A stretch of 64,000 bases of DNA from Streptomonospora nanhaiensis (lineage in GTDB: Bacteria; Actinomycetota; Actinomycetes; Streptosporangiales; Streptosporangiaceae). The translations under genes and the position numbers were made by a program. The notes below the pieces were generated by a model, which worked only from the letters and a program-made list of their open reading frames with translations, made no database searches and was not told the origin of the DNA. Positions 1 through 64,000 of the stretch are shown here, piece after piece. Every line of letters begins with the position of its first letter. Within the stretch, counting starts at the first letter, position 1. The stretch is from NCBI RefSeq assembly GCF_013410565.1, contig NZ_JACCFO010000001.1, forward strand, positions 3,658,001 through 3,722,000, given 5' to 3'.

Positions 1-1
1 G

Positions 2-991
2 CTGGTCCCGCTGTTTCGGACCATGAACCGCCTGCCCGGGGGGCTCATGCTGATCCCGCTGCTGCTGGGGTCGGTGATCGGCACCTTCGCGCCCGGCGCG
101 CTGGAGATCGGCGGGTTCACCACCGCCCTGTTCAAGGACAGCGCGCTCCCGCTGATCGCGCTGCTCATCTTCGCCACCGGCACCCAGGTCACCATGCGCA
201 CCGGCGGCCCCGTGCTGGCCACCACCGGCGTGGTGCTGCTGGCCAAGAGCGTCATCCCCGGCCTGCTCGTGATCGCCCTGGGCGCCGTGACCGGCGCCGA
301 CGGCGTCCTCGGCGTGTCGATCCTGGCCCTGCTGGCCGCCGCCACCAACTCCAACGGCGGCCTGTGGCTGGCGGTGACCGGCCAGTACGGCCGCGCCCGC
401 GACCGCGGCGCCTACATCGCCGGCGCCATCAACGACGGCCCGTTCTTCGCCCTGCTGTTCCTGGGCGCCTCCGGCCTCGGCGAGATCCCGTTCCTGGCGC
501 TGCTGGCGGCCGTGCTGCCGTTCGTGCTCGGCGTCATCGTCGGCAACGTCGACGCCAAGTGGCGCGAGGTCCTGACCCCCGTGCCCAACATCGTGATCCC
601 GTTCTTCTCGTTCTCGCTGGGCACCGGCATCAACCTCGCCGACGTCGCCGCGGGCGGCCTCAGCGGGATCCTGCTGGGCGTGCTGCTCACCGTGGTCACC
701 GGCGGCCTGGTCTACCTGGGCTACCGGGTGCTGCTGCGCCGCGGCGCCGAGAGCGGCATCGGGTTCGCCGCCGGCACCACCTCCGGCAACTCCGTGGCCA
801 CCCCCGCCATCGTCGCCGCCGCCGACCCCTCCTTCCAGCAGTACGTGGGCACCGCGACCTCCCAGATCGCCGCCTGCGTCCTGGTCACCGCGATCCTGGC
901 GCCGCTGCTGGCCACCTGGCTGCTCAAGCGCAGCGGAGCCGCCGACACCCTGGCCAAGGAGTCCGCCGCCGAGCAGGAGGCCGCCGCATGA
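2..991 (+). CDS. KdgT-family acid-sugar permease (5' end cut)
   Basis: A membrane carrier of the 2-keto-3-deoxygluconate permease family, which imports sugar acids by proton symport. About ten hydrophobic segments cover the whole chain. The motif RLPGGLMLIPLLLG near the start matches the IPGGMML signature at the N terminus of KdgT, and a NGGL motif follows around residue 120. The frame stays open to the left edge, and in the family about ten residues precede IPGGMM, so the true start probably lies just outside the window; the ATG at 23 has no ribosome site. It overlaps the next gene by ATGA, so it belongs to the same operon as the acid-sugar kinase. The real substrate is probably a four-carbon acid such as threonate or erythronate (inference from neighbours). 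Confidence 0.85.
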   Translation: MVPLFRTMNRLPGGLMLIPLLLGSVIGTFAPGALEIGGFTTALFKDSALPLIALLIFATGTQVTMRTGGPVLATTGVVLLAKSVIPGLLVIALGAVTGADGVLGVSILALLAAATNSNGGLWLAVTGQYGRARDRGAYIAGAINDGPFFALLFLGASGLGEIPFLALLAAVLPFVLGVIVGNVDAKWREVLTPVPNIVIPFFSFSLGTGINLADVAAGGLSGILLGVLLTVVTGGLVYLGYRVLLRRGAESGIGFAAGTTSGNSVATPAIVAAADPSFQQYVGTATSQIAACVLVTAILAPLLATWLLKRSGAADTLAKESAAEQEAAA

Positions 992-2160
992 GCCCCGTCA
1001 TCGCCCTGGTCGCCGACGACCTGACCGGCGCCAACGACACCGCCGTGCGCTTCCTGCGCGCCGGGTGGTCCACCGAGCTGCAGCTGGGCTCCGCCGGCGG
1101 CACCGCCGACGTGGTCGCGGTCAGCACCGACTCCCGCGCGCTGGGCGCCGAGGACGCCGCCGCCGCGGTCGCCGAGCAGGTGCGCCGCCTGCACGGCGCG
1201 CGCCACCTCTACAAGAAGGTCGACTCCACACTGCGCGGGCGGATGGCCGCCGAGATCGAGGCCGCCCGCCGCGCGTGGGCGCCCGACGCGGTGGCCGTGG
1301 TCTGCCCCGCCTTCCCCGAGGCCGGGCGCACCGTCGTCGACGGCGTGCTGCTGGTCGACGGCACCCCGGCCCACGAGACCCCGGTGGGCACCGACCCCGT
1401 CACCCCGGTGCGCGAAAGCCACATCCCCACCCTGCTGGGCGCCGGGCACGTGCGACTGACCGGCGACGGCACCGCCGAGGACGCCGCGCTCATCGCCGCG
1501 GCCGGGCCCGTGGTGGTGGTCGACGCCCGTACCGACTCCGACCTGGAGCGCCTGGCCGCCGCCATCGCCCACCTGGGCCCGCGCGCCGTGCCCGTCGGCT
1601 CCGCCGGGCTGGCCGCGCCGATGGCGGGCGCCTGGGCCGCCGGCGCCGCGCCCGGCACCGCGCTGGTGGTCGTCACCTCGCTGCACGCCGCCACCCGCGG
1701 CCAGGTCGAGCGGCTGGCCGGCGGCGCGCCGGTGGAGTACTGCCCGGCCGCCGCCATCGCCGACACCGCCGCGTGGCAGGCGTGGCACGACCGCGTGGCC
1801 GACCGCCTCGCCGAGGGGCCCGAGGTCCTGGCCGTGGTCGCGCCCGAGGACCGCGCGCTCGGGCTGGACCCCGCCGAGGTCGCGCACCGGTTCGGCGCGC
1901 TGACCGCCGAACTCGCCCACCGCCACGGGCTCGCCGGGCTCGTGGTGACCGGCGGCGACGGCGCCCGCGCGGTCGTCGACGCCCTCGGCGCCACCGGCAT
2001 CGCCCTCACGGGCGAGGTCGCGGCGGGAATCCCCGCGGGCACGCTCACCGGCGGGCCGCTGCACGGGCTGCCCGTCGTCACCAAGGCCGGGGGCTTCGGC
2101 GACCCCGACGCCCTGATCACCGCCGCCACGGCGATCCGACACAGGAGGCACCAGTCATGA
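988..2160 (+). CDS. DUF1537 four-carbon acid sugar kinase
   Basis: A 390-residue kinase of the DUF1537 family (DtnK/DenK/OtnK type), which phosphorylates threonate, erythronate or related acids at O4 using ATP. The N-terminal signature DDLTGANDTAVRF lies at about residues 9-21 and the C-terminal nucleotide-binding part shows TGGDGARAV. The start ATG overlaps the stop of the permease gene, and its own stop overlaps the ATG of the PdxA2-like gene, so the three are translationally coupled. In characterised pathways the kinase product is oxidised by PdxA2 to give dihydroxyacetone phosphate after decarboxylation. Which stereoisomer is used cannot be read from the sequence. Confidence 0.9.
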   Translation: MSPVIALVADDLTGANDTAVRFLRAGWSTELQLGSAGGTADVVAVSTDSRALGAEDAAAAVAEQVRRLHGARHLYKKVDSTLRGRMAAEIEAARRAWAPDAVAVVCPAFPEAGRTVVDGVLLVDGTPAHETPVGTDPVTPVRESHIPTLLGAGHVRLTGDGTAEDAALIAAAGPVVVVDARTDSDLERLAAAIAHLGPRAVPVGSAGLAAPMAGAWAAGAAPGTALVVVTSLHAATRGQVERLAGGAPVEYCPAAAIADTAAWQAWHDRVADRLAEGPEVLAVVAPEDRALGLDPAEVAHRFGALTAELAHRHGLAGLVVTGGDGARAVVDALGATGIALTGEVAAGIPAGTLTGGPLHGLPVVTKAGGFGDPDALITAATAIRHRRHQS

Positions 2161-3185
2161 GCCGTCCGACCCTCGCCATCACCCTCGGCGACGTCGCCGG
2201 GATCGGTCCCGAGATCACCGCCAAGTCGCTGCTCCACCACCCCGAGGTGCGCGAGGTCTGCCGCCCCGTGGTCGTGGGCGACGCCGACGCGCTGCGCGCC
2301 GGCGTGCGGCTCGTGGGGGGCGACCCCGACCGGGTGCGCGTCGTGGACTCCCCCGCCGACGCGGGCGCCGACCCCGAGGCGATCGACGTGGTGCAGGTCG
2401 GCGGGTCGCTGGCGCACGTGCCCCACGGCGAGCTGAGCGCGGAGGCCGGCGACGGCGCGGCGCGGTTCGTCATGGCCGCCTGCGACCTCGCCCGGCGCGG
2501 CCTGGTGGACGGGATCGTCACCCCGCCGCTGAACAAGGCAGCCATGCACCTGGGCGGGCACCGCTGGCCCGGCCACACCGAACTGCTCGCGCACGAGTTC
2601 GGGGTGGAGAACTTCAGCCTGGTGCTGTCGGCCGGCGACCTCTACTTCTTCCACCTCACCACGCACGTGTCGCTGGCCGACGCCATCAAGAACGTCACCC
2701 CCCAGCGCACCGACGCCGTGCTTCGCCTGGCGGGGGCGTTCGCCACCGCGCTGGGCCGCCCGGACGAGGCCATCGGCGTGGCCGGCCTCAACCCGCACGC
2801 CGGCGAGAACCGGCTGTTCGGCGACGAGGACGCCGACGTGCTGGAGCCCGCCGTGGCGCGGGCGCGCGCGGCCGGGATCAACGCCTCGGGGCCGCTGCCC
2901 GCCGACGCGCTCATCCCGGCGGCGGTCAAGGGCAAGTGGAAGCTGGTGGTGGTGTGCTACCACGACCAGGGCCACGCGCCGTTCAAGGCGGTCTACGGCG
3001 ACGACGGGGTCAACATCACCGTGGGCCTGCCGGTCGTGCGGGTCTCGGTCGACCACGGCACCGCCTTCGACATCGCCGGGCAGGGCATCGCCCGGGAGTC
3101 CAGCCTGGTGCTGGCCATCCGGCGGGCCGCCGAGCTGGCGCCCGGCTGGGACCACGTGTGGCGGACGGCCCAGGCGGCCGGCTGA
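2157..3185 (+). CDS. pdxA2: PdxA2-like 4-phospho-acid sugar dehydrogenase
   Basis: A 342-residue NAD-dependent oxidoreductase of the PdxA family. The metal-binding histidines are all present: GHTE near residue 140, NPHAGE near 212 and YHDQGHAPFK near 268. PdxA itself acts on 4-phosphohydroxythreonine in vitamin B6 synthesis, but copies paired with DUF1537 kinases oxidise 4-phospho-threonate or 4-phospho-erythronate, with decarboxylation to dihydroxyacetone phosphate. The coupling to the kinase and to a KdgT-type permease supports the catabolic role over B6 synthesis. It is the last gene of the operon. Confidence 0.88.
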   Translation: MSRPTLAITLGDVAGIGPEITAKSLLHHPEVREVCRPVVVGDADALRAGVRLVGGDPDRVRVVDSPADAGADPEAIDVVQVGGSLAHVPHGELSAEAGDGAARFVMAACDLARRGLVDGIVTPPLNKAAMHLGGHRWPGHTELLAHEFGVENFSLVLSAGDLYFFHLTTHVSLADAIKNVTPQRTDAVLRLAGAFATALGRPDEAIGVAGLNPHAGENRLFGDEDADVLEPAVARARAAGINASGPLPADALIPAAVKGKWKLVVVCYHDQGHAPFKAVYGDDGVNITVGLPVVRVSVDHGTAFDIAGQGIARESSLVLAIRRAAELAPGWDHVWRTAQAAG

Positions 3186-3247
3186 GCCCGCGGCCGCCCC
3201 GCCGCCGTCCGGTGGCCGGCCGACCGGCCGGCCGCGCCCTCCCCGCC

Positions 3248-3253
3248 TAGAAT
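3248..3253 (+). promoter_or_regulatory. -10 box TAGAAT of a probable leaderless transcript
   Basis: TAGAAT lies 7 bases before the ATG at 3261. Transcription would start at or next to the start codon, so the GntR gene is probably read from a leaderless mRNA. No purine-rich ribosome site lies in between. Confidence 0.5.
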
Positions 3254-3260
3254 GCCGACC

Positions 3261-4148
3261 ATGTCCGTCGACCGGTCCGATCCGCGCCCGCTGTACGCCC
3301 AGATCGCGGCGGAGCTGCGCGCCGAGATCCGCGACCGGACCATCGCGCCGGGCGACACCCTGCCCAGCGAGGCCGCGCTGCAGGAGCGGTTCGGCGTCTC
3401 GCGCAGCGTGGTGCGCCAGGCCCTGGCGACCCTGGAGGAGGAGGGGGTCGTCCGCCGCGACCCCGGACGGGCGGCGGTGGCCACGGCGGGGGTCGAGCAC
3501 CGGCGGCTCGTGCAGCGGGTCACCGGCCTGTTCGACCAGTTCTCCCGCAGCGGCCTGGACCTGGCCACCCGGGTGGTGCGGCTGGAGGAGGCCGCGCCGC
3601 CCGCCCACGTGGCCCGCCACCTGGGCACCCGCGCGGTGCTGCGGCTGGAGCGGGTGCGCTCGGTGCGCGACGACCCGCTGTCCTACGTGCGCACCTGGCT
3701 GCCCGCCGACCGGGTGCCCGGGCTGAGCGCCGACATGCTCACCGACGCCTCGCTGCACCGGCTGCTGGCCGCGCGCTTCGGCGCGCAGCCGGTCAGCGGC
3801 CGGCGCCAGGTGCGGGCGGTCCCGGCCGACTCCGCGATCGCCGCCGCCCTGGGTGTGGCGGCGGGCGCGCCCCTGCTGCTCCTGGAGGGCAGCACCTTCG
3901 ACCGGCACGGCGCGCCCCTGGAGTGGTTCGAGAGCTGGCACCGCTCCGACCGCGTGGTGTTCGACATCGAGGCCGACGAGTCCGCCGAGCAGCTGCGGCT
4001 GCACCCCGGCACCGCGTTCGCCGAGCCCCCGCCCGGCACCGCGCCCGCCTCCGCCGCCGGCGCGGACACCCCCCGCCTCGACCGCGCCCGCGCCCTGGCC
4101 GCCGAACTGCGCGCCGAACTCGACCGGCTGGCGGCCGAGCAGTCCTAG
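3261..4148 (+). CDS. GntR-family regulator (HutC/UTRA type)
   Basis: A 295-residue repressor-type regulator. The winged helix domain fills about residues 8-75 (PLYAQIAAELRAEI, then TLPSEAALQERFGVSRSVVRQALATLEEEG), followed by a UTRA effector domain to about residue 240 (LLLLEGSTFDRHGAPLEW). UTRA domains bind small sugar or amino-acid derived ligands. It follows the acid-sugar operon by 75 bases on the same strand and most likely controls it. I chose the ATG at 3261 over the one at 3252 because a -10 box covers the latter. The C terminus carries a Pro/Ala-rich stretch and a short helix. Confidence 0.88.
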   Translation: MSVDRSDPRPLYAQIAAELRAEIRDRTIAPGDTLPSEAALQERFGVSRSVVRQALATLEEEGVVRRDPGRAAVATAGVEHRRLVQRVTGLFDQFSRSGLDLATRVVRLEEAAPPAHVARHLGTRAVLRLERVRSVRDDPLSYVRTWLPADRVPGLSADMLTDASLHRLLAARFGAQPVSGRRQVRAVPADSAIAAALGVAAGAPLLLLEGSTFDRHGAPLEWFESWHRSDRVVFDIEADESAEQLRLHPGTAFAEPPPGTAPASAAGADTPRLDRARALAAELRAELDRLAAEQS

Positions 4149-4413
4149 CACGCCGGCCCGGCGTTCCCTTTCCCGGCCCGGTCAGCGGCGGACGCGCCGG
4201 ACCCCGGCGCTGCGATCGGTCGGCGTGCCCCACGCCCGCGCACCGTGGGGCGCCCGGGTCCGCCCAGGACATCTTCGGTCCGCACGCGCCGCGCGGCGCG
4301 CCGCCGCCGCGCCCCGCGCCCATGCCCCCGGCGGAGCCGCGGCGCCGCCGCGCGACCGGACGCGCGCTACGCACACTCTTGAATGCGGACTTGGAAAAAT
4401 CAAACTTCCCGCG

Positions 4414-4442
4414 TTGATATCTCAAGAAAATCAATGTACAAA
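4414..4442 (+). promoter_or_regulatory. Sigma-70-like promoter TTGATA-17-TACAAA
   Basis: TTGATA at 4414-4419 and TACAAA at 4437-4442 are separated by 17 bases inside an AT-rich patch (about 4380-4445), unusual in this window. It would start transcription near 4449, just upstream of the DUF2089 gene. The remaining 4149-4410 stretch shows no gene; it is GC-rich and has several GC hairpins. Confidence 0.6.
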
Positions 4443-4480
4443 TGAACTGTGAGCACATCACCGAGACCGGGAGGCCCAGG

Positions 4481-4843
4481 GTGGACTGGCAGGAACTGAC
4501 CGACCTGACCCGCGGACAGCCGTTCGTGGTCGAGCGGGTCCGCCTCGCCGACAACGGCGTCGCGATCGAGGGCCGGTTCGAGCCCCCGCAGCTGGCCCAG
4601 CTCAGCGCCGAGGACCAGGTGTTCGTCGCCGCGTTCGTCCGCTCCCACGGCTCCATCAAGGAGATGGAGCGGATCTTCGGCATCAGCTACCCCACCGTCA
4701 AGTCCCGGCTGAACCGGATCTCCGAACGCCTCGACTTCGTCGACACCGACCCCGCCCCCACCGGCGCGGAGGTCATCGAGCGCCTGCGGCGCGGCGAGAT
4801 CAGCGCCCAGGAGGCCCTCGCCGAGCTTGAGAACACCCGGTGA
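4481..4843 (+). CDS. DUF2089 family HTH protein
   Basis: A 120-residue DUF2089-family protein. The central part has a sigma-region-4-like helix-turn-helix (LSAEDQVFVAAFVRSHGSIKEM, then FGISYPTVKSRLNRI), and the tail is a short helix EVIERLRRGEISAQEALAEL of the SHOCT kind. The zinc-ribbon N terminus found in many DUF2089 proteins is absent. The GTG at 4481 has GGGAGG six bases upstream, whereas an in-frame ATG at 4442 lies inside the -10 box, so I prefer the GTG. Its stop overlaps the next gene (GTGA). It probably regulates its own three-gene operon; the signal is unknown. Confidence 0.75.
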   Translation: MDWQELTDLTRGQPFVVERVRLADNGVAIEGRFEPPQLAQLSAEDQVFVAAFVRSHGSIKEMERIFGISYPTVKSRLNRISERLDFVDTDPAPTGAEVIERLRRGEISAQEALAELENTR

Positions 4844-5100
4844 TCCCCCAGCTGGTGACCGTGGGCTACCGCCGCCCCGGCGGCCGCACCCGGCGCCTGC
4901 ACGTGCCCGTCCTGCCGGTGGCGCTGGTGCTGTCCCCGCTGCTGCTGGTGGCCGCGGCCGCCGGCGTGGTCGCCTGCCTGGCCACCCGCGTCAGCCCCGG
5001 GGGCGCCCTGCGCGGCGCCGGCCGCCTGGTGCTGGCGCTGCCCGGCACCCGGCTGGAGATCGAGCAGGGCGCCGCGGCCGTCCTGGTCAGCATCAGATAA
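4840..5100 (+). CDS. Small membrane protein
   Basis: An 86-residue protein with a single strong membrane segment (LPVALVLSPLLLVAAAAGVVACLA, about residues 25-48, longer than quoted in continuous form only by a few residues) between a basic N-terminal strand and a short C-terminal part. I do not recognise the family. Its GTG start overlaps the DUF2089 stop and the SHOCT-like gene follows 21 bases later, so it is translated as the middle member of a three-gene unit. Membrane partners between a DNA-binding protein and a SHOCT-like protein suggest envelope-stress sensing (inference). Confidence 0.6.
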   Translation: MIPQLVTVGYRRPGGRTRRLHVPVLPVALVLSPLLLVAAAAGVVACLATRVSPGGALRGAGRLVLALPGTRLEIEQGAAAVLVSIR

Positions 5101-5121
5101 CGCGAGGAAGAGGCAACCGAC

Positions 5122-5556
5122 ATGAACGAGCAGCGCCGCCAGGTCCTGCAGATGCTGGCCGAGGGCAAGATCAGCGCCGACGAGGCCGACCGGCTGATCG
5201 ACGCCCTCCAGACCCGGCCCGAGACCGCGCCGCCGGGCGCCGCCCCCGGCCCCAAATCCCGCCCCAAGTACCTGCGCGTGGTGGTGAACGCCGCCGACCC
5301 CTCCACGGACGAGGGCGGCGCCACCCGCGTCAACGTCCGCGTCCCCCTCCAACTCCTGCGCGCCGGGGTCCGCATCGCCAGCCTGCTGCCGCCCCAGGCC
5401 CTGGCCAAGGTCAACACCGAACTGGACAGGGCCGGGGTGCCCATCGACCTCACCGAGCTGAAGCCCCAGCACATCGAGGACCTCATCGACCACCTCGACG
5501 AGGTCAGCATCGACGTCGACGACCCCGACGCCCAGGTCCAGGTGTTCTGCGAGTAG
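5122..5556 (+). CDS. SHOCT-like domain protein
   Basis: A 144-residue protein whose first 30 residues form the short helical SHOCT-like motif (RQVLQMLAEGKISADEADRLI), as in the N terminus of YvlB/LiaX-type envelope proteins. The rest is a beta-rich region followed by an acidic C terminus ending in VFCE. A strong GAGGAAGAGG ribosome site precedes the ATG. The tail of the DUF2089 protein carries a similar helix (GEISAQEALAEL), so the two could contact each other or bind a common partner. Function unknown. Confidence 0.7.
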   Translation: MNEQRRQVLQMLAEGKISADEADRLIDALQTRPETAPPGAAPGPKSRPKYLRVVVNAADPSTDEGGATRVNVRVPLQLLRAGVRIASLLPPQALAKVNTELDRAGVPIDLTELKPQHIEDLIDHLDEVSIDVDDPDAQVQVFCE

Positions 5557-5630
5557 CCGCGCCCGGCCGTGCGGCCCGCGCCGGCCGCACGGCGGCCCGA
5601 CCCCCAGCACCCCCCGAACAGGAAGAAGAC

Positions 5631-6085
5631 ATGCCCACGAGCAGCACCTCCCCCACGACGGCGCGCAGCCCTACGACTGGCTGACCGACGACCTGGAGCG
5701 GCGGATCCGCACGATGTTCCGCCGGATGAGCCCGCTGGTGCGGCTGCTGCGCCCGACGGGGCTGACCCCCCGGATGACCGCCGAGGAGATGGCGCACTGC
5801 AACATCGAACTGGGCCGGATCGCCCGCGAGCGCGAACTCGGCCCCGTGCTGGACGGCATCACCGTCCCGGTGCGCTACGTGCTCGCCTCGGGGGCGTCCT
5901 TGGGCAGCAGGGGCGACGAGCAGGAGGTCATCCGCTCGGGCCTGGACCCGGTGTTCGAGCGCAAGCCCAACATCGGGCTCAGCGCGAAGGTCCCCAGCAA
6001 CCACGGCGCGATCCTGCGGAAGGACTACCGCGCCGTCGCCCGGGCCGTGCGCGAGGTCGCCGCCCTGGCCCGCGACGGCGGCTGA
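5631..6085 (+). pseudogene. Alpha/beta-hydrolase-like fragment, frameshifted at its start
   Basis: From about 5636 to 6085 one frame codes for a conserved-looking protein (LERRIRTMFRRMSPLVRLL near the start, then PVRYVLASGASLGSRGDEQE and VSNHG-like KVPSNHGAILRKD near the end), which resembles the C-terminal half of actinobacterial alpha/beta hydrolases, including the final His. The only start with a ribosome site (AGGAAGAAG, ATG at 5631) is one base out of frame with it; losing one C from the CCC after that ATG would restore the frame. The catalytic Ser elbow is absent. Either a remnant with a frameshift or a short gene starting at 5714. Confidence 0.55.
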
Positions 6086-6145
6086 GCCCGCGCCCCGGCG
6101 GCCTTCCGGCGGCGCGGGCCGGACTCCTGCGGCGAGGGTCCGGCC
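6086..6145. terminator. Two overlapping hairpins between convergent genes
   Basis: GCCCGCGCC (6086-6094) pairs with GGCGCGGGC (6111-6119), and GGCCGGAC (6117-6124) pairs with GTCCGGCC (6138-6145). The two share bases, so they could serve the two convergent transcripts as alternative terminators. Confidence 0.55.
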
Positions 6146-6165
6146 CGCTCAGCGCAGCGCGCGGC

Positions 6166-7635
6166 TCACAGGCCGCCGAGGCCGATGTACTTGGTCTCCA
6201 GGAACTCGTCGATGCCGACCCTGCCGCCCTCGCGGCCCAGGCCCGAGTGCTTCACGCCGCCGAAGGGGGCGGCCGGGTTGGAGACGATGCCCTGGTTCAG
6301 GCCGACCATGCCGGTCTCCAGGGCCTCCGACACCCGCAGGGCGCGGTTGAGGTTCTGCGTGTAGACGTAGCTGACCAGGCCGTACTCGGTGTCGTTGGCG
6401 GCGGCCAGCGCCTCGTCCTCGGTGTCGAAGGGGATGATCGGGGCGACCGGGCCGAAGATCTCGGTGGTGGACAGCTCGCTGGACTGCGGCACGTCGGCCA
6501 GCACGGTGGGCAGGTAGAAGTAGCCGCCGCCCTCGCCGGGCGCACCGCCGACCAGGACGCGGGCGCCGCGGCCGACGGCGTCGTCGACCAGCCCCTGCAC
6601 CTTCTCGCGGGCCCTGGCGTCGATGAGCGGGCCGACCTGGACGTCGGGCTCGGTGCCCCGGCCCAGCTTGAGGGCGCCCATGCGCTCGCTGAGGCGGCGG
6701 GCGAACTCCGGCGCGATCCCCGACTGCACGTACATGCGGTTGGCGGCGGTGCACGCCTCGCCGATGTTGCGCATCTTGGCCTGCATGGCGCCCTCGACGG
6801 CGGCGTCGAGGTCGGCGTCGTCGAACACCAGGAAGGGCGCGTTGCCGCCCAGTTCCATGGAGGTCCGCAGCACCTGCTCGGCGCTCTGCTCCAGCAGCTT
6901 GCGGCCCACGGCGGTGGAGCCGGTGAAGGAGAGCTTGCGGATGCGGCCGTCGCGCAGCAGCGGCTCGGTGACCCCGCCGGCGTCGGAGGTGGGCAGCACG
7001 CTGAGCACGCCCTCGGGCAGGCCGGCCTCGCGCAGGATGTCGGCCAGCGCCAGCGCCGACAGCGGGGTCTGCTGGGCGGGCTTGAGGACCATGGTGCAGC
7101 CGGCGGCGATGGCCGGGCCGATCTTGCGGGTGCCCATGGCCATGGGGAAGTTCCACGGCGTGATCAGCATGGAGGGGCCGACGGGCTGGCGCATGATGAG
7201 AAAGCGGGACTGGCCGTTGGGCGAGACGGCGTAGTCGCCGCCGATGCGCACGGCCTCCTCGGAGAACCAGCGCAGGAACTCCGCGGCGTAGGCGATCTCG
7301 CCCTTGGCCTCGGCCAGGGGCTTGCCCATCTCCAGGGTCATCAGCAGGGCGAGGTCGTCCTGGCGCTCCATCAGGAGTTCGTAGGCCCGCCGCAGCACCT
7401 CGCCGCGGTCGCGCGGCGCCCAGGCGGCCCACGCCGGCTGCGCGGCGGCGGCCGCGTCGAGGGCGGCGAAGGCGTCCTCGACGGAGGCGTCGGCGACCTC
7501 GCACAGCACGGCCCTGGTGGAGGGGTCCTCGACCTTGAAGGTGGCCCCACCGGCGGCGTCACGCCAGGAGCCGCCGATGAAGAGCTGCTTTGCCACGCGT
7601 TCGACGACCTGCGTCTCACGTTCCGCCAACGACAT
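6166..7635 (-). CDS. gabD: Succinate-semialdehyde dehydrogenase (NAD(P)+)
   Basis: A 489-residue aldehyde dehydrogenase that oxidises succinate semialdehyde to succinate, the last step of the GABA shunt. Catalytic Cys295 sits in GEACTAANR and the general base Glu261 in SMELGGNAPF; NAD-binding residues are in TPWNFPMAMGTRKIGPA and the C terminus GGVKHSGLGREGG is typical for GabD. The ATG at 7635 has AGAAGGGG upstream. It is transcribed away from gabT with a 370-base shared control region, which fixes its substrate better than the fold alone. Confidence 0.9.
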   Translation of the reverse strand: MSLAERETQVVERVAKQLFIGGSWRDAAGGATFKVEDPSTRAVLCEVADASVEDAFAALDAAAAAQPAWAAWAPRDRGEVLRRAYELLMERQDDLALLMTLEMGKPLAEAKGEIAYAAEFLRWFSEEAVRIGGDYAVSPNGQSRFLIMRQPVGPSMLITPWNFPMAMGTRKIGPAIAAGCTMVLKPAQQTPLSALALADILREAGLPEGVLSVLPTSDAGGVTEPLLRDGRIRKLSFTGSTAVGRKLLEQSAEQVLRTSMELGGNAPFLVFDDADLDAAVEGAMQAKMRNIGEACTAANRMYVQSGIAPEFARRLSERMGALKLGRGTEPDVQVGPLIDARAREKVQGLVDDAVGRGARVLVGGAPGEGGGYFYLPTVLADVPQSSELSTTEIFGPVAPIIPFDTEDEALAAANDTEYGLVSYVYTQNLNRALRVSEALETGMVGLNQGIVSNPAAPFGGVKHSGLGREGGRVGIDEFLETKYIGLGGL

Positions 7636-7852
7636 TGCGGTACATCCCCTTCTCGGTTTTCGGCTCGTGCGCAACGAGGGGGCCGCGACGCGCCCGAGAA
7701 GAGCGCGGACCCCGCCGCTTACGCCTTCCCCGGTGGGTGCGCGGGCTAACCGCCGCCGGGATCATCATGCCGGGCGGACGGCGCCCAGGCCCGCGCGGGG
7801 GTAAGCGCGAACCTGGACACCGCCACACGCCGGATGATTCCATAGCTCTGTC

Positions 7853-7866
7853 GATTGTCAACAATC
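7853..7866. promoter_or_regulatory. Operator-like palindrome between gabD and gabT
   Basis: GATTGT-CA-ACAATC lies in a locally AT-rich patch of the 370-base gabD/gabT intergenic region. Its core TTGTCAACAA resembles operators of FadR-type GntR regulators. No such regulator gene adjoins, so the protein that reads it is unknown. The remainder of 7636-8005 holds no gene. Confidence 0.5.
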
Positions 7867-8005
7867 CTACGGAAGTGCTGCCGCACGCCGCCCCGGTCCC
7901 GGCGCCCGCGGCAGGCCCGCCCCCGCGCCGCGGCCCGGGGGGCGGGGGCGGGCATGGTCCGCAGCGCGCCACCGGGGCGCACCACCCACGGAATGAGGTT
8001 TGAGT

Positions 8006-9274
8006 ATGGCTGAGCAGTCGGCCGAGCTGTCCCCCTTGCTCAAGCAGGCCACGCCCGTACTCGCCGCGCGCGGTGAGGGCGTCTACATCTACGACGAGGA
8101 CGACCGCCGCTACCTCGACTTCACCGCCGGGATCGGGGTCACCAGCACCGGCCACTGCCACCCCCGCGTCGTCGAGGCCGCGCAGCGCCAGGTCGCCACC
8201 CTCATCCACGGCCAGTACACGACCGTGATGCACCGGCCGCTGCTGGCGCTCACCGAGCGGCTGGGCGGTGTGCTGCCCCGCGGCGTCGACCGGCTGTTCT
8301 TCGTCAACTCCGGCAGCGAGGCGGTGGAGGCCGCGCTGCGCCTGGCGCGCCAGGCCACCGGCCGGCAGAACGCGATCGTGTTCCAGGGCTCCTTCCACGG
8401 CCGCACCATGGCCGCCGCCTCGCTCACCACCTCCGGGGTGAAGATCCGCGCGGGCATCGGGCCGCTGATGCCGGGCGTGGTCGTCAGCCCGTTCCCCTAC
8501 GCCTACCGGCTGGGCATGAGCGAGGACGCAGCCGTGGAGTACGCGCTGCGCGAGCTGGACTACCAGTTCGCCACGGTGACCTCGCCGCAGGACACCGCCG
8601 CCGTCTTCATCGAGCCGGTCCTGGGCGAGGGCGGGTACGTGCCGGTGCCGCCGGCGTTCCTGCGGGGCCTGCGCGAACGCGCCGACCGGCACGGGTTCCT
8701 GCTGGTGGCCGACGAGGTCCAGACCGGGTTCGGGCGCACCGGCCGGTTCTGGGGGCACGACCACGCCGGCATCACCCCGGACATCGTGATCACGGCCAAG
8801 GGCCTGGCCAGCGGATTCCCGCTGTCGGCGATCGCGGCCCCCAGCGCCCTGATGGAGAAGGCGTGGCCGGGGTCCCAGGGCGGCACCTACGGCGGCAACG
8901 CGGTCTCCTGCGCGGCGGCGCTGGCCACCCTCGACGTCATCGAGGAGGAGGGGCTGGTCGACAACGCCCGCGTGATGGGCGAGCGCCTGCTGGCGGGCCT
9001 GCGCGGCGTGGCCGCCGAGCACTCCGGCATCGGCGACGTCCGCGGGCTGGGCCTGATGGTGGGCAACGAGTTCACCACGGCCGACGGCCGGCCCGACACC
9101 GACACCGCCGCCCGCGCCCACCGGATCGCGGCCGACAAGGGGCTGCTGCTGCTGACCTGCGGCCCGCACGGCAACGTGGTCCGGATGATCCCGCCGCTGA
9201 TCGTCACGGCCGACCAGGTCGACTCCGCCGTGGCGGTGTGGTCCGAGGCGGTCAAGGAGGCCACCGCCGGCTGA
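8006..9274 (+). CDS. gabT: 4-aminobutyrate aminotransferase
   Basis: A 422-residue class III PLP aminotransferase that moves the amino group of GABA to 2-oxoglutarate, giving succinate semialdehyde for GabD. The PLP lysine is Lys265 in ITAKGLASGFPLSA, the Asp that holds the ring nitrogen is in VADEVQTGFGRTGRFW, and the phosphate loop is in NSGSEAVEAAL. The ATG at 8006 follows a GAGG site. Divergent from gabD. Related enzymes act on ornithine or acetylornithine, so the assignment rests partly on the pairing with gabD. Confidence 0.88.
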   Translation: MAEQSAELSPLLKQATPVLAARGEGVYIYDEDDRRYLDFTAGIGVTSTGHCHPRVVEAAQRQVATLIHGQYTTVMHRPLLALTERLGGVLPRGVDRLFFVNSGSEAVEAALRLARQATGRQNAIVFQGSFHGRTMAAASLTTSGVKIRAGIGPLMPGVVVSPFPYAYRLGMSEDAAVEYALRELDYQFATVTSPQDTAAVFIEPVLGEGGYVPVPPAFLRGLRERADRHGFLLVADEVQTGFGRTGRFWGHDHAGITPDIVITAKGLASGFPLSAIAAPSALMEKAWPGSQGGTYGGNAVSCAAALATLDVIEEEGLVDNARVMGERLLAGLRGVAAEHSGIGDVRGLGLMVGNEFTTADGRPDTDTAARAHRIAADKGLLLLTCGPHGNVVRMIPPLIVTADQVDSAVAVWSEAVKEATAG

Positions 9275-9297
9275 CGACCGGCCCCGCCGCGACGCCG

Positions 9298-9338
9298 CGG
9301 CCCCGGTCCGCGCCGTGTGCGGGTGCGGACCGGGGCCG
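9298..9338. terminator. 14-bp hairpin terminator
   Basis: CGGCCCCGGTCCGC (9298-9311) pairs perfectly with GCGGACCGGGGCCG (9325-9338) across a 13-base loop. It lies between convergent gabT and the DJ-1/PfpI gene and can serve both. Confidence 0.75.
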
Positions 9339-9354
9339 TTGCCCGTGCGGCGGG

Positions 9355-9975
9355 TCAGATCAGGCCGAGCGCGGCCTCGCGCAGGGCCGCGTCCGCACGC
9401 TCGGCGTTGCCGCTGTCGAAGGGCGGGTCGGGGTCGTACTCCACGACGAGCTGCACGGCGCGCGCGGTGTCGGCGCCGCTGGTCCGCGCGAGCAGCTCCA
9501 GCGCCATGTCGATGCCGGCCGACACCCCCGCCGCCGTGACCACGGTGCCGTCCACCACCACGCGCTCGCGCGCCGGCTCGGCCCCGAAGCCGGCCAGGCC
9601 GTCCACCACGCCCCAGTGGGAGGTCGCCCGACGGCCCGCCAGCACCCCCGCCGCGCCCAGGATGAGCGACCCGCTGCACACCGACGCGGTCCAGGCGGCG
9701 TGCTCGTGCGCGGCGCGGATCCAGTCCAGCAGGACCGGGTCACCCATGGCCTGGGCCGTGCCGGGGCCGCCCGGCACCAGTACCACGTCGGGCCGGGGCA
9801 CGTCGGCCAGCGCGGCGGCGGCCGTCAGGGTGAGGCTCTCGCGGTCGTCGAGGACCGGGCCGGGCGCGGGGGCGGCGAAGGTGACCGTCCAGCCCGGCGC
9901 GAAGGCCAGCACCGTGTAGGGGCCGACCGCGTCCAGTGCGGTGAACCCGGGGTAGAGCGGTATCACGACGTGCAT
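9355..9975 (-). CDS. DJ-1/PfpI family protein
   Basis: A 206-residue single-domain protein of the DJ-1/PfpI (isonitrile hydratase-like) group. The nucleophile elbow Cys is Cys100 in SVCSGSLILGAAG, and the N terminus (VVIPLYPGFTALDAVGPYTVL) carries the conserved acidic pocket region. It is the second gene of a two-gene operon: the upstream GlxA-type regulator stops 4 bases before its ATG. Family members hydrate isonitriles or deglycate; the substrate here is open. Confidence 0.85.
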   Translation of the reverse strand: MHVVIPLYPGFTALDAVGPYTVLAFAPGWTVTFAAPAPGPVLDDRESLTLTAAAALADVPRPDVVLVPGGPGTAQAMGDPVLLDWIRAAHEHAAWTASVCSGSLILGAAGVLAGRRATSHWGVVDGLAGFGAEPARERVVVDGTVVTAAGVSAGIDMALELLARTSGADTARAVQLVVEYDPDPPFDSGNAERADAALREAALGLI

Positions 9976-9979
9976 GGGA

Positions 9980-10942
9980 TCAGTTCTCCTTCGCCTGGAA
10001 CCGGCGGCGGTAGTCGCCGGGTGAGATCCGCCAGTGGCGGCGGAAGACGCGGTAGAGGGTCTCGGGGCTGCCCAGGCCCGACTCCCGGGCGACCCGGTCG
10101 AGCGGATGGGCCGTGGTCTCCAGCAGCCGCCGGGCCGCGTCGGCGCGGCTGCGCTCGACGTAGGCGCCCGGCGGCATCCCGGTCTCGCGGGTGAAGACCC
10201 GCGAGAAGTGGCGCTCGCTCATGGCGGCGCGCGCGGCCAGCGCGGGTATCCGCAGGTCGGCGCCTGGGTTGGCGTCGATGAACGCCTTCAGCTCGCGCAG
10301 GGGCTCGCTGCGCGGCGCGGGGGTGCGCACCGGCAGGCTGAACTGGTCCTGGCCGCCGGGCCGGTGCAGGTAGACGACCAGGGCGCGGGCGACCCGCGCG
10401 GCCAGTTCGTGGCCGTGGTCGTCGGCCACCAGCGCCAGCGCGAGGTCGATGCCGGAGGTGACGCCGGCCGAGGTCCACACGTCGCCGTCGCGGATGTAGA
10501 TGCGGGCGGGGTCGGCCTCGGTCGCGGGGTAGCGCCGGGCGAAGTCGTCGGCGACCCACCAGTGGGTGGTGGCCCGGCGTCCGGCCAGCAGGCCCGCCTC
10601 GGCCAGCAGGAAGGCCCCGTTGCAGACCGAGGCCACGCGGCGCGCCTGGCCCGCCAGGCGGGCGACCTGCGCCACCAGCTCGCGGTCGGCCAGGTGGTCG
10701 GGCACCCCGAACCCGCCCGCCACCAGCAAGGTGTCGATCGGTCCGGTCACCTCGCGCAGGGCCGTGTCGGCGTGGACGGCGATGCCGCCGTGGGCCCGCA
10801 CCGTGCCCGCGCGCACGGCGGCCGCCTCCAGCCGGTAGCCGCCGTCCGGCGCGAAGAGCCCCGCGGAGGCGAACACGTCGGCGGGGCCGGACAGGTCCAG
10901 CAGCTGGAACCGTTCGAACACCACCAGGACGACGCGCCTCAT
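9980..10942 (-). CDS. GlxA/FtrA-type AraC-family regulator
   Basis: A 320-residue regulator with an N-terminal DJ-1-like sensory domain (residues about 3-170, elbow SVCNGAFLLAEAG) and a C-terminal AraC-type double helix-turn-helix (MSERHFSRVFTRETGMPPGAYVERSRADAARRLL split over about 240-310). Such proteins usually activate genes close by. The sensor domain is homologous to the whole of the downstream DJ-1/PfpI protein, so both may recognise a similar small molecule (inference). Confidence 0.88.
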   Translation of the reverse strand: MRRVVLVVFERFQLLDLSGPADVFASAGLFAPDGGYRLEAAAVRAGTVRAHGGIAVHADTALREVTGPIDTLLVAGGFGVPDHLADRELVAQVARLAGQARRVASVCNGAFLLAEAGLLAGRRATTHWWVADDFARRYPATEADPARIYIRDGDVWTSAGVTSGIDLALALVADDHGHELAARVARALVVYLHRPGGQDQFSLPVRTPAPRSEPLRELKAFIDANPGADLRIPALAARAAMSERHFSRVFTRETGMPPGAYVERSRADAARRLLETTAHPLDRVARESGLGSPETLYRVFRRHWRISPGDYRRRFQAKEN

Positions 10943-11078
10943 GCCGTTAATGCTGGTCGGCGGCCGGCGATGGCGTCAACGACACGAACATTGCGGAATC
11001 GGCCATGCGGCGGGCGACGGAGGCCGGGGCCAACGTCGCCGCGACCGGGCCCGCCTCGGCGGCGGACCCGGCGGCGGG

Positions 11079-11252
11079 TCACTTCTCCTCGAAGTCCTCC
11101 CGGCTGGTGCCCGCCTCCTCCATGGCGTCCTGCAACTCGGCCTCCAGTTCGCGCCGGGTGTCGGGCTCCCGGTCGGGGCCGTCGTCGCGGGTGCCGGGCA
11201 GCACCTGGTCGGTCTGCGGGGTCTTCTTGCCGGACTCCTCGGGCATGGTCAT
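11079..11252 (-). CDS. Small charged protein, function unknown
   Basis: A 57-residue hydrophilic, acidic protein (MTMPEESGKKTPQTDQ, then RRELEAELQDAMEEAG near the end) with no membrane segment and probably little fixed fold. The ATG at 11252 has an AAGGTGGGAAG site upstream. It resembles other small acidic actinobacterial proteins of unknown role. The 136 bases between it and the GlxA-type gene hold nothing I can recognise. Confidence 0.5.
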   Translation of the reverse strand: MTMPEESGKKTPQTDQVLPGTRDDGPDREPDTRRELEAELQDAMEEAGTSREDFEEK

Positions 11253-11365
11253 GGGGCTTCCCACCTTCCGTTCGGTCGGCGGCCCGCGAGGGCGGGCGCG
11301 TCGTCACGGGGCGGACCGCTACCCAGGGGCCCCGCCGCCTCACGCGGCCGGGGCGCCGGGCGTGC

Positions 11366-12136
11366 TCAGCGCTGGCGGGTGGGGCGGACGATGATCTCGT
11401 TGACGTCGACGTCGGCGGGCTGGTCGAGCGCGAAGCTCACGGCGCGGGCCACCGCGTCGGGGGCGATGGTGTCGGCCCGGTAGGTCTTCATCATCTCCGC
11501 GGCGCCGGGCTCGGTGATGGAGTCGGCCAGTTCGGACTCCACCACCCCGGGCGAGACCGTGGTCACCCGCACCGAGGGGTCGCTCTCCTGGCGCAGGCCC
11601 TCGGTGATGGCCCAGGCCGCGTACTTGGTGGCGGAGTAGACGGCGCTGGTGGGGACCACCTCGTGGGCGCCGACGCTGGCGATGGTGACGAAGTGGCCGC
11701 CGCCCTGGGCGGTGAAGACGGGCAGCGCGGCGGCGATGCCGTGCAGCAGGCCGCGCACGTTGACGTCGATCATCCGGTCCCACTCCTCGACCAGCAGGGA
11801 GTCCAGGCGGGACAGCGGCATGACGCCCGCGTTGGCGACCAGCGCGTCGACCCGGCCGTGGCGGGCGCGGGCGGCCTCGACGAAGGCCGCGGTGTCGGCG
11901 CGGTCGGTCACGTCCAGCCGCACGGCCAGCAGGCTGCCGCCCGAGAGCGCGGCGGAGTCGGCGGTGCGCCGGGCGAGGGCGTCCAGGCGGTCGGTGCGGC
12001 GGGCGCCCGCCACGACGTGGTGGCCCTGGGCCACCAGGCGGACGGCGATCGCCTCGCCGATGCCGCTGCTGGCACCGGTGACCAGGACGACGCGGGGCTG
12101 CTGTGCCGGCGTAGTCGGGATGTCGGTTGTGTCCAT
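11366..12136 (-). CDS. SDR-family oxidoreductase
   Basis: A 256-residue classical short-chain dehydrogenase. TGASSGIG (about residues 19-26) binds NADP(H), the ARRTDR stretch that follows favours NADP, NAGV is at about 110, and the catalytic Ser and YSATK are present. The C terminus VDVNEIIVRPTRQR is typical of the YdfG-like group. It is divergent from the MmyB-type regulator at 12239, a pairing that is very common in actinobacteria, and is probably repressed by it. Substrate unknown. Confidence 0.88.
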   Translation of the reverse strand: MDTTDIPTTPAQQPRVVLVTGASSGIGEAIAVRLVAQGHHVVAGARRTDRLDALARRTADSAALSGGSLLAVRLDVTDRADTAAFVEAARARHGRVDALVANAGVMPLSRLDSLLVEEWDRMIDVNVRGLLHGIAAALPVFTAQGGGHFVTIASVGAHEVVPTSAVYSATKYAAWAITEGLRQESDPSVRVTTVSPGVVESELADSITEPGAAEMMKTYRADTIAPDAVARAVSFALDQPADVDVNEIIVRPTRQR

Positions 12137-12184
12137 GGCATCGACTCTGCCGGTGCGGCCGGGGCCGAGGAAGGGCGCCGTTGT

Positions 12185-12231
12185 CCTGGGTGCGCTGTGC
12201 CCAGGCTCGGTGCGGGCGCGCCGCCTAGGGT
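12185..12231. promoter_or_regulatory. Inverted repeat and -10 box between SDR and MmyB-type genes
   Basis: CCTGGG (12185-12190) and CCCAGG (12200-12205) form an operator-like repeat with a 9-base spacer. TAGGGT (12226-12231) is a -10 box 7 bases ahead of the regulator ATG, again suggesting a leaderless transcript. The repeat is placed to control both divergent genes. Confidence 0.5.
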
Positions 12232-12238
12232 GGGCGCC

Positions 12239-13063
12239 ATGAGCGAACTCGGGGAGTACCTGCGCGCCCGGCGCGGGCGCATCACGCCCGAGCGGGCGGG
12301 CCTGGTGAGCACGGGCCGGCGCCGCGTCAGCGGGCTGCGCCGCGAGGAGGTCGCGCTGCTGGCGGGGATGAGCGCCGACTACTACACCCGGCTGGAGCAG
12401 GGACGGGAGCGCACGCCGTCGGCCCAGGTGGTCGACGCCCTGGCGGCGGCGCTGCGCCTGGACGAGGACGGCCGGCAGCACCTCTTCCGCCTGGCCGGGC
12501 TGGCGCCGCGCGCCCGGTCGGGCGCCGTGCCCGACCGGGTGGACCACGGCCTGCTGCGGCTGATGGACGCCTGGCCCGACAACCCGGCGATGGTCTACAA
12601 CCCCGCCTACGACGTGCTGGCCGCCAACGCGATCGCCGACGCGCTGTTCAGCGGCTGGGCGCACTCGCGCAACCTGCTGCTCGTGGTGTTCACCGACCCG
12701 GCCGCGCGGTCCTTCTACCGCGACTGGGACGTGGTGGCGCGCAACGCGGTCGCCGGGTTCCGGCTGGGCCACGGCCACGCGCCCGAGCACCCGCGCGTGC
12801 GCGAGGTGCTGGCCGAACTGCTGGCGACCAGCCCGGAGTTCGCGGCGCTGTGGTCCTCCCACGAGGCGCGGGGCAAGGCGCCGGAGAGCAAGCGGTTCCT
12901 CCATCCCGAGGTGGGTCCGCTGGAGCTGACCATGCAGACCTTCGACGTGCGGTCCAGCCCCGGGCAGGAACTGGTGGTCTACCACGCCGAGCCGGGGTCC
13001 TCCAGTGCCGAGGCGCTGTCCCTGCTGGGCTCGCTCGCCGCGACGGCCCGGCGGGACGCCTAG
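12239..13063 (+). CDS. MmyB-type XRE regulator
   Basis: A 274-residue regulator with an N-terminal XRE helix-turn-helix (LRREEVALLAGMSADYYTRLEQGRE split at about residues 30-55) and a C-terminal MmyB-like ligand-binding domain that is known to hold fatty-acid-like ligands (VYNPAYDVLAANAIADALF, NAVAGFRLG). It is divergent from an SDR gene. The common arrangement is repression of the dehydrogenase until a substrate-like ligand binds. Confidence 0.9.
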   Translation: MSELGEYLRARRGRITPERAGLVSTGRRRVSGLRREEVALLAGMSADYYTRLEQGRERTPSAQVVDALAAALRLDEDGRQHLFRLAGLAPRARSGAVPDRVDHGLLRLMDAWPDNPAMVYNPAYDVLAANAIADALFSGWAHSRNLLLVVFTDPAARSFYRDWDVVARNAVAGFRLGHGHAPEHPRVREVLAELLATSPEFAALWSSHEARGKAPESKRFLHPEVGPLELTMQTFDVRSSPGQELVVYHAEPGSSSAEALSLLGSLAATARRDA

Positions 13064-13127
13064 CGGGTTGAAGATCTCCGACCGCGAATGCGGTAGCGTT
13101 TCTTCAACCCCGAGACCGGAGGAACGC

Positions 13128-13808
13128 ATGCTGCCCGATCCGCACGGCGATCTGGACCTCCACCGCCTCCACTCCCGCCTGGCACATATCGGCACCTCGT
13201 GGCGCGTCCTGGAGCGCGCCATCCGCATGGGCGAGGCCGGCTGGCGCCAGGCCACCCCCAACCACAGCGCCGGCGCGGCGGGCCGGTTCGGCTACGAGGC
13301 GCGGCTGTCGGCCCTGCGCGAGGGCCAGAAGTCGGAGTTCGGCTGGGACAACGCCCGCCTGATGCAGATCGACCTCACCGTGAACCCCGAGCGCACCACG
13401 GCCATCCAGACCATGCTGGGCAACTCCGCCACCGGCCACCCCGCCGAGACCCCGCGCAACCTGCACCCGCGCGGGCCCAACGGCCAGGTGCTGCTCGCGC
13501 AGGGCGGCGGCGACCAGCTCGCGCTCTTCGACGCCGAGCCGCTGCGCGCGCCGGGCGACGAGGTCCAACTCGACGGCGCCGACCACCCCGAGGTCTGGGT
13601 GCTGCTGGTCAACCGGATGACCCGGCCCGGCGACGACACCGTGTACTGGCACAGCGAGCTGTCGCTCCCCCGGCCCACGAACGAACAGGGGTACATTACC
13701 GACTGGATCGAGCGCCTCCCGCTGCCGGTCGTCGCGGCCGGACCGGTCGTCTTCCCCGACGAAGGCGAGGTGCCGGGCGGGCTCGTCATCCCGGTGGACT
13801 TCCGCTGA
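13128..13808 (+). CDS. Unknown protein paired with an ImmA/IrrE peptidase
   Basis: A 226-residue soluble protein that I do not recognise. The N-terminal third is helical and rich in Arg, His and Trp (HSRLAHIGTSWRVLERAIRM); the middle is Gly/Pro-rich; the C-terminal part looks beta-rich (PEVWVLLVNRM, then VYWHSELSLPRP). No signal peptide or membrane segment. A GGAGGAA site precedes the ATG and a TAGCGT box lies about 30 bases before it. The XRE-ImmA/IrrE gene follows after 52 bases, so the two probably form one unit and this protein may be the target that the peptidase cuts or guards (inference). Confidence 0.6.
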   Translation: MLPDPHGDLDLHRLHSRLAHIGTSWRVLERAIRMGEAGWRQATPNHSAGAAGRFGYEARLSALREGQKSEFGWDNARLMQIDLTVNPERTTAIQTMLGNSATGHPAETPRNLHPRGPNGQVLLAQGGGDQLALFDAEPLRAPGDEVQLDGADHPEVWVLLVNRMTRPGDDTVYWHSELSLPRPTNEQGYITDWIERLPLPVVAAGPVVFPDEGEVPGGLVIPVDFR

Positions 13809-13860
13809 GGCGGTCCACCGCCCGGCCACCACCCACCACACGACAGGGCGCACACCACAC

Positions 13861-14946
13861 ATGGTCACCCCTTCCCGCATCCAACTCGCCCGCGAACGGC
13901 GAGCGGTGACCCTGGCGCAGCTCTCGCGGACCTGCGGGATCTCCCAGCAGAGCCTGTCGCGCTACGAGAACGCGCGCGCCGAGCCCTCGGCCGGCACCCT
14001 GGCCGCGATCGCCGCGGCGCTGCGGTTCCCGGTCGCGTTCTTCACCGCCGAGGACATCGAGGAGGTCGGCTCGGAGGCCGTGGCGTTCCGCGCCCGCACC
14101 AAGACCTCGATGCGCAAGCAGAAGGCGGTGCGGGCGAGCGCGGCGCTGGGCGTGCAGCTGCGCCACTGGCTGGCCGAGCGGTTCGCGCTGCCCGAGCCCG
14201 ACGTGCCCACCCTGGGGCGGCCCGCGCCCGACGTGGCCGCCGAGATCGTGCGCTCGCGCTGGGGGCTGGGCGAGGCCGCGGCGCCCAACATGGTGCACCT
14301 GCTGGAGGCGCACGGGGTGTGCGTGTTCTCGCTCGACCCCGAGCACGAGGAGGTCGACGCCTTCAGCTTCTGGCGCGACTCCACCCCTTACGTGTTCCTC
14401 AGCACCGGCAAGACCGCCGAGCGCGGCCGGTTCGACGCCGCCCACGAACTGGGGCACCTGGTGATGCACGGCCAGGAGCGGCCGCTGACGGGGCCCGACG
14501 CCGAGCGCGAGGCCAACCAGTTCGCCAGCGCGTTCCTGATGCCCCGGGCCGACGTGCTCGCGCGCATGCCCTCGGGCGCGCAGGTCGACCAGATCCTGAA
14601 GGCGCGGACCATCTGGCGGGTGTCGGCGATGGCGCTGACCCACCGGATGCACGACCTCGGGCTGCTGAGCGACTGGCAGTACCGGTCGACGTGCGCGCAG
14701 CTGGCGGAGCTGGGCTACCGGCGCGGCGAGCCCGACGGGATCCCCCGCGAGACCTCGCAGGTGCTGACCAAGGCGTTCCAGCGGCTGCGCCGCACAGGGG
14801 TGTCGGCGGCGCAGGTGGCCGCCGAGCTGCACATCCCGGTCGAGGAGCTGAACACGCTGCTGTTCGGCCTCGCCTTCACCGCCCGCGAGGGGGCGGCCGC
14901 CCGCACCGCCCCGCCGGGCCCCCGGGCGCGCCTGCGGGTGCTGTAG
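13861..14946 (+). CDS. XRE regulator fused to ImmA/IrrE metallopeptidase
   Basis: A 361-residue two-domain protein. Residues about 5-60 form an XRE helix-turn-helix (TLAQLSRTCGISQQSLSRYE). Residues about 150-260 form an M78 (ImmA/IrrE) zinc peptidase with HELGH at 195-199 and a third acidic ligand in DAEREANQFASAFLMP. In known systems (ImmA of ICEBs1, IrrE/PprI of Deinococcus) such peptidases cut a repressor after a stress signal. Here sensor, DNA binding and peptidase are in one chain. The C-terminal 90 residues are helical. Confidence 0.88.
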   Translation: MVTPSRIQLARERRAVTLAQLSRTCGISQQSLSRYENARAEPSAGTLAAIAAALRFPVAFFTAEDIEEVGSEAVAFRARTKTSMRKQKAVRASAALGVQLRHWLAERFALPEPDVPTLGRPAPDVAAEIVRSRWGLGEAAAPNMVHLLEAHGVCVFSLDPEHEEVDAFSFWRDSTPYVFLSTGKTAERGRFDAAHELGHLVMHGQERPLTGPDAEREANQFASAFLMPRADVLARMPSGAQVDQILKARTIWRVSAMALTHRMHDLGLLSDWQYRSTCAQLAELGYRRGEPDGIPRETSQVLTKAFQRLRRTGVSAAQVAAELHIPVEELNTLLFGLAFTAREGAAARTAPPGPRARLRVL

Positions 14947-15134
14947 CGGGGCGCCCGCGGAGATCGGCGCGGCCGCGCGCGGCAGGAGGGGCGGCAACCC
15001 CGGCCCGACCGCGCGATCGGGCGAGGGGCGGAGCGTGCGCGGCCGGGGTCCGGAGTGGGGCGGGCGCGAAGGAGGCCGAGAGGGCGCGGCCGCTCGCGGC
15101 GGGCCGGCGGCCCGCGGGGCCTTCAGCCGGGGTT

Positions 15135-15359
15135 TCAGGCGTGCGGCGGCACGTCGGCGTCGGGGTCCTCCAGCACCGAGCGGTCCTCGGTCTCCCCGTC
15201 GGCGGGGACCGAGGTGGGCACACCGGTACCGGTGGCCTTGCGGCCGTGCTCGCGCGCCTCCTCCTGCGACGGCGACTCCTCCTCGTCGCGCAGCACGGGC
15301 GCGAACTCGCGGTCGTGGGTCTCCTCGGGCTCGTGGCCCAGCGGTTCGGATTCGGACAC
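15135..15359 (-). CDS. Small acidic protein, function unknown
   Basis: A 74-residue, highly charged protein without hydrophobic segments (SESEPLGHEPEETHDREFAP at the start, ending DADVPPHA). A GTG start with AGGAGGTG upstream makes translation likely. It is probably disordered. The DUF6343-like gene lies upstream on the same strand. Function unknown. The 188 bases between 14947 and 15134 show no gene. Confidence 0.5.
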   Translation of the reverse strand: MSESEPLGHEPEETHDREFAPVLRDEEESPSQEEAREHGRKATGTGVPTSVPADGETEDRSVLEDPDADVPPHA

Positions 15360-15437
15360 CTCGCCACCTCCTCAGCGGTCATCCCAAGCGGGCGGCCCGG
15401 ACCGCGCGTGCCATGCGGGCGGGCCGATGGACGGCGA

Positions 15438-15686
15438 TCACTCGAACAGCGAACCGTGTCCGGGCCCGCGCTGCCGGCGGCGGCGCTGGACGACCACGAT
15501 GTCGACCACGCCGACCACCGCGAGGGCCCACAGGACGACGGCCAGGACCGGGAACCCGGCGGCCCACGCCACCACGCCGAGGGCCACGCAGATGACGGCC
15601 CCCAGCGCGGCCAGCACCAGGCGCAGGTTCAGCGCGCTGTAGGGGCGATCGTGGGAACCGCGCGGCCGATCGCGCCAAGAGGACAC
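15438..15686 (-). CDS. DUF6343-like small membrane protein
   Basis: An 82-residue protein: a basic N terminus containing RPYSALNLRLVLAALG, two adjoining hydrophobic helices (about residues 22-63), and a basic tail VVVQRRRRQRGPG. The SALNLRLVLA opening followed by two helices and a QRRR end fits the DUF6343 family of actinobacteria. I chose the GTG at 15686 because GGGAGGAGG sits just upstream. Role unknown. Confidence 0.6.
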   Translation of the reverse strand: MSSWRDRPRGSHDRPYSALNLRLVLAALGAVICVALGVVAWAAGFPVLAVVLWALAVVGVVDIVVVQRRRRQRGPGHGSLFE

Positions 15687-15993
15687 GGGACCTCCTCCCT
15701 TCGCCTCGGCTCTCCACCGTCCGTGGGTGCACCGCTGCCCGGAGAAGGCCCGGCAATGCACACCCGCGGTCGCCCCTGTGGACGACCGCGGCGGCCCGCC
15801 CGGCACCACGGCCGCCTTGGCCGCAGCGTGCCGCTCACCCCAGGGAGGTCTACCAGGCGCTCCCGGCCCGTCCGGTTCCCGACGGCCGCGCCGCGCGCCG
15901 ACCGGCGGCACCGTGCCGAAAACCGGATGCGCCCCGCCCGGCCCCGATGCGACGATGCCGCCGCACCGCACGCGGAGACCATGAGGGAGCGGC

Positions 15994-16605
15994 ATGGCGA
16001 ACGACGGCAGCGCGCAGGCCCCGGACCCCGGCTGCCTGATCCTGACGGGCATGCCCGGAGCGGGGAAGTCGACTTCGGCCCCGCTGGTGGCCGCCCACTT
16101 CCCGCGCGCGGCGCACATCAGCGGCGACGTGCTGTCCTACATGGTCGTCCAGGGCCGGGTCGGGTTCACCGGCACCCCGCCCGAGGAGGCCGACCGCCAG
16201 CTCCTGCTGTGCCTCCGCAACATGTGCACCCTGGCGAACAACTTCGCCGAGAACGGCGTGTTCCCGATCCTCGAGTACACCATCGACAACCGCCGCCTGC
16301 TCGACCACATGCTGGCCCTCCTGCGCCCCCGCCCGGTCATGCTCGTCGTCCTGGCCCCGCCGCTGGAGGTCTGCCTGGCCCGCAACGCCGCCCGCCCGCC
16401 TCGCGAGCGCGTGGACCTCGACTACTCCCCCTACTACCGCGCGATGGAGCACAACCTGGCCGGCGTCGGCTGGTGGCTGGACACCGCCACGATGACCCCG
16501 GAGCAGACCGCCGCGACCATCGCCCACCACGCCCAAGAGAAGGCCACCGTCGAGCCCCCGCCCTCCCCGTGTCACGCTCCTCACGTCCCCCGCCCCCACC
16601 GTTAA
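15994..16605 (+). CDS. P-loop NTPase / small-molecule kinase-like protein
   Basis: A 203-residue P-loop protein. Walker A is GMPGAGKST at residues 19-27; a DNRRLLDHM segment and an Arg-rich lid (RNAARPPRERVDLDYSPYY) follow, as in chloramphenicol phosphotransferase-like and zeta-toxin-like kinases. The C-terminal 30 residues are Pro/His-rich and probably unstructured. No toxin-antitoxin partner is visible next to it. The substrate is unknown. Confidence 0.7.
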   Translation: MANDGSAQAPDPGCLILTGMPGAGKSTSAPLVAAHFPRAAHISGDVLSYMVVQGRVGFTGTPPEEADRQLLLCLRNMCTLANNFAENGVFPILEYTIDNRRLLDHMLALLRPRPVMLVVLAPPLEVCLARNAARPPRERVDLDYSPYYRAMEHNLAGVGWWLDTATMTPEQTAATIAHHAQEKATVEPPPSPCHAPHVPRPHR

Positions 16606-16690
16606 TGTGGCGAAACCGCCCTGTGCCCCGTGGTAGAGTCATACACGTCTTCCAGGGGAACGCCCCACCGGAGACCACAACTCAAAACCG

Positions 16691-16763
16691 GCACTCGTAG
16701 CTCAATGGATAGAGCATCTGACTACGGATCAGAAGGTTGGGGGTTCGAATCCTCCCGAGTGCG
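16691..16763 (+). tRNA. tRNA-Arg (anticodon ACG)
   Basis: Full cloverleaf: acceptor arms GCACTCG (16691-16697) and CGAGTGC (16756-16762), anticodon stem CTGA/TCAG around the loop CTACGGA, and a T arm GGGGG-TTCGAAT-CCTCC. CCA is not encoded. The anticodon ACG, read as inosine, decodes CGN Arg codons. tRNA-Arg genes are common integration sites, and an accessory region follows it. Confidence 0.95.
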
Positions 16764-16780
16764 CAACGCGCAAGCGCAGC

Positions 16781-16820
16781 AGCGAGGCTCCGACCAGCGA
16801 ATACAGGTCGAAGCCTCGTT
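16781..16820 (+). terminator. Hairpin downstream of tRNA-Arg
   Basis: AGCGAGGCTCCGACC (16781-16795) pairs with GGTCGAAGCCTCGTT (16806-16820) with two imperfect positions, followed by a short T-containing stretch. It fits a terminator for the tRNA transcript. Confidence 0.6.
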
Positions 16821-17179
16821 GCGTTTCCTCTACCGTCAACGCCACCGACTCCCAGGGGGACGGAATGGGGACGGATTTCGCCGGTGCGTGCTCACCGGCC
16901 ACCCCACCCAGACCCCCAAATCCGTCCGTCCCCGGGGACGGAAACTCCGTTTTTCAGGTGACGTGCAACACTCCACCCCGTGTGCGCCGACCACGCAGCC
17001 GTGATCTCCACCACGACATGAACAGGCGCCTCCAAGCAGTGCCAGTGACCGGTTCAGGCACCGTGGAGGGCGCCCCTCGGGAACGCACCGTTGGGGTAGC
17101 GGCAACAACTGTCCGTTTTTTGCCAGCACTGGCCAGGCCGGGAACCCGGTCTATGGGTTGCTGGAACGCCGGCTCCTAG
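16821..17179. other. Gene-free stretch with palindromes between tRNA and IS
   Basis: No convincing gene. It holds an inverted repeat GGACGGATTT (16869-16878) / AAATCCGTCC (16918-16927) and, overlapping it, a perfect 16-base palindrome CCGTCCCCGGGGACGG (16926-16941). It lies exactly between the tRNA and the IS element, where an attachment site or element end would be expected. No copy of the tRNA 3' end was noticed elsewhere. Confidence 0.4.
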
Positions 17180-18054
17180 GTCCTGTTTTTTGAAAGGTCT
17201 GCGGGGCGGGCTGGTCTTCGGTAATCCTTGGGATCCATGGTCCGACGCCATGAACTCACCGAGGCCGAGTGGGACCTGCTCGCCCCGCTCATGCCCGCCC
17301 ACCCCCGCAAAGGCAAGCGGTGGGCCGACCACCGCCGCGTCATCAACGCCATCCTCTACCGCACCAGGACAGGCATCCCCTGGCGCGACCTGCCCGAACG
17401 CTACGGCCCCTGGGAAACCGCCGCCGGACGCCACCGCCGCTGGTGCCTGGACGGCACCTGGCAGCGCATCGCCGACCGGCTGCGCATCGACGCCCTCACC
17501 GGCGCCGAACTCACCGCCGGTATCGACTCCACCGTGATCCGCGCCCACCACCACGCCGCCGGAGCCCCAAAAAAGGGGAGGCGGCCCGGGACGAAGGGGA
17601 CAGGGCCCAAGCACTCGGGCGCTCGCGGGGCGGCTGGTCCACCAAGCTCCACCTGATCGCCGACACCCGCCGGCGGCCGCTGGTCCTGGCCCTCACCCCC
17701 GGCCAGCACGCCGACACGGTGATGCTGCGGCCTCTGCTGGAGCGGCTGCGCCTGGCGCGCTCCGGGGGGCGGGCGCGCACCCGCCTGGACCGGTTGCTGG
17801 GCGATAAGGCCTACTCCAGCCGCGCCAACCGGTCCTACCTGCGCCGGCGCAAGACCAAGGCGACCATCGCCGAGCCCGCCGACCAGCGGGCCAACCGGCT
17901 GCGGCGCGGTTCGGCGGGCGGCAGGCCCCCGTCCTTCGACCGGGAGGCCTACCGCTTGCGCAACACCGTCGAGCGCGCGATCAACCTGCTCAAGCAGAAC
18001 CGCGCGGTGGCCACCCGCTATGACAAGCGGGCCGTGATCTTCAACAAACACTGC
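17180..18054 (+). mobile_element. IS5-family element (IS427-like), about 875 bp
   Basis: A single transposase region is bounded by CTAG on both sides (17176-17179 and 18055-18058). The ends are imperfect inverted repeats: GTCCTGTTTTTTGAAAG on the left and, read inward, GCAGTGTTTGTTGAAGA on the right, with TGTTT-TTGAA shared. Length, CTAG/TA target and the split transposase fit the IS427 group of IS5. The transposase lacks the usual last 20 or so residues, so the right end may instead be a deletion that only looks like a repeat. It abuts the stump of a carbamoyltransferase gene. Confidence 0.65.
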
Positions 18055-18189
18055 CTAGGGCGGGGGCGCGCACCCCGGTGGAGTGGCGCCGACGGTTCAC
18101 CCGCTCCTCCTCCACATGGGCCAGGACGCGGCCGTCCTCGTCGACCAGGCAGGCGGCCGGGTCGTGGTAGACGGTGCAGCCGGCGTTGA
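17237..18189 (+). CDS. IS5-like transposase made by -1 frameshifting
   Basis: The first frame (17237-17656) gives the N-terminal domain (LTEAEWDLLAPLMP; GIPWRDLPERYGPWETAAGR; first catalytic Asp in TAGIDSTVIRAH). The second frame continues with RGGWSTKLHLIAD, the second Asp in LLGDKAYSSR and the Glu in RNTVERAINLLKQNRAVATRYDKR. They join at A AAA AAG (17569-17575), whose zero-frame reading is exactly the classic -1 slippage heptamer, followed by a GGCCC/GGGCC stem. The fused frame runs past the right end of the element and stops at 18189, so about 45 residues come from flanking DNA. Confidence 0.75.
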
Positions 18190-18214
18190 CGCCGAGGATG
18201 TAGTTTCTGCTCAT
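18041..18214 (-). pseudogene. Carbamoyltransferase N-terminal stump
   Basis: The first 45 residues (MSRNYILGVNAGCTVYHDP, then DEDGRVLAHVEEERVNRRRHS) match the start of NodU/CmcH-type O-carbamoyltransferases, including the ILGVNAG and EEER-N motifs. The reading frame then leaves the family at the IS boundary and stops within the IS. The remaining 500 or so residues are missing, and none are seen on the other side of the IS. The ATG overlaps the glycosyltransferase stop (ATGA), so it was the second gene of a glycosyl/carbamoyl tailoring operon. Confidence 0.75.
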
Positions 18215-19567
18215 CGTGATCCTTTCCCGGCCACCGTGCGCGCGGCCGCGCTGCGGGCGATAGCGTCGCTGTAGCCGTCGAACATGGCTTCGAGGGAGAG
18301 TTGGCGGGCGCGGGCGCGGGCCCGCCGCGCCGATGCGGGCCCGGGCACGGTCATCGGTCAGGAGCCGGTGCAGCGCCTGGGCGAGGGCGGCCGGGTCGCG
18401 CGGGGGCACCAGCAGTCCCGAGACGCCGTGGTCGATGTACTCGGCCGGGCCGCCGTGGGCGGTGGACACCACCGGGACGCCGGCCAGCATCGCCTCGACG
18501 TTGGCGTAGCCGAACGGCTCGGGGGCTCGGCTGGGCAGCACGGCGATGTCGGCGCCGGTGTAGCAGGAGGCGACCTCCTCGGCGTCGAGTTCGTCGAGCA
18601 GCACGACGCGGCCTTGCAGACCGGACCGGGCGATCATGGCGGCCAGGTCACGGCTGTAGTGGGGGGTGCGGGTGTCGACCATGCCGGCGCCGTTGAAGAC
18701 GACGACGGCGTTGTCAAGTTGCCCGCGGTCGTTGAGCAGGCGTGCGGCCTCGATGACGTCGGCGTGGCCTTTCCAGGGGACGCGGCGGGCCGACACCAGC
18801 ACCACGCGTCCTGGGGGCAGGCCGTTGCGGGCGCGGACCCGGTCGAAGACTCGCCCGCGTCGCGCCAGGTCCAGCCGCTGTTCGAACCGGCGGGTGTCCA
18901 GGCCGTTGAGGACGGTGCGCACCGCCCAGCCGGGGACCCCGGCCGCCACCAGGGCGCGGCGGATCGAGTCCGAGACCGCGATCAGTTCCAGTCGGCGCCC
19001 CTGCGCGATGCGCTGGGCCAGGTAGGCGAAGCGGCTCTGGGTCCCCTCGGCGTCATGGATGACGCCGGTCACCGCGACCTCGCCCAGGCCCCCCAGCAGC
19101 CCCCACTCCTCGGCTTTGAGCACGCCGACCAGGGGGTTGATGTTTTGCGCCAGCAGGATGGGGATGGCGGCGGCGTGCACGGCGTCGGCGTACTGCTGGG
19201 CCAGACTGCGCCACACCGGGTTGGCCGGGTCGGTGATGGTGGCCTCGAAGTAGTGGTGGACGCGGTGGGGGCATTTGGCCCCGGTGACGGGGTCGCGCAG
19301 GTACTGCGGCAGGGCCGAGGCGATGCCCCACAGCGGCGCGGCGAGCCCCTCGGGCACGAGAAGGGTGCCCTGGGGGCCGGGGCGGGCGGCGCCGGTCTGG
19401 GTCAGGGCCAGCCGGGTGGCGGGGTGGCGGTCGGCGATGCCTCGGAGGAGGTGGTGGGTGTGCTCGACGAGTCCGGTCTGGCGGGCGGGTTTGGCCGTGC
19501 CGTCGGCGAGCGTGCCGCGCACGTCGTAGGTGAGCACATGGAGTGAATCGGGAAACGCGGGGACCAT
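18211..19567 (-). pseudogene. GT4-type glycosyltransferase with a late frameshift
   Basis: About 420 residues of a retaining GT4 glycosyltransferase: N-terminal acceptor domain, then VSARRVPWKGHADVIEAARL and the C-terminal nucleotide-sugar site APEPFGYANVEAMLAGVPVV with the conserved EPFG..E. At about 18321, in a GC-only repeat, one extra base moves the last 36 residues out of frame; restoring it gives RQLSLEAMFDGYSDAIARSA and a stop overlapping the carbamoyltransferase ATG. The catalytic part is intact, so this may be a natural inactivation, a harmless tail change or a sequencing error in the repeat. Start ATG 19567 has GGGAGGA. Confidence 0.75.
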
Positions 19568-19724
19568 GGTGTCCTCCCACCGGCGTCGGGTAGTCGCGAC
19601 GCCACCCAGCCTCCCGCCGCGCGGCCGGCCCGTCATGATGGCGTTTCGGGAAGGGAGCGGAAGATCAGGGAAGACCGCGGAAGAAGCAGTGGCCGCCCCC
19701 GGAGCCAAGAGCGAGAATCCCGTC

Positions 19725-20861
19725 ATGGCCCCGTCGTCTTGGCCCCACCGCATCCAGCGCGCCCGACGCGACCGCGGGTGGGGTGTGCAGCGCCTGGCGC
19801 GGGAGCTGCGCAAGGCCGCCGGCCCCGAGAGCGCCACCACCGACAGCCTGATGCGCAGCATCCGCAACTGGGAGAACGGGCTTTACGTTCCCTCCGAACG
19901 AAACCGGCTCCTGCTGCACCGCGTCTTGGACATCGGCGTCGAGGACACCGCCCCCACCCCACCCCTGCCTCCCGACGCGTTGCGCCGCAGCGGTGAGGGG
20001 GCCGAGGAGGAGCTGCGCCGGACCACCGCCGACCTGATCCGCCTTGACGGAATGCACGGCGGCGGCGCCGTCGTCGACCTCGCGGTGCGCGCCGCCAACC
20101 GGGCCCGCGACACGGCCGCCTCCTCTGACGAACGGGGGCTGCGCGGCCGCCTGTCAGCGGTCAGCGAGGCCGAGCAGGTCGCCGGGTGGGCGGCCTACGA
20201 CGCCGACCGCCAGGACCTGTGCGCACATCTCACCTCGCGCGCCCTGCAAACGGCCGCCCTGGCCGGCGACAGCTCTGCCGAACTGATGGCGCTGTCGCAG
20301 ATGGCGATGTGGGCCGTGCAGACCGGGGAGGCCTCCTGCGCCCGCCAGACCAGTGAACACGCCCTGGCCCGGGAGTTGCCGCCCCGTGTGCGGGTGCTGT
20401 TCGAGGTGAGGCTGGCACGCGCGCTGGGGCTGCACGGCGAGCGCATCCGAGCCCTGGCGATGATCCGCCAGGCCCGCGCACGGTTCGACGACGGCCCCTC
20501 GCGCCACGACCCGGCCTGGGCGTGGTGGCTCGATGAGGGCGAGCTGACCTGGCACCACGGCATGATCCACGCCAGCATGGGCGAGTGGGGCCAGGCCGGT
20601 GAGCTCTTCGCCGCCGCCTGCGCCCATCGCCGCCCGGGACGGGGGCGCTACAACGACGCCGTCCACCTGTCCGCGGCTCTGGTACGCACACGGCAGTGGG
20701 CCGAGGCCGAACGCGTGGTCGTTCAGGACGTGGCCCAAACGGCTCCGCTCATCACCTCCCTGCGTATCCGCCATCTCCTGGCCAGGATCACCGCCGTGGT
20801 CCCCGCTGAGCCCCGCACCGACACGCTCGGCCAGGCGCTGCGCGCAGCACTCCGATCATGA
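19725..20861 (+). CDS. XRE-family regulator with TPR-like C terminus
   Basis: A 378-residue protein. The N terminus (RIQRARRDRGWGVQRLAREL, then MRSIRNWENGLYVPSERNR) is an XRE-type DNA-binding domain; the remaining 300 residues are helical, TPR-like repeats (LMALSQMAMWAVQTGEASCA). This layout is typical of actinobacterial regulators next to secondary-metabolite operons. It is divergent from the glycosyltransferase (157-base gap) and 172 bases upstream of the lasso precursor, so it is the likely cluster regulator. Earlier in-frame ATGs exist at about 19636-19639; I prefer 19725 because the XRE homology begins there. Confidence 0.75.
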   Translation: MAPSSWPHRIQRARRDRGWGVQRLARELRKAAGPESATTDSLMRSIRNWENGLYVPSERNRLLLHRVLDIGVEDTAPTPPLPPDALRRSGEGAEEELRRTTADLIRLDGMHGGGAVVDLAVRAANRARDTAASSDERGLRGRLSAVSEAEQVAGWAAYDADRQDLCAHLTSRALQTAALAGDSSAELMALSQMAMWAVQTGEASCARQTSEHALARELPPRVRVLFEVRLARALGLHGERIRALAMIRQARARFDDGPSRHDPAWAWWLDEGELTWHHGMIHASMGEWGQAGELFAAACAHRRPGRGRYNDAVHLSAALVRTRQWAEAERVVVQDVAQTAPLITSLRIRHLLARITAVVPAEPRTDTLGQALRAALRS

Positions 20862-20922
20862 CACCGCAAACAAGGGCGACGCCCTCCTCGGTCCTGTAGC
20901 GCGACTACGACTGCTGAGCAGG

Positions 20923-20928
20923 TATACG
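20923..20928 (+). promoter_or_regulatory. Possible -10 box TATACG of the lasso operon
   Basis: TATACG lies in the 172-base gap between the regulator and the precursor gene and is the best -10-like sequence there. No clear -35 box is visible 17 bases upstream, which would suit a regulator-dependent promoter. Confidence 0.3.
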
Positions 20929-21033
20929 CTCTGGCCTGTTCCGGCCACATCGTCCGAACCGCTGCGCGGTCGCCCTCAACCCGGGAATGCTGCTGGTGGC
21001 CCGTGCCCTGAGTCCGCACCGAGAAAGGCCGCC

Positions 21034-21213
21034 ATGACCACCGAACCAGCACCCGCCCCGCCGGCCGACGAATACGAACCGCCGCGCCTGACCGAGGTCG
21101 ACGGCTTCGCCGCGATGACGCGCGGCCAGTACGCCTCCGAACAGGCTGACGACAGCACCAACGGGGGCTACTGGTCCCAGCCGGTGGGCGGGACCTCCCC
21201 CCGCCTGTGGTGA
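21034..21213 (+). CDS. lasA: Lasso peptide precursor
   Basis: A 59-residue precursor. The leader (1-30) contains YEPPRLTEVDGF, the Y-x-x-P-x-L motif bound by the RRE protein, and ends in M-T-R with the conserved Thr at position -2. The predicted core is residues 31-59: Gly1 as ring amine, Asp9 as the only acidic residue at a position (7-9) usable for the macrolactam, then Asp10-Ser11, Asn13-Gly14, and aromatic Tyr16 and Trp17, ending PRLW. At 29 residues the core is long for a lasso peptide. The stop overlaps the cyclase start. The core begins GQYASEQAD. Confidence 0.88.
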   Translation: MTTEPAPAPPADEYEPPRLTEVDGFAAMTRGQYASEQADDSTNGGYWSQPVGGTSPRLW

Positions 21214-22991
21214 CCCCCCTTCCCGGTCTGCGGGGAGCCTGGTGGCTGGCGCTGCCGCGCACCGCCGCCAACGAGCTGGAGCACCACGCCCCGGTCGTCA
21301 CCCGCCACCCGTGCGGTCGGCCCTGGGTGCTGGGCGCGCCGGGCCCGGTCACCACGGCCGGGGCCGGCGCGGTCAGGGCCGTGGCCATCGGCGAACTCCT
21401 GGCGCAGGAAGGCGAGTTCGCCGCGGCGCTGCGCGCCGCGGCCGCGTGCGGCGACTTCGATGCGCTGATGGGTTTCCCCGGCAGCTACACGGTGCTGGTC
21501 AGCGCGCCGGGCCGCATGCTGCTCTACTGCGACGCCGCCGGGCTGCGGCCCCTCTACACCGCCCGCTGCGCGCACGGGGTGGTGGCCGGCGACCGGGCGA
21601 GGCTGCTCGCCGCTCTGGCCGGCGCCGGCTTGGACGAGGTGTGGGCGGCGGGACGCTTGTGCGCCCCTGATGTGCCCTCGGCCATCCGCACGACGCGGAG
21701 CCCCTACCGGGGCGTGGCCCCGGTTCCGGCGGGGTGTCGCGCGGTGCTGGGCGCCGAGGAGCCGCGGGCGCGCATCGCCCGCTACTGGCACCCGCCCGCC
21801 CCGGTCCTGCCGCTGGAGGAGGGGGCGCGGCGGGTGCGCGCGGCCCTGGCCGAGGCCGTCGCCGGGCGTGCGCGGCGCAGCCGGGACCCGGTCTGCGTTG
21901 CGCTGTCGGGCGGTATGGACTCGGCGGCGCTGGCCGCGCTCGCCGCAGAGGCGGTGGGCCCCGGCCGCCTGCGGCTGGTCACCCTGCCGTCGGCGGCCAG
22001 CGGCGACCTGCCGTGGGCCCACAAGGTCGCCGCCCACCTCGGCGCCCCGCTTGAGGTGCTCGATGACGCGCCCGACCTGTTCGCCGGTCTGCCCGGCGTG
22101 CTGCCGACCACCGATGAGCCGCCGCCGGCGGCCGGGGCCGCGCGCATCGCCCGCCTGGCCCGCGCCGCCGGCAGCGGCCCGCACCTCAACGGCCAGGGCG
22201 GCGATGAGGTGGTGGGGGTGCCGCTGGCGCACCTGCGTCACCTGGTGCGCGCGCCCCGGCGCGGGTTCCTGCGGCACCTGCGCGGCCACGCCGCCCTGCA
22301 CAACACCACCAGCGCCGCGCTCCTGCGCCACGCGCTGGCCCCCGCCTCCCCCTCGCGGTGGGCCCGCACGGCCGCCGCCCACCTGGACACCGCACCCGAC
22401 GCCCTCGGCGCGGCCATGGGCTGGGAAGCCCATCCCCGCCTGGCCTCGTGGGCGACCCTGCGCGCCCGCCGCCTGGTGGCCGCCGCCCTCACCCACGCGC
22501 CCCTCAACCCGTGGGCCGACCTGGCCACCCACGCCGCCCTGGCGCGGATCCGCACCTCGGCGGCTGCGGCCGCCACCTACCGCCAGGCCATGGCCGGCAT
22601 CGGCGGGCCCGAGCCGGCGTTCCCGTTCTTGGACCGGCCGGTGGTGGAGGCGTGCCTGGCGGTGCGCCCCGAGGCACGCAGTGACCCCTGGAGGGCCAAG
22701 CCGCTGCTGGCCGCCGCCCTGCGCCCCCTGCTGCCCGACCCGGTGCTGGAGCGCTCCACCAAGGCGAGCTACACCACCGACGTGCACCAGGGGTGGGCCC
22801 GCCACCGCTCCCACCTGCTCGGACTGCTGAGCGAGCCGCACCTGGCCCAGGCGGGCCTGGTCAACGCCGACCGCCTCCACGGCGCGCTGGAGCGCTGGGG
22901 TGCTGCCGGTCCGGCACCTGCCTACGTGACCGGCCTGGTGGGCCTGGAACTGTGGGCCCGCTCCGTGCTGGGGGAGGCGGTTGCGTGCTGA
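21210..22991 (+). CDS. lasC: Lasso peptide macrolactam cyclase
   Basis: A 593-residue asparagine-synthetase-like enzyme that activates the ring Asp/Glu side chain as an AMP ester and joins it to the core N terminus. The ATP pyrophosphatase loop SGGMDS is at residues 233-238 and a second conserved stretch GQGGDEVVG follows at about 330. The N-terminal glutaminase-like domain lacks a usable N-terminal Cys, as expected for lasso cyclases, which need no ammonia. GTG start overlapping the precursor stop; the next gene overlaps its end by 7 bases. Confidence 0.92.
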   Translation: MTPLPGLRGAWWLALPRTAANELEHHAPVVTRHPCGRPWVLGAPGPVTTAGAGAVRAVAIGELLAQEGEFAAALRAAAACGDFDALMGFPGSYTVLVSAPGRMLLYCDAAGLRPLYTARCAHGVVAGDRARLLAALAGAGLDEVWAAGRLCAPDVPSAIRTTRSPYRGVAPVPAGCRAVLGAEEPRARIARYWHPPAPVLPLEEGARRVRAALAEAVAGRARRSRDPVCVALSGGMDSAALAALAAEAVGPGRLRLVTLPSAASGDLPWAHKVAAHLGAPLEVLDDAPDLFAGLPGVLPTTDEPPPAAGAARIARLARAAGSGPHLNGQGGDEVVGVPLAHLRHLVRAPRRGFLRHLRGHAALHNTTSAALLRHALAPASPSRWARTAAAHLDTAPDALGAAMGWEAHPRLASWATLRARRLVAAALTHAPLNPWADLATHAALARIRTSAAAAATYRQAMAGIGGPEPAFPFLDRPVVEACLAVRPEARSDPWRAKPLLAAALRPLLPDPVLERSTKASYTTDVHQGWARHRSHLLGLLSEPHLAQAGLVNADRLHGALERWGAAGPAPAYVTGLVGLELWARSVLGEAVAC

Positions 22992-23245
22992 GGCTGCCCG
23001 ATCACGTTGCCCTGACGGCCACCGGCGACGGCGCGATGCTGCTCGACACCCGGACCGGGCGCGTGTTCCACCTCAACACGACCGGGCACCACGCCCTGCT
23101 GGGGGCGCTGGCCGGCGGGCCCGACGGTGCGGCGCGGCGGCTGCGCGAGCGCTACGGCATCACCGCTGAGCGCGCCCGCAGCGACGCCGCCGCCGTCCTG
23201 GCCGCACTCGCCCAGCACCATCTCCTCGTGGAGAGTGCGCTGTGA
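22985..23245 (+). CDS. lasB1: Lasso RRE protein (PqqD-like B1)
   Basis: An 86-residue PqqD-like RiPP recognition element that binds the leader and presents it to the protease. The three-strand plus helices pattern is visible: VALTATGDGAMLLDTRTGRV, FHLNTTGHHALLGAL, then RRLRERYGI and a C-terminal helix ending LLVESAL. It is a separate protein from the protease, as in actinobacterial lasso clusters. It overlaps both neighbours. Confidence 0.9.
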   Translation: MLRLPDHVALTATGDGAMLLDTRTGRVFHLNTTGHHALLGALAGGPDGAARRLRERYGITAERARSDAAAVLAALAQHHLLVESAL

Positions 23246-23682
23246 GCGTCGAGGTGGTCCTGCGGAGCCCGGGCCACCCGCCCAATCTCACCCGGCGCCT
23301 GCACGCCCTGGCGGCGGTGGCGGCGGCCCGGGTGCTGCTCGCCGCCGCCCAGGGGCGCCCGGCACGCCTGCACTCGGCGTTGGCGCGCCTGCTCGCCGGC
23401 GCGGCGCCCGCCTCACCCGCTGCGGCCGGTGCCGCGCACGACGCCGTGGTCGCCGCGAGTCTGCGCTGCGCCGGCCCGCACGGCTGCCTGCTGCGGTCGG
23501 TAGCCGTGGCGCTGCTGTGCCGCGCCTGGGGCGGCCGCGTCCGCTGGGTGGTGGGGTTCGCCTCGCCACCGCCCGCCTCCCACGCCTGGGTGGAGACCCG
23601 GGAGGGGCCCGTGGGCGAGCCCGAGGACCCAAGAACCGCCTTCACCCCCGCACTCACCACCGACGAGGAGCCTTCACCGTGA
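23242..23682 (+). CDS. lasB2: Lasso leader peptidase (B2)
   Basis: A 146-residue transglutaminase-like cysteine protease that removes the leader. Cys82 lies in GPHGCLLRSVAVALLCR and His114 in SHAWVE, the usual catalytic pair; the acidic third member is probably in GEPED near residue 125. The N-terminal third is helical. GTG start overlapping B1; the methyltransferase start overlaps its stop by 4 bases. Confidence 0.9.
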   Translation: MSVEVVLRSPGHPPNLTRRLHALAAVAAARVLLAAAQGRPARLHSALARLLAGAAPASPAAAGAAHDAVVAASLRCAGPHGCLLRSVAVALLCRAWGGRVRWVVGFASPPPASHAWVETREGPVGEPEDPRTAFTPALTTDEEPSP

Positions 23683-24794
23683 CCACGGCACCGGCCGCGA
23701 TCCACCAGCGCCTGCGCGACTACGCCGACCGCCTCGCCGAGCAGGGGGCGCTTGCCACCGCCGGCGTGCGCGACGCCTTCGCCCGCGTTGCTCGGCACCG
23801 CTTCATGGAGGCGTTCTACTTCCGGGGTGAGCGCTACGAGGTCCCCCAGGACGCCCTGCCGTCCGAGGAGGTCCTCGACATCGTCTACAGCGACGCGTCG
23901 CTGTTGACCATCATGCCCGCCGACCCCCAGGAGCCCGCGTCCTCCTCCAGCTCCCCCCTGGTCATGGGGCCCATGCTGGAGGCACTGGACCTGCGGCCGG
24001 GCATGCGGGTCCTGGAGATCGGCGCGGGCACCGGATACAACGCGGCGCTGATCGCCGCCGTCACCGGCGCCGAGGTCCTCACCGTGGAGGCCGGCGCCCA
24101 GGCGGCGGCCGGCGCGGCGGCCGCCGTCAGCCGCCTCGGCTTGGAGGACCAGGTCCGCGTCGTGCACGGCGACGGCTACCTCGGCCACCCCGATACCGGG
24201 CCGGGCGCCTTCGACCGGATCATCGCGACCGTGGGCATCGCCGGGGTGCCCCCGGCCTGGTTCGACCAGCTCGCCCCCGAGGGGTTCGTCCTGGCCCCCC
24301 TCGCCCACGCCGGCGTGCACCCCGTGATGAAGGTGCGGCCCGATGGCACCGTCGGGGTCTGCCTGTGGGCCGACTTCATGCCCGCGGTGGGGCCGCTGCG
24401 CCCCGCCGAAGCCGCGGGCCGCACCCCCGGGGCCACCCTCCAGGGAGACCCCGCCACTGTCCCCGATGTCGTGCCACTGCTGGGCGACGCCTACAACGAC
24501 GCCTGGTTCTCCCTGGGCGCGGGCGAGGAACGCGTCACCCGCGCCTACCTCGCCGGCACCGACCCCCTCGGGGGCATGTGCGCCCTGGTCGCCGACGACT
24601 CCCGCGCCTGCTGGCTGCGCACCGACGGCTCGCTGATGCACACCGACGCCGCCACCGCCCAGGACATGGCCGCGCTGCTCACCGCCTGGGACAAGGACGG
24701 CCGCCCGATCGCACAGGCCTGGAGCGCCCGGCTCCGGCCCGCCGCCACACGCGATCCCCTGCTCGTCCCCGCCGAGTGGTCCCTCACCCGCTGA
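23679..24794 (+). CDS. PIMT-type lasso peptide O-methyltransferase
   Basis: A 371-residue SAM methyltransferase of the protein-L-isoaspartate O-methyltransferase family. The SAM site VLEIGAGTGYNAALIAAVTG lies at about residues 112-131 and a C-terminal extension of about 130 residues is present, longer than in housekeeping PIMT. In lasso clusters with such enzymes (cellulonodin-2 of Thermobifida cellulosilytica, lihuanodin) the folded lasso is methylated on an Asp, and the ester closes to a stable aspartimide. Position as last gene of the overlapping operon shows it acts on this peptide. The target residue is unclear because the ring has no Asp besides Asp9. Confidence 0.88.
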   Translation: MTTAPAAIHQRLRDYADRLAEQGALATAGVRDAFARVARHRFMEAFYFRGERYEVPQDALPSEEVLDIVYSDASLLTIMPADPQEPASSSSSPLVMGPMLEALDLRPGMRVLEIGAGTGYNAALIAAVTGAEVLTVEAGAQAAAGAAAAVSRLGLEDQVRVVHGDGYLGHPDTGPGAFDRIIATVGIAGVPPAWFDQLAPEGFVLAPLAHAGVHPVMKVRPDGTVGVCLWADFMPAVGPLRPAEAAGRTPGATLQGDPATVPDVVPLLGDAYNDAWFSLGAGEERVTRAYLAGTDPLGGMCALVADDSRACWLRTDGSLMHTDAATAQDMAALLTAWDKDGRPIAQAWSARLRPAATRDPLLVPAEWSLTR

Positions 24795-24860
24795 CGGACA
24801 CGGCCGGGCCGGCCGCCCCGGCGCGCAGCGGCGGGAGGCACACCGTTCGGCGTCCGCCTC

Positions 24861-25230
24861 TTACAGCACCCATCCGGCAGTGGTGTCGCCGACCCGGAGG
24901 GCGCCCAGCCGGGGGGCCGGGAGCGCCTGGGCGGTCTGGGGGTAGTAGACCCAGAACGTCGCGGTCAGCCGGTCGTCGGTCAGGGGGTGCTCGATGTCCA
25001 GCGGCTCGGTGACCGGGAAGCGGTGGCTGGTGAGCCAGCGGGTGAGGGCCACGGCGGTGCGCAGCCGCGGGGCGTCGGCCGCTGAGCTGATGCGGACCAG
25101 GGCGGGGGCGTCGGGGGCGAAGTAGACGCCGGTGGCGTGGTGGAGCAGCAGGCGCAGGCCGCCGGTAGGCAGGCCGGCGCGTTCGCACAGCGCGGCCACC
25201 GCGGGATGGTGGGCAGAGGTCTTGGCGGTA
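24861..25230 (-). pseudogene. Truncated APH-type phosphotransferase
   Basis: About 115 residues resemble only the N-lobe of aminoglycoside-phosphotransferase-like kinases (RLLLHHATGVYFAP, PALVRIS with the nucleotide-binding strand, then LTRWLTSHRFPVTEPL). The catalytic HxD loop and the whole C-lobe are absent; the frame stops at GWVL. No ribosome site or clear start codon fits the beginning. It lies convergent with the lasso operon. It looks like a gene remnant. Confidence 0.55.
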
Positions 25231-25491
25231 GCGCATCCAGCCTGCAGGCGACGAGGACGAAGGCGGGCAAGAGGAAGGCGAGGGGGCGTCCCGGGGAACC
25301 GGGGCGCCCCCTCGCGGTTGGTGTTCCGGCGGACGCGCAAGAGGGCGGAACCGACGGCGTCCTCGTTCGAAGGGGGAGCGGCCGCGAGGCAACTGGCCTC
25401 CGCCGGGCCTCATCGGTCACGTGGAGGCGGTGGTTAGGCCGGGCCGCCGTCGGGCAGCCGTCCCCGCGACGACCGGCGAGATGAGGGCAGT

Positions 25492-25865
25492 ATGGAGTTC
25501 TCCGAGGTGATCGAGGCGGTCGGCAAGGGGCATCGACCTGGCGGGGGTGGCCGCGATCGCCGTGGGCGCGGCGGCGGTGACCGCTGTCTTCTTCTACCGG
25601 ATCGCGCGTGGGCTCTCCGTCACCGACGGCATACCGCCCCTACCGCCAAGGTCTGGGGCGGGCGATCCTCCTCGGGCTCGAACTCCTCGTGGCGGCCGAC
25701 ATCATCCGCACGGTCGCCGTGGCGCCGACGTTCCGCAGTGTCGGTGTTCTCGCCGGCATCGTACTCATCCGGACCTTCCTCAGCTTCTCGCTGGAGGTCG
25801 AACTGGAAGGCCGCTGGCCCTGGCAGTCCCGCAAGCCGACCACGCCCGCGGTCACCGACCGGTGA
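25492..25865 (+). pseudogene. DUF1622 membrane protein with two frameshifts
   Basis: Three reading frames together give one DUF1622-family membrane protein: MEFSEVIEAVGKG in the first, IDLAGVAAIAVGAAAVTAVF in the second, and AYRPYRQGLGRAILLGLELL with LEVELEGRWPWQ in the third. The breaks are at a GGGG run near 25528 and near 25630. Two independent breaks make a dead gene more likely than sequencing errors. Close homologues are single ORFs of about 120 residues. Confidence 0.7.
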
Positions 25866-25918
25866 GTACCCATGCCCAAGCCGCAGCCTCAGGAAGTCGT
25901 CCCAGGGGACGTGCGGAG

Positions 25919-26172
25919 CTACGCAGTCCACACAGCTGTCGAGGCCAGGTTCTTCCCGAAGCTCGCGCCGGGCCGCCTGCGCGGGGGTTCATTGGCCTGG
26001 CCATGCCGCCGGGGATGTCCCAGTGGGGCTTGTAGGAGAGGTCGACCAGAAGAATGCGGCCGTGGGTGTCGTGGATGATCACCTCGGCCGCCACGCGTTT
26101 GCGTGGTTGGGTGCGGTTGCCTTCCGCTAGATGGGCCTGCCATGCTTGCGGATCGCGCTGGTAGAGGGGCGC
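25919..26172 (-). pseudogene. NUDIX hydrolase N-terminal remnant
   Basis: The segment QRDPQAWQAHLAEGNRTQPR, then VAAEVIIHDTHGRILLVDLSY and PHWDIPGGM is the N-terminal half of a NUDIX hydrolase. Just after GGM the frame shifts (the other frame continues ANEPPR) and the Nudix box RE-EE-G is missing altogether. No start codon with a ribosome site precedes it. A decayed gene in the accessory region. Confidence 0.6.
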
Positions 26173-26219
26173 CCCCGAACAGCCAGGGGCGTCCCCTGGG
26201 GTTTTGCCGTGGGGGTCGC

Positions 26220-26942
26220 TCACGCTTCTTCCTGGAGGCGCCGAAGAACGGGGATCGCCGCGATCTTCTCGGTGGGCATCTTCTCCCATGCGATTCCCAG
26301 CCTTCGGGGGCCGGGACGGCAGAATACGACCTCCTGGGGTGTCACGATCGCGTCCACCCGGACGTCGTGTGGGGCCTCGGGCAGCGGCTCATCCAGCACC
26401 TGGAGATCGTGCACCGTGGTTACGATCATGGTCTCGGCGCTGATCAGCCCGGCCTGCCCGAGCAGGGCGATCTCGATGTCGCTGTAGCCGGCGCCTTTAC
26501 CCAGGCGGACGCCCTCCCGGTTGACCGCGACGCTGCCGCACACGACAACGTCGATGGGCCGCATCCCCTCGAGTCCAACACGCTGGGCGTACCGGGCGGC
26601 TCCCTCAGCAGTGACCGCCTCCTCCCAGATGACATGGGATTGGCTGGGGTCGAGGTCGAAGAACGGCTTCGTCCCGGCGATCTTGGGAACGGCCATGTAC
26701 ACACGCTTGCCGTCCTGAACGGCGTTGAGGCGCACCTCGGCCTGCGCGCGGTCCGGATTGGACTTGACGACCCGGCTGCCCTGCCACGCCGACAGACCAG
26801 CAAGCCGGTGTGCGGCCTGGTCGGCGCCGGTGAAGTCGGGAATCTTGCCGTAGACGCTGCCGCGGCGTCCGGCGCTGTGTGCGTCCAGCAGCGCCCAGAC
26901 GCGACGACGAACGCCGCCTTTCGCATCGTCAATGTCGGTCAT
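26220..26942 (-). CDS. 5-formyltetrahydrofolate cyclo-ligase family protein
   Basis: A 240-residue protein of the 5-FTHF cyclo-ligase fold, which turns 5-formyl-THF into methenyl-THF with ATP. Conserved parts are visible: RVYMAVPKI, then GSVAVNREGVRLGKGAGYSD (the phosphate and folate loop, normally GxGxGxYD), followed by TTVHDLQVLDEPLPEAPHDV. It is the last gene of an operon with an XRE-TPR regulator (8 bases upstream) and a RibD-like protein, an odd setting for a housekeeping folate enzyme, so it may act on a related pterin or thio compound (inference). Confidence 0.8.
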   Translation of the reverse strand: MTDIDDAKGGVRRRVWALLDAHSAGRRGSVYGKIPDFTGADQAAHRLAGLSAWQGSRVVKSNPDRAQAEVRLNAVQDGKRVYMAVPKIAGTKPFFDLDPSQSHVIWEEAVTAEGAARYAQRVGLEGMRPIDVVVCGSVAVNREGVRLGKGAGYSDIEIALLGQAGLISAETMIVTTVHDLQVLDEPLPEAPHDVRVDAIVTPQEVVFCRPGPRRLGIAWEKMPTEKIAAIPVLRRLQEEA

Positions 26943-26950
26943 AGTGCTTC

Positions 26951-28201
26951 CTAGCTGGCAAGAAGGGTGAACAAGCGTTCTCGAACATCGGCGACGGCCC
27001 CCAAGTCACACCAGGGAGCCAGTGCGCGTGCCGCGTCAGCGGTGAGGGAGAGCGCTCCGCCGGCGTGGGTCACCTCAACCACGTCCAGGGCGCGGCCCAG
27101 AGTTGCGGCTGCCTCCTCCGGTTGCTGCCGACGGGCCAAGGCGAGGGCGAGGTTGGCCAGGACCAACCCTTGCGACTTCGCCCGACCCATTTGGAGCAAC
27201 GCTGCTTGTTCGAGGTGGGTCTGCGCCTGCGCGGGCAAGCCGAGGGCCAGGTAGACCGACCCGGCTATGCGATGCACGCGGCCTGCCCATTCGGGTTCGG
27301 GGACAGCAGCCTACTCAGCGATGCGGTCGGTCTCGACCAGGTGGCCTTCGGCCTCGGCTCGGCGCCCGAGGCGCGCATATGCCTCGCTGACATGCAAAGA
27401 AACCAAGGCGCGCACGTACGGGACGCCCGTTGCGGCGTTGGCGGCGCGCTTGACCTCGACAAGGGCGTCACGGGGGCGACCACTGTAGAGCGGGATGAAT
27501 GAGGTGCGCAGCCGCGCTTGGGCGAGTGTGGCCTGATCGCGGGCTTCATGGGCGGCAAGCACCGCCTCGTGGAAGAAAACAGTGGCGGCGTGGCCGTCAC
27601 GGCGGTGGGAAGCATCCCAAAGAAGTTGCCCCATGAGCAGAGCCGACCGGGCACGCAGCCGTAGAAATCGGTGAGTGCTGCCTGAACGCCGGAGAGCACC
27701 GTGGACGAGCCCGGCTTCGCCGAGCAGGACGGCTGAGGAGGCCACATCGTAATCGCGCTCCAACCGGTCAAGATCAGCAAGCAGACCGTCGGCGTCTCCG
27801 ACTGCGGGAGCATTGATCGCCTCGGGCACTCCAGCGCGCGAGGGTGCAGACGACTGAAATGCGGTCCCGCTTGCTTTGGCGCCAAGCGTTTCAGTACTTC
27901 GCCCGGTCGGCCCGTGCTCCCAATGCCTAGGAAGAAGCCCGAGCATACGTCCGGGGATGCGCATTCCATCGGCGATCTGCTGGATCTTCGCGTAGCTTGT
28001 GATTGTTCCGCGGCCCCGGGCAAGGGATCCGACGCGCTCCGGTTTGATCTCGCAGGATTCGGCGATGGCGCTGTAGCTGATGCCGGCCCACTGGCGTGCC
28101 AGGAAGAAGAGCCGCCCAAAGTCCCGCTTCTCCAAGGCGTCTTCGACGTCCGGCCTTCGCAGCACGTCGTCGGGCAGCGCGGCACGCGGCACGAATGTCA
28201 C
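26951..28201 (-). pseudogene. XRE-TPR regulator interrupted by an amber codon
   Basis: One reading frame from the GTG at 28201 to 26951 gives an XRE domain (SYSAIAESCEIKPERVGSLA), then TPR-like helices (AVLAAHEARDQATLAQARLR) continuing to VRERLFTLLAS. A single in-frame TAG at 27311-27313 (after TDRIAE) splits it about 100 residues before the natural end; downstream sequence AAVPEPEWAGRVHRIAGSVY stays clearly coding, and a GTG lies shortly after for possible restart. The start overlaps the RibD-like stop (GTGA) with GGAGG upstream. Either a recent nonsense mutation or a two-piece protein. Confidence 0.7.
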
Positions 28202-29079
28202 GAGTCCTCCTCCGTGGGTGCGGGGCGACGGGCCGCGTGGATGACGACGGCGTCCGAATCTCGGGTGAGGGCGTCGATGCTGTAGCCAGTGGGAAGCAGT
28301 TCCCCGGTGGCCAGCCCGCCGACCTCGACCGGCAGGACCACGGTGATGTGGTCGATCATGCCCGCCCGCAGGAACGGATCCGCTTGAGACCGCCCTCCTC
28401 GGAAGAGGACCGTGCGCGCGCCGCCGTCGAACAGCGCGCGAAGAGCTGCGTCCGGTGCGGCCGGGTCGACGCGGCCGGGCAGGTGCAGAATGCCTTCGCC
28501 ATGGCTGCCGGGTACGGCTTCGCGAACACGGCCGTCGGCGTAAAGGACGGCGTCCATCCTGGCTAGGAGGTGGGAGAGGTCGGCTTCGGCGAGGCCGTGG
28601 GGACCAAGCACGCAGGTCCACCACAGGACCGGGCGGCGGGTGCGCAGAGTGGTCATCCAGGGCCCCAGCACCAGGCCCGCCTCGTCGGCGAGTACACCGA
28701 CCTCGACGTCCACGCCTGCGGCGCGCAGCCGCGCCGCGCCCCCTTCCTCTCGTGAGGTGGGGTCGAGCAGGGCGATGAGGACCCGGGCGATCCCGGCGTC
28801 GAGGAGAGCCTGACGGCACGGCGGGGTGCGCCCAGCATGGTTGCAGGGCTCCAGGGTGACCACTGCGGTCGCGCCGCGGGCGCGTTCGCCGGCTTGGGCG
28901 AGAGCGATCGTCTCCGCGTGGGATTCGCCTTTGCGCTGGTGGTAGCCCTGCCCCACGATTTCGCCGGACTCATCGAGGATGACGCAGCCCACCGGAGGGT
29001 TGGGGGCGGTGGTCCCTAGGCCGTGGGCGGACAGGGCAATTGCACGGCGCATCGCGGCTGCTTCGGCTGGGGTGGCCAT
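28198..29079 (-). CDS. RibD-like deaminase with divergent reductase domain
   Basis: A 293-residue protein. Residues 1-145 form a complete riboflavin-type cytidine-deaminase fold: SHAETIALAQAG (zinc His and catalytic Glu) and TLEPCNHAGRTPPCRQAL (two zinc Cys). Residues 150-280 keep only a loose resemblance to the RibD/DHFR-like reductase (GGARTVLFRGG). It is not with other riboflavin genes but between an XRE-TPR regulator remnant and an XRE-TPR regulator plus a folate cyclo-ligase. A specialised pyrimidine or pterin deaminase is plausible; the true substrate is unknown. Confidence 0.75.
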   Translation of the reverse strand: MATPAEAAAMRRAIALSAHGLGTTAPNPPVGCVILDESGEIVGQGYHQRKGESHAETIALAQAGERARGATAVVTLEPCNHAGRTPPCRQALLDAGIARVLIALLDPTSREEGGAARLRAAGVDVEVGVLADEAGLVLGPWMTTLRTRRPVLWWTCVLGPHGLAEADLSHLLARMDAVLYADGRVREAVPGSHGEGILHLPGRVDPAAPDAALRALFDGGARTVLFRGGRSQADPFLRAGMIDHITVVLPVEVGGLATGELLPTGYSIDALTRDSDAVVIHAARRPAPTEEDS

Positions 29080-29082
29080 GGC

Positions 29083-29608
29083 CTAATCCTGCCCTGTGTC
29101 ACCGAGGTCGTGAAGGAGCTCGTCGACGGCGGGGAGTGCCCGGTGGGGGCGCAAAGACTCCGCCAGGGCTGTGATGTCGGCAATGGCGCCTCCGGTGCCG
29201 GTGGTGCGTGCGATGGCCAGGGATTCCCGCGCCAAGGCGGCGGCGTGGTCGAGGTCGCCCAGCATGTGGTGGGCGGTGGCGCAGCGGGCCAGGGCGACGC
29301 CGCGGTCGCGCTGGTAGACCACTGGCATTCGGGGGATCACCTCTTCGTAGAGGCAGACGGCGCGCTCGGGGCGGCCCAGTGCCGTCCAAGCGCGTGCCCG
29401 TTCGAGTTCGATGTAGTCGGGGGTGCAGAAGGCCCCGTGGCCGACGCCGGCGTCGCCGTGGACGTCGGGGCCCACAGTAGCTGATGCCGGCCAATTTCCG
29501 AGCGAGGGCGAACACGCGCCCGAAGTTGTGGGCAGCCAAGGCTTGCTGCATGTCCACGCGCTGGAGCACGGCGGGCGGCAGTGCGGCGGGCGGACGCGGC
29601 TCTCTCAT
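29083..29608 (-). pseudogene. Decayed XRE-TPR regulator, paralog of the one at 26951
   Basis: The first 44 residues (LQRVDMQQALAAHNFGRVFA, LARKLAGISY) align with the start of the XRE-TPR regulator at 28201, and a second frame (29083-29475: IELERARAWTALGRPERAVC, ARESLAIARTTGTGG) aligns with its TPR end. About 200 residues in between are deleted at about 29480 and the two halves are out of frame. It ends 4 bases before the RibD-like gene, so it headed the same operon. A duplicated regulator that has been lost. Confidence 0.7.
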
Positions 29609-29721
29609 GGCGCGGCTCGTCCTCCAGGGGGTGTGGGTAGGAGGCGTCCGGAGATCCTACCCATGATGGGGATAGCCCGCAGGGGCAAGACGCCGAGCGT
29701 TCTCCTCGACAGCATGGCGGT

Positions 29722-30171
29722 GTGAGTTCATCCCATCGCCCCGCTGCGTCCGCGTCCCCCGACGACGTCGACTGGCTGCTGCAGCGATTTACCGGAGAGA
29801 CCTCGGGCGTCGAGCATGCCGTGCTGGTGTCCTCCGACGGGGTCTGCATGGCTACCTCCCGCGGCCTGGACAACGAGCGTGCGGGTGACCTGGCCGCGGT
29901 TGTCAGCGGACTGCAGGGCGTGGCCGAGGCCGTCGGCGGCCTCTTCGACCTCGGCGACACCGAGCAGGTGCTGATCCTCATGGCCCGCGGGCGGCTGGTG
30001 ATAAGGGCGATCAGCGACGGCTCCCGATTGGCGGTGATCACCACCGCCCGCGCGGATCTGAAGGTCGTCGCCTTCCAGATGGCCCGGGTGGCCGATGGTG
30101 TGGGCCACGCGCTCACACCGGCCGTTCGCCGTGAACTCCTCTCCTCCGCCACCGACTCTGCGAACACGTGA
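29722..30171 (+). CDS. Roadblock/LC7 domain protein
   Basis: A 149-residue roadblock/LC7 protein (residues about 10-125: VDWLLQRFTGETSGVEHAVL, SDGVCMATSRGL, AVVSGLQGVAEAVGGLFDLG). In actinobacterial conservons (cvn) such a protein (CvnB) sits between a membrane histidine-kinase-like CvnA and DUF742 (CvnC) and the small GTPase CvnD. Here only CvnB- and CvnC-like genes are present. GTG start; its stop overlaps the DUF742 gene. Confidence 0.85.
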   Translation: MSSSHRPAASASPDDVDWLLQRFTGETSGVEHAVLVSSDGVCMATSRGLDNERAGDLAAVVSGLQGVAEAVGGLFDLGDTEQVLILMARGRLVIRAISDGSRLAVITTARADLKVVAFQMARVADGVGHALTPAVRRELLSSATDSANT

Positions 30172-30464
30172 TCATGCCCGACACCCCCCTGTTTGAGCCC
30201 TACCGCTTCACGTCTGCGGGACCGCACCGGTCCCGCACACCGATCACCACCGATGACTGGCTGACTCCCACCTCGGCCCCGGAGCCGGTCGCGCCCGTCG
30301 CGCGGCAGGTGCTGGCCTGCGTGCGCACCGCCGAGGACTGCACGGTGGCCCAGGCCGCTGCCTCCTGCGACCTGCCTGAGGGTGTGGCCCTGGTGGCGGT
30401 CACCGACCTTGAGCGCGCTGGTCTTGTGCGCATCACCCCGGCTGAGGAAGGTGGCGTGCGATGA
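30168..30464 (+). CDS. DUF742 protein
   Basis: A 98-residue DUF742 protein with the usual winged-helix-like centre (VARQVLACVRTAEDCTVAQA, then LPEGVALVAVTDLERAGLVR). It is the CvnC-type partner of the preceding roadblock protein, with which it overlaps by 4 bases. Its own stop overlaps the start of the FAD monooxygenase, which takes the place where a GTPase gene would normally be. Confidence 0.8.
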   Translation: MIMPDTPLFEPYRFTSAGPHRSRTPITTDDWLTPTSAPEPVAPVARQVLACVRTAEDCTVAQAAASCDLPEGVALVAVTDLERAGLVRITPAEEGGVR

Positions 30465-31738
30465 GCCGCCGGATCCTCATCGTGGGCGCGGGCCAGTCCG
30501 GGCTGCACCTGGCCCACGGCCTGCAGGGCGCGGGCTATGACGTCACCGTCATGACCGCCCAGAAGCCGGAGGAGATCCGCACGAGCCTGCCGTCGGTCAC
30601 CCAGTTCTCCCTGCCCCTGGCACGGGAGGTCGAGCAGCGGCTCGGCCTGGACTTCTACGCCGACCTCGCGCCGCGCATCCACGGCGTCCACCTGGAGCTG
30701 TACCCGCCCGGCTACCCCGGCTCGATGACGGTCTCCGGGGCCTTCGCCAGCGAGGCGATCGCGGTCGACCGGCGGCTGAAGCAGGCGGACTGGCTGGAGT
30801 ACCTCCAGGACCGGGGCGCCAAGGCGATCTTCGCCGGCTGCACCGTCTCCGACCTCGCCTACTTCCCCTCCATGTTCGACCTGGTCGTGGTGGCCACCGG
30901 CGGCGGCATGCTCGGTGAACTCTTCCCCGACACCGACGAGCTTCGGGGCGTGGGCGGCCACCGGCGCGTGATCACCCAGGTGCTGTGCGAGGGGATCGAG
31001 CCCAGCCCTTCGGGCGCCGACTACGCCGAGGTCATCTCCTCGCCGCTGGGGCGCATCCTCATCGCGCCGATCCTCAGCCCCTACGGCCCCGCGCACTCGG
31101 TGTGCGTCATGGACGCCCCCGGCGGCAGCCTCGACGGCTCCCATCTGCGGCCCCAGCGCGGCCACCCCGACCCCGAGGCCGTCACCTCGTGGATCGTGTC
31201 CGCCCTGGGCGAGCACTTCCCCGAGGTCTACCCTCGCGTCGCCGGCGCCTCGCCGATCGACGCCCACGCCGCCCTGGTCACCACGGTGCGCCCGCACGTG
31301 CGCAAGCCCGTCGCCGCCCTGGCCGGCGGGCACGTCCTCGGGCTGGCCGACGCGGTCGTGCACACCGATCCGCTGGCCGGGCAGGGATGGGCGGTCTCCA
31401 GTCTGAGTGCCTCCGTCTACCTGACCCGCATCCTCGACCACGGCGACGCGCCCTTCACACCGGAGTGGATGGAGGAGACCTTCACCGCCGCGTGGCAGTC
31501 CGGTGTCAGTGCGGCCGACCGCCTCAGCAGCGCCCTGCACTCCATGTGGGAGCCCGGCGCCCCGCCCCACCTAGCCGAGGTCCTGGCCGCCGCGGCCACC
31601 ATCCCGACGGTGGCCGACCGGTTCATCGGCGGCCTGGCCGACCCGGCCGACTACGAGAAGTGGCTGTATGAGCCCGAGACCGCGCGCGCCTACATCGCGG
31701 CGGTCACCCGGCCCCACTCTGACGCGACTCCGACCTGA
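30461..31738 (+). CDS. Styrene/indole monooxygenase-type FAD enzyme
   Basis: A 425-residue two-component flavin monooxygenase of the StyA/indole monooxygenase family. The FAD-binding GAGQSGLHLAHGL is at residues 8-20, and LVVVATGG marks the second nucleotide motif. StyA-type enzymes epoxidise styrene or indole and need a separate NADH:FAD reductase, which is not seen here. It overlaps the DUF742 gene, and a SAM methyltransferase follows 29 bases later, suggesting a short tailoring pathway. Confidence 0.85.
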   Translation: MSRRILIVGAGQSGLHLAHGLQGAGYDVTVMTAQKPEEIRTSLPSVTQFSLPLAREVEQRLGLDFYADLAPRIHGVHLELYPPGYPGSMTVSGAFASEAIAVDRRLKQADWLEYLQDRGAKAIFAGCTVSDLAYFPSMFDLVVVATGGGMLGELFPDTDELRGVGGHRRVITQVLCEGIEPSPSGADYAEVISSPLGRILIAPILSPYGPAHSVCVMDAPGGSLDGSHLRPQRGHPDPEAVTSWIVSALGEHFPEVYPRVAGASPIDAHAALVTTVRPHVRKPVAALAGGHVLGLADAVVHTDPLAGQGWAVSSLSASVYLTRILDHGDAPFTPEWMEETFTAAWQSGVSAADRLSSALHSMWEPGAPPHLAEVLAAAATIPTVADRFIGGLADPADYEKWLYEPETARAYIAAVTRPHSDATPT

Positions 31739-31767
31739 CCCTGCGGCTCCCGTCTGGAGGCACCACC

Positions 31768-32472
31768 ATGTCCGTCCCCCCGCCTTCGCCACAGCCCTCC
31801 GCCGGCTCCTCCACCCCGCCCCCCGGATCGGACTCCCGAGTGTGGAGCCGCCGCAACATGACCTGGCTCTACGACGCCCTGGTCATCCACGGCACCTACC
31901 GGGTGCTGTGGAGCTGCCCGTGGCGACGCGTGTTCGCCCTCTACGCCGAGGCCGTCCGCCCCGGCCAGACCGTCCTGGAGATCGGCCCCGGCGGCGGGTA
32001 CTTCCTCGACCGCCTCAAGCCGCGCGGCATCGAGCTGCATCTGCTCGATGTCCACGACGGGCCGCTGCAGGCCTCCGCGGCGCGCCTGGCCCGGCACCGC
32101 CCGGTCACCCACCGCCAGAGCGCGCTGGAGCCCTTCCCGCTGGAGAAGGGGAGCGTGGACACGGCGGTGCTGTCGATGGTGCTGCACTGCGTGCCCGGGC
32201 AGAGCGTGGTGGAGAAGGCGGCGGTGTTCGACGGCATCGCCGCCGCCCTCAAGCCGGGCACGGGGGTGTGCATCGGGGCGACCGTGCTGTCCCAGGGCAC
32301 CGACCTCAGCGCCCTGGGGCGGGCCGGACTGCGCTACCTCAACGCCAAGCAGATCTTCGCCAACACCGGCGACACGCTGAGCGACCTGACGGCCGTCCTG
32401 CACGACCGCTTCGCCGACGTGCGCCTGGAGGTGTGCGGCTCGGTCGCGCTGTGGCGGGTGACCGCCCGATGA
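31768..32472 (+). CDS. SAM-dependent methyltransferase
   Basis: A 234-residue class I methyltransferase (UbiE/COQ5-like). The SAM site VLEIGPGGGYFLDRL lies at about residues 70-84, the acidic ribose contact in LLDVHD, and SMVLHCVPG stands where family members have the post-III motif. The first 25 residues are Pro/Ser-rich and probably disordered. The stop overlaps the start of the ketosynthase fragment, so a polyketide synthase once belonged to the same operon. Confidence 0.82.
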   Translation: MSVPPPSPQPSAGSSTPPPGSDSRVWSRRNMTWLYDALVIHGTYRVLWSCPWRRVFALYAEAVRPGQTVLEIGPGGGYFLDRLKPRGIELHLLDVHDGPLQASAARLARHRPVTHRQSALEPFPLEKGSVDTAVLSMVLHCVPGQSVVEKAAVFDGIAAALKPGTGVCIGATVLSQGTDLSALGRAGLRYLNAKQIFANTGDTLSDLTAVLHDRFADVRLEVCGSVALWRVTAR

Positions 32473-32735
32473 GCACCTGCGCCCCCGTGCCGGTGGTGGT
32501 CACCGGGATCGCCTGCCGCCTGCCCGGCGGAATCACCACTCCCCGCGGCTTCTGGGAGTTCATGATGGGCGGCCGCGACGCCGTCGCGCCCATCCCCGCG
32601 CAGCGGTGGAAGGAGATGGTGACGCTGCTGGCCGAGGAGGACCGCCCGTCCAAGCCCTGGCACGCCGGCACCATCGAGATCGACGCCTTCGATCACGCCT
32701 TCTTCGGGATCAGCGCGGAGGAGGAGGCCGCCAGC
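32469..32735 (+). pseudogene. Type I polyketide ketosynthase, N-terminal fragment
   Basis: About 88 residues match the beginning of a type I ketosynthase: PVVVTGIACRLPGG, then GFWEFMMGGRDAVAPIPAQR and AFDHAFFGISAEEE. The family would go on with AAMDPQQR, but the sequence runs instead into the antisense of an NmrA-like gene and ends at 32807. Active-site Cys and His are absent. The cut marks the right edge of the accessory region. Confidence 0.8.
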
Positions 32736-32743
32736 GCCTCCTC
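32721..32743. repeat. Inverted repeat at the recombination junction
   Basis: GAGGAGGC (32721-32728) and GCCTCCTC (32736-32743) with a 7-base loop sit exactly where the ketosynthase and NmrA-like frames are joined tail to tail. The same bases fit both coding sequences (EEEA in one, EEALAAS in the other), so the repeat may be a microhomology used in the joining. Confidence 0.55.
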
Positions 32744-33112
32744 GGTCGCGCGGTGCACGCGGGCCAGGCGCAGCGGGTTGGTGTCGGCGCGGACGATCGA
32801 CGTGTAGGCGACCAGGCCGACCCGGGCGGCCCGCGCGGCGTCCACCACGGCGCGGTGCTGGACGAGGCGCAGGTCGTCCGGGCCGCTCGACGAGACGAAC
32901 AGCAGCCGGTCGGCCCCGTCGAACGCCGGGGCGAGGGTTTCGGGCCGGTCGTAGTCGGCCTCGCGGACCACCACGCCTCTGGCCGCGAGGTCGGCGGCGC
33001 GCTCGGGCGCGCGGACGGCGGCGACGACCTCGGCGGCGGGCACGCCGCGGCGCAGCAGGTGCTCCACGACCAGGCGGCCCAGCCGGCCGCTGGCTCCGGT
33101 GACGACGATCAT
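32730..33112 (-). pseudogene. NmrA/QorB-like NAD(P)-binding protein, C terminus lost
   Basis: The first 128 residues follow the QorB/NmrA family: TGASGRLGRLVVEHLLRRG at 6-24, then ADRLLFVSSSG, VDAARAARVGLVAYTSIVRA and HRATEEALAAS. The homologous sequence ends there and the frame stops at 32693 after a few unrelated residues; the 150-residue substrate half is gone. It is divergent from the HxlR regulator with a shared operator, the normal arrangement for this pair, so it is a chromosomal gene cut by the island. Confidence 0.78.
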
Positions 33113-33168
33113 CGAGGACTCCTTCGCGGTCAGGGGAGGGCGCGCCACATCCCGGCGCACCCCAGCAT

Positions 33169-33206
33169 GCACTTTCCAATAGATAGCACAAACTTTTAGA
33201 AAGTGC
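33169..33206. promoter_or_regulatory. HxlR operator candidate and -10 region
   Basis: GCACTTTC (33169-33176) and GAAAGTGC (33199-33206) form a perfect 8-base inverted repeat with 22 bases between, in an AT-rich patch between the divergent NmrA-like and HxlR genes. TAGTCT at 33218-33223, six bases before the HxlR ATG, is a likely -10 box of a leaderless transcript. Confidence 0.6.
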
Positions 33207-33229
33207 TGTGCGCTGGGTAGTCTGGGTCC

Positions 33230-33661
33230 ATGTCCACGACCGCGCCGAAGACCGGCACCGACACCGGCACCGCCCCGCCCACCGGCGACCCGGAGTTCGA
33301 CGTGTTCGCCCGGGCCTGCCCGTCGCGGCCGGTTCTGGAGCACCTCACCGGCCGCTGGGGGGTGCTCGTCCTGACCGGCCTGCACGCCCGGCCCGCCCGC
33401 TTCAACGCCCTGCGCCGGCGCATCGACGGCGTGAGCGAGAAGATGCTGGCCCAGACCCTCCAGGCCCTCGAACGCGACGGCTTCGTGCACCGCGAGGTCC
33501 ACGCCGTCATGCCGCCGCGCGTGGAGTACAGCCTGACCGACCTCGGCCGCACCACCGCCGAGAAGCTGCTCGACCTGATCGACCACCTTGAGGGGCACAT
33601 GCCCGCCGTCCTGGCCGCCCAGCGCCGCTACGACGACGACCACGCCGGCGCCGGGCGCTGA
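33230..33661 (+). CDS. HxlR-family regulator
   Basis: A 143-residue winged-helix regulator. The HxlR pattern is clear: CPSRPVLEHLTGRWGVLVLT, then RFNALRRRIDGVSEKMLAQT, LQALERDGFV and YSLTDLG. HxlR proteins often sense quinones, aldehydes or oxidants, through a Cys near the N terminus (here Cys29). It is divergent from the cut NmrA-like gene, a quinone-reductase relative, which it probably controlled. Confidence 0.9.
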   Translation: MSTTAPKTGTDTGTAPPTGDPEFDVFARACPSRPVLEHLTGRWGVLVLTGLHARPARFNALRRRIDGVSEKMLAQTLQALERDGFVHREVHAVMPPRVEYSLTDLGRTTAEKLLDLIDHLEGHMPAVLAAQRRYDDDHAGAGR

Positions 33662-33780
33662 CCCCGCCCCCACGCCGGGCCGCCACCGGCTCTTCTGGCC
33701 CGCGCCGCGGCGGTGCGGTACAGTCCGGCACCGTTCGGACGGCCCGCCGCGCGGGCCACCGCCCCCTGCCGACAGCACGC

Positions 33781-34287
33781 GTGGAAGTGAGGACCCAGAC
33801 GAGGACCGCCCCCGAGGCCACCGGGCGCCCCAGGACCGTGGACGCCGCCTTCCTGCTGCTGCTGGCCGTGTTCGCCCTCGATGCCGTGACATGGGTGCTG
33901 GGCGTGTTCGTCATCGCCCCCACGGGACTGGACTCCATGCGCGAGGCGTCCGGCGAGGCGGGCGCGCTGCGCCAGGCCGCCGTCTCGGGCGCCTTCACGC
34001 TGGCGACCACGGCGCTGGGCGTGCTCGTGGCCGTCCTCGTGCGCCAGGGGCACGGCTGGGCCCGGCTGGTGGTCGTGGCCGCGGCCGCCCTCGTCGCGGC
34101 CCTGGACGTGCTCACCTTCTCCATGGACGGCCCGGCGGCGTTCACGGGTCTGTCGGCCTACGAACTGCTGCGCGACCTGGTGCCGGTGCTGCTGGGGGTG
34201 GGCGCCCTGGTCTGCCTGTTCCTGCCCGCGTCCAACGCCTACTTCGCCGACCGCGGGCGCGCCCGGCGGGGTCGCCCCCCGGCGTAG
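33781..34287 (+). CDS. Four-helix membrane protein, function unknown
   Basis: A 168-residue protein with four hydrophobic segments (about residues 22-45, 65-88, 95-115 and 130-150) and a basic C-terminal tail. No motif that I recognise. GTG start. A 120-base gap separates it from HxlR, and a second membrane protein gene follows after 174 bases. Confidence 0.55.
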   Translation: MEVRTQTRTAPEATGRPRTVDAAFLLLLAVFALDAVTWVLGVFVIAPTGLDSMREASGEAGALRQAAVSGAFTLATTALGVLVAVLVRQGHGWARLVVVAAAALVAALDVLTFSMDGPAAFTGLSAYELLRDLVPVLLGVGALVCLFLPASNAYFADRGRARRGRPPA

Positions 34288-34461
34288 CCCCGGCGGCGCG
34301 GCTACATCGCGGGATGTAGCCGAAAGTGAGCGCCGGGGCGGAGGACCCGGCGGCCTTCGCGCGTCTACCGTCGCCGGGTCGGACATCCCCGGACCCGGAA
34401 CGAGGCGTATGCACACGAGAGCACCCGCGGCCGCAACCGCCGAGCACCCCGAGCGCACCCC

Positions 34462-34938
34462 GTGACGGCGCGGCCGGAGCGCCCCGAGCGGCCCGGGCGG
34501 GCGCGGCGCCTGGGCCTGCCGCCGCTCGCGGTCCTCGGGCTGGCCGCGCTCGGACTGCCGCGCGCGGTGGCCCACGACCTCGACCTGGTCGGCCCCGCGG
34601 TGAACGCCGTCCTGGTGTTCGCGCCGCTCGCGGTGTGGATCGCGGCCGCCGTCCTGGCACGGGCCCCTCGCCCCCTGCTCACGCTCACCGCCGTGGGCGC
34701 GTGCTACGGGGTGCTGCTGGGCGCCGTGCACCTGCTGCTGTGGAGCCAGGGCTTCGACAGCGGTCCGCCGCGCCTGGGCGGCAACCTGGAGGGCGCGCTG
34801 CCGCCCGCGGCCGAGGCGGCGCTGCTGCGCGGCTTCGCGTTCGTCAGCAGCGCCGTGACGGGAACGGCCGTGGGCGCGGCCACGGGCGCGGTGGCCTGGC
34901 CGCTGACCCGCCTGGCCGCCCGGCGCCGCCCGCGCTGA
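34462..34938 (+). CDS. Membrane protein, function unknown
   Basis: A 158-residue protein with four hydrophobic segments (LPPLAVLGLAALGLPRAVA, LVGPAVNAVLVFAPLAVWIA, then LLTLTAVGACYGVLLGAVHL and a final one) and a basic end. It may correspond to small DUF-type membrane proteins of actinobacteria, but I cannot name the family. GTG start. Confidence 0.5.
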   Translation: MTARPERPERPGRARRLGLPPLAVLGLAALGLPRAVAHDLDLVGPAVNAVLVFAPLAVWIAAAVLARAPRPLLTLTAVGACYGVLLGAVHLLLWSQGFDSGPPRLGGNLEGALPPAAEAALLRGFAFVSSAVTGTAVGAATGAVAWPLTRLAARRRPR

Positions 34939-34984
34939 CCTCGGCGGAGCGCCCGCCCCGCCGCCCCGTCGCCCGGCCGGTGTG

Positions 34985-35560
34985 CTAGCGCGCCGGGCGG
35001 GCGCCCAGGGCGGCGTCGATCAGGGTCTCGGCGGCGGCGCGGGCGTCGGCCGCGGCGGTGCTGTCGCCGGAGATGGCGGCGGTGGTCTGGGCGCCCTCGG
35101 CGAGGATGGCCAACTGGGGGGCCAGGGACGGCGGGGCGCCGGTCTGGGCCACGAGGTCGGCGACGTAGCGCTGGAAGTCGGCCTTCTGCCGCCGCACCAC
35201 CTCGGCGACCCGGGGCGAGACCCCGCCCAGTTCGCCGAAGGAGTTGATGAAGGCGCACCCGCGGAAGCCGTCCTGCTCGAACCACAGGCCCAGGAAGTCG
35301 TAGACGGCCAGGAGTTTGTCGCGCGGGGTGCGCGCGGCCTCGGCGGTCGAGGCGATCCCGGAGTCCCACTGCCGCGAGCGGAACCGCAGCACCTCGATGA
35401 CCAGGTCGTCCTTTGCGGCGAACAGCGAGTACAGGCGTTTCAGCGACACCTTGGCCTCGGCCCGGACGGCGTCCATCCCCACGGCCTGGACGCCGTGGGC
35501 GTAGAACAGGCGGTCGGCCGCCTCGACCACCTGTTGGCGGAGGTGTGACTCATCGGCCAC
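34985..35560 (-). CDS. TetR-family regulator
   Basis: A 191-residue TetR-type repressor. The N-terminal DNA-binding domain is at residues 6-52 (VVEAADRLFYAHGVQAVGMD, SLKRLYSLFAAKDDLV), the remainder is an all-helical ligand domain with GCAFINSFGELG. GTG start at 35560. It is divergent from an alpha/beta hydrolase with two matching operators in the 90-base gap, so it represses both genes. Confidence 0.9.
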   Translation of the reverse strand: MADESHLRQQVVEAADRLFYAHGVQAVGMDAVRAEAKVSLKRLYSLFAAKDDLVIEVLRFRSRQWDSGIASTAEAARTPRDKLLAVYDFLGLWFEQDGFRGCAFINSFGELGGVSPRVAEVVRRQKADFQRYVADLVAQTGAPPSLAPQLAILAEGAQTTAAISGDSTAAADARAAAETLIDAALGARPAR

Positions 35561-35577
35561 CGGCGTGCCCCTTGCCT

Positions 35578-36493
<916 letters not shown>

Positions 36494-36615
36494 CGGCGCC
36501 GGCCGCGCCGATCGCGCCGTCGTGCCGGCCCGGGGACGCGGGGGCGCCCCGGGCCGGCACGGGGCCGCACGGAACCGCGGCGTTTGGCGGCCCCCGCCGC
36601 TGGTAGTGCGCTGAC

Positions 36616-37089
36616 ATGGGGGAATCGGCTGGCCGCGGCCGGCGGCGGAGGGCGGCCGCCGCGCTGGCGGCGGCGGTCCTGGCCGCCGGGTGCGTGCCGG
36701 GCCCGGCGCTGACCGTCGAGGGCTACCACCGGCACGTCGAGCAGAGCGCCACCGCGCTGCTGTCGGCGGTGCGCACCGGAACCCTGGTCGCGCGGCTCGC
36801 CGAGGACGACCGCGCCTTCAGCACCACCCTCGACACCGCCGTGAGCGGCGCCGAGGACGACGCCCGCTCCGTCGCCGACACCTTCGCCTCCCGCCAGCCG
36901 CCCACCCCCGGCGAGGACGCCGTGCGGGACCGGCTGACCGGGCTCGCCGAGAACGCGGGCGACGGCCTGGCCGACCTGCGGATCGCCCTGCGGCGCGGCG
37001 ACGACGCGAGCGCGCGGCGGGCCGCCGGGGACCTCGCCGACACCGCTCAGAGCCTGGAGGCGGTCCTGGCCGCAGAGGCGAGGCGATGA
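36616..37089 (+). CDS. Putative lipoprotein
   Basis: A 157-residue exported protein. A basic start ([20 protein letters not shown]) leads to the lipobox LAAG-C with Cys26. The mature part is helical and acidic (SGAEDDARSVADTF, ADTAQSLEAVLAAEARR). TAGTGC at 36604-36609, six bases before the ATG, suggests a leaderless transcript. Its stop overlaps the start of the NRAMP-family gene (ATGA), so the two may work together at the membrane. Function unknown. Confidence 0.65.
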   Translation: MGESAGRGRRRRAAAALAAAVLAAGCVPGPALTVEGYHRHVEQSATALLSAVRTGTLVARLAEDDRAFSTTLDTAVSGAEDDARSVADTFASRQPPTPGEDAVRDRLTGLAENAGDGLADLRIALRRGDDASARRAAGDLADTAQSLEAVLAAEARR

Positions 37090-38315
37090 AGCGCCTGTTC
37101 GCCTTCACCCTCGGCTTCCTCACCGCCATCGGCGGGTTCCTGGACGTCGGCGACCTCGTGGCCAACTCCCTGGTCGGCGCCCGCTTCGGGATGTCGCTGG
37201 CCTGGGTGGTGCCCGTGGGGGTGGTGGGCGCCGCCCTGTTCACCGAGATGTCGGCGCGGGTCTCGGCCATCAGCGGCCGGGCGACGTTCGACCTGGTGCG
37301 CGAGCGGATGGGCGCCCGCGCCGGACTGGCCAACCTGCTCGCCTCCTACACCATCACCCTGCTCACCCTCGCCGCGGAGATCGGCGGCGTCGCGCTGGCC
37401 CTGGAGATCGCCAGCAGCGTGCACTACCTGCTGTGGGTGCCCGTCGTGCTGGCGCTGGTGTGGATCGTGCTGTGGCGGCTGCCGTTCCAGGCGATGGAGC
37501 AGACCTACGGCCTGCTGGGCCTGGCCCTGATCGCGTTCGCCGTGGCCCTGTGGCAGCTGGGCCCCGACTGGGGCGCCCTCCTGGACGGCGCGCTGCGCCC
37601 CGCACCGCCGCCCGGCGAGGACCGGCCGACCTGGTGGTACTACGCCATCGCCGTGTTCGGCGCCGCCATGACCCCTTACACCGTGCTGTTCTTCTCCTCC
37701 AGCGGCGTGGAGGAGGGCTGGACCGCCAAGGACCTCGGCCAGGCGCGGGTGAACGTCTTCGTCGGCTTCCCGCTGGGCGGCCTGCTCGCGCTGGCGGTCA
37801 TGGCCTGCGCGGCGGTGGTCTTCATGCCGGCCGCGATCCAGGTGGAGCACCTGTCGCAGGTGGCCCTGCCGGTGGCCGCGGGGCTGGGGCGGATCGGGCT
37901 GGCCGTGGTGATCGTCGGGCTCTTCGCGGCGACGTTCGGCGCCGCGCTGGAGGCCGCGCTCGCCGCCGGCTACAGCGTCGCGCAGTACTTCGGCTGGGCG
38001 TGGGGCAAGACCCGCGCACCGGTGAGCGCGCCCCGGTTCCACTCCGCGGTGCTGCTGACCCTGCTGCTGGGCACCGCCCTGATCCTCACCTCGCTGGACC
38101 CGGTCAAGGTCACCGAGTACAGCATCGTGCTCTCGGCCGCCGCGCTGCCTTTGACCTACCTGCCCATCCTCATCGTCGCCAACGACCGCGACTACCTCGG
38201 CGAGCACGTGAACTCCCGGTTCACCAACGTCCTGGCCACCGGCTACCTGGCACTGGTGCTGGTGGTCTCGGCGGTGACCCTTCCGCTGATGATCTACACG
38301 AAGGCGGGCCAGTAG
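37086..38315 (+). CDS. NRAMP-family transporter with atypical metal-site motifs
   Basis: A 409-residue membrane protein with about 11 helices following the NRAMP pattern. Helix 1 has GGFLDVGDLVANSLVGARFG where metal transporters have DPGN, so the conserved Pro and Asn are replaced by Val and Asp. Helix 6 has GAAMTPYTVLFFSSSG in place of the MPHN..LHS motif: Met is kept but Pro-His is changed. Proteins altered at these points include the NRAMP-related magnesium transporters. Substrate is therefore uncertain. It is in an operon with a lipoprotein and two PRC-barrel-like proteins. Confidence 0.8.
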   Translation: MKRLFAFTLGFLTAIGGFLDVGDLVANSLVGARFGMSLAWVVPVGVVGAALFTEMSARVSAISGRATFDLVRERMGARAGLANLLASYTITLLTLAAEIGGVALALEIASSVHYLLWVPVVLALVWIVLWRLPFQAMEQTYGLLGLALIAFAVALWQLGPDWGALLDGALRPAPPPGEDRPTWWYYAIAVFGAAMTPYTVLFFSSSGVEEGWTAKDLGQARVNVFVGFPLGGLLALAVMACAAVVFMPAAIQVEHLSQVALPVAAGLGRIGLAVVIVGLFAATFGAALEAALAAGYSVAQYFGWAWGKTRAPVSAPRFHSAVLLTLLLGTALILTSLDPVKVTEYSIVLSAAALPLTYLPILIVANDRDYLGEHVNSRFTNVLATGYLALVLVVSAVTLPLMIYTKAGQ

Positions 38316-38317
38316 CC

Positions 38318-38722
38318 ATGCCGGATACCACCGTGGAGGTCCTGCGCCTGGGCTACGCGGCGCTGGACCGCCAGATCTACGACAGCGACGACCGCCCTGT
38401 GGGCAAGGTCGACGACATCGAACTGTCCTGGGGCGAGGCCGACCCCGTGCCGCGCGTGTCGGCGGTGCTGACCGACACCGCCGCGCTGGGCCCGCGCCTG
38501 TCGGGCCAGCTGGGCCGGGCGTGGGCGGCGTTCATGCGCCGGATGAGCACCGGCCCCGCCGAGCCGGTGCGGATCCCCATCGGCTCGGTGGTGGAGTTCC
38601 GCCCGGCCACGCGCCTGTCCATGCGTGCGCCCGCGCACGTGTGGGCGGCCGAGGACTGGCTGCGGGCGCACGTCATCGGACGCATCCCGGGGGCCGGCCG
38701 TGCCGACGATCCTGGTCAGTGA
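38318..38722 (+). CDS. PRC-barrel-like protein, first of two
   Basis: A 134-residue protein starting 2 bases after the NRAMP-family stop. The N-terminal part (LRLGYAALDRQIYDSDDRPV, GKVDDIEL) looks like a PRC-barrel strand pattern, and a second one is in RIPIGSVVEFRPATRL. It overlaps the next, related gene by 23 bases. The close coupling suggests a cytoplasmic partner for the transporter (inference). Confidence 0.6.
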   Translation: MPDTTVEVLRLGYAALDRQIYDSDDRPVGKVDDIELSWGEADPVPRVSAVLTDTAALGPRLSGQLGRAWAAFMRRMSTGPAEPVRIPIGSVVEFRPATRLSMRAPAHVWAAEDWLRAHVIGRIPGAGRADDPGQ

Positions 38723-39035
38723 CCTGCTGGGCCGCGAGGTCCGCGACAGCCGCGGCACCTTCCTCGGCCGCGTCCAGGACGTGGTCGTGCGCCGCACCGC
38801 CGACGGCGGCTACCAGGCGGTCGGCCTGGTCACCGGCCGCAGCTCGGTGGCCGGCCGGTGGGGCTACGGCGGCTCGCTGGACCCGCCGCCGCTGCTGGGC
38901 GCCCTGCTGCGGTGGCTGCGCCGCCACGAGCGCTACCTGCGGTGGGACCACATCGGCGAACTGGGCGAGACGGTGCGCGTCAGCGTGCCCGGCGACCGGC
39001 TGGGGCGGCGGTGGAGCGACGTCGACCCCGCCTGA
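38700..39035 (+). CDS. PRC-barrel domain protein, second of two
   Basis: A 111-residue PRC-barrel protein: LVSDLLGREVRDSRGTFLGR, VQDVVVRRTADGGYQAVGLV give the first half of the barrel and YLRWDHIGELGETVRVSVPG the second. The GTG at 38700 lies inside the previous gene. PRC barrels bind RNA or proteins; the role beside an NRAMP-family transporter is unknown. Confidence 0.65.
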   Translation: MPTILVSDLLGREVRDSRGTFLGRVQDVVVRRTADGGYQAVGLVTGRSSVAGRWGYGGSLDPPPLLGALLRWLRRHERYLRWDHIGELGETVRVSVPGDRLGRRWSDVDPA

Positions 39036-39124
39036 CCCGCCGCCGCCCGGCGGCGGGTGTGCGAGGTCGCGGGGCTGGGTAGCGGCGGCGGGGACCGGAC
39101 AAACACCGCTACGGAGAGGGCGCC

Positions 39125-39619
39125 ATGCGTTTGAAGGAGCCCAAGGACCTGTTCCTTTTCGAGCTGTCGGCCATCTACACCGGCGAGAAGGCCATCGCCG
39201 AGATGCTCAAGGACGTGGCCGGCGACGTCGACAACGACAACCTCGCCAAGATGCTGAAGGCCCACCAGCGCGAGACCAAGGACCAGGCCAAGATGCTGGA
39301 GTCCTGTTTCCAGCACCTCGGGGAGTCGCCGATGGACGTCCCGTGCGGCGTGATCGACGCCCTGCGCGCGGAGTACCGGGAGTTCGTGTCGCAGAAGCCG
39401 TCGCCGCAGGTGCTGACCATGTTCGCGCTGGGAGGGGCGCTCAAGGTCGAGCACTTCGAGATCGCCACCTACCGGGGCCTGGTCGACAAGGCGATGATGA
39501 TGGGCGACACCGAGCTGGCGCAGAACCTCAAGACGATCCTGAACCAGGAGGAGGAGACCGCCGGCAAGCTGGAGCGCTTCGCCAACGAACTGGACCACAA
39601 GGTCCTCGTCCCGGCCTGA
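39125..39619 (+). CDS. DUF892/YciE-type ferritin-like protein
   Basis: A 164-residue four-helix protein of the DUF892 group (LKEPKDLFLFELSAIYTGEK, AKMLKAHQRETKDQAKMLES, LKVEHFEIATYRGLVDKAMM, LNQEEETAGKL). Glu and His residues at the positions of a ferritin-like metal site are present in each helix (E..H, E..H). Family members are stress-induced and bind iron. It has its own gap and probably its own promoter (90 bases upstream). Confidence 0.85.
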   Translation: MRLKEPKDLFLFELSAIYTGEKAIAEMLKDVAGDVDNDNLAKMLKAHQRETKDQAKMLESCFQHLGESPMDVPCGVIDALRAEYREFVSQKPSPQVLTMFALGGALKVEHFEIATYRGLVDKAMMMGDTELAQNLKTILNQEEETAGKLERFANELDHKVLVPA

Positions 39620-39636
39620 CGGATCCGCCGTCCGGC

Positions 39637-39670
39637 CCGTACCCGCGTCCGGCCCCGGGCGCGGGTACGG
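39637..39670. terminator. Hairpin terminator
   Basis: CCGTACCCGC (39637-39646) pairs with GCGGGTACGG (39661-39670) across a GC-rich loop, 17 bases after the DUF892 stop. It also serves the convergent hydrolase remnant. Confidence 0.65.
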
Positions 39671-39718
39671 CTTGTCCGGCCGGGACCGCGCGGCCGGAGG
39701 GCCCCGGCCGCGCGCGGG

Positions 39719-40110
39719 TCAGGCCGCCAGCCCCCGGATGGTCGCCACGATCTCGTCGCGCGCCCGGCGCCCCTCGGGGATGCGGTAGAGCGGGTAGGCG
39801 TGCAGCTGGTCGGGCGCCTCGTGGAAGTCGACCTCGACACCGGACTCGCGGGCGAGGCGCGCGAAGCGGCGGGCGTCGGCGTTGAGGGTGTCGCGGGTGC
39901 CGCTGTAGAGCGACACCGGCGGCAGCCCGGCGAGCTTGCCGTTGATGGGGCTGACCGCGGGGTCGTCCAGCGGCAGGTGGTGCGCCCAGACGCGGCCGGC
40001 GAACCGCAGCGCGGGGCGCGACAGCTCGGGGTCGCCCTCCGGCCCCGAGCCGACCGCGGCCCCGACCCCGGCGGCGGGGTCGGCCACGGGGTCGGGCGGC
40101 GCCGACTGAC
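39719..40110 (-). pseudogene. Alpha/beta hydrolase (esterase) C-terminal remnant
   Basis: The last 100 residues match the C-terminal end of hormone-sensitive-lipase-like esterases: LPPVSLYSGTRDTLNADARR with the catalytic Asp, and EAPDQLHAYPLYRIPEGRRA with the catalytic His. The Ser elbow GDSAGG and oxyanion HGGG parts are missing, and no start codon with a ribosome site lies at the front. Remnant of an esterase gene that lost its first 200 residues. Confidence 0.65.
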
Positions 40111-40177
40111 CCCCGGCGCCGCCGAACCGGGCGCGCGGCGGGAGTCCGCCGGTCCCCGCACGGCCTAGAGTGGCGCC

Positions 40178-40840
40178 ATGCTGGAGGAGGCCATGCTGGA
40201 GGACCTGGCCGCGGCCGCCCGGAGGATGGCCGCGCGGGCCGCGCCGCGGGCGTTCCTGGGCCTGGCCGGGGCGCCCGGCGCGGGGAAGTCGGCGCTGGCG
40301 CGCCATCTGGTGGCCGAGGTGCGCGCCGCGCGGGGCGAGGACGCCGCCGCCTACCTGCCCATGGACGGGTTCCACCTGTCCAACGCGCAACTGGACCGGC
40401 TCGGCCGGCGGGACCGCAAGGGCGCGCCCGACACCTTCGACGTGTGGGGCTACCTCGCCCTGCTGCGCCGGCTGCGCGCCGCCGAGGACGCGCCGGTCTA
40501 CGTGCCCGACTTCGACCGGACCCTGGACGAGCCGGTCGCCGCCCGCCAGGTGGTGGCCCCCGGCGCGCGGCTCGTCGTGACCGAGGGCAACTACCTCGCC
40601 GACGACGCCCCGCTCTGGCGCGAGGTGCGCGGGCTGCTCACCGAGGTCTGGTACGTCGAGGCGCCCGACCGGGTGCGGGAGGAGCGCCTGGTGGCCCGCC
40701 AGCTCGCGGGCGGCCGCGACCCGGCCGCCGCCCGCGCCTGGGTGGAGGGCAGCGACCGCGCCAACGGCGAACTGGTGAAGGCGAGCCGCGCCAACTGCGA
40801 CCGGATTGTGCGCGTGGCCCACGACGACCGGCTGGGGTGA
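40178..40840 (+). CDS. Nucleoside/pantothenate-kinase-like P-loop kinase
   Basis: A 220-residue kinase of the uridine kinase/PanK type (YfdG-like). Walker A is GAPGAGKSALARHLV; PMDGFHLSNAQLDRLGRRDR carries the catalytic Asp, DTFDVWGYLALLRRLR follows, and TEGNYL is the Walker-B-like strand. Family members phosphorylate sugars or nucleosides; fructose and ribulose derivatives have been proposed for relatives. TAGAGT at 40166-40171 lies 6 bases before the ATG (leaderless). Confidence 0.85.
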   Translation: MLEEAMLEDLAAAARRMAARAAPRAFLGLAGAPGAGKSALARHLVAEVRAARGEDAAAYLPMDGFHLSNAQLDRLGRRDRKGAPDTFDVWGYLALLRRLRAAEDAPVYVPDFDRTLDEPVAARQVVAPGARLVVTEGNYLADDAPLWREVRGLLTEVWYVEAPDRVREERLVARQLAGGRDPAAARAWVEGSDRANGELVKASRANCDRIVRVAHDDRLG

Positions 40841-40871
40841 GGGCGCGCCGCCTGTCGCACCCCCTGCCTAG

Positions 40872-42707
<1,836 letters not shown>

Positions 42708-42716
42708 CCGCGCGGC

Positions 42717-42744
42717 GGGGCGGGGCGGGCCCCCGCCCCGCCCC
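42717..42744 (+). terminator. GC hairpin after the cellulase
   Basis: GGGGCGGGGC (42717-42726) pairs with GCCCCGCCCC (42735-42744), right after the GH6 stop. Confidence 0.6.
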
Positions 42745-42792
42745 CGCGCGGGGCTTGACCTTCACACCGGTGTACGGCTTTAGCGTCGCGCC

Positions 42793-43494
42793 ATGACCAC
42801 GACATCGCAGTCCGCCGCCCTGGCGACCACCGTGCTCGGCAGCGGGCCCGCCCTGCTGCTCGCGCACGGCGCGGGCGGCGGCATCCAGGCCAACTACGGC
42901 GCGGCCATGGCCGAGTGGGCGCGCCGCCACACCGTCATCGGGCCCGACTACCCCGGGGCCGGGGCCACCCCCCGCTCGGCCGCGCCGCTGGAACTGGACG
43001 ACCTGGCCGACCGCCTCGTCGACTCGGCCGTGCGGGCCGGGGCGGAGCGGTTCGCGCTGCACGGCTACTCGCTGGGCAGCGCGGTCGCGGTGCGCGCCGC
43101 CGTGCGCCACCCCGAGCGGGTCACGGCGCTCGTGCTCGCGGCCGGGTTCGCCCGCGCCGAGCCCGGCTTCCGCGCGCTGCTCTCCGCCTGGCACGCCGAG
43201 GCGCGGGCCGCCGGCCCGGCCGCCGACCCTCCCGGCACCGCCGACCACGTCGACCTGTGCCTGCGCGTGGACACCCGCGCGGACCTGCCGCGCGTCGCGG
43301 TGCCCACACTGGTGATCGCGACCACCCAGGACGACCTGGTGGCCCCCTCCCACTCGGCCGTGCTCGCCGAAGGCATCCCCCACGCCCGCCGCGCCGACCT
43401 CGCCTCGGGCCACCTGATCTGGGAGGACGCCCCGCGCGAGTGGGCGCGGCTGGTCGCCGGCTTCCTCGCCGAGCACCCGGGGGAGGCGGCATGA
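42793..43494 (+). CDS. Alpha/beta hydrolase
   Basis: A 233-residue alpha/beta hydrolase: HGAGGG oxyanion part, nucleophile elbow HGYSLGSAVAVRAA with Ser near residue 98, Asp in TTQDDLVAP and His in ASGHLIWED. A TTGACC (42755-42760) and TAGCGT (42781-42786) promoter precedes it; the -10 box is 6 bases from the ATG. The F420-dependent oxidoreductase gene overlaps its stop (ATGA). Substrate unknown. Confidence 0.85.
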   Translation: MTTTSQSAALATTVLGSGPALLLAHGAGGGIQANYGAAMAEWARRHTVIGPDYPGAGATPRSAAPLELDDLADRLVDSAVRAGAERFALHGYSLGSAVAVRAAVRHPERVTALVLAAGFARAEPGFRALLSAWHAEARAAGPAADPPGTADHVDLCLRVDTRADLPRVAVPTLVIATTQDDLVAPSHSAVLAEGIPHARRADLASGHLIWEDAPREWARLVAGFLAEHPGEAA

Positions 43495-44321
43495 GCGCCG
43501 CAGGCCCCGCGCTGTACGCGGTGCTGCCCGCCGAGCACGCCGACCTCGACCCGCGCACCGTGGTGGACCTCGCCCGGCGCGCCGAGGACCTGGGCTACGG
43601 GGCGGTCTGGCTGCCCGACCACCCCCTGCCGCCGGCCGGGTACAGCGACACCTACGGCGGGGTGTTCGAGCCCCTGGTGCTGCTGACCGCCATAGCCGGG
43701 GCCACGCGCTCGGTGCGGCTGGGGACCTCGGTGCTGATCCTGCCGCTGCGCGACCCGTTCCTGCTGGCCAAGCAGGCGGCGACGCTGGAGCGCCTGGCGC
43801 CGGGCCGCCTGGTGCTGGGCGTGGGCGCCGGCTGGGAGGAGGCCGAGTTCACCGCGCTGGGCGTGGACTTCGCCGACCGCGGCGGGCGCACCGACGAGGC
43901 GCTGGCGCTGATCCGGCACCTGCACACGGTGGGGCGGGGCCCGTTCGAGGGGCCGCGCTTCGGGTTCGAGACGGGGGTGTTCGCACCGGCGCCCACCGCT
44001 CCGGTACCGCTGCTGGTGGGCGGGATCTCGGCCGCCGCGCTGCGCCGGGCGGCCCGCCACGGCGACGTCTGGCAGGCCGTTCCGGGCATCACGGCCGAGC
44101 GCTTCGGCGCGCTGGCGGCCGCGCTCCGCGAGCGCGCCGCCGGCCGCCCGATCGAGACGGGCGCCCGCCTGTCCCTGCCCGCCGGCCGCGATCCCCGCGA
44201 CGCGGCCGAGGAGATCGCGGCCCTCGGCGCGGCGGGCGCCGACCACGTCTCCGTCTGGTTCGGCTCCCCCGACGGCTACGCCGACCGCATGGCGGCCCTG
44301 GTCCGGGCCGTCGGCCGCTGA
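43491..44321 (+). CDS. LLM-class F420-dependent oxidoreductase
   Basis: A 276-residue luciferase-like oxidoreductase (TIGR03619-like). A TIM-barrel pattern is visible: GYGAVWLPDHPLPPAGYSDT, LGTSVLILPLRDPFLLAKQA, APGRLVLGVGAGWEEAEFTA and VPLLVGGISAAALRRAARHG. Such enzymes use coenzyme F420 in actinobacteria. The overlap with the hydrolase gene suggests a shared, probably degradative, pathway. Confidence 0.88.
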   Translation: MSAAGPALYAVLPAEHADLDPRTVVDLARRAEDLGYGAVWLPDHPLPPAGYSDTYGGVFEPLVLLTAIAGATRSVRLGTSVLILPLRDPFLLAKQAATLERLAPGRLVLGVGAGWEEAEFTALGVDFADRGGRTDEALALIRHLHTVGRGPFEGPRFGFETGVFAPAPTAPVPLLVGGISAAALRRAARHGDVWQAVPGITAERFGALAAALRERAAGRPIETGARLSLPAGRDPRDAAEEIAALGAAGADHVSVWFGSPDGYADRMAALVRAVGR

Positions 44322-44425
44322 GCCCGGCGCACCCCTCCGCGCGCGTCCGCCGGCCCCCGCCCGGCCGACGCCTCCGGGCGGCCGGGCGGCCTGCGGGCCG
44401 CCGGCCGGCTGGCAAGGTGGATCCC

Positions 44426-44986
44426 ATGGTGATTGCGCGCAGGGTGCGAGTGGCCGACGCGGCCGTCGAGGTGATCGCGGACGAGGGGCTGCGCGGGCTG
44501 ACGCACCGCGCCGTGGACGCCCGCGCCGGGCTGCCCGAGGGCAGCGCCAGCAGCTGCTTCCGCACCCGCCTGGCGCTGCTGCGGGCGGTGCTGGACCGGG
44601 TGGTGGAACTGGACGAGGCGGCGCTGGCCGGGCTGGAGTTCCCGCCGGGCGACGCCGCCGCCGTCGCCGACGCGCTCACCGGCTTCCTGGAGTACTCCCT
44701 GGGCCCCGGGCGGGCGCGCACCCGCGCCCGGCTGGAGCTGTACCTCGACGCGGCCCGCCGCCCCGGCCTGCGCGAACCCCTCGCCGCGGCCAACGCCCGG
44801 TTCCTCGACCGCGCCGCGTCTGGCCTGGCCGCCGCCGGGGTCGCCGACCCGCGCGGCGCGGCGCGGCTGCTGCTGGCCCAGCTCGACGGACTGCTCTACG
44901 ACGCCCTGGCCCGGCCGTTCGCACCGGCCGACCGGGCGTGGCTGCGCAGGGCGGTCGGCGCGGCCGTCCGATCGCTACAGGTGTAG
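44426..44986 (+). CDS. TetR-family regulator of the P450 gene
   Basis: A 186-residue TetR-type regulator (VADAAVEVIADEGLRGLTHR, then AGLPEGSASSCFRTRLALLR) with a helical ligand domain. I prefer the ATG at 44426 to the GTG at 44417, since a -10-like CAAGGT lies 6-7 bases ahead. One of its probable operators overlaps its own stop codon, and the second lies just before the P450 gene, so the P450 is its main target. Confidence 0.88.
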   Translation: MVIARRVRVADAAVEVIADEGLRGLTHRAVDARAGLPEGSASSCFRTRLALLRAVLDRVVELDEAALAGLEFPPGDAAAVADALTGFLEYSLGPGRARTRARLELYLDAARRPGLREPLAAANARFLDRAASGLAAAGVADPRGAARLLLAQLDGLLYDALARPFAPADRAWLRRAVGAAVRSLQV

Positions 44987-45010
44987 CATGCTGCTCGACT
45001 ACAGCTGTAG
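44975..45010. promoter_or_regulatory. Twin CTACAG operators before the P450 gene
   Basis: CTACAGGTGTAG (44975-44986) and the perfect palindrome CTACAGCTGTAG (44999-45010), centres 24 bases apart. The first includes the TetR stop codon. They probably bind the TetR regulator and control the P450 gene 18 bases on. Confidence 0.75.
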
Positions 45011-45028
45011 CGAGCGGAGGAGGCGGCC

Positions 45029-46384
45029 ATGCTCCGGCAGGGCGCGGCGATCGCGGAGTTGGCGCGGCACGGCTACGACGGACTGCTCACGCTGTACCGC
45101 CGGCACGGCCCGGTGTTCACGCTGGGCGCGGGGCGGCACGGCTACGTCTACCTGCTGGGCCCCGAGGCCAACCGGTTCGTCTTCGCCAACACCGCGCTGT
45201 TTCGCACGCGCGAGGCGTTTGAGGCGCTGGTGCCGGTCGACGGCCCCACCTCGCTCATCGTCAGCGAGGGCGCCGACCACCGGCGCCGCCGTGCCCTGGT
45301 CCGGCCCGCGCTGCACCACCGGCGGGTCGAGGGGTACGTGCGGACCATGGCCGAGAGCGCTGACGCCGCCATCGACGCCTGGCGCCCCGGCGACCGGATC
45401 GACGCCTACCAGGTGTTCCGCGCCGCGATCCGCCGCGGCACCGTGCGCGCCCTGTTCGGCCCGCGCCTGGCGGCCGACGCCGACTTCCTCGGCGACCGCC
45501 TGCAGCCCATGCTCGACGTCATCGACCGCATGCCCCAGGCGCTGCGCGCCCACCGGGTGCTGCGCACCCCGGCCTGGCGGCGCGCCATGGCGGCCCGGCG
45601 CGCGGCCGACGAACGGCTCTACGCCGAGATCGCGCGGCTGCGCGGCGAGGCCCGCGGCGGCACGGACCCGCACGCGGTCGCGCCCGGTGACGGGGAGGGG
45701 GACGGCGACGGGGGCGGGGCGCGCGGCGGGCACATCCTCGCCGACCTGGTGCGCGCCCGCTCCGCGGACGGCGCCGGCCTCTCCGACGCCGAGATCCGCG
45801 ACCAGGCCATGACCCTCATCGCCGCCGGCTACGAGACCACCAGCGCCGCGCTGGCCTGGACCCTCCACCGCCTGCTGACCACCGAGGGCGCGTGGCGGCG
45901 CGCCCGCGCCGAGGCGGAGCGGGCCGGCCCGCCCACGGCGGAGTCCCTGGGCCGCGTGCCCTACATCGCGGGCGCGGTCAACGAGGCGCTGCGCCTGCAC
46001 CCGCCGGCCGCCATCAGCGCCCGGCACACGGCCGCCCCGTTCACCTTCGCCGGCCACCGCGTTCCAGAGGGGGCGACCGTGGTCTACAGCCCCTACGTCA
46101 CCCACCGCCTCCCCGAGGCGTGGCCCGACCCGCTGCGCTTCGCCCCCGACCGCTGGGCCGAGGGCTTCCGCCCGGCGCCCGAGCACTTCTGCCCCTTCGG
46201 CGGCGGCGCCCACCGCTGCGTCGGCTCGGCGATGGCCACGACCGAACTCGTCGTCACGACCATGCGCGTCGTCGCCCGGGCCACCCTCACCCCCGAGACC
46301 CGCGAGGTCCGCCCCCGCGGCCTGACCACCATGCGCCCCGCCGGCGGCCTCCCCGTCCGCGTCACCTCGGTCCGCCCCGGGTGA
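45029..46384 (+). CDS. Cytochrome P450
   Basis: A 451-residue cytochrome P450 without a membrane anchor. I-helix AGYETTSAAL, K-helix E-x-x-R in NEALRLHPP, and the haem loop FGGGAHRCVG with Cys397 are all present. The sequence is nearer to the CYP102/CYP110-like group (HTAAPFTFAGHRVPEGATVV) than to typical CYP105. A GGAGGAGG site precedes the ATG. No ferredoxin or reductase gene adjoins. A Gly/Asp-rich insertion (GDGEGDGDGGGARGG) lies near residue 230. Confidence 0.92.
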   Translation: MLRQGAAIAELARHGYDGLLTLYRRHGPVFTLGAGRHGYVYLLGPEANRFVFANTALFRTREAFEALVPVDGPTSLIVSEGADHRRRRALVRPALHHRRVEGYVRTMAESADAAIDAWRPGDRIDAYQVFRAAIRRGTVRALFGPRLAADADFLGDRLQPMLDVIDRMPQALRAHRVLRTPAWRRAMAARRAADERLYAEIARLRGEARGGTDPHAVAPGDGEGDGDGGGARGGHILADLVRARSADGAGLSDAEIRDQAMTLIAAGYETTSAALAWTLHRLLTTEGAWRRARAEAERAGPPTAESLGRVPYIAGAVNEALRLHPPAAISARHTAAPFTFAGHRVPEGATVVYSPYVTHRLPEAWPDPLRFAPDRWAEGFRPAPEHFCPFGGGAHRCVGSAMATTELVVTTMRVVARATLTPETREVRPRGLTTMRPAGGLPVRVTSVRPG

Positions 46385-46400
46385 GGCGGCGCCGCCGGGG

Positions 46401-47387
46401 TCAGGACGCGGTGGGCTTCTCCGCGGATTCGGGGGGGTTGGGCGGGGCGGGGTCGGTGGGGCGGCGGGACCAGACGCCTGCCACGAGGGCTCCGGCGATG
46501 TTGTGCCAGACCGAGAACAGGGCGGCGGGCAGGGCGGCCAGCGGGGTGAAGTGGGTGGTGGCCAGGGCGGCGGCGAGGCCGGAGTTCTGCATGCCGACCT
46601 CGACGCTGATCGCGCGGCGGGCCGACTCCGGGAGGCGGACGGCCCAGGCCGCGAGGTAGCCCAGGGTCAGGCCGGCGGCGTTGTGCAGCACCACCGCCAG
46701 CACCACCAGCGCGCCCGTGCTCAGCAGGGCGTCGGCGTTGGCGCCCACCACCGCCGCGACCACCACGACGATGCCGCCGACCGACACCAGCGGCAGCAGC
46801 GGCAGCACGCGCTCGACCAGCCGGGCGAACAGCAGGCGCACCACCAGGCCGAGGACCACCGGCACCAGCACCACCTGGAGGATCGACGTCAGCAGCCCGG
46901 CGGCGTCCACCGGCAGGGTCGAGCCGGCCAGCAGCAGCACCAGCAGCGGTGTCAGCAGCGGGGCGAGCAGGGTGGAGACCGAGGTCATGGCCACCGACAG
47001 CGCGACGTCGCCGCGCGCCAGGTAGACGATGACGTTGGAGGCGGTGCCGCCAGGCGCCGAGCCCACCAGCACCATGCCCACCACCAGCTCGGGCGGCAGC
47101 TGCAGCGCCATGGCCAGCCCCCACCCGGTCAGCGGCATCACCACGAACTGGGCGAGCACCCCGACCAGGGCGGCCTGCGGCCGGGTGGCCACGATCTTGA
47201 AGTCGGCCGGACGCAGGGTCAGGCCCATCCCGAACATGATGACGCCCAGCAGCGGGTTGACCCAGGTGACCAGCTGCGCGGTCTGGTCGGCCGCGAGCAG
47301 CCCCACGACCGCGCTGGCCAGGACCAGCACTCCGAACCAGCGGCCCACGAACCCCGCGAGGGTGACCAGGAAAGCCATGCGCTCCAT
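46401..47387 (-). CDS. BASS-family sodium symporter
   Basis: A 328-residue membrane protein of the bile acid:sodium symporter family, with nine to ten helices. Conserved stretches: PLLGVIMFGMGLTLRPADF, GSAPGGTASNVIVYLARGDV (crossover region) and SVEVGMQNSGLAAALATTHF (second sodium site). Bacterial members carry pantoate, organic acids or other anions. It faces the P450 gene convergently. The start ATG at 47387 was chosen as the first with coding likelihood. Confidence 0.88.
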   Translation of the reverse strand: MERMAFLVTLAGFVGRWFGVLVLASAVVGLLAADQTAQLVTWVNPLLGVIMFGMGLTLRPADFKIVATRPQAALVGVLAQFVVMPLTGWGLAMALQLPPELVVGMVLVGSAPGGTASNVIVYLARGDVALSVAMTSVSTLLAPLLTPLLVLLLAGSTLPVDAAGLLTSILQVVLVPVVLGLVVRLLFARLVERVLPLLPLVSVGGIVVVVAAVVGANADALLSTGALVVLAVVLHNAAGLTLGYLAAWAVRLPESARRAISVEVGMQNSGLAAALATTHFTPLAALPAALFSVWHNIAGALVAGVWSRRPTDPAPPNPPESAEKPTAS

Positions 47388-47447
47388 TCCAGCAGGTGGC
47401 GGCCGAGCCCGACGCACCGGGGCGGCCCCGCCGGGGGTCGGGGCATG

Positions 47448-48350
47448 TCAGGCGGGGTCGGCCGAGGCGTCGCGCAGGGCCCGCAGCACGGCGGTGAGGG
47501 CGGGCCGGCGGGCGGAGTCCTGGTGCCAGAAGGCGAACACCTGCCGGGTCAGCGCGGGCTGCACCGGCACCAGCCGCACGCCCTCGGGCACCGGGCCCAG
47601 GCCCAGCCGGGGCATGACGGCCGCGCCCAGCCCCGCGGCGATCATGGTGAGCTTGGTCTGGTGCTCCTCGACGGTGTGGGCGATCACGGGTTCGGCGCCG
47701 CGCGCCCGCAGCATGCCGTGCAGCCAGTCGTCGCAGATGGAGCCGCCGCGCCAGCTGATCCAGGGCTCGTTGAGGACCTCGTCGAGGTCGAGGATCTCGC
47801 GGTGGGCCAGCGGGTGGTCGACCGGCAGCGCGATGTCGGCGACGTCGACCATGATCGGCGCCTTGACCATCGTGGTGGGCAGCTTGACCGGGGCGCCCTC
47901 CCAGTCGACCTCCAGGCCGAGGTCGCACTCGCCGCGGGAGACGGCGGTGACGGCGTTGAAGGGCTCGGTCTCGTTCAGCTCCACGCGCAGCCGGGGGTGG
48001 CTGTGGGCGAGCAGCCCGATGGCCGGGACGACCAGGCCGCGCGCGCCGGTGGCGAAGGCGGCGATGCGCACCGTGCCGATGACCTCGCTGCGGTGCTCCT
48101 CAAGCGCGGCCTCGGCCCGCTGCACCAGCGAGAGGATCTGGCCGGTGTGCTCGACCAGGATGTGGGCGGCGTCGGTGAGCCGCACCCCGCGGCCGTTGCG
48201 CTCGACCAGGGCCTGGCCGACCTCGCGCTCCAGTTTGGCGAGCTGCTGGGAGACGGCGGAGTTGGTGACGTGCAGGGACTCGGCGGCGGCGTTGAGGGAG
48301 CCGTTCACGGCGATGGCGTGCAGGACCCGCATCCGCTCGACACTCAGCAT
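47448..48350 (-). CDS. LysR-family regulator
   Basis: A 300-residue LysR-type regulator. Residues 1-60 are the winged helix (VLHAIAVNGSLNAAAESLHV, SAVSQQLAKLEREVG), then a periplasmic-binding-like sensor (AAGLGAAVMPRLGLGPVPEG). Divergent from the EamA transporter with a 72-base gap that includes an AT-rich CTAATCCACAGGTTAAG region, so it likely activates the transporter. Confidence 0.9.
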   Translation of the reverse strand: MLSVERMRVLHAIAVNGSLNAAAESLHVTNSAVSQQLAKLEREVGQALVERNGRGVRLTDAAHILVEHTGQILSLVQRAEAALEEHRSEVIGTVRIAAFATGARGLVVPAIGLLAHSHPRLRVELNETEPFNAVTAVSRGECDLGLEVDWEGAPVKLPTTMVKAPIMVDVADIALPVDHPLAHREILDLDEVLNEPWISWRGGSICDDWLHGMLRARGAEPVIAHTVEEHQTKLTMIAAGLGAAVMPRLGLGPVPEGVRLVPVQPALTRQVFAFWHQDSARRPALTAVLRALRDASADPA

Positions 48351-48422
48351 GAAGCGATACTAATCCACAGGTTAAGCAGAATGAAGTGGACCTAAGACCG
48401 AGGTGGGCGATATGCCTGTTCC

Positions 48423-49400
48423 ATGAGCGCCCTCCCCTCCGACAGCCGACCGCCCGTGCCCACCGCACCGGCGGCCCCGGCGTCCGCGGCGGCCCCGCGC
48501 CCGCGCCGCGCCGTCGACTGGCGGCTGAAGTTCCTGCTCCTGGCCCTGGTCTGGGGTTCCAGCTTCATGTTCATCGGCATCGCCGCGCAGGTGCTGGTGC
48601 CCGTCCACATCACGCTGGGCCGCATGGTCACCGGCCTGCTGCCGCTGGCCGCCGTGCTGCTGGTGCGCCGCGGCCGCCTGCCGCGCGGGGCGCGCACCTG
48701 GTTCCACCTGTCGGTCACCGCGTTCCTGCTCAACGTGGTGCCGTTCACCCTCTTCGGCTACGCCGGGCAGCTCATCCCCTCGGCCCTGTCGGGTATCTGC
48801 AACGCCGCCACCCCGCTCTTCGCGCTTCTGTTCTCCCTGCTGCTGCTCTCCGACGAGCGGCCCACCCGCGCCCGCCTGGCCGGGCTGGGGCTCGGCTTCC
48901 TCGGCGTGCTGGTCGTCTTCGGCGTGTGGACGGGCCTGGCGGGGGCCGGCCCGGTCGGCATGCTGCTGGCCGTGGGCGCCGCCGTCTGCTACGGGATCGG
49001 CACCCCCTACCTGCGCCGCTTCCTGTCGGGTACCGGGCACAGCCCGCTGGAGCTGTCCACCGCGCAGCTGATCACGGGCACCGTGCAGATCGGGATCGCC
49101 GCCGCGCTGTTCACCGACGCCCCCGCCGCCCTGCCGCTGCCGGTTGTGGCCGCCGTCGCGGTCCTGGGGGCGCTGGGCACCGGGTTCGCCTACGTGCTGC
49201 AGTACGCGGTCATCCGCGAGGCCGGCGCCACCGTCGCCACCACGGTCACCTACCTGGCGCCGGTGGTGGCGATCGGGCTGGGGGTGCTGCTGCTGGGCGA
49301 GGACCTCGCGTGGAACGAGCCCGTGGGCGCCCTGATCATCATCGCGGGGGCGGCGCTGGCCCAGTACCGGCCGCGGCGGCCGGCCCCGGTCGGCGGCTGA
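48423..49400 (+). CDS. EamA/DMT-family transporter
   Basis: A 325-residue protein with ten membrane helices as two EamA repeats (LKFLLLALVWGSSFMFIGIA in the first, LGALGTGFAYVLQYAVIREA in the second). DMT proteins export amino acids or small metabolites. The first 35 residues are Pro/Ala-rich and cytoplasmic. It is the partner of the divergent LysR gene. Confidence 0.9.
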   Translation: MSALPSDSRPPVPTAPAAPASAAAPRPRRAVDWRLKFLLLALVWGSSFMFIGIAAQVLVPVHITLGRMVTGLLPLAAVLLVRRGRLPRGARTWFHLSVTAFLLNVVPFTLFGYAGQLIPSALSGICNAATPLFALLFSLLLLSDERPTRARLAGLGLGFLGVLVVFGVWTGLAGAGPVGMLLAVGAAVCYGIGTPYLRRFLSGTGHSPLELSTAQLITGTVQIGIAAALFTDAPAALPLPVVAAVAVLGALGTGFAYVLQYAVIREAGATVATTVTYLAPVVAIGLGVLLLGEDLAWNEPVGALIIIAGAALAQYRPRRPAPVGG

Positions 49401-49407
49401 TCCGCGT

Positions 49408-49439
49408 CCCGCCCCCGCGGCGCGGAACGCGGGGGCGGG
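49408..49439 (+). terminator. 12-bp hairpin terminator
   Basis: CCCGCCCCCGCG (49408-49419) pairs perfectly with CGCGGGGGCGGG (49428-49439) across an 8-base loop, 7 bases after the EamA stop. Confidence 0.7.
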
Positions 49440-49491
49440 CGCGGGCCGGGGCGCACTGGCGCGCGCGCCCGCGGGGCGGGACCATGCTTGC

Positions 49492-49788
49492 GTGAAGCAG
49501 ATCCGATCCGGCGGGGTCCTGGTCGCCTTCGAGGGCGGACCGCTCGACGCGCGGACCTACCGCGTGGACGAGGCGCCCGACGCCGTCGTCGTCATCGAGC
49601 GCTCCGACGAGCCCGACACGGTGCCCGGCGAGCACCCGGCCGACCGCGTCCTGCGGCTGGCGTCGGCGCAGCCCGCCCTGCACCGCTACCGCCGCACCGG
49701 CACCCGCGAGGGGGTGCGCCGGTACGGCTACGGCGGCGAGGTCGAGCGGGCCGACGCCGGGCTGCTGTTCGTGCCGCACCACCGCTGA
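49492..49788 (+). CDS. Small protein, function unknown
   Basis: A 98-residue soluble, mostly beta-strand protein (IRSGGVLVAFEGGPLDARTY, AVVVIERSDEPD, LHRYRRTGTREGVRRYGYGG). I do not recognise it, but the composition and codon pattern look genuinely coding. GTG start about four bases behind a CATGCT -10-like box. Single gene between terminator and a convergent gene. Confidence 0.55.
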   Translation: MKQIRSGGVLVAFEGGPLDARTYRVDEAPDAVVVIERSDEPDTVPGEHPADRVLRLASAQPALHRYRRTGTREGVRRYGYGGEVERADAGLLFVPHHR

Positions 49789-49815
49789 CGGGTCGCGCGG
49801 CGGATTCGAAGCGCC

Positions 49816-50046
49816 TCAGCCGTTCTCGCGCTGCAGGCGCTCCACCAGCATCCTCTTGCCCTGCTCGCCCGCCTTCTTGTTGTTCTCCTGGATGCGGCGC
49901 AGCCAGTCGGCGAGCTCCTGGTCGCCCTCGCGCTCGGCGTCCTGGATGAAGGTCTCCAGCCGCCACACGTTCTCCAGCGACTGGTGGACGGCCCACACCA
50001 GGTTGTAGTTCTTGTCCTTCAGCGGGCTGCTCGGGGTATCGGCCAT
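49816..50046 (-). CDS. Small helical protein, function unknown
   Basis: A 76-residue protein of two or three helices rich in Glu, Gln and Arg (KNYNLVWAVHQSLENVWRLE, DQELADWLRRIQENNKKAGE), resembling small stress-linked actinobacterial proteins. The ATG at 50046 has GGAAGG seven bases upstream. Function unknown. Confidence 0.65.
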   Translation of the reverse strand: MADTPSSPLKDKNYNLVWAVHQSLENVWRLETFIQDAEREGDQELADWLRRIQENNKKAGEQGKRMLVERLQRENG

Positions 50047-50153
50047 GATCACACCTTCCGAACGGTCGCTTGCGCGTCACTTCGTAGCGCCACCGCTTCC
50101 CCACTCGCCGCCGAACATGCCCCGTGACCGGCCACGGGCTGCGTTCCGGCTGG

Positions 50154-51104
50154 TCACCTGCTGCTCAGCGACCGGCCCGGCGCGCCCTTGCGGCGGTCGC
50201 GACCGGTGCGCACGGCCAGCACGAGCGTCGCCGCGACCATGATGCCGACGAGGTTGATCACCAGCTGCTCCAGCGACTCCACCGCCCGCTGCCACTCCGC
50301 GAGCGTCACCGCGACCACGGCGTAGGCGGCCGCCGGCACCGTGGTGACCGAGATGAACACGCCCACCAGCGCCGCCGACTTCGCCGACACCAGGCTGAGC
50401 ATGCCCGCCGCGCCCGCCAGCAGCGCCACGATCAGCGAGAACGGTCCGACGTCGTAGATGAAGTCGACCTGGCTGCCGTCGGCGAACCCCGGCGGCGAGA
50501 ACGACACCAGCCCCGACAGCTCCAGCAGCAGCACGAACACCGCCGTGATCGCCATGGCCAGCGTGAACCCGACGGCCGTGGTGACCGTGGACTGGCGCAC
50601 GAGGTCCCAGCGCCGCCCCACGATCCCGACCCCGAAGGCGGCCAGCGGACCGAAGTCGGGCGCCACGGCCATGGCGCCGACCACGGTCACCGGGGAGTTG
50701 GTGACCACGCCGACGGCGGAGATCATCAGGCCCAGCGTGAGGAACGTCAGGTAGACCCAGTTGAGGTGGGATTCGTCGTCGGCCCGGGAGATCAGCTCGT
50801 CCCACACCACGGCCTCGTCGCCGTGGCCGGGCGCCTTGGCGCGCGCGACGTCGGCGGAGTCCGACAGGGTGGTCTCCAGCGCCTCCAGGGTGATGGCGCC
50901 CCGCCGGTCGATCTCCAGGTCGGCCAGGTCGCTGAGCACGGAGTCGACGCACTCGCGGGCGAGGTCGGCCTCGACCGAGTCGCCCCGGGGCCGCACCGCC
51001 GCGTCGCGGAACACCACGACGTGGGCGACTCCGACCTGCCGCTCCAGCACGGCGAGGACGTCGTCCGTGCGGTCCCGCGGCGTGATCACCCTCAGGTGCA
51101 GCAA
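50154..51104 (-). CDS. DUF389 membrane protein
   Basis: A 316-residue DUF389 (TIGR00341-like) protein: an N-terminal ferredoxin-like soluble domain (residues 1-90) and about six membrane helices (WVYLTFLTLGLMISAVGVVT, TVVGAMAVAPDFGPLAAFGV, LIVALLAGAAGMLSLVSAKS). The TTG at 51104 with GGAAAGG upstream is the most likely start, because a -10 box TAGGGT (51144-51139) would place the transcription start downstream of the earlier GTG. Function of the family is unknown. Confidence 0.85.
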   Translation of the reverse strand: MLHLRVITPRDRTDDVLAVLERQVGVAHVVVFRDAAVRPRGDSVEADLARECVDSVLSDLADLEIDRRGAITLEALETTLSDSADVARAKAPGHGDEAVVWDELISRADDESHLNWVYLTFLTLGLMISAVGVVTNSPVTVVGAMAVAPDFGPLAAFGVGIVGRRWDLVRQSTVTTAVGFTLAMAITAVFVLLLELSGLVSFSPPGFADGSQVDFIYDVGPFSLIVALLAGAAGMLSLVSAKSAALVGVFISVTTVPAAAYAVVAVTLAEWQRAVESLEQLVINLVGIMVAATLVLAVRTGRDRRKGAPGRSLSSR

Positions 51105-51310
51105 CTCCCGCGCCTTTCCGTGTGGTTTGTGGGATACCACCCTAGAGCCGGAACGGCGGTGCTTTCGGCCGGTCGCGGCGCCCCCGTCCCGAGTCGGCCA
51201 CCTCCGGGCGGAGCGCCGGGAGCACCGGGTGTGACGTGCGCCGTGGCACGGCGGCGCGATCACGGCTAGCCTCAACGCGTTCTTTGGCCGGATATCTGGA
51301 GGGCCGCCCC

Positions 51311-52237
51311 TTGTCCGGGGTCATCGTCGGTTTCGGGGTGATCGCGAGCATCGTCGCCGTCGGCTACATCCTGGGCCGCCTGGACGTGCTCGGCCGCAAC
51401 GGCCGCGAGGTGCTCAGCCGGCTGTCCTTCTACGTCGCCACGCCCGCGCTGCTCTTCGACATCCTCTCCACCGCCGACCTGTCGGTCCTGGTTTCGGCGC
51501 CGCTGCTGGTCAGCGCGCTGAGCATGCTGGTGGTGGCCGCGCTGTTCGTCGCCGTCGGCCTGCTGCGCCGCTGGGGCGTGGCCCGCACCACCATGGGCGC
51601 GCTGTGCGCCTCCTACGTCAACGCCGGCAACCTGGGAATCCCCATCTCGGCCTACGTGCTGGGCGACGCGTCGCTGGTGGCGCCCGTCCTGCTGTTCCAG
51701 CTGCTGGTGCTCGGGCCGATCGGCTTGACGGTGCTCGACGTCAACCGCAGCGAGCCGGGCGGCCGCACCGGCCCGCTGCGCATCCTCACCACCCCGCTGC
51801 GCAACCCCGTGGTGATCGGCTGCCTGGCGGGCGTCGCGGTCGCCGCGAGCGGGTGGAGCCCGCCCGAGCCGTTCATGGAGCCGTTCGAACTGGTCGGCTC
51901 GATCTCGGTGCCCGCCGTGCTGCTGGCCTTCGGTATCTCGCTGCACGGCAGCCCGCTGCCGTTCCGCGGCCCGGAGAAGGCCGCGGTGGGCCTGGCCGTG
52001 CTGCTCAAGTGCCTGGTGCAGCCGGCGGCGGCCTGGGCCGTGGGCGTCTTCGCGTTCGGCCTGTCGGGCGCCGAGCTGTTCGCCGTGGTGGTGCTCGCCG
52101 CGCTGCCCACCGCGCAGAACATGTACACCTACTCGCTGCGCTACGGCGCCGCCGAGACCATGACGCGCGAGATCGTGCTGCTGTCGACCCTGCTCACACT
52201 GCCGGTCCTGGTGGGGATCGCCTTCCTGCTGGGCTGA
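51311..52237 (+). CDS. AEC-family transporter
   Basis: A 308-residue membrane protein of the auxin efflux carrier family with ten helices in two halves (GYILGRLDVLGRNGREVLSR, SYVNAGNLGIPISAYVLGDA, ALPTAQNMYTYSLRYGAAET). NxGNLGIP and PTAQNMY are family signatures. The TTG at 51311 with GGAGGG eight bases upstream fits best. Substrate unknown; bacterial relatives carry dicarboxylates such as malate. Confidence 0.87.
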   Translation: MSGVIVGFGVIASIVAVGYILGRLDVLGRNGREVLSRLSFYVATPALLFDILSTADLSVLVSAPLLVSALSMLVVAALFVAVGLLRRWGVARTTMGALCASYVNAGNLGIPISAYVLGDASLVAPVLLFQLLVLGPIGLTVLDVNRSEPGGRTGPLRILTTPLRNPVVIGCLAGVAVAASGWSPPEPFMEPFELVGSISVPAVLLAFGISLHGSPLPFRGPEKAAVGLAVLLKCLVQPAAAWAVGVFAFGLSGAELFAVVVLAALPTAQNMYTYSLRYGAAETMTREIVLLSTLLTLPVLVGIAFLLG

Positions 52238-52330
52238 GGCCGGGCGGTGGGCGGGCCCCGCACGGGGGCGCCCCCTCCGCCGGTACGGGGAGGGGGGCGC
52301 CGGACGCCGGGCCGGCCGAGCTGGGGGATG

Positions 52331-52375
52331 CCGGTCGGCCGGACCGGCGGGCCGCGCCGCCTCGGCGGGCGCGGC
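52331..52375. terminator. Double hairpin between convergent genes
   Basis: CCGGTC/GACCGG (52331-52347) and GCCGCGC/GCGCGGC (52351-52375) lie between the AEC transporter and the xylanase gene, which converge. Confidence 0.55.
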
Positions 52376-52383
52376 GGGGCGGG

Positions 52384-53817
52384 TCAGGAGACGGAGCACT
52401 CCTGGCCGTTGAGGGAGAAGGACGTCGGCTCGTTGTTGGTGCCGGTGTGGGAGCCGTTGAAGCCCAGGCTGACCGTGCCGCCCGCCGCGACCGTGCCGTT
52501 CCAGGCCGCGTTGGAGACCGTGACGGTGGAGCCCGACTGCGTCCACTGGCCCGACCACCCGCTGGTCACCCGCTGGCCGTTGGGGAAGTCGAACTCCAGC
52601 TCCCAGGCGTTCAGCGGCGAGGTGCCGTTGTTGGTGAAGGACACCGACGCCGTGAACCCGGAGTTCCACTGGTTGGCCACGTTGTAGGTGACGGCGCAGG
52701 GGCCCGGCGGCGGGTCGGTGGGTCCGCCGCCGTCGCCGCCCAGGGCGGTGTGCACGGCGTCGTAGGCGGGTTTGGCCTGGTAGCTGCTGTTGTACAGCAG
52801 CGGCGCGCCGTAGCCCTGGAAGACGTCGGGCACCCAGGAGTACTGGTCGGAGACGCCCCACACGGTCACGGCCACGCAGCCGTCGACCGCCAGGCAGGCG
52901 TTCATGACCGTGGTGTAGTCGCGTGCCTGCTGCTGCAGCTCGCTCTGGTCGGCCGGCATCTGGATGCGCACGTCCAGCTCGGTGATGGCCACCTTCAGGC
53001 CGAGGTCGGCGAAGCGCTGGATGTTCTGCTGGATGCCGCTGGGCAGCTGGCCGTTGATGAGGTGGCCCTGGATGCCGATGCCGTCGAGCGGCACGCCCTG
53101 GGCCAGCAGGTCCTGGGCCAGCTCGTAGTAGGCGTTGCTCTTGGCGTTGATGCCCTCGATGTTGTAGTCGTTGAGCCACAGCTCGGCGTTGGGGTCGGCC
53201 TCGGCGGTCATGCGCAGCGCGTCGGCCACGAAGCCCGCCCCGAGGGTGTTGTAGAACACCGACGGCCGCCACGACCCGTCCTCAAGGAAGATCTCGTTGG
53301 CGACGTCCCAGTAGGCGATCTCGCCGCGGTAGCGCCCGGCGACCGCGTCGATGTGGTCGTTCATGACAGTGCGCAGCTCGGCCTGGCTCCAGCTCCGGTC
53401 GGACACCCACGACGGCAGCTGGCTGTGCCACACCAGGGTGTGCCCGCGCACCTTCATGTTGTTGGCCTGGGCGAAGTCCATGAACTGGTCGGCCTGGCCG
53501 AACTGGAAGTTGCCGCGCGAGGGCTCGGTGGTGTCCCACTTCATCTCGTTCTCGGGCGTGGCGGCGTTGAACTCGCGGGCCGCGATGGCGCGGTACTGGC
53601 TGTCGTTGTTCAGGTGGTTGACGGCCAGGGCGGCGCCGATCTCGAAGCCCTGCTCGGCCGCGTGGACGCGGAGCGGGGAGTCGGCGTTGGCGGCCGGTGC
53701 GGGGGCCAGCACCGCGGCGCCGGCGACGGCCGCGAGCGCCGCTCCCAGCAGCCGCCGGGCCAGGCGGCCGCCGGGACGGGGCGCGGTGCCGCGCCTCCCG
53801 CGTCGTTCTGCTCTCAC
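52384..53817 (-). CDS. Secreted GH10 endo-1,4-beta-xylanase with CBM2
   Basis: A 477-residue secreted xylanase. Signal peptide 1-45 with a long basic start, cleaved at ANADS. The GH10 barrel follows: FNAATPENEMKWDTTEPSRG, HTLVWHSQLP, acid/base Glu175 in YWDVANEIF and nucleophile Glu280 in VAITELDVRI. A PTDPPPGP linker leads to a C-terminal CBM2 (YNVANQWNSGFTASVSFTNN) at about 375-477. GTG start with GGAGGTGC. A CelR box lies 37 bases upstream. It resembles Xyl10-type enzymes of Thermobifida and Streptomyces. Confidence 0.95.
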   Translation of the reverse strand: MRAERRGRRGTAPRPGGRLARRLLGAALAAVAGAAVLAPAPAANADSPLRVHAAEQGFEIGAALAVNHLNNDSQYRAIAAREFNAATPENEMKWDTTEPSRGNFQFGQADQFMDFAQANNMKVRGHTLVWHSQLPSWVSDRSWSQAELRTVMNDHIDAVAGRYRGEIAYWDVANEIFLEDGSWRPSVFYNTLGAGFVADALRMTAEADPNAELWLNDYNIEGINAKSNAYYELAQDLLAQGVPLDGIGIQGHLINGQLPSGIQQNIQRFADLGLKVAITELDVRIQMPADQSELQQQARDYTTVMNACLAVDGCVAVTVWGVSDQYSWVPDVFQGYGAPLLYNSSYQAKPAYDAVHTALGGDGGGPTDPPPGPCAVTYNVANQWNSGFTASVSFTNNGTSPLNAWELEFDFPNGQRVTSGWSGQWTQSGSTVTVSNAAWNGTVAAGGTVSLGFNGSHTGTNNEPTSFSLNGQECSVS

Positions 53818-53853
53818 TGCTGCACCTCCGGGTGCGGTCGGCGGAAAGTGAAG

Positions 53854-53867
53854 TGGGAGCGCTCCCC
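53854..53867. promoter_or_regulatory. CelR operator (13 of 14)
   Basis: TGGGAGCGCTCCCC, one mismatch from the perfect CelR palindrome, 37 bases upstream of the xylanase start. Confidence 0.85.
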
Positions 53868-53990
53868 GCTCATGAGCGTGATGAACGTAACACCGGGCGC
53901 AGCGGCTCGTGAAGAAGAAATTACGGACGAACGGCTCGGTTTTCGTACGTGAGACCGGCACCAGGCATTTCACGCTTGGTGATCACGGAA

Positions 53991-54136
53991 TTCGAAACTA
54001 TCGGAGCGGAAGGGCGGGTATACGTCGAACCGAAAATCCGGGAAATCGCCGACCCTTAACGGAGAACAGGGCGTGCGCACCGACCGCTCCAGCCCGGCGG
54101 GAGAGCCGCACGGCATGGAAGTTCGATAGTTTCGAA
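53991..54136. repeat. 13-bp inverted repeat and related copies upstream of the xylanase
   Basis: TTCGAAACTATCG (53991-54003) and its exact reverse complement CGATAGTTTCGAA (54124-54136), 120 bases apart, with a third related unit TTCGAATGCCTATCGG at about 54141-54156. They lie in the gene-free 53868-54261 stretch, which is less GC-rich than the rest of the window. They may bind a further regulator; I see no gene here. Confidence 0.6.
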
Positions 54137-54261
54137 CGCGTTTCGAATGCCTATCGGTGGTTCCGGAACACCAAAACGTCGGGAAAAAGAAGTCCGATAC
54201 GCACAGCGGGGGCACCGCCCCACCGGAGGGCGCCCCCGCGGTACCCGCGGACGCGGTGCGC

Positions 54262-54618
54262 CTACTCGCCGTGGACCAGGCAGAAGGGGTGGCCGGCGGG
54301 GTCGGTGTAGACCCGGAACGCGGTGTCGCTGTGCACGTGCTTGGCGCCCAGCGCCAGGGTCCGCCGCTCGGCCTCCTCGATGTCGTCGACCCGGACGTCG
54401 AGGTGGAGCTGCTGGGGGTGGGCGGGGTCGGGCCACTGCGGCGGCACGTGGTCGGGGGCGTACTGGAAGCTCACCCGGGTGCCGCCGCCCGGCTCGCCGA
54501 TGTCGATCCAGTCGTCCTCCTCGCTGAGGATCGGCAGGCCGAGGAGTTCGGAGTAGAAGCGGGCCAACGTCCCGATGTCCGCCGCGTCGAGTACCACCGC
54601 CGCCAGGCGTCCGACCAT
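54262..54618 (-). CDS. VOC (glyoxalase-fold) protein
   Basis: A 118-residue single-domain VOC protein: RLAAVVLDAADIGTLARFYS, ELLGLPILSEEDDWIDIG, PQQLHLDVRVDDIEEAERRT and FRVYTDPAGHPFCLV. The ATG at 54618 follows GAGGGGATGA. His and Glu metal-ligand positions are partly kept. Typical of small bleomycin-resistance-like proteins; substrate unknown. Confidence 0.8.
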   Translation of the reverse strand: MVGRLAAVVLDAADIGTLARFYSELLGLPILSEEDDWIDIGEPGGGTRVSFQYAPDHVPPQWPDPAHPQQLHLDVRVDDIEEAERRTLALGAKHVHSDTAFRVYTDPAGHPFCLVHGE

Positions 54619-54793
54619 CGCGCGCTCATCCCCTCTCGTGCGGGCGGTGCCGGTCACCGCCACTGGCCGCCATGCTGCCCAGCGGGCGGCGCCGCCACAC
54701 CTCTCCGCGCGCCCGGGCCGGACGCGCTGCGCGACCGGCCGGTTGCGGACAGGTCGTTGCCCTTGGCGGGTGCGTCCGTTAGCGTCCGGGGGC

Positions 54794-54807
54794 CGGGAGC
54801 GCTCCCA
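54794..54807. promoter_or_regulatory. CelR operator (13 of 14) before the DUF1349 gene
   Basis: CGGGAGCGCTCCCA, one mismatch from the perfect CelR site, 30 bases before the DUF1349 start codon. It puts that gene in the cellulose regulon. Confidence 0.8.
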
Positions 54808-54836
54808 GCCGCTCCCCCGTCCGCCGAGGAGCCGCC

Positions 54837-55484
54837 GTGGCCGACGCCATCGACCTGCCCGCCTTCCCCGCGCCGCTGCGCACCCTGAACGCGCCCGTCC
54901 ACGTCCAGGCCGTCGGCGACGACTCCCTCGTCCTCGGCGCCGCCGGGTCCACCGACCTGTTCACCGACCCCGACGGCAGCGCCCGGTTCGCCAACGCGCC
55001 CGCGCTCGTGGGGCCCGTCGAGGGCGACTTCACCCTCAGCGCCCGCGTGCACGCCGACCTCGCCGCCGCCTACGACGCGGCGGTGCTGCTGGTCTACGCC
55101 GGCCCCGACGCCTGGGCCAAGTTCTGCCTGGAGCTGTCGCCGCAGGGCCGGCCCACCGTGGTGTCGGTGGTGACCCGCGGGGTCTCCGACGACTGCAACT
55201 CGGTGACCGTCGACCCCGGCTCCGACTCCGTGCGCCTGCGCGTCAGCCGCCTGGGCCCCGCCTACGCCTTCCATCTCCGCGTGGGCCAGGGCCCCTGGGA
55301 CCTGGTGCGCTACTTCGCGCTGGCCGGCGAGGCCGAGGCGGGCTTCTCGGCGCAGAGCCCCACGGGCCCCGGCTGCACGGCGCGCTTCTCCGAGATCTCC
55401 TACTCGCCCACCCGCCTCGCCGACATCCGCGACGGCGGCTTGCCGCCCGCCTCCGCCCGCATAGCGCCCGAACGGCCCGGGTAG
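54837..55484 (+). CDS. DUF1349 (concanavalin-like) protein
   Basis: A 215-residue DUF1349 protein, a beta-sandwich related to the C-terminal domain of GH43 xylosidases (VEGDFTLSARVHADLAAAYD, AVLLVYAGPDAWAKFCLELS, CNSVTVDPGSDSVRLRVSRL). No signal peptide, so cytoplasmic. The GTG start has GAGGA upstream and a CelR box stands 30 bases before it, suggesting a role in handling imported cello- or xylo-oligosaccharides (inference). Confidence 0.85.
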   Translation: MADAIDLPAFPAPLRTLNAPVHVQAVGDDSLVLGAAGSTDLFTDPDGSARFANAPALVGPVEGDFTLSARVHADLAAAYDAAVLLVYAGPDAWAKFCLELSPQGRPTVVSVVTRGVSDDCNSVTVDPGSDSVRLRVSRLGPAYAFHLRVGQGPWDLVRYFALAGEAEAGFSAQSPTGPGCTARFSEISYSPTRLADIRDGGLPPASARIAPERPG

Positions 55485-55596
55485 CGGCCCCCGCGACAGG
55501 GACAACGACACCGGTCCGCGGGCGCCTCGGCCCGGCCGCCGCGCGCACGCCGCCGCGGCCGGCCCGAGGTCCGCCGCCGCCCCGGGTGGAGGAACC

Positions 55597-56565
55597 ATGT
55601 TGATCGGCTACAAGCTGTTCGCTGAGGGGTACTCCCCGCAGGAGATGGTGCGCCAGGCCGAACGCGCCGAGGCCGCCGGGTTCGACTTCGTCGAGATCAG
55701 CGACCACTACCACCCCTGGCTCAACGACCACGGGCACTCCGGGTTCGCCTGGTCGATCCTGGCGGCGATCGCCGCGCGCACCGAGCGCATCGGACTCGCC
55801 ACGGGCGTGACCTGCCCGTTCATCCGCTACCACCCCGCCATCGTGGCCCAGGCCGCCGCCACCACCGCGCTGCTCTCCGAGGGCCGGTTCATCCTGGGCG
55901 TGGGCGCGGGCGAGCAGCTCAACGAGCACGTGGTGGGGCGGCCGTGGCCGGCCGCGCGCGAGCGCCACGAGATGCTGCGCGAGGCGCTGGAGATCATCCG
56001 GCTGCTGTGGCAGGGCGGCTACCACTCCTACGAGGGGCGCCACCTGCGACTCGTGGACGCCCAGGTCTTCGACCTGCCCGAGGTCCCGCCGCAGATCGCG
56101 GTGGCCATCAGCGGGCCGTCCTCGGCCCGGATCGCCGCCGACCTGGGCGACGCCGTCTTCGCCACCGAGCCCAAGCCCGAACTGGTGCGGGCCTACACCG
56201 AGGCGGGCGGGAGGGGTCCCCGCTACGCCGAGGTCCCGCTGTCGTGGGCGCCCGACGACGACACCGCCCTGGAATCGGCACACCGGATGTTCCGGTTCGG
56301 CGTGACCGGCTGGAAGGTGCAGGCCGAACTGCCCAACGTGGTCAACTTCGAGGCCGCCACCGCGTTCGTGCGCCCCGAGGACCTGCGCTCCTCGTTCGGC
56401 TACGGCCCCGACCCCGAGCGCCACGCGGCGGCGGTCCAGCAGTTCGCCGACGCCGGGTTCGACCGGCTCGCGCTGGTCAACGCCGGCCCCGACCCGGACG
56501 GGTTCTTCGACTTCCTCGAGAAGGAGCTGAACGAGCGCCTGCGCGCCATCGCCCCGGCGCGGTGA
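55597..56565 (+). CDS. F420-dependent oxidoreductase, G6PDH-like
   Basis: A 322-residue luciferase-like F420 enzyme (TIGR03557 type), related to F420-dependent glucose-6-phosphate dehydrogenase. YKLFAEGYSPQEMVRQAERA, FVEISDHYHPWLNDHGHSGF, GVTCPFIRYHPAIVAQAAAT, GVGAGEQLNEHVVG with the conserved Glu. It lies 113 bases after the DUF1349 gene. It may recycle F420H2 with a sugar phosphate or another hydride donor. Confidence 0.87.
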   Translation: MLIGYKLFAEGYSPQEMVRQAERAEAAGFDFVEISDHYHPWLNDHGHSGFAWSILAAIAARTERIGLATGVTCPFIRYHPAIVAQAAATTALLSEGRFILGVGAGEQLNEHVVGRPWPAARERHEMLREALEIIRLLWQGGYHSYEGRHLRLVDAQVFDLPEVPPQIAVAISGPSSARIAADLGDAVFATEPKPELVRAYTEAGGRGPRYAEVPLSWAPDDDTALESAHRMFRFGVTGWKVQAELPNVVNFEAATAFVRPEDLRSSFGYGPDPERHAAAVQQFADAGFDRLALVNAGPDPDGFFDFLEKELNERLRAIAPAR

Positions 56566-56602
56566 GGCGGGCCGCCCCGCGCGCCGGGCGCGGGCCGGCG
56601 CC

Positions 56603-57481
56603 TCAGTCGCGCCCGGCGGCCTCCGGCGCGCGGTCGGCGCCGTTCCACGGGTTGCGGCCGTACCACGGCCACCAGGTGAAGGTGCGGCCCTGCGGGATCA
56701 TCTGGTCCAGCCGGATGGTCAGCGCCAGGATGAGGCCGCCGGCGACCATGCCGGTCAGCAGGTCGGTGAACCAGTGGAAGCGCAGGTAGACCGACACCAC
56801 GGCCTGCAGCACGGCGATGCCCACGATGCAGTAGCCCAGGCGGCGCACGATGTGCGGCCGCGCGGCCTGGTAGCGGACGATCAAAAACAGCACCAGGCCG
56901 TAGATGAGGATGGCGTTGGCGCCGTGCCCGGAGGGGAAGGACACCCCGCTGTCGGCGAAGAACGCGGGGTCCTCGGTGCGCGGGTGGCTGCGGGCGAACA
57001 GCAGCTTCATCGACGCCACCAGGGACAGCATGCTGAACACGCCGACCGCGCTGAGGATGATCGGCCGCCAGGAGCGGTGCCAGTAGGCGAGCTGGAGCGC
57101 GGTGACACCCAGGACCGGCAGCGCCACGAACCGGGAGGCGACCGTGTCGGGCCAGTAGATCAGGAATTCGCGGATCTGGTCCCAGTACGGTCGAGGTGCG
57201 TTGTTGATGAAGTTGTCGATAGGGTGGAGCGGGCCGGCCGAGAGCACCGTCATGATGATCAGTGCCACGGCCATGACGATCGCCGTCTTGTCCGAGGCCA
57301 GCCCCCATGCGATCTCGCTCACACTGGGCCAGCTCACCATGGGCGACCGCGGACGGCGGCCGGACGCGCGCTCGACGGCGTCCCGGTGCGCGGCGTCCAG
57401 CGCGCGCCGGGACCGGAGGACGGGTATCGGAATCCCTGCCCATAGCGGCGGGGTCGACCGGATCCGCAGTGTCTGCATCAT
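56603..57481 (-). CDS. PAP2-family phosphatase
   Basis: A 292-residue membrane phosphatase with about six helices. The three PAP2 motifs are visible: KLLFARSHPR, PSGHGANAI and VYLRFHWFTDLLTG. Members dephosphorylate undecaprenyl pyrophosphate or phosphatidic acid at the membrane. The first 60 residues are extra and basic; the true start could lie further in, at about residue 48 (MVSWPSVSEIAWGLASDK). Confidence 0.85.
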   Translation of the reverse strand: MMQTLRIRSTPPLWAGIPIPVLRSRRALDAAHRDAVERASGRRPRSPMVSWPSVSEIAWGLASDKTAIVMAVALIIMTVLSAGPLHPIDNFINNAPRPYWDQIREFLIYWPDTVASRFVALPVLGVTALQLAYWHRSWRPIILSAVGVFSMLSLVASMKLLFARSHPRTEDPAFFADSGVSFPSGHGANAILIYGLVLFLIVRYQAARPHIVRRLGYCIVGIAVLQAVVSVYLRFHWFTDLLTGMVAGGLILALTIRLDQMIPQGRTFTWWPWYGRNPWNGADRAPEAAGRD

Positions 57482-58007
57482 GTGCTCAGTGCTGTCTCAC
57501 GCATCGTGGGCTGGCCTGCGGCACTGTTGTGCGTTGGGGGGGACGGGCTCGCCGCTGGGGTCGGGACGTCGGTAGAGGTGGTCAACGATCGGGGACACGG
57601 ACAGGTGAGTGCCCCCGCGGCGGGTGGCCGAACCCGCGGGAGTCCACTCCGGGGACAGGCGGTCGGCACCGCCGTCCGGTCGGCCTTGCCGCCGGGGCGG
57701 GACGCACCCCTCCACGCTACCGAGTATTTGTGGAACATTTCCGACAGCAGAGCATAGCGTCCCGTCACCCGACGTGGCACTGCCACCCACCCGGGAGAAC
57801 CCGCCTCACCTGCGGATTTTCCGTTCCGTCAGTGTCCTTGCGGCCACTGTTCATCCCCACGCCGCCCGCCGGTGGGCGTTCCGTTAGCCAAGCTCGACCG
57901 TGTCCGGCGGCCGTGTTGCGGTATGGCACTCTTCGTAATGGACACGGCTGAGACCGCCGTGCCGCCCACGCGCCGCGCGCGATTAGCCCCGACCGGAAAG
58001 GCCGTCG
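57482..58007. other. 526-base gap between divergent genes
   Basis: No convincing gene on either strand. The sequence is somewhat less GC-rich at 57730-57860, and the GntR gene begins right after it. It must hold the promoters of the PAP2 and GntR genes, but I cannot point to clear boxes. Confidence 0.4.
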
Positions 58008-58685
58008 ATGGTCGACCTGCCCGAGTGGCCGGATGATCCCTCCCGCCTGGCCCGCAACCCGCTGCGGGAGCAGATCCGCCGTATGCTCGTCGACGGCCTG
58101 CTGTCGGGCCGCTGGCAGCCCGGAGAGCGTATCGTCGAACGCCGGGTCGCGACCGAGTTCAACGTCAGCCAGGCGCCGGTGCGCGAGGCGCTGCGCGAAC
58201 TGGAGACCCTGCGCCTCATCGAGTCGGTGCCCAACAAGGGCGCGCGGGTGCGCGACTTCGGGGTCGCCGACATGGCCGAGATCTACCCGGTGCGGGCCGG
58301 GCTGGAGCTGGTGGCGGCCGAACTCGCCGCGCCCCGCCTGGCCGCCGACCCCCGCCCGCTGGAGCGCGAGGTCGAGGCGCTGCGCCGGGCCACCGCCGAC
58401 GGCGACGTCGAGGGCCAGATCAAGCACAGCGTGGAGTTCCACCGCGAGATCGTGCGGGCGGCCGAGAACAGTGTGCTGTCGCACACATGGGAGTCGCTGG
58501 GGGTGGAGGTGTGGACCCGGCTGTCGGTGCGCTGGCTGAACATGGAGCTGCACGCCAAGGCCGCCGACCACGCGCAGATCACCGACGCGTTCCGCCGCCG
58601 CGACCCCGCCGTGGGCGCCATGGTGCGGGCCCACGTGCTCAACTACGTCGAGGCCGCGCTGCAGTCCTACGACCGAACGGGCTGA
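58008..58685 (+). CDS. GntR-family regulator (FCD type)
   Basis: A 225-residue FadR-subfamily GntR regulator. N-terminal winged helix (LREQIRRMLVDGLLSGRWQP, then RVATEFNVSQAPVREALREL), followed by an all-helical FCD ligand domain with the metal His residues in VEFHREIV and AVGAMVRAHVLNYVEAAL. FCD regulators sense organic acids. It lies 412 bases upstream of the pyruvate dehydrogenase operon and is its likely regulator. Confidence 0.9.
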   Translation: MVDLPEWPDDPSRLARNPLREQIRRMLVDGLLSGRWQPGERIVERRVATEFNVSQAPVREALRELETLRLIESVPNKGARVRDFGVADMAEIYPVRAGLELVAAELAAPRLAADPRPLEREVEALRRATADGDVEGQIKHSVEFHREIVRAAENSVLSHTWESLGVEVWTRLSVRWLNMELHAKAADHAQITDAFRRRDPAVGAMVRAHVLNYVEAALQSYDRTG

Positions 58686-58809
58686 GCGCCGGCCGCCGGT
58701 CGCGTCCGGATCGCGTCCGGATGGCGCCCGTGTCGCGGGCCGCCGGGACCGGTGTCAACGGAGGGCCACCCCCGGCCCGTTTCGCCCGGGACCTCCCCTA
58801 AAGTCGTAT

Positions 58810-58826
58810 TGATCGATCATCGATCA
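58810..58826. promoter_or_regulatory. Palindromic operator before the pyruvate dehydrogenase operon
   Basis: TGATCGA-TCA-TCGATCA, a 17-base palindrome in an AT-rich patch, fitting the size and symmetry of FadR-type GntR operators. It lies 270 bases upstream of the E1 alpha ATG. The remainder of 58686-59097 holds no gene. Confidence 0.65.
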
Positions 58827-59097
58827 GTACGTAGAGTGTGCGCGACGCACATCACACCATACGTGCGTCGAGAGAGCAACGCGAACCGCCCCGGACGTGA
58901 TGCCCGGCCCCGGCTGGGCAGCATCACTCGCAGGGCGAGCGAGCGCGACAACCGCATACAGCCACTCGCGCGCCCGCCGATTGAGCCCGGCGGCGGCGCA
59001 CCCGTCCGGGTCGGCGTCGGCCGACGCACCCCGGGCAGCAGGCCCCCGCGCCTACCGGCACGGCACGGGCCACCTCGGCACGTAGAAAGGCACCAGC

Positions 59098-60204
59098 ATG
59101 GCTGACACGGCCAAGGCGAAGGGCGGCGGCACCGCCGGGAGCACGGGGGGCCGCCGGCGGAGCCGGAAGGACGACACCTCCTCGCGCTTCGCCGACCAGC
59201 AGCCGGACGTGCTCCTCGGCTACTACCGGCAGATGCTGCTCATCCGCCGGTTCGAGGAGCGGACCGGCCAGGCCTACACCCAGGCCCGCATCGGCGGCTA
59301 CTGCCACCTCAACCTCGGTGAGGAGGCCACGGTCGTCGGGCTGATGAACGCGCTGCAGGAGCGCGACTACCTGTTCACGAACTACCGCGACCACGGGTAC
59401 GCCATCGGCAAGGGCATGAGCGCCCGCGAGGTGATGGCCGAGCTGTACGGCCGCTCCACCGGCGTGTCCAAGGGCTGGGGCGGTTCCATGCACATGTTCG
59501 ACACCAAGACCCGCATGCTGGGCGGCTACGGGATCGTCGGCGGGCAGCTGCCGCTGGCCACCGGCGCCGCGCTGGCGGTGTCCTACCGCGGCGGCGACGA
59601 GGTCGTCATGTGCCAGATGGGCGACGGCACCACCAACATCGGCGCCTGGCACGAGTCGCTGAACATCGCGGCGCTGTGGAACCTGCCCATCGTCTACGTG
59701 GTGATCAACAACTTCACCGGCATGGGCACCACCGTCGAGCGCTCCTCGGCCGAGCCCGACCTCTACAAGCGCGGCTCGGCGTTCCGCATCGAGGGCGAGC
59801 GCGTCGACGGCCGCGACGTCCTGGCGGTGCACGAGGCCGCCACCCGCCTGGTCGAGAAGGCGCGCGCCGAGCAGCGCCCCTACCTGCTGGAGGCCACGAG
59901 CTACCGGCTCAAGGGCCACTCCGTGGTCGACCCCGCCAAGTACCGCACCCAGGAGCAGGTCGAGGAGGCCCGCGCCAACGACCCGGTGCTGGCGTTCGAG
60001 CACGAACTGGAGCAGGCCGGGATCCTCACCGAGGACAGGAAGCAGGAGATCGCCGAGTCCGTCCGCGCGGAGGTCGCCGACGCCGCGGACTTCGCCGAGA
60101 ACAGCCCCCACCCCGAGGTGTCGACGCTGTTCGACTACACCTACGCCACCCCCGTGGCGAACGAGTCGCGCCGCATGCCCGCCGACCCGGTGTTCGCCGA
60201 GTAG
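59098..60204 (+). CDS. pdhA: Pyruvate dehydrogenase E1 alpha subunit
   Basis: A 368-residue thiamine-diphosphate enzyme subunit that decarboxylates pyruvate and passes the acetyl group to lipoyl-E2. The ThDP/Mg motif GDGTTNIGAWHESLNIAALW with its closing NN lies at about residues 176-203. SKGWGGSMHMFDTKTRMLGG is typical for pyruvate rather than branched-chain E1. First 35 residues are basic and disordered. The operon with E1 beta and E2 follows at 15-base gaps. The alpha/beta type is a second form in a group that mostly uses homodimeric AceE. Confidence 0.9.
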   Translation: MADTAKAKGGGTAGSTGGRRRSRKDDTSSRFADQQPDVLLGYYRQMLLIRRFEERTGQAYTQARIGGYCHLNLGEEATVVGLMNALQERDYLFTNYRDHGYAIGKGMSAREVMAELYGRSTGVSKGWGGSMHMFDTKTRMLGGYGIVGGQLPLATGAALAVSYRGGDEVVMCQMGDGTTNIGAWHESLNIAALWNLPIVYVVINNFTGMGTTVERSSAEPDLYKRGSAFRIEGERVDGRDVLAVHEAATRLVEKARAEQRPYLLEATSYRLKGHSVVDPAKYRTQEQVEEARANDPVLAFEHELEQAGILTEDRKQEIAESVRAEVADAADFAENSPHPEVSTLFDYTYATPVANESRRMPADPVFAE

Positions 60205-60219
60205 ACAAGGAGCGGGTAC

Positions 60220-61218
60220 ATGTCTGTGATCACCTATCGCCAGGCCCTGCGCGACACCCTGCGCGCCGAGATGCACCGCGACGAGAACGTCATCCTGCTC
60301 GGCGAGGAGATCGGCGTCTTCGAGGGGTCCTACAAGATCACCGAAGGGCTGCTGAACGAGTTCGGCGAGCGCCGGGTGCGCGACACCCCCATCGCCGAGG
60401 AGGGCTTCGTGGGCGCCGCGGTCGGCGCCGCGATGCTGGGGCTGCGCCCCGTCGTCGAGCTGATGACGATCAACTTCTCCCTCATCGCCATCGACCAGAT
60501 CATCAACCACGCCGCCAAGATCTACGGCATGTTCGGCGGGCAGAACAGCGTGCCGATGGTCATCCGCACCCCCGGCGGCGGCGGCCAGCAGCTCGGTGCC
60601 ACGCACTCCCAGAACATCGAGCTGTTCTACGCCTTCGTGCCCGGCCTGAAGGTCCTGGCGCCCAGCACCCCGGCCGAGGCCGCCTCGATGCTGCGCGCCG
60701 CCATCCGCGACGACGACCCCGTCCTGCTGCTGGAGAACCTCGGGCTGTACAACACCAAGGGCGAGGTCCCCGACGACGACGAGTCCGTCGCCGAGATCGG
60801 CCGGGCCGCCGTCACCCGCGAGGGCAGCGACATCACCCTGATCGGCTACTCCCGCATGGCCGCGCTGGGCACCCAGGTGGCCGAGGCGCTGGCCAAGGAG
60901 GACATCAGCGTCGAGGTCGTGGACCTGCGCAGCCTGCGCCCGCTGGACCGGCAGACCATCGTCGACTCCGTGAAGAAGACCGGCTGCGCCGTGGTCGCCG
61001 AGGACGACTGGCTGACCTACGGCATCGGCGCCGAGATCGCGGCCTCCATCCAGGAGGGCGCCTTCGACTACCTCGACGCGCCCGTGCGCCGGGTGGCCAT
61101 GGCCGAGGTGCCGCTGCCCTACGCCAAGCCGCTGGAGAACGCCGCGCTGCCGTCGACCGAGTCGGTCACCACCGCCATCAAGGAGACCCTGAGCGCCGTG
61201 GGCAAGCGGGTCGGGTAA
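60220..61218 (+). CDS. pdhB: Pyruvate dehydrogenase E1 beta subunit
   Basis: A 332-residue transketolase-like E1 beta subunit that forms the active sites with E1 alpha. GEEIGVFEGSYKITEGLLNE, DTPIAEEGFVGAAVGAAMLG, and RTPGGGGQQLGATHSQNIEL carry the ThDP Glu and the catalytic His. C-terminal domain from about 200 (DITLIGYSRMAALGTQVAEA). Strong GGAGCGGG-type site before the ATG. Confidence 0.92.
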   Translation: MSVITYRQALRDTLRAEMHRDENVILLGEEIGVFEGSYKITEGLLNEFGERRVRDTPIAEEGFVGAAVGAAMLGLRPVVELMTINFSLIAIDQIINHAAKIYGMFGGQNSVPMVIRTPGGGGQQLGATHSQNIELFYAFVPGLKVLAPSTPAEAASMLRAAIRDDDPVLLLENLGLYNTKGEVPDDDESVAEIGRAAVTREGSDITLIGYSRMAALGTQVAEALAKEDISVEVVDLRSLRPLDRQTIVDSVKKTGCAVVAEDDWLTYGIGAEIAASIQEGAFDYLDAPVRRVAMAEVPLPYAKPLENAALPSTESVTTAIKETLSAVGKRVG

Positions 61219-61233
61219 GGGGAGAAGCACACG

Positions 61234-62532
61234 ATGAGTGAGATCTACATGCCGCGCCTCTCCGACACCATGGAGGAAGGCGTCATCAGCTCCTGGGTCA
61301 AGAACGTCGGCGACAAGGTGGCCTCGGGCGACGTCCTGGTCGAGATCGAGACCGACAAGGCCGTCATGGAGTACGAGGCCTATGAGGACGGCTACCTGGT
61401 GAAACAGGCCGTCTCCGAGGGCGACACCGTACCCATCGGCGCGGTCATCGGCTACATCGGCGACAGCCCCGACGCCGCTCCCGAGGAGTCGGGCGGGGGC
61501 ACCGCCGAGCAGGCGGAGCAGGCCGAGGAGGCCGAGCAGGCTCCGCCGGCCGGCGAGGAGTCCCCCCAGCCCGCCGGTCCCGCGCCCGCCGAGCCCGCCC
61601 AGGGCGACGCCCAGCAGGGCACCCGCCCCCGCAGCTCCCCGCTGGCCCGCCGGCTGGCGCGCGAGTACGGCCTGGACATCGAGACCATCACCGGCTCGGG
61701 CCCCAAGGGCCGCGTGGTCCGCGCCGACATCGAGGCCGCCGCCAAGCAGCGCCGGGACGGGGCCGCCCCCGCCCGCCAGGAGGCCCCCGCCCAGGCCCCG
61801 GCCGCGCCCGCCGCGCGCGGGCAGGAGGCGTTCGACGACGGCCGCGACTCCACCGAGCTGCCGGTGAGCAACGTGCGCAAGGTGATCGCGCGCCGCCTCA
61901 CCCAGAGCAAGCAGGAGGTGCCGCACTTCTACCTGCGCCGCACGATCGACGCCGAGGCGCTCAAGGCGTTCCGCGCCCAGATCAACGAGCAGTTGGAGAG
62001 CACGGGCGTCAAGGTCAGCTTCAACGACCTGATCGTCAAGGCCGCGGCCACCACGCTGCGCGCTCACCCCGAGGTCAACACCTCCTGGGTCGACGACAAG
62101 CTGCTCCAGCACGGCCGGATCAACGTCGGCGTGGCGGTGGCCGTGGACGCCGGCCTGCTGGTACCGGTGCTGCACGACGCCGACAAGACCCCGCTGTCGG
62201 AGATCGCCACGCGCACCCGCGAACTCGCGGGCAAGGCGCGCGACGGCAAGCTGAAGCCGCAGGAGATGAGCGGCGGCACGTTCAGCGTGAGCAACCTCGG
62301 CATGTTCGGCATGGACAGCTTCTCGGCGGTCATCAACCCGCCCGAGGCGGCGATCCTGGCCGTGGGCGCCATGCGCCAGCAGGCCGTGGTGCGCGACGGC
62401 GAGATCGTCGCGCGCAACACCATCGCGCTGGAGCTGTCGGTCGACCACCGCGCCGTCGACGGCGCGGTCGGCGCGGCGTTCCTGAAGGACCTCGCCGAGG
62501 TCCTGGAGAACCCGATGCGCATCATCCTCTAG
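61234..62532 (+). CDS. pdhC: Dihydrolipoamide acetyltransferase E2
   Basis: A 432-residue E2 core protein. One lipoyl domain (1-78) with Lys42 in EIETDKAVMEYEAY, an Ala/Pro/Glu linker, an E1/E3-binding domain (SPLARRLAREYGLDIETITG), a second linker, and the catalytic domain from about 205 with HRAVDG at 405-410 (His405, Asp409). It joins E1 alpha and beta into the complex. No E3 gene follows, so the complex must use E3 encoded elsewhere. Confidence 0.92.
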   Translation: MSEIYMPRLSDTMEEGVISSWVKNVGDKVASGDVLVEIETDKAVMEYEAYEDGYLVKQAVSEGDTVPIGAVIGYIGDSPDAAPEESGGGTAEQAEQAEEAEQAPPAGEESPQPAGPAPAEPAQGDAQQGTRPRSSPLARRLAREYGLDIETITGSGPKGRVVRADIEAAAKQRRDGAAPARQEAPAQAPAAPAARGQEAFDDGRDSTELPVSNVRKVIARRLTQSKQEVPHFYLRRTIDAEALKAFRAQINEQLESTGVKVSFNDLIVKAAATTLRAHPEVNTSWVDDKLLQHGRINVGVAVAVDAGLLVPVLHDADKTPLSEIATRTRELAGKARDGKLKPQEMSGGTFSVSNLGMFGMDSFSAVINPPEAAILAVGAMRQQAVVRDGEIVARNTIALELSVDHRAVDGAVGAAFLKDLAEVLENPMRIIL

Positions 62533-62548
62533 CCCCACCCGCACCACC

Positions 62549-62587
62549 CGGCGGCGCCCGCCCCCACCCGGGGGCCGGGCGCCGCCG
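62549..62587 (+). terminator. 12-bp hairpin terminator of the pdh operon
   Basis: CGGCGGCGCCCG (62549-62560) pairs perfectly with CGGGCGCCGCCG (62576-62587), 17 bases after the E2 stop. Confidence 0.75.
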
Positions 62588-62816
62588 CGCGTTGGGGACG
62601 GTGCGCGGCGGCATGGGCGCATGGTTCCACGTGAAACCGTTCGCCGGGCTGGGCCCCGGGTGACCGGAACCGCCGTATTCGCTGGTCGGTGGCGTTGGCG
62701 CGGCGGATGCGCGACGCTGTTCGTCCGCGTGCTACCGCACCGGCCTCGGCGGCCCCTCCGCCGTTGTCCGTGATGTCCGGTGCGGACGCCCCCGCCGAAC
62801 CAAGGAGGCACCGCTG

Positions 62817-63335
62817 ATGACTCCCGCATTCACCCACACCGCCGGGGCCGAGCCGCTCCGGGGTGCGGTGGCGATCGTCCCCGGTCCCGCGGGGACGCTC
62901 ACCTTCGTTCTGCGGCAGCGCGGGGTGTTCGCCGGCCACTGGCTGCTGCCGGGCGGGTGCGTGGAGGCCGAGGAGAGCGCCGAGCAGGCGGCCCGGCGGG
63001 AGGCCGCCGAGGAGGCCGGGGTGCGGGCGGGCGCGCTGGTGCCCACCGGGGTCTACGACGTGCGCGGGGTCTCCCCGGAGTCCGGGCCCTACTGGATCCG
63101 CACGCACGTCTACCGCGCCCTGCGGCCGTGCCCGGTGGCGCCGGGGTTCTGCACCGACCTCGCCGAGGTGGCCGAGGTCGCGCAGGTGCACTGGCGCGAG
63201 GTCCTGCCCCATCCCACGGATATGGTCATCCTCAACGACGCCGGGGCGGCCGACTACGACCCCGACCTGATCCGCCGGCTGCTGGCCGCCGACGGGGTGA
63301 CGATGACGCCGCTGGACGCCGTGCTGGCGCGCTGA
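62817..63335 (+). CDS. NUDIX hydrolase
   Basis: A 172-residue NUDIX protein. The Nudix box GGCVEAEESAEQAARREAAE with EEAGV right after it is complete, at about residues 47-70. It hydrolyses a nucleoside diphosphate linked to something else; the substrate cannot be read from the box. The ATG at 62817 follows an AGGAGG site. The 284 bases before it contain the pdh terminator and otherwise no gene. Confidence 0.88.
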   Translation: MTPAFTHTAGAEPLRGAVAIVPGPAGTLTFVLRQRGVFAGHWLLPGGCVEAEESAEQAARREAAEEAGVRAGALVPTGVYDVRGVSPESGPYWIRTHVYRALRPCPVAPGFCTDLAEVAEVAQVHWREVLPHPTDMVILNDAGAADYDPDLIRRLLAADGVTMTPLDAVLAR

Positions 63336-63448
63336 ACGCGGTCCGCCGCGCCGCGGCCGCGACCGATCCGCGTCCGATCCCGCGCGTCGCCTTGTCGACT
63401 CGTCGATTCACGCCCCTGACCGGGAACTCCGCTGCTTTACTGGAGATC

Positions 63449-64000
63449 ATGGGCGAGCGTTGGCAGGAACGGTTTCGCGCGGGCAGGGTCGGTCTCCCCT
63501 CGTGGGCCCGGGAGGCCCCGGACCACTCCCTGTTCCGCAGCGACGTCAGCGGTACCTGGGAGCTGTACGCCTGGGACCGCGCGAGCGGCGAGCGGCGGCA
63601 GGTGACCAAGCGCCACCACGGCACCGAGACCGGCGCGATCGATCCCACGGGAGCGTGGGTGTGGTGGTTCGACGACTCCGGCGGCGACGAGTTCGGCGTG
63701 TGGCGGCGCCGGCCGTTCACCGGCGGCCCCGACGAACGCGCGTTCCCCGGGCTGGAGCCGTCCTTCATGGGCGGGCTGGCCCTGGGCGCCAGCGGGTCGG
63801 CGGTGGTGGGCCGCTCCACCGACCACGGGTTCAGCGCCCACGCCGGGTGGGCGGGCGGCGCGGCCGAGACCGTCTACGCCCACCGCGAGGAGGGCTGGGT
63901 CTGCGGGCTCTCCCGCGACGGCTCGCTGATCGCGCTGGCGCACAGCGAGCACGGCGACAGCAGGCACATGGCGGTCCGGGTGCTGCGCGCGCCCGGCACC
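63449..64000 (+). CDS. S9-family peptidase (prolyl oligopeptidase), 3' end cut by window
   Basis: The first 184 residues of an S9-type serine peptidase. They form the start of the beta-propeller domain (LFRSDVSGTWELYAWDRASG, TGAIDPTGAWVWWFDDSGGD, FGVWRRRPFTGG), a pattern of TolB/DPP-IV-like blades. No signal peptide, so cytosolic. The catalytic domain lies beyond the window. GGAG precedes the ATG by four bases. Confidence 0.8.
   Translation, partial: MGERWQERFRAGRVGLPSWAREAPDHSLFRSDVSGTWELYAWDRASGERRQVTKRHHGTETGAIDPTGAWVWWFDDSGGDEFGVWRRRPFTGGPDERAFPGLEPSFMGGLALGASGSAVVGRSTDHGFSAHAGWAGGAAETVYAHREEGWVCGLSRDGSLIALAHSEHGDSRHMAVRVLRAPGT

Follow-up and report, generated by a model that had tools for sequence, protein, structure and literature searches.

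A lasso peptide operon with a PIMT-type methyltransferase in Streptomonospora nanhaiensis and its assignment to the predicted loop-aspartate group

A stretch of 64,000 nucleotides from Streptomonospora nanhaiensis (hereafter, the window) carries at positions 21034-24794 a lasso peptide operon that includes a gene for a PIMT-type O-methyltransferase. Its product is probably a lasso (knotted) peptide, one loop aspartate of which is then chemically altered. As judged from its sequence, this peptide adds a new member to a predicted, uncharacterised group with a conserved loop aspartate, which Kim et al. 2023 (PMC10787088) had already noted by genome mining. According to the available text of a 2026 review, only two aspartimide-containing lasso peptides have been characterised, both of the ring type, and the loop-type group is described there as predicted, with no target residue given. 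The suggestion of an earlier note on this DNA that the operon encodes a new member of its class thus holds for the membership, the class being the loop-aspartate group of PMC10787088 (in its available text) rather than the ring-type one.

Open reading frame calls in the window place the five genes A, C, B1, B2 and M in this order, all on the plus strand (Table 1). Consecutive genes overlap by 4 (or 7) bases at A/C, 7 at C/B1 and 4 at both B1/B2 and B2/M, confirming the range of 4-7 bases that had been claimed. In family profile searches, the cyclase C matched Asn_synthase (3.2e-41) and the macrolactam cyclase model NF033561 (6e-73, 246 bits, below the cut-off of 300), B1 matched PqqD (2.8e-9) and lasso_PqqD_Strm (5.5e-17, 61.8 bits, below the cut-off of 70), and B2 matched Transglut_core3 (5.7e-17) and lasso_biosyn_B2 (1.4e-20, 74 bits, above the cut-off of 33). 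Among the lasso-specific models, B2 passes its curated cut-off, and the cyclase, RRE and leader models fall below theirs. Third-position GC is 0.87 in the precursor frame as compared with 0.91-0.95 in the other four genes. The operon combines a leader and a core with Gly1 and an acidic residue at positions 7-9 (G1/D9) with a cyclase, an RRE protein and a B2 protease, which together with M supports the original recognition of a PIMT-containing lasso operon.

Table 1. Features of the lasso operon, in window coordinates.
Feature	Position	Strand	Remarks
Shine-Dalgarno-like GAGAAAGG	21020..21027	+	Upstream of precursor ATG, read from sequence
A, lasso precursor gene, 59 aa	21034..21213	+	Leader 21034-21123 (30 aa), core 21124-21210 (29 aa)
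Asp9, predicted ring-closing residue (isopeptide with Gly1)	21148..21150	+	Asp in 11/11 loop-type cores
Asp10, predicted methylation and aspartimide site (Asp10-Ser11)	21151..21153	+	Asp in 11/11 cores
Thr12-Asn13-Gly14	21157..21165	+	Other ten cores: Asp12-(Ala/Gly)13-(Gly/Ala)14
C, lasso macrolactam cyclase, 593 aa	GTG 21210 (or 21207)-22991	+	Asn_synthase, NF033561
B1, RRE / PqqD-like leader-binding protein	GTG 22985-23245	+	PqqD, lasso_PqqD_Strm
B2, leader protease (transglutaminase-like)	GTG 23242-23682	+	lasso_biosyn_B2, Transglut_core3
M, PIMT-type O-methyltransferase with C-terminal extension, 371 aa	GTG 23679-24794	+	PCMT
SAM-binding GXGXG stretch of M (LEIGAGTG)	24012..24035	+	Within best-conserved stretch of loop-type PIMTs
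WXXXGXP motif of M (WDKDGRP, W337-P343)	24687..24707	+	Motif of RiPP-associated PIMTs according to the available text of PMC13001092

The match of precursor A to lasso_leader_L3 (15.7 bits, below the cut-off of 19) is weak when taken alone. At ten other loci, the leader and core are found again ahead of a matching gene set, so the precursor call is not due to chance. The 29-residue core begins with GQYASEQAD and ends with PRLW, as the earlier note had read it. Its calculated monoisotopic mass is 3113.375 in linear form, 3095.365 as a lasso and 3077.354 as a lasso with an imide ([M+2H]2+ 1539.684), the imide accounting for -18.011 Da. Ring closure at Asp10 would give a ring of 10 residues and was discounted, as lasso rings comprise 7-9. 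Core residues 6-9 read E6-Q7-A8-D9 and thus lack the ring-type motif D(T/S)AD at these positions, and, with Thr at position 12, Asp10 is the only aspartate besides Asp9, whose position is that of the ring residue in the characterised members (PMC13001092). The same core was not met at other loci in the searches made, in keeping with the initial impression of a core unlike those of familiar lasso peptides; the precursor dataset of Kim et al. 2023 could still list it.

A loop-type family is made up of the window and the ten further loci with the A-C-B1-B2-M set, which lie in genomes of the same class and on plasmids of Prauserella and Streptomyces. The window precursor served as the query for finding precursors in unannotated genomes, and seven of the ten relatives were reached via the PIMT rather than via the precursor; among 19 non-self precursor matches the best three (G053, G080 and G030) have the operon, the remaining 16 (E 0.036-0.098) being left outside the count of relatives. 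A separate search for loci related to the precursor gave L021 (a Hyphomicrobiales MAG), whose match fell inside a long open frame of another protein and which was dropped; the window operon proteins have no match in the L021 locus. Gly1, Asp9, Asp10 and Tyr16 are each present in 11/11 cores. Residue 11 is Ser in nine and Gly in two, and position 12 is Asp in 10/11, with Thr in the window core only; the Prauserella marina plasmid operon (L045) is one example of a relative having Asp10 as well as Asp12. Residue 6 is Gly in six cores, Ser in one, Glu in two and Asp in two, the last two (G080 and G601) having D6-T7-S8-D9 in the ring. The cores of S. flavofungini, G1054, G1089 and G1068 are nearly identical, so these counts represent fewer than eleven independent observations. 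With a loop Asp (Asp10) conserved in all eleven cores, a ring without DTAD and a PIMT gene in the operon, the window peptide fits the available description of the loop-type lassimiditides (group 2). The DNA of the window matches that of its nearest relative (G053; an 18-kb stretch around the relative's operon) only at 21093-24646, as expected for a unit moving as a whole.

The methyltransferase M matches PCMT (4e-28) at residues 17-217 and continues for about 150 residues beyond this match, where the WXXXGXP motif lies, so that it has both the C-terminal extra part and the motif of RiPP-associated PIMTs; its GXGXG stretch is of the kind named as the SAM site in PMC13001092. A profile of four PIMTs gave 1dl5 as the best PDB match (9.9e-35, profile positions 67-207 only). 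A set of 13 loop-type PIMTs additionally includes those of two loci outside the eleven cores: the orphan PIMT of G791, and that of G769, where no precursor was seen and the locus contains 634 N. The exact WXXXGXP is present in 9/13 of them and its W in 13/13. M shows one departure from the gap-free columns identical in the other 12, which themselves show 0-5 (a row whose near-copy is also in the set has a low score on that account); there is thus no sign of M decay after the loss of Asp12. An AlphaFold model of M from a single sequence (pLDDT 36.9) was set aside. A phylum-wide PIMT search with one sequence at E 1e-50 returned the window only (1/396), this limit being too strict, and no PIMT match was obtained in a phage collection at 1e-20.

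In a tree of 61 proteins, the ring-type PIMTs (16 rows) form one clade (100/100) and the window PIMT belongs to a separate, loop-type clade (99/94). A topology uniting the two in one clade was rejected by the AU test (p 0.0008 at full length; 0.049 for the catalytic part alone). Such a separation suggests that a PIMT was recruited twice into lasso operons. Identical PIMT rows (such as L075) were merged; only the last 385 residues of the G769 row were kept, ring-type rows were limited to 400 residues, and L066, L067 and L086, three PIMT-like ORFs of great length that matched only in part, were excluded from the trees. The loci of 10/16 ring-type rows also gave matches to precursor, cyclase, B1 and B2; contig ends truncate L106 and L109, and L107, L110, L112 and L114 have no or a weak/fragmentary B2 match. 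The DTAD locus of the genus taken as Thermobifida was reached via the lasso protease family, and its PIMT match is weak. In a cyclase tree of 22 rows, from which fragmented cyclases were omitted along with that of G080 (spread over two frames in its assembly), ring-type, loop-type and PIMT-less cyclases fall apart; with three groups and no root, the tree cannot tell which two are closest and was not used as evidence.

The window operon is not a close copy of those of cellulonodin-2 and lihuanodin (group 1), with which the earlier note had drawn an analogy. Shared with them are a PIMT with a C-terminal extension and WXXXGXP in a lasso operon and, as a prediction for the window peptide, the Gly1-Asp9 ring. 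On the other hand, their ring motif Asp6-Thr-Ala-Asp9 with its modified Asp6 (PMC13001092) is replaced by E6-Q7-A8-D9 followed by loop Asp10, and their PIMTs form a separate clade; the analogy, in the form given, is not supported. The peptides of group 2, one of which is noted in Actinoalloteichus caeruleus LHW52806 (PMC13001092), resemble that of the window, in the available text of Kim et al. 2023, in lacking the ring DTAD and in having a conserved loop Asp and a PIMT in the operon; compared with the relatives collected here, the window core differs in the absence of Asp12 and in being longer at the C-terminus (by 8 residues relative to G053). The best NCBIfam match of the window PIMT is TIGR04188 of graspetide-type PIMTs (2.9e-49, 168 bits, below the cut-off of 380), which accompany an ATP-grasp ligase rather than lasso genes. 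TIGR04188 is also the best match of proteins in an 18-row clade neighbouring the loop-type PIMTs (the scan covered three of its rows, one of them, L054, above the cut-off, plus the second PIMT-like gene of L022). With the canonical repair PIMT (Pcm; T. maritima 1DL5), M shares, by sequence, the PCMT domain, but M sits in a RiPP operon, and characterised RiPP PIMTs act on Asp, not isoAsp (PMC13001092).

The explanation that we favour, with moderate confidence, is that the operon makes a loop-Asp lasso with a Gly1-Asp9 ring and an M-dependent aspartimide at Asp10-Ser11, just outside the ring. B1 would bind the leader (YEPPRL), B2 would cut after leader residue 30 (with Thr at -2), and C would join the Gly1 amino group to the Asp9 side chain around the tail, Tyr16 and Trp17 being the likely steric locks. 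M may then methylate Asp10, which follows the ring-closing Asp9 as the first residue of the loop, whereupon the Ser11 amide would attack the ester with loss of methanol. The Asp10-Ser/Gly11 pair resembles in its following residue the characterised ring-type site Asp6-Thr/Ser7. The resulting aspartimide may persist or hydrolyse to Asp or isoAsp. As Asp10 lies outside the macrolactam, isoAsp10 would lengthen the loop and not the ring; hydrolysis in either direction should therefore not unthread the peptide, in contrast to the unthreading in the lihuanodin T7L variant. The same location would spare isoAsp10, a beta-amino acid in the loop, any unthreading penalty as the final product, with the aspartimide only transient. 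We consider this outcome possible though rather unlikely, an estimate overlapping with that of the favoured explanation since the site is shared and the product differs; against it, the cellulonodin-2 and lihuanodin imides are stable in water, although in buffer at pH 6-9 they do hydrolyse, to Asp (PMC13001092).

Alternatives to Asp10 as the site have to be weighed against the same conservation pattern. Since all ten relatives have Asp at position 12, this residue may be the real target of the family (as Asp12-Ala/Gly13) and the window peptide an exception, in which M would act on Asn13-Gly14 deamidated via a succinimide to isoAsp/Asp13, in the manner of a canonical repair PIMT. No other sequence forms a succinimide as readily as Asn-Gly, and Thr12-Asn13-Gly14 is unique to the window core. 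We nevertheless regard this scenario as improbable: Asp10 is likewise invariant, the window M has no cluster of changes at conserved positions, and RiPP-associated PIMTs methylate Asp, unlike canonical ones (PMC13001092; PMC9266682, as far as their available text goes). The loss of Asp12 could also mean that M no longer modifies the window peptide and the product is a plain lasso, and the orphan PIMT of the loop-type clade in G791, in a locus without lasso genes, indicates that the two can separate; the intact M frame with its SAM-binding and WXXXGXP motifs and the 4-base overlap of its start with B2 leave this, too, with little likelihood. Least probable is chemistry as in cellulonodin-2, with M acting on Glu6 or a ring carboxylate: E6-Q7-A8-D9 does resemble D6-T7-A8-D9, and G080 and G601 have D6-T7-S8-D9, but residue 6 varies across the family and the window PIMT falls outside the ring-type clade.

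Returning to Asp10 as the modified residue, we tentatively propose, with some doubt, that lasso peptides acquired PIMT-type Asp modification at least twice, the second time from a graspetide-like lineage, and that the site shifted from a ring position to Asp10, the residue immediately after the isopeptide, giving a loop that could interconvert Asp, aspartimide and isoAsp while the peptide stays threaded. A loop imide might act as a harmless reversible switch, unlike the imide in the ring, where isoAsp formation leads to unthreading. The unusual window core points to which aspartate is altered and, with its single candidate loop Asp, is a natural test case for the second recruitment and the loop-site reading, from which the modified residue of the whole group could be established. 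Two side observations speak against the Asp10 reading: G080 and G601 also have Asp6-Thr7 in the ring, and Asn13-Gly14 of the window core could form a succinimide without an enzyme.

All five genes which the earlier note had read as a lasso operon with a PIMT-type methyltransferase were recovered as it had described them: precursor (A), cyclase (C), RRE protein (B1), leader protease (B2) and methyltransferase (M), with overlaps of 4 (or 7), 7, 4 and 4 bases in operon order. Among lasso-specific models only B2 scored above a curated cut-off. A by itself does not reach the lasso leader model's cut-off, and is accepted as a genuine gene on account of its position and its relatives. The coordinates are collected in the table.

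Features of the lasso operon and its upstream flank
Feature	Coordinates	Strand	Remarks
tRNA-Arg (acg)	16691-16764		sole tRNA of the 64-kb window; upstream of IS and lasso operon
IS5-family transposase	17228-18189		in two frames that overlap, DUF4096 part first and DDE part second
Group 1 glycosyltransferase ORF	18041-19867	-	
NsdA-family TPR regulator	19593-20858	same strand	adjoins operon upstream; 129.6 bits (cut-off 75)
Precursor A	21034-21213		GAGAAAGG site ahead of ATG
Cyclase C	21210 (or 21207)-22991		GTG start; family matches
B1	22985-23245		family matches
B2	23242-23682		family matches
M	23679-24794		family matches

The same note had likened the product to cellulonodin-2 and lihuanodin, a comparison that holds for the combination of a lasso operon with a PIMT but not for the type of peptide. 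According to the available portion of Zhu and Link (2026, PMC13001092), which names two characterised members, the ring motif at core residues 6-9 is DTAD (with Ser at 7 in seven cases), Asp6 being the modified residue and Asp9 the ring closure. The available portion of Kim et al. (2023, PMC10787088) devotes a single sentence to a second group, whose conserved Asp falls in the putative loop. By its sequence the window core, lacking DTAD at 6-9, fits this loop group. A full-text literature search with four strings from the core returned nothing but one unrelated paper, and in the open-licence literature, judged by titles and the openings of abstracts, no experiments on the loop group were evident.

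In an alignment of 11 loop-type cores, the window's among them (the independent sample is smaller because the cores of G1054, G1089, G1068 and S. flavofungini are near-identical), Gly1, Asp9, Asp10 and Tyr16 are invariant (11/11). Residue 8 is Ser in nine cores and Ala in two, residue 11 Ser in nine and Gly in two, residue 17 Tyr in eight and Trp in three, and residue 6 is Gly (6/11), Glu (2/11), Asp (2/11) or Ser (1/11); the most frequent ending is SDDSDAGQYY. Compared with its nearest relative (G053), which ends after QPV, the window core is 8 residues longer C-terminally (GGTSPRLW). Two loop-type relatives (G080 and G601) nearly match the ring motif, with Asp6-Thr7-Ser8-Asp9. Apart from the ring-closing Asp9, Asp10 is the sole Asp of the window core and is the candidate site if M acts on the peptide. 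On the other hand, residue 12 is Asp in 10 of the 11 cores (Thr in the window), and this Asp12, kept in all ten relatives, may count too, against Asp10 as the sole target.

Judging by protein families and characterised relatives, B1 would bring the leader to B2 and to the cyclase, which would join Gly1 to Asp9; M would methylate Asp10 of the folded lasso, and the nitrogen of Ser11 would close the imide. In lihuanodin, as described in the available parts of the reports, isoAsp within the ring adds one atom and the peptide unthreads (PMC13001092; PMC13352647); from position alone, isoAsp at Asp10 would put the extra atom into the loop. No decay of M is seen at the level of sequence: among the gap-free columns where the other 12 loop-type PIMTs all agree, it has a single departure, Leu to Ala at 275, and those 12 have 0-5 departures each by the same measure (set of 13; counts run low for rows with a near-copy in the set). 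The exact WXXXGXP motif of RiPP-associated PIMTs is present in M and in 9/13 of the loop-type set.

With the 59-residue precursor as query, matches at E up to 0.1 were obtained in 18 of 100 genomes, the strong ones being G053 (E 3e-13), G080 (1.3e-5) and G030 (5e-5). In each of these the precursor is followed by cyclase, B1, B2 and PIMT; in G080 the cyclase is split over two frames and the locus contains 391 N. A profile of four PIMTs (A1; E up to 1e-60, seeds included) matched at least 5/341 genomes of the window's family, 5/394 of its class, 3/58 relatives of G080, 3/246 of the genus of G1054 and 3/35 of the family of G791, in overlapping genome sets and as lower bounds, first-look candidates having been scored in part (5 per genome in most). 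In another order, at least 1/210 genomes matched at 1e-50, with an orphan PIMT. No A1 match (E up to 1e-60) was found among the scored candidates of five congeners of the window genome. In a plasmid collection the window PIMT matched two records at 1e-30, Prauserella marina pPmarDSM45268 and a Streptomyces flavofungini plasmid, both carrying the operon with lasso gene annotation.

Compared with 18 kb of sequence surrounding the operon of the nearest relative, the window DNA matches only at 21093-24646, in three pieces. The IS5-type transposase, possibly expressed by frameshifted translation, lies ~2.8 kb upstream of the operon, and tRNA-Arg is a possible island attachment site. The last ~55 residues of the glycosyltransferase ORF presumably resemble a carbamoyltransferase start, cut short at the IS side; the NsdA-family protein is a possible operon regulator. 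In G791, the 2.7 kb that would carry A, C, B1 and B2 is absent from a stretch collinear with G080, where an orphan loop-type PIMT remains (L036, 429-2009); another 0.4 kb upstream differs as well, and the gap could be an assembly artefact. The confined match, the upstream IS5 and tRNA-Arg, and the G791 gap fit a lasso operon gained and lost as one unit.

Two genomes belonging to a single genus have a ring-type operon (core GAADDDTADMNTAKYY), whose PIMT matched 17/205 family genomes at 1e-35, the two source genomes among them. Nine of the 15 others have a precursor together with the other genes, with DTAD at 6-9 in four (G028, G053, G591, G603) and D(T/S)xD in five (G586, G764, G589, G588, G023). 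A ring-type subgroup with 15-residue cores, e.g. GKFAEDTKDQNRYFE (L113, L115, L116, L117, L118), has Asp6-Thr/Ser7-x-Asp9 rather than DTAD. Both operon types occur in G053 (ring-type L105, loop-type L022).

A tree of 61 PIMTs places the ring-type rows (n=16) in one clade (100/100) and the loop-type rows (n=13) in a separate one (99/94). Nearer to the loop type lie the orphan PIMT of G1421 and a clade of 18 rows containing graspetide-type proteins; family models were run on three of these 18 rows, on the orphan and on L022's second PIMT-like gene. Constraining both lasso groups to one clade was rejected with full-length columns (p-AU 0.0008; 0.005 in a test with a single ring-type row), and barely so with the catalytic part alone (0.049). 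A second recruitment of a PIMT to lasso operons is thus likely, albeit not proven, given the narrow sampling, the long branches and six of the 16 ring-type rows unconfirmed in complete lasso loci (ten are confirmed).

Beyond M, the window genome has eleven more PIMT-like matches at 1e-6, ten of them tree rows. The orphan of G1421 (L047, 3218-4477, minus strand) is sister to the loop-type clade; none of the window's operon proteins matched near it, and its neighbours include a 375-aa ORF, which we take to be a PqqC-like oxidase, and presumably oxidoreductase-like genes.
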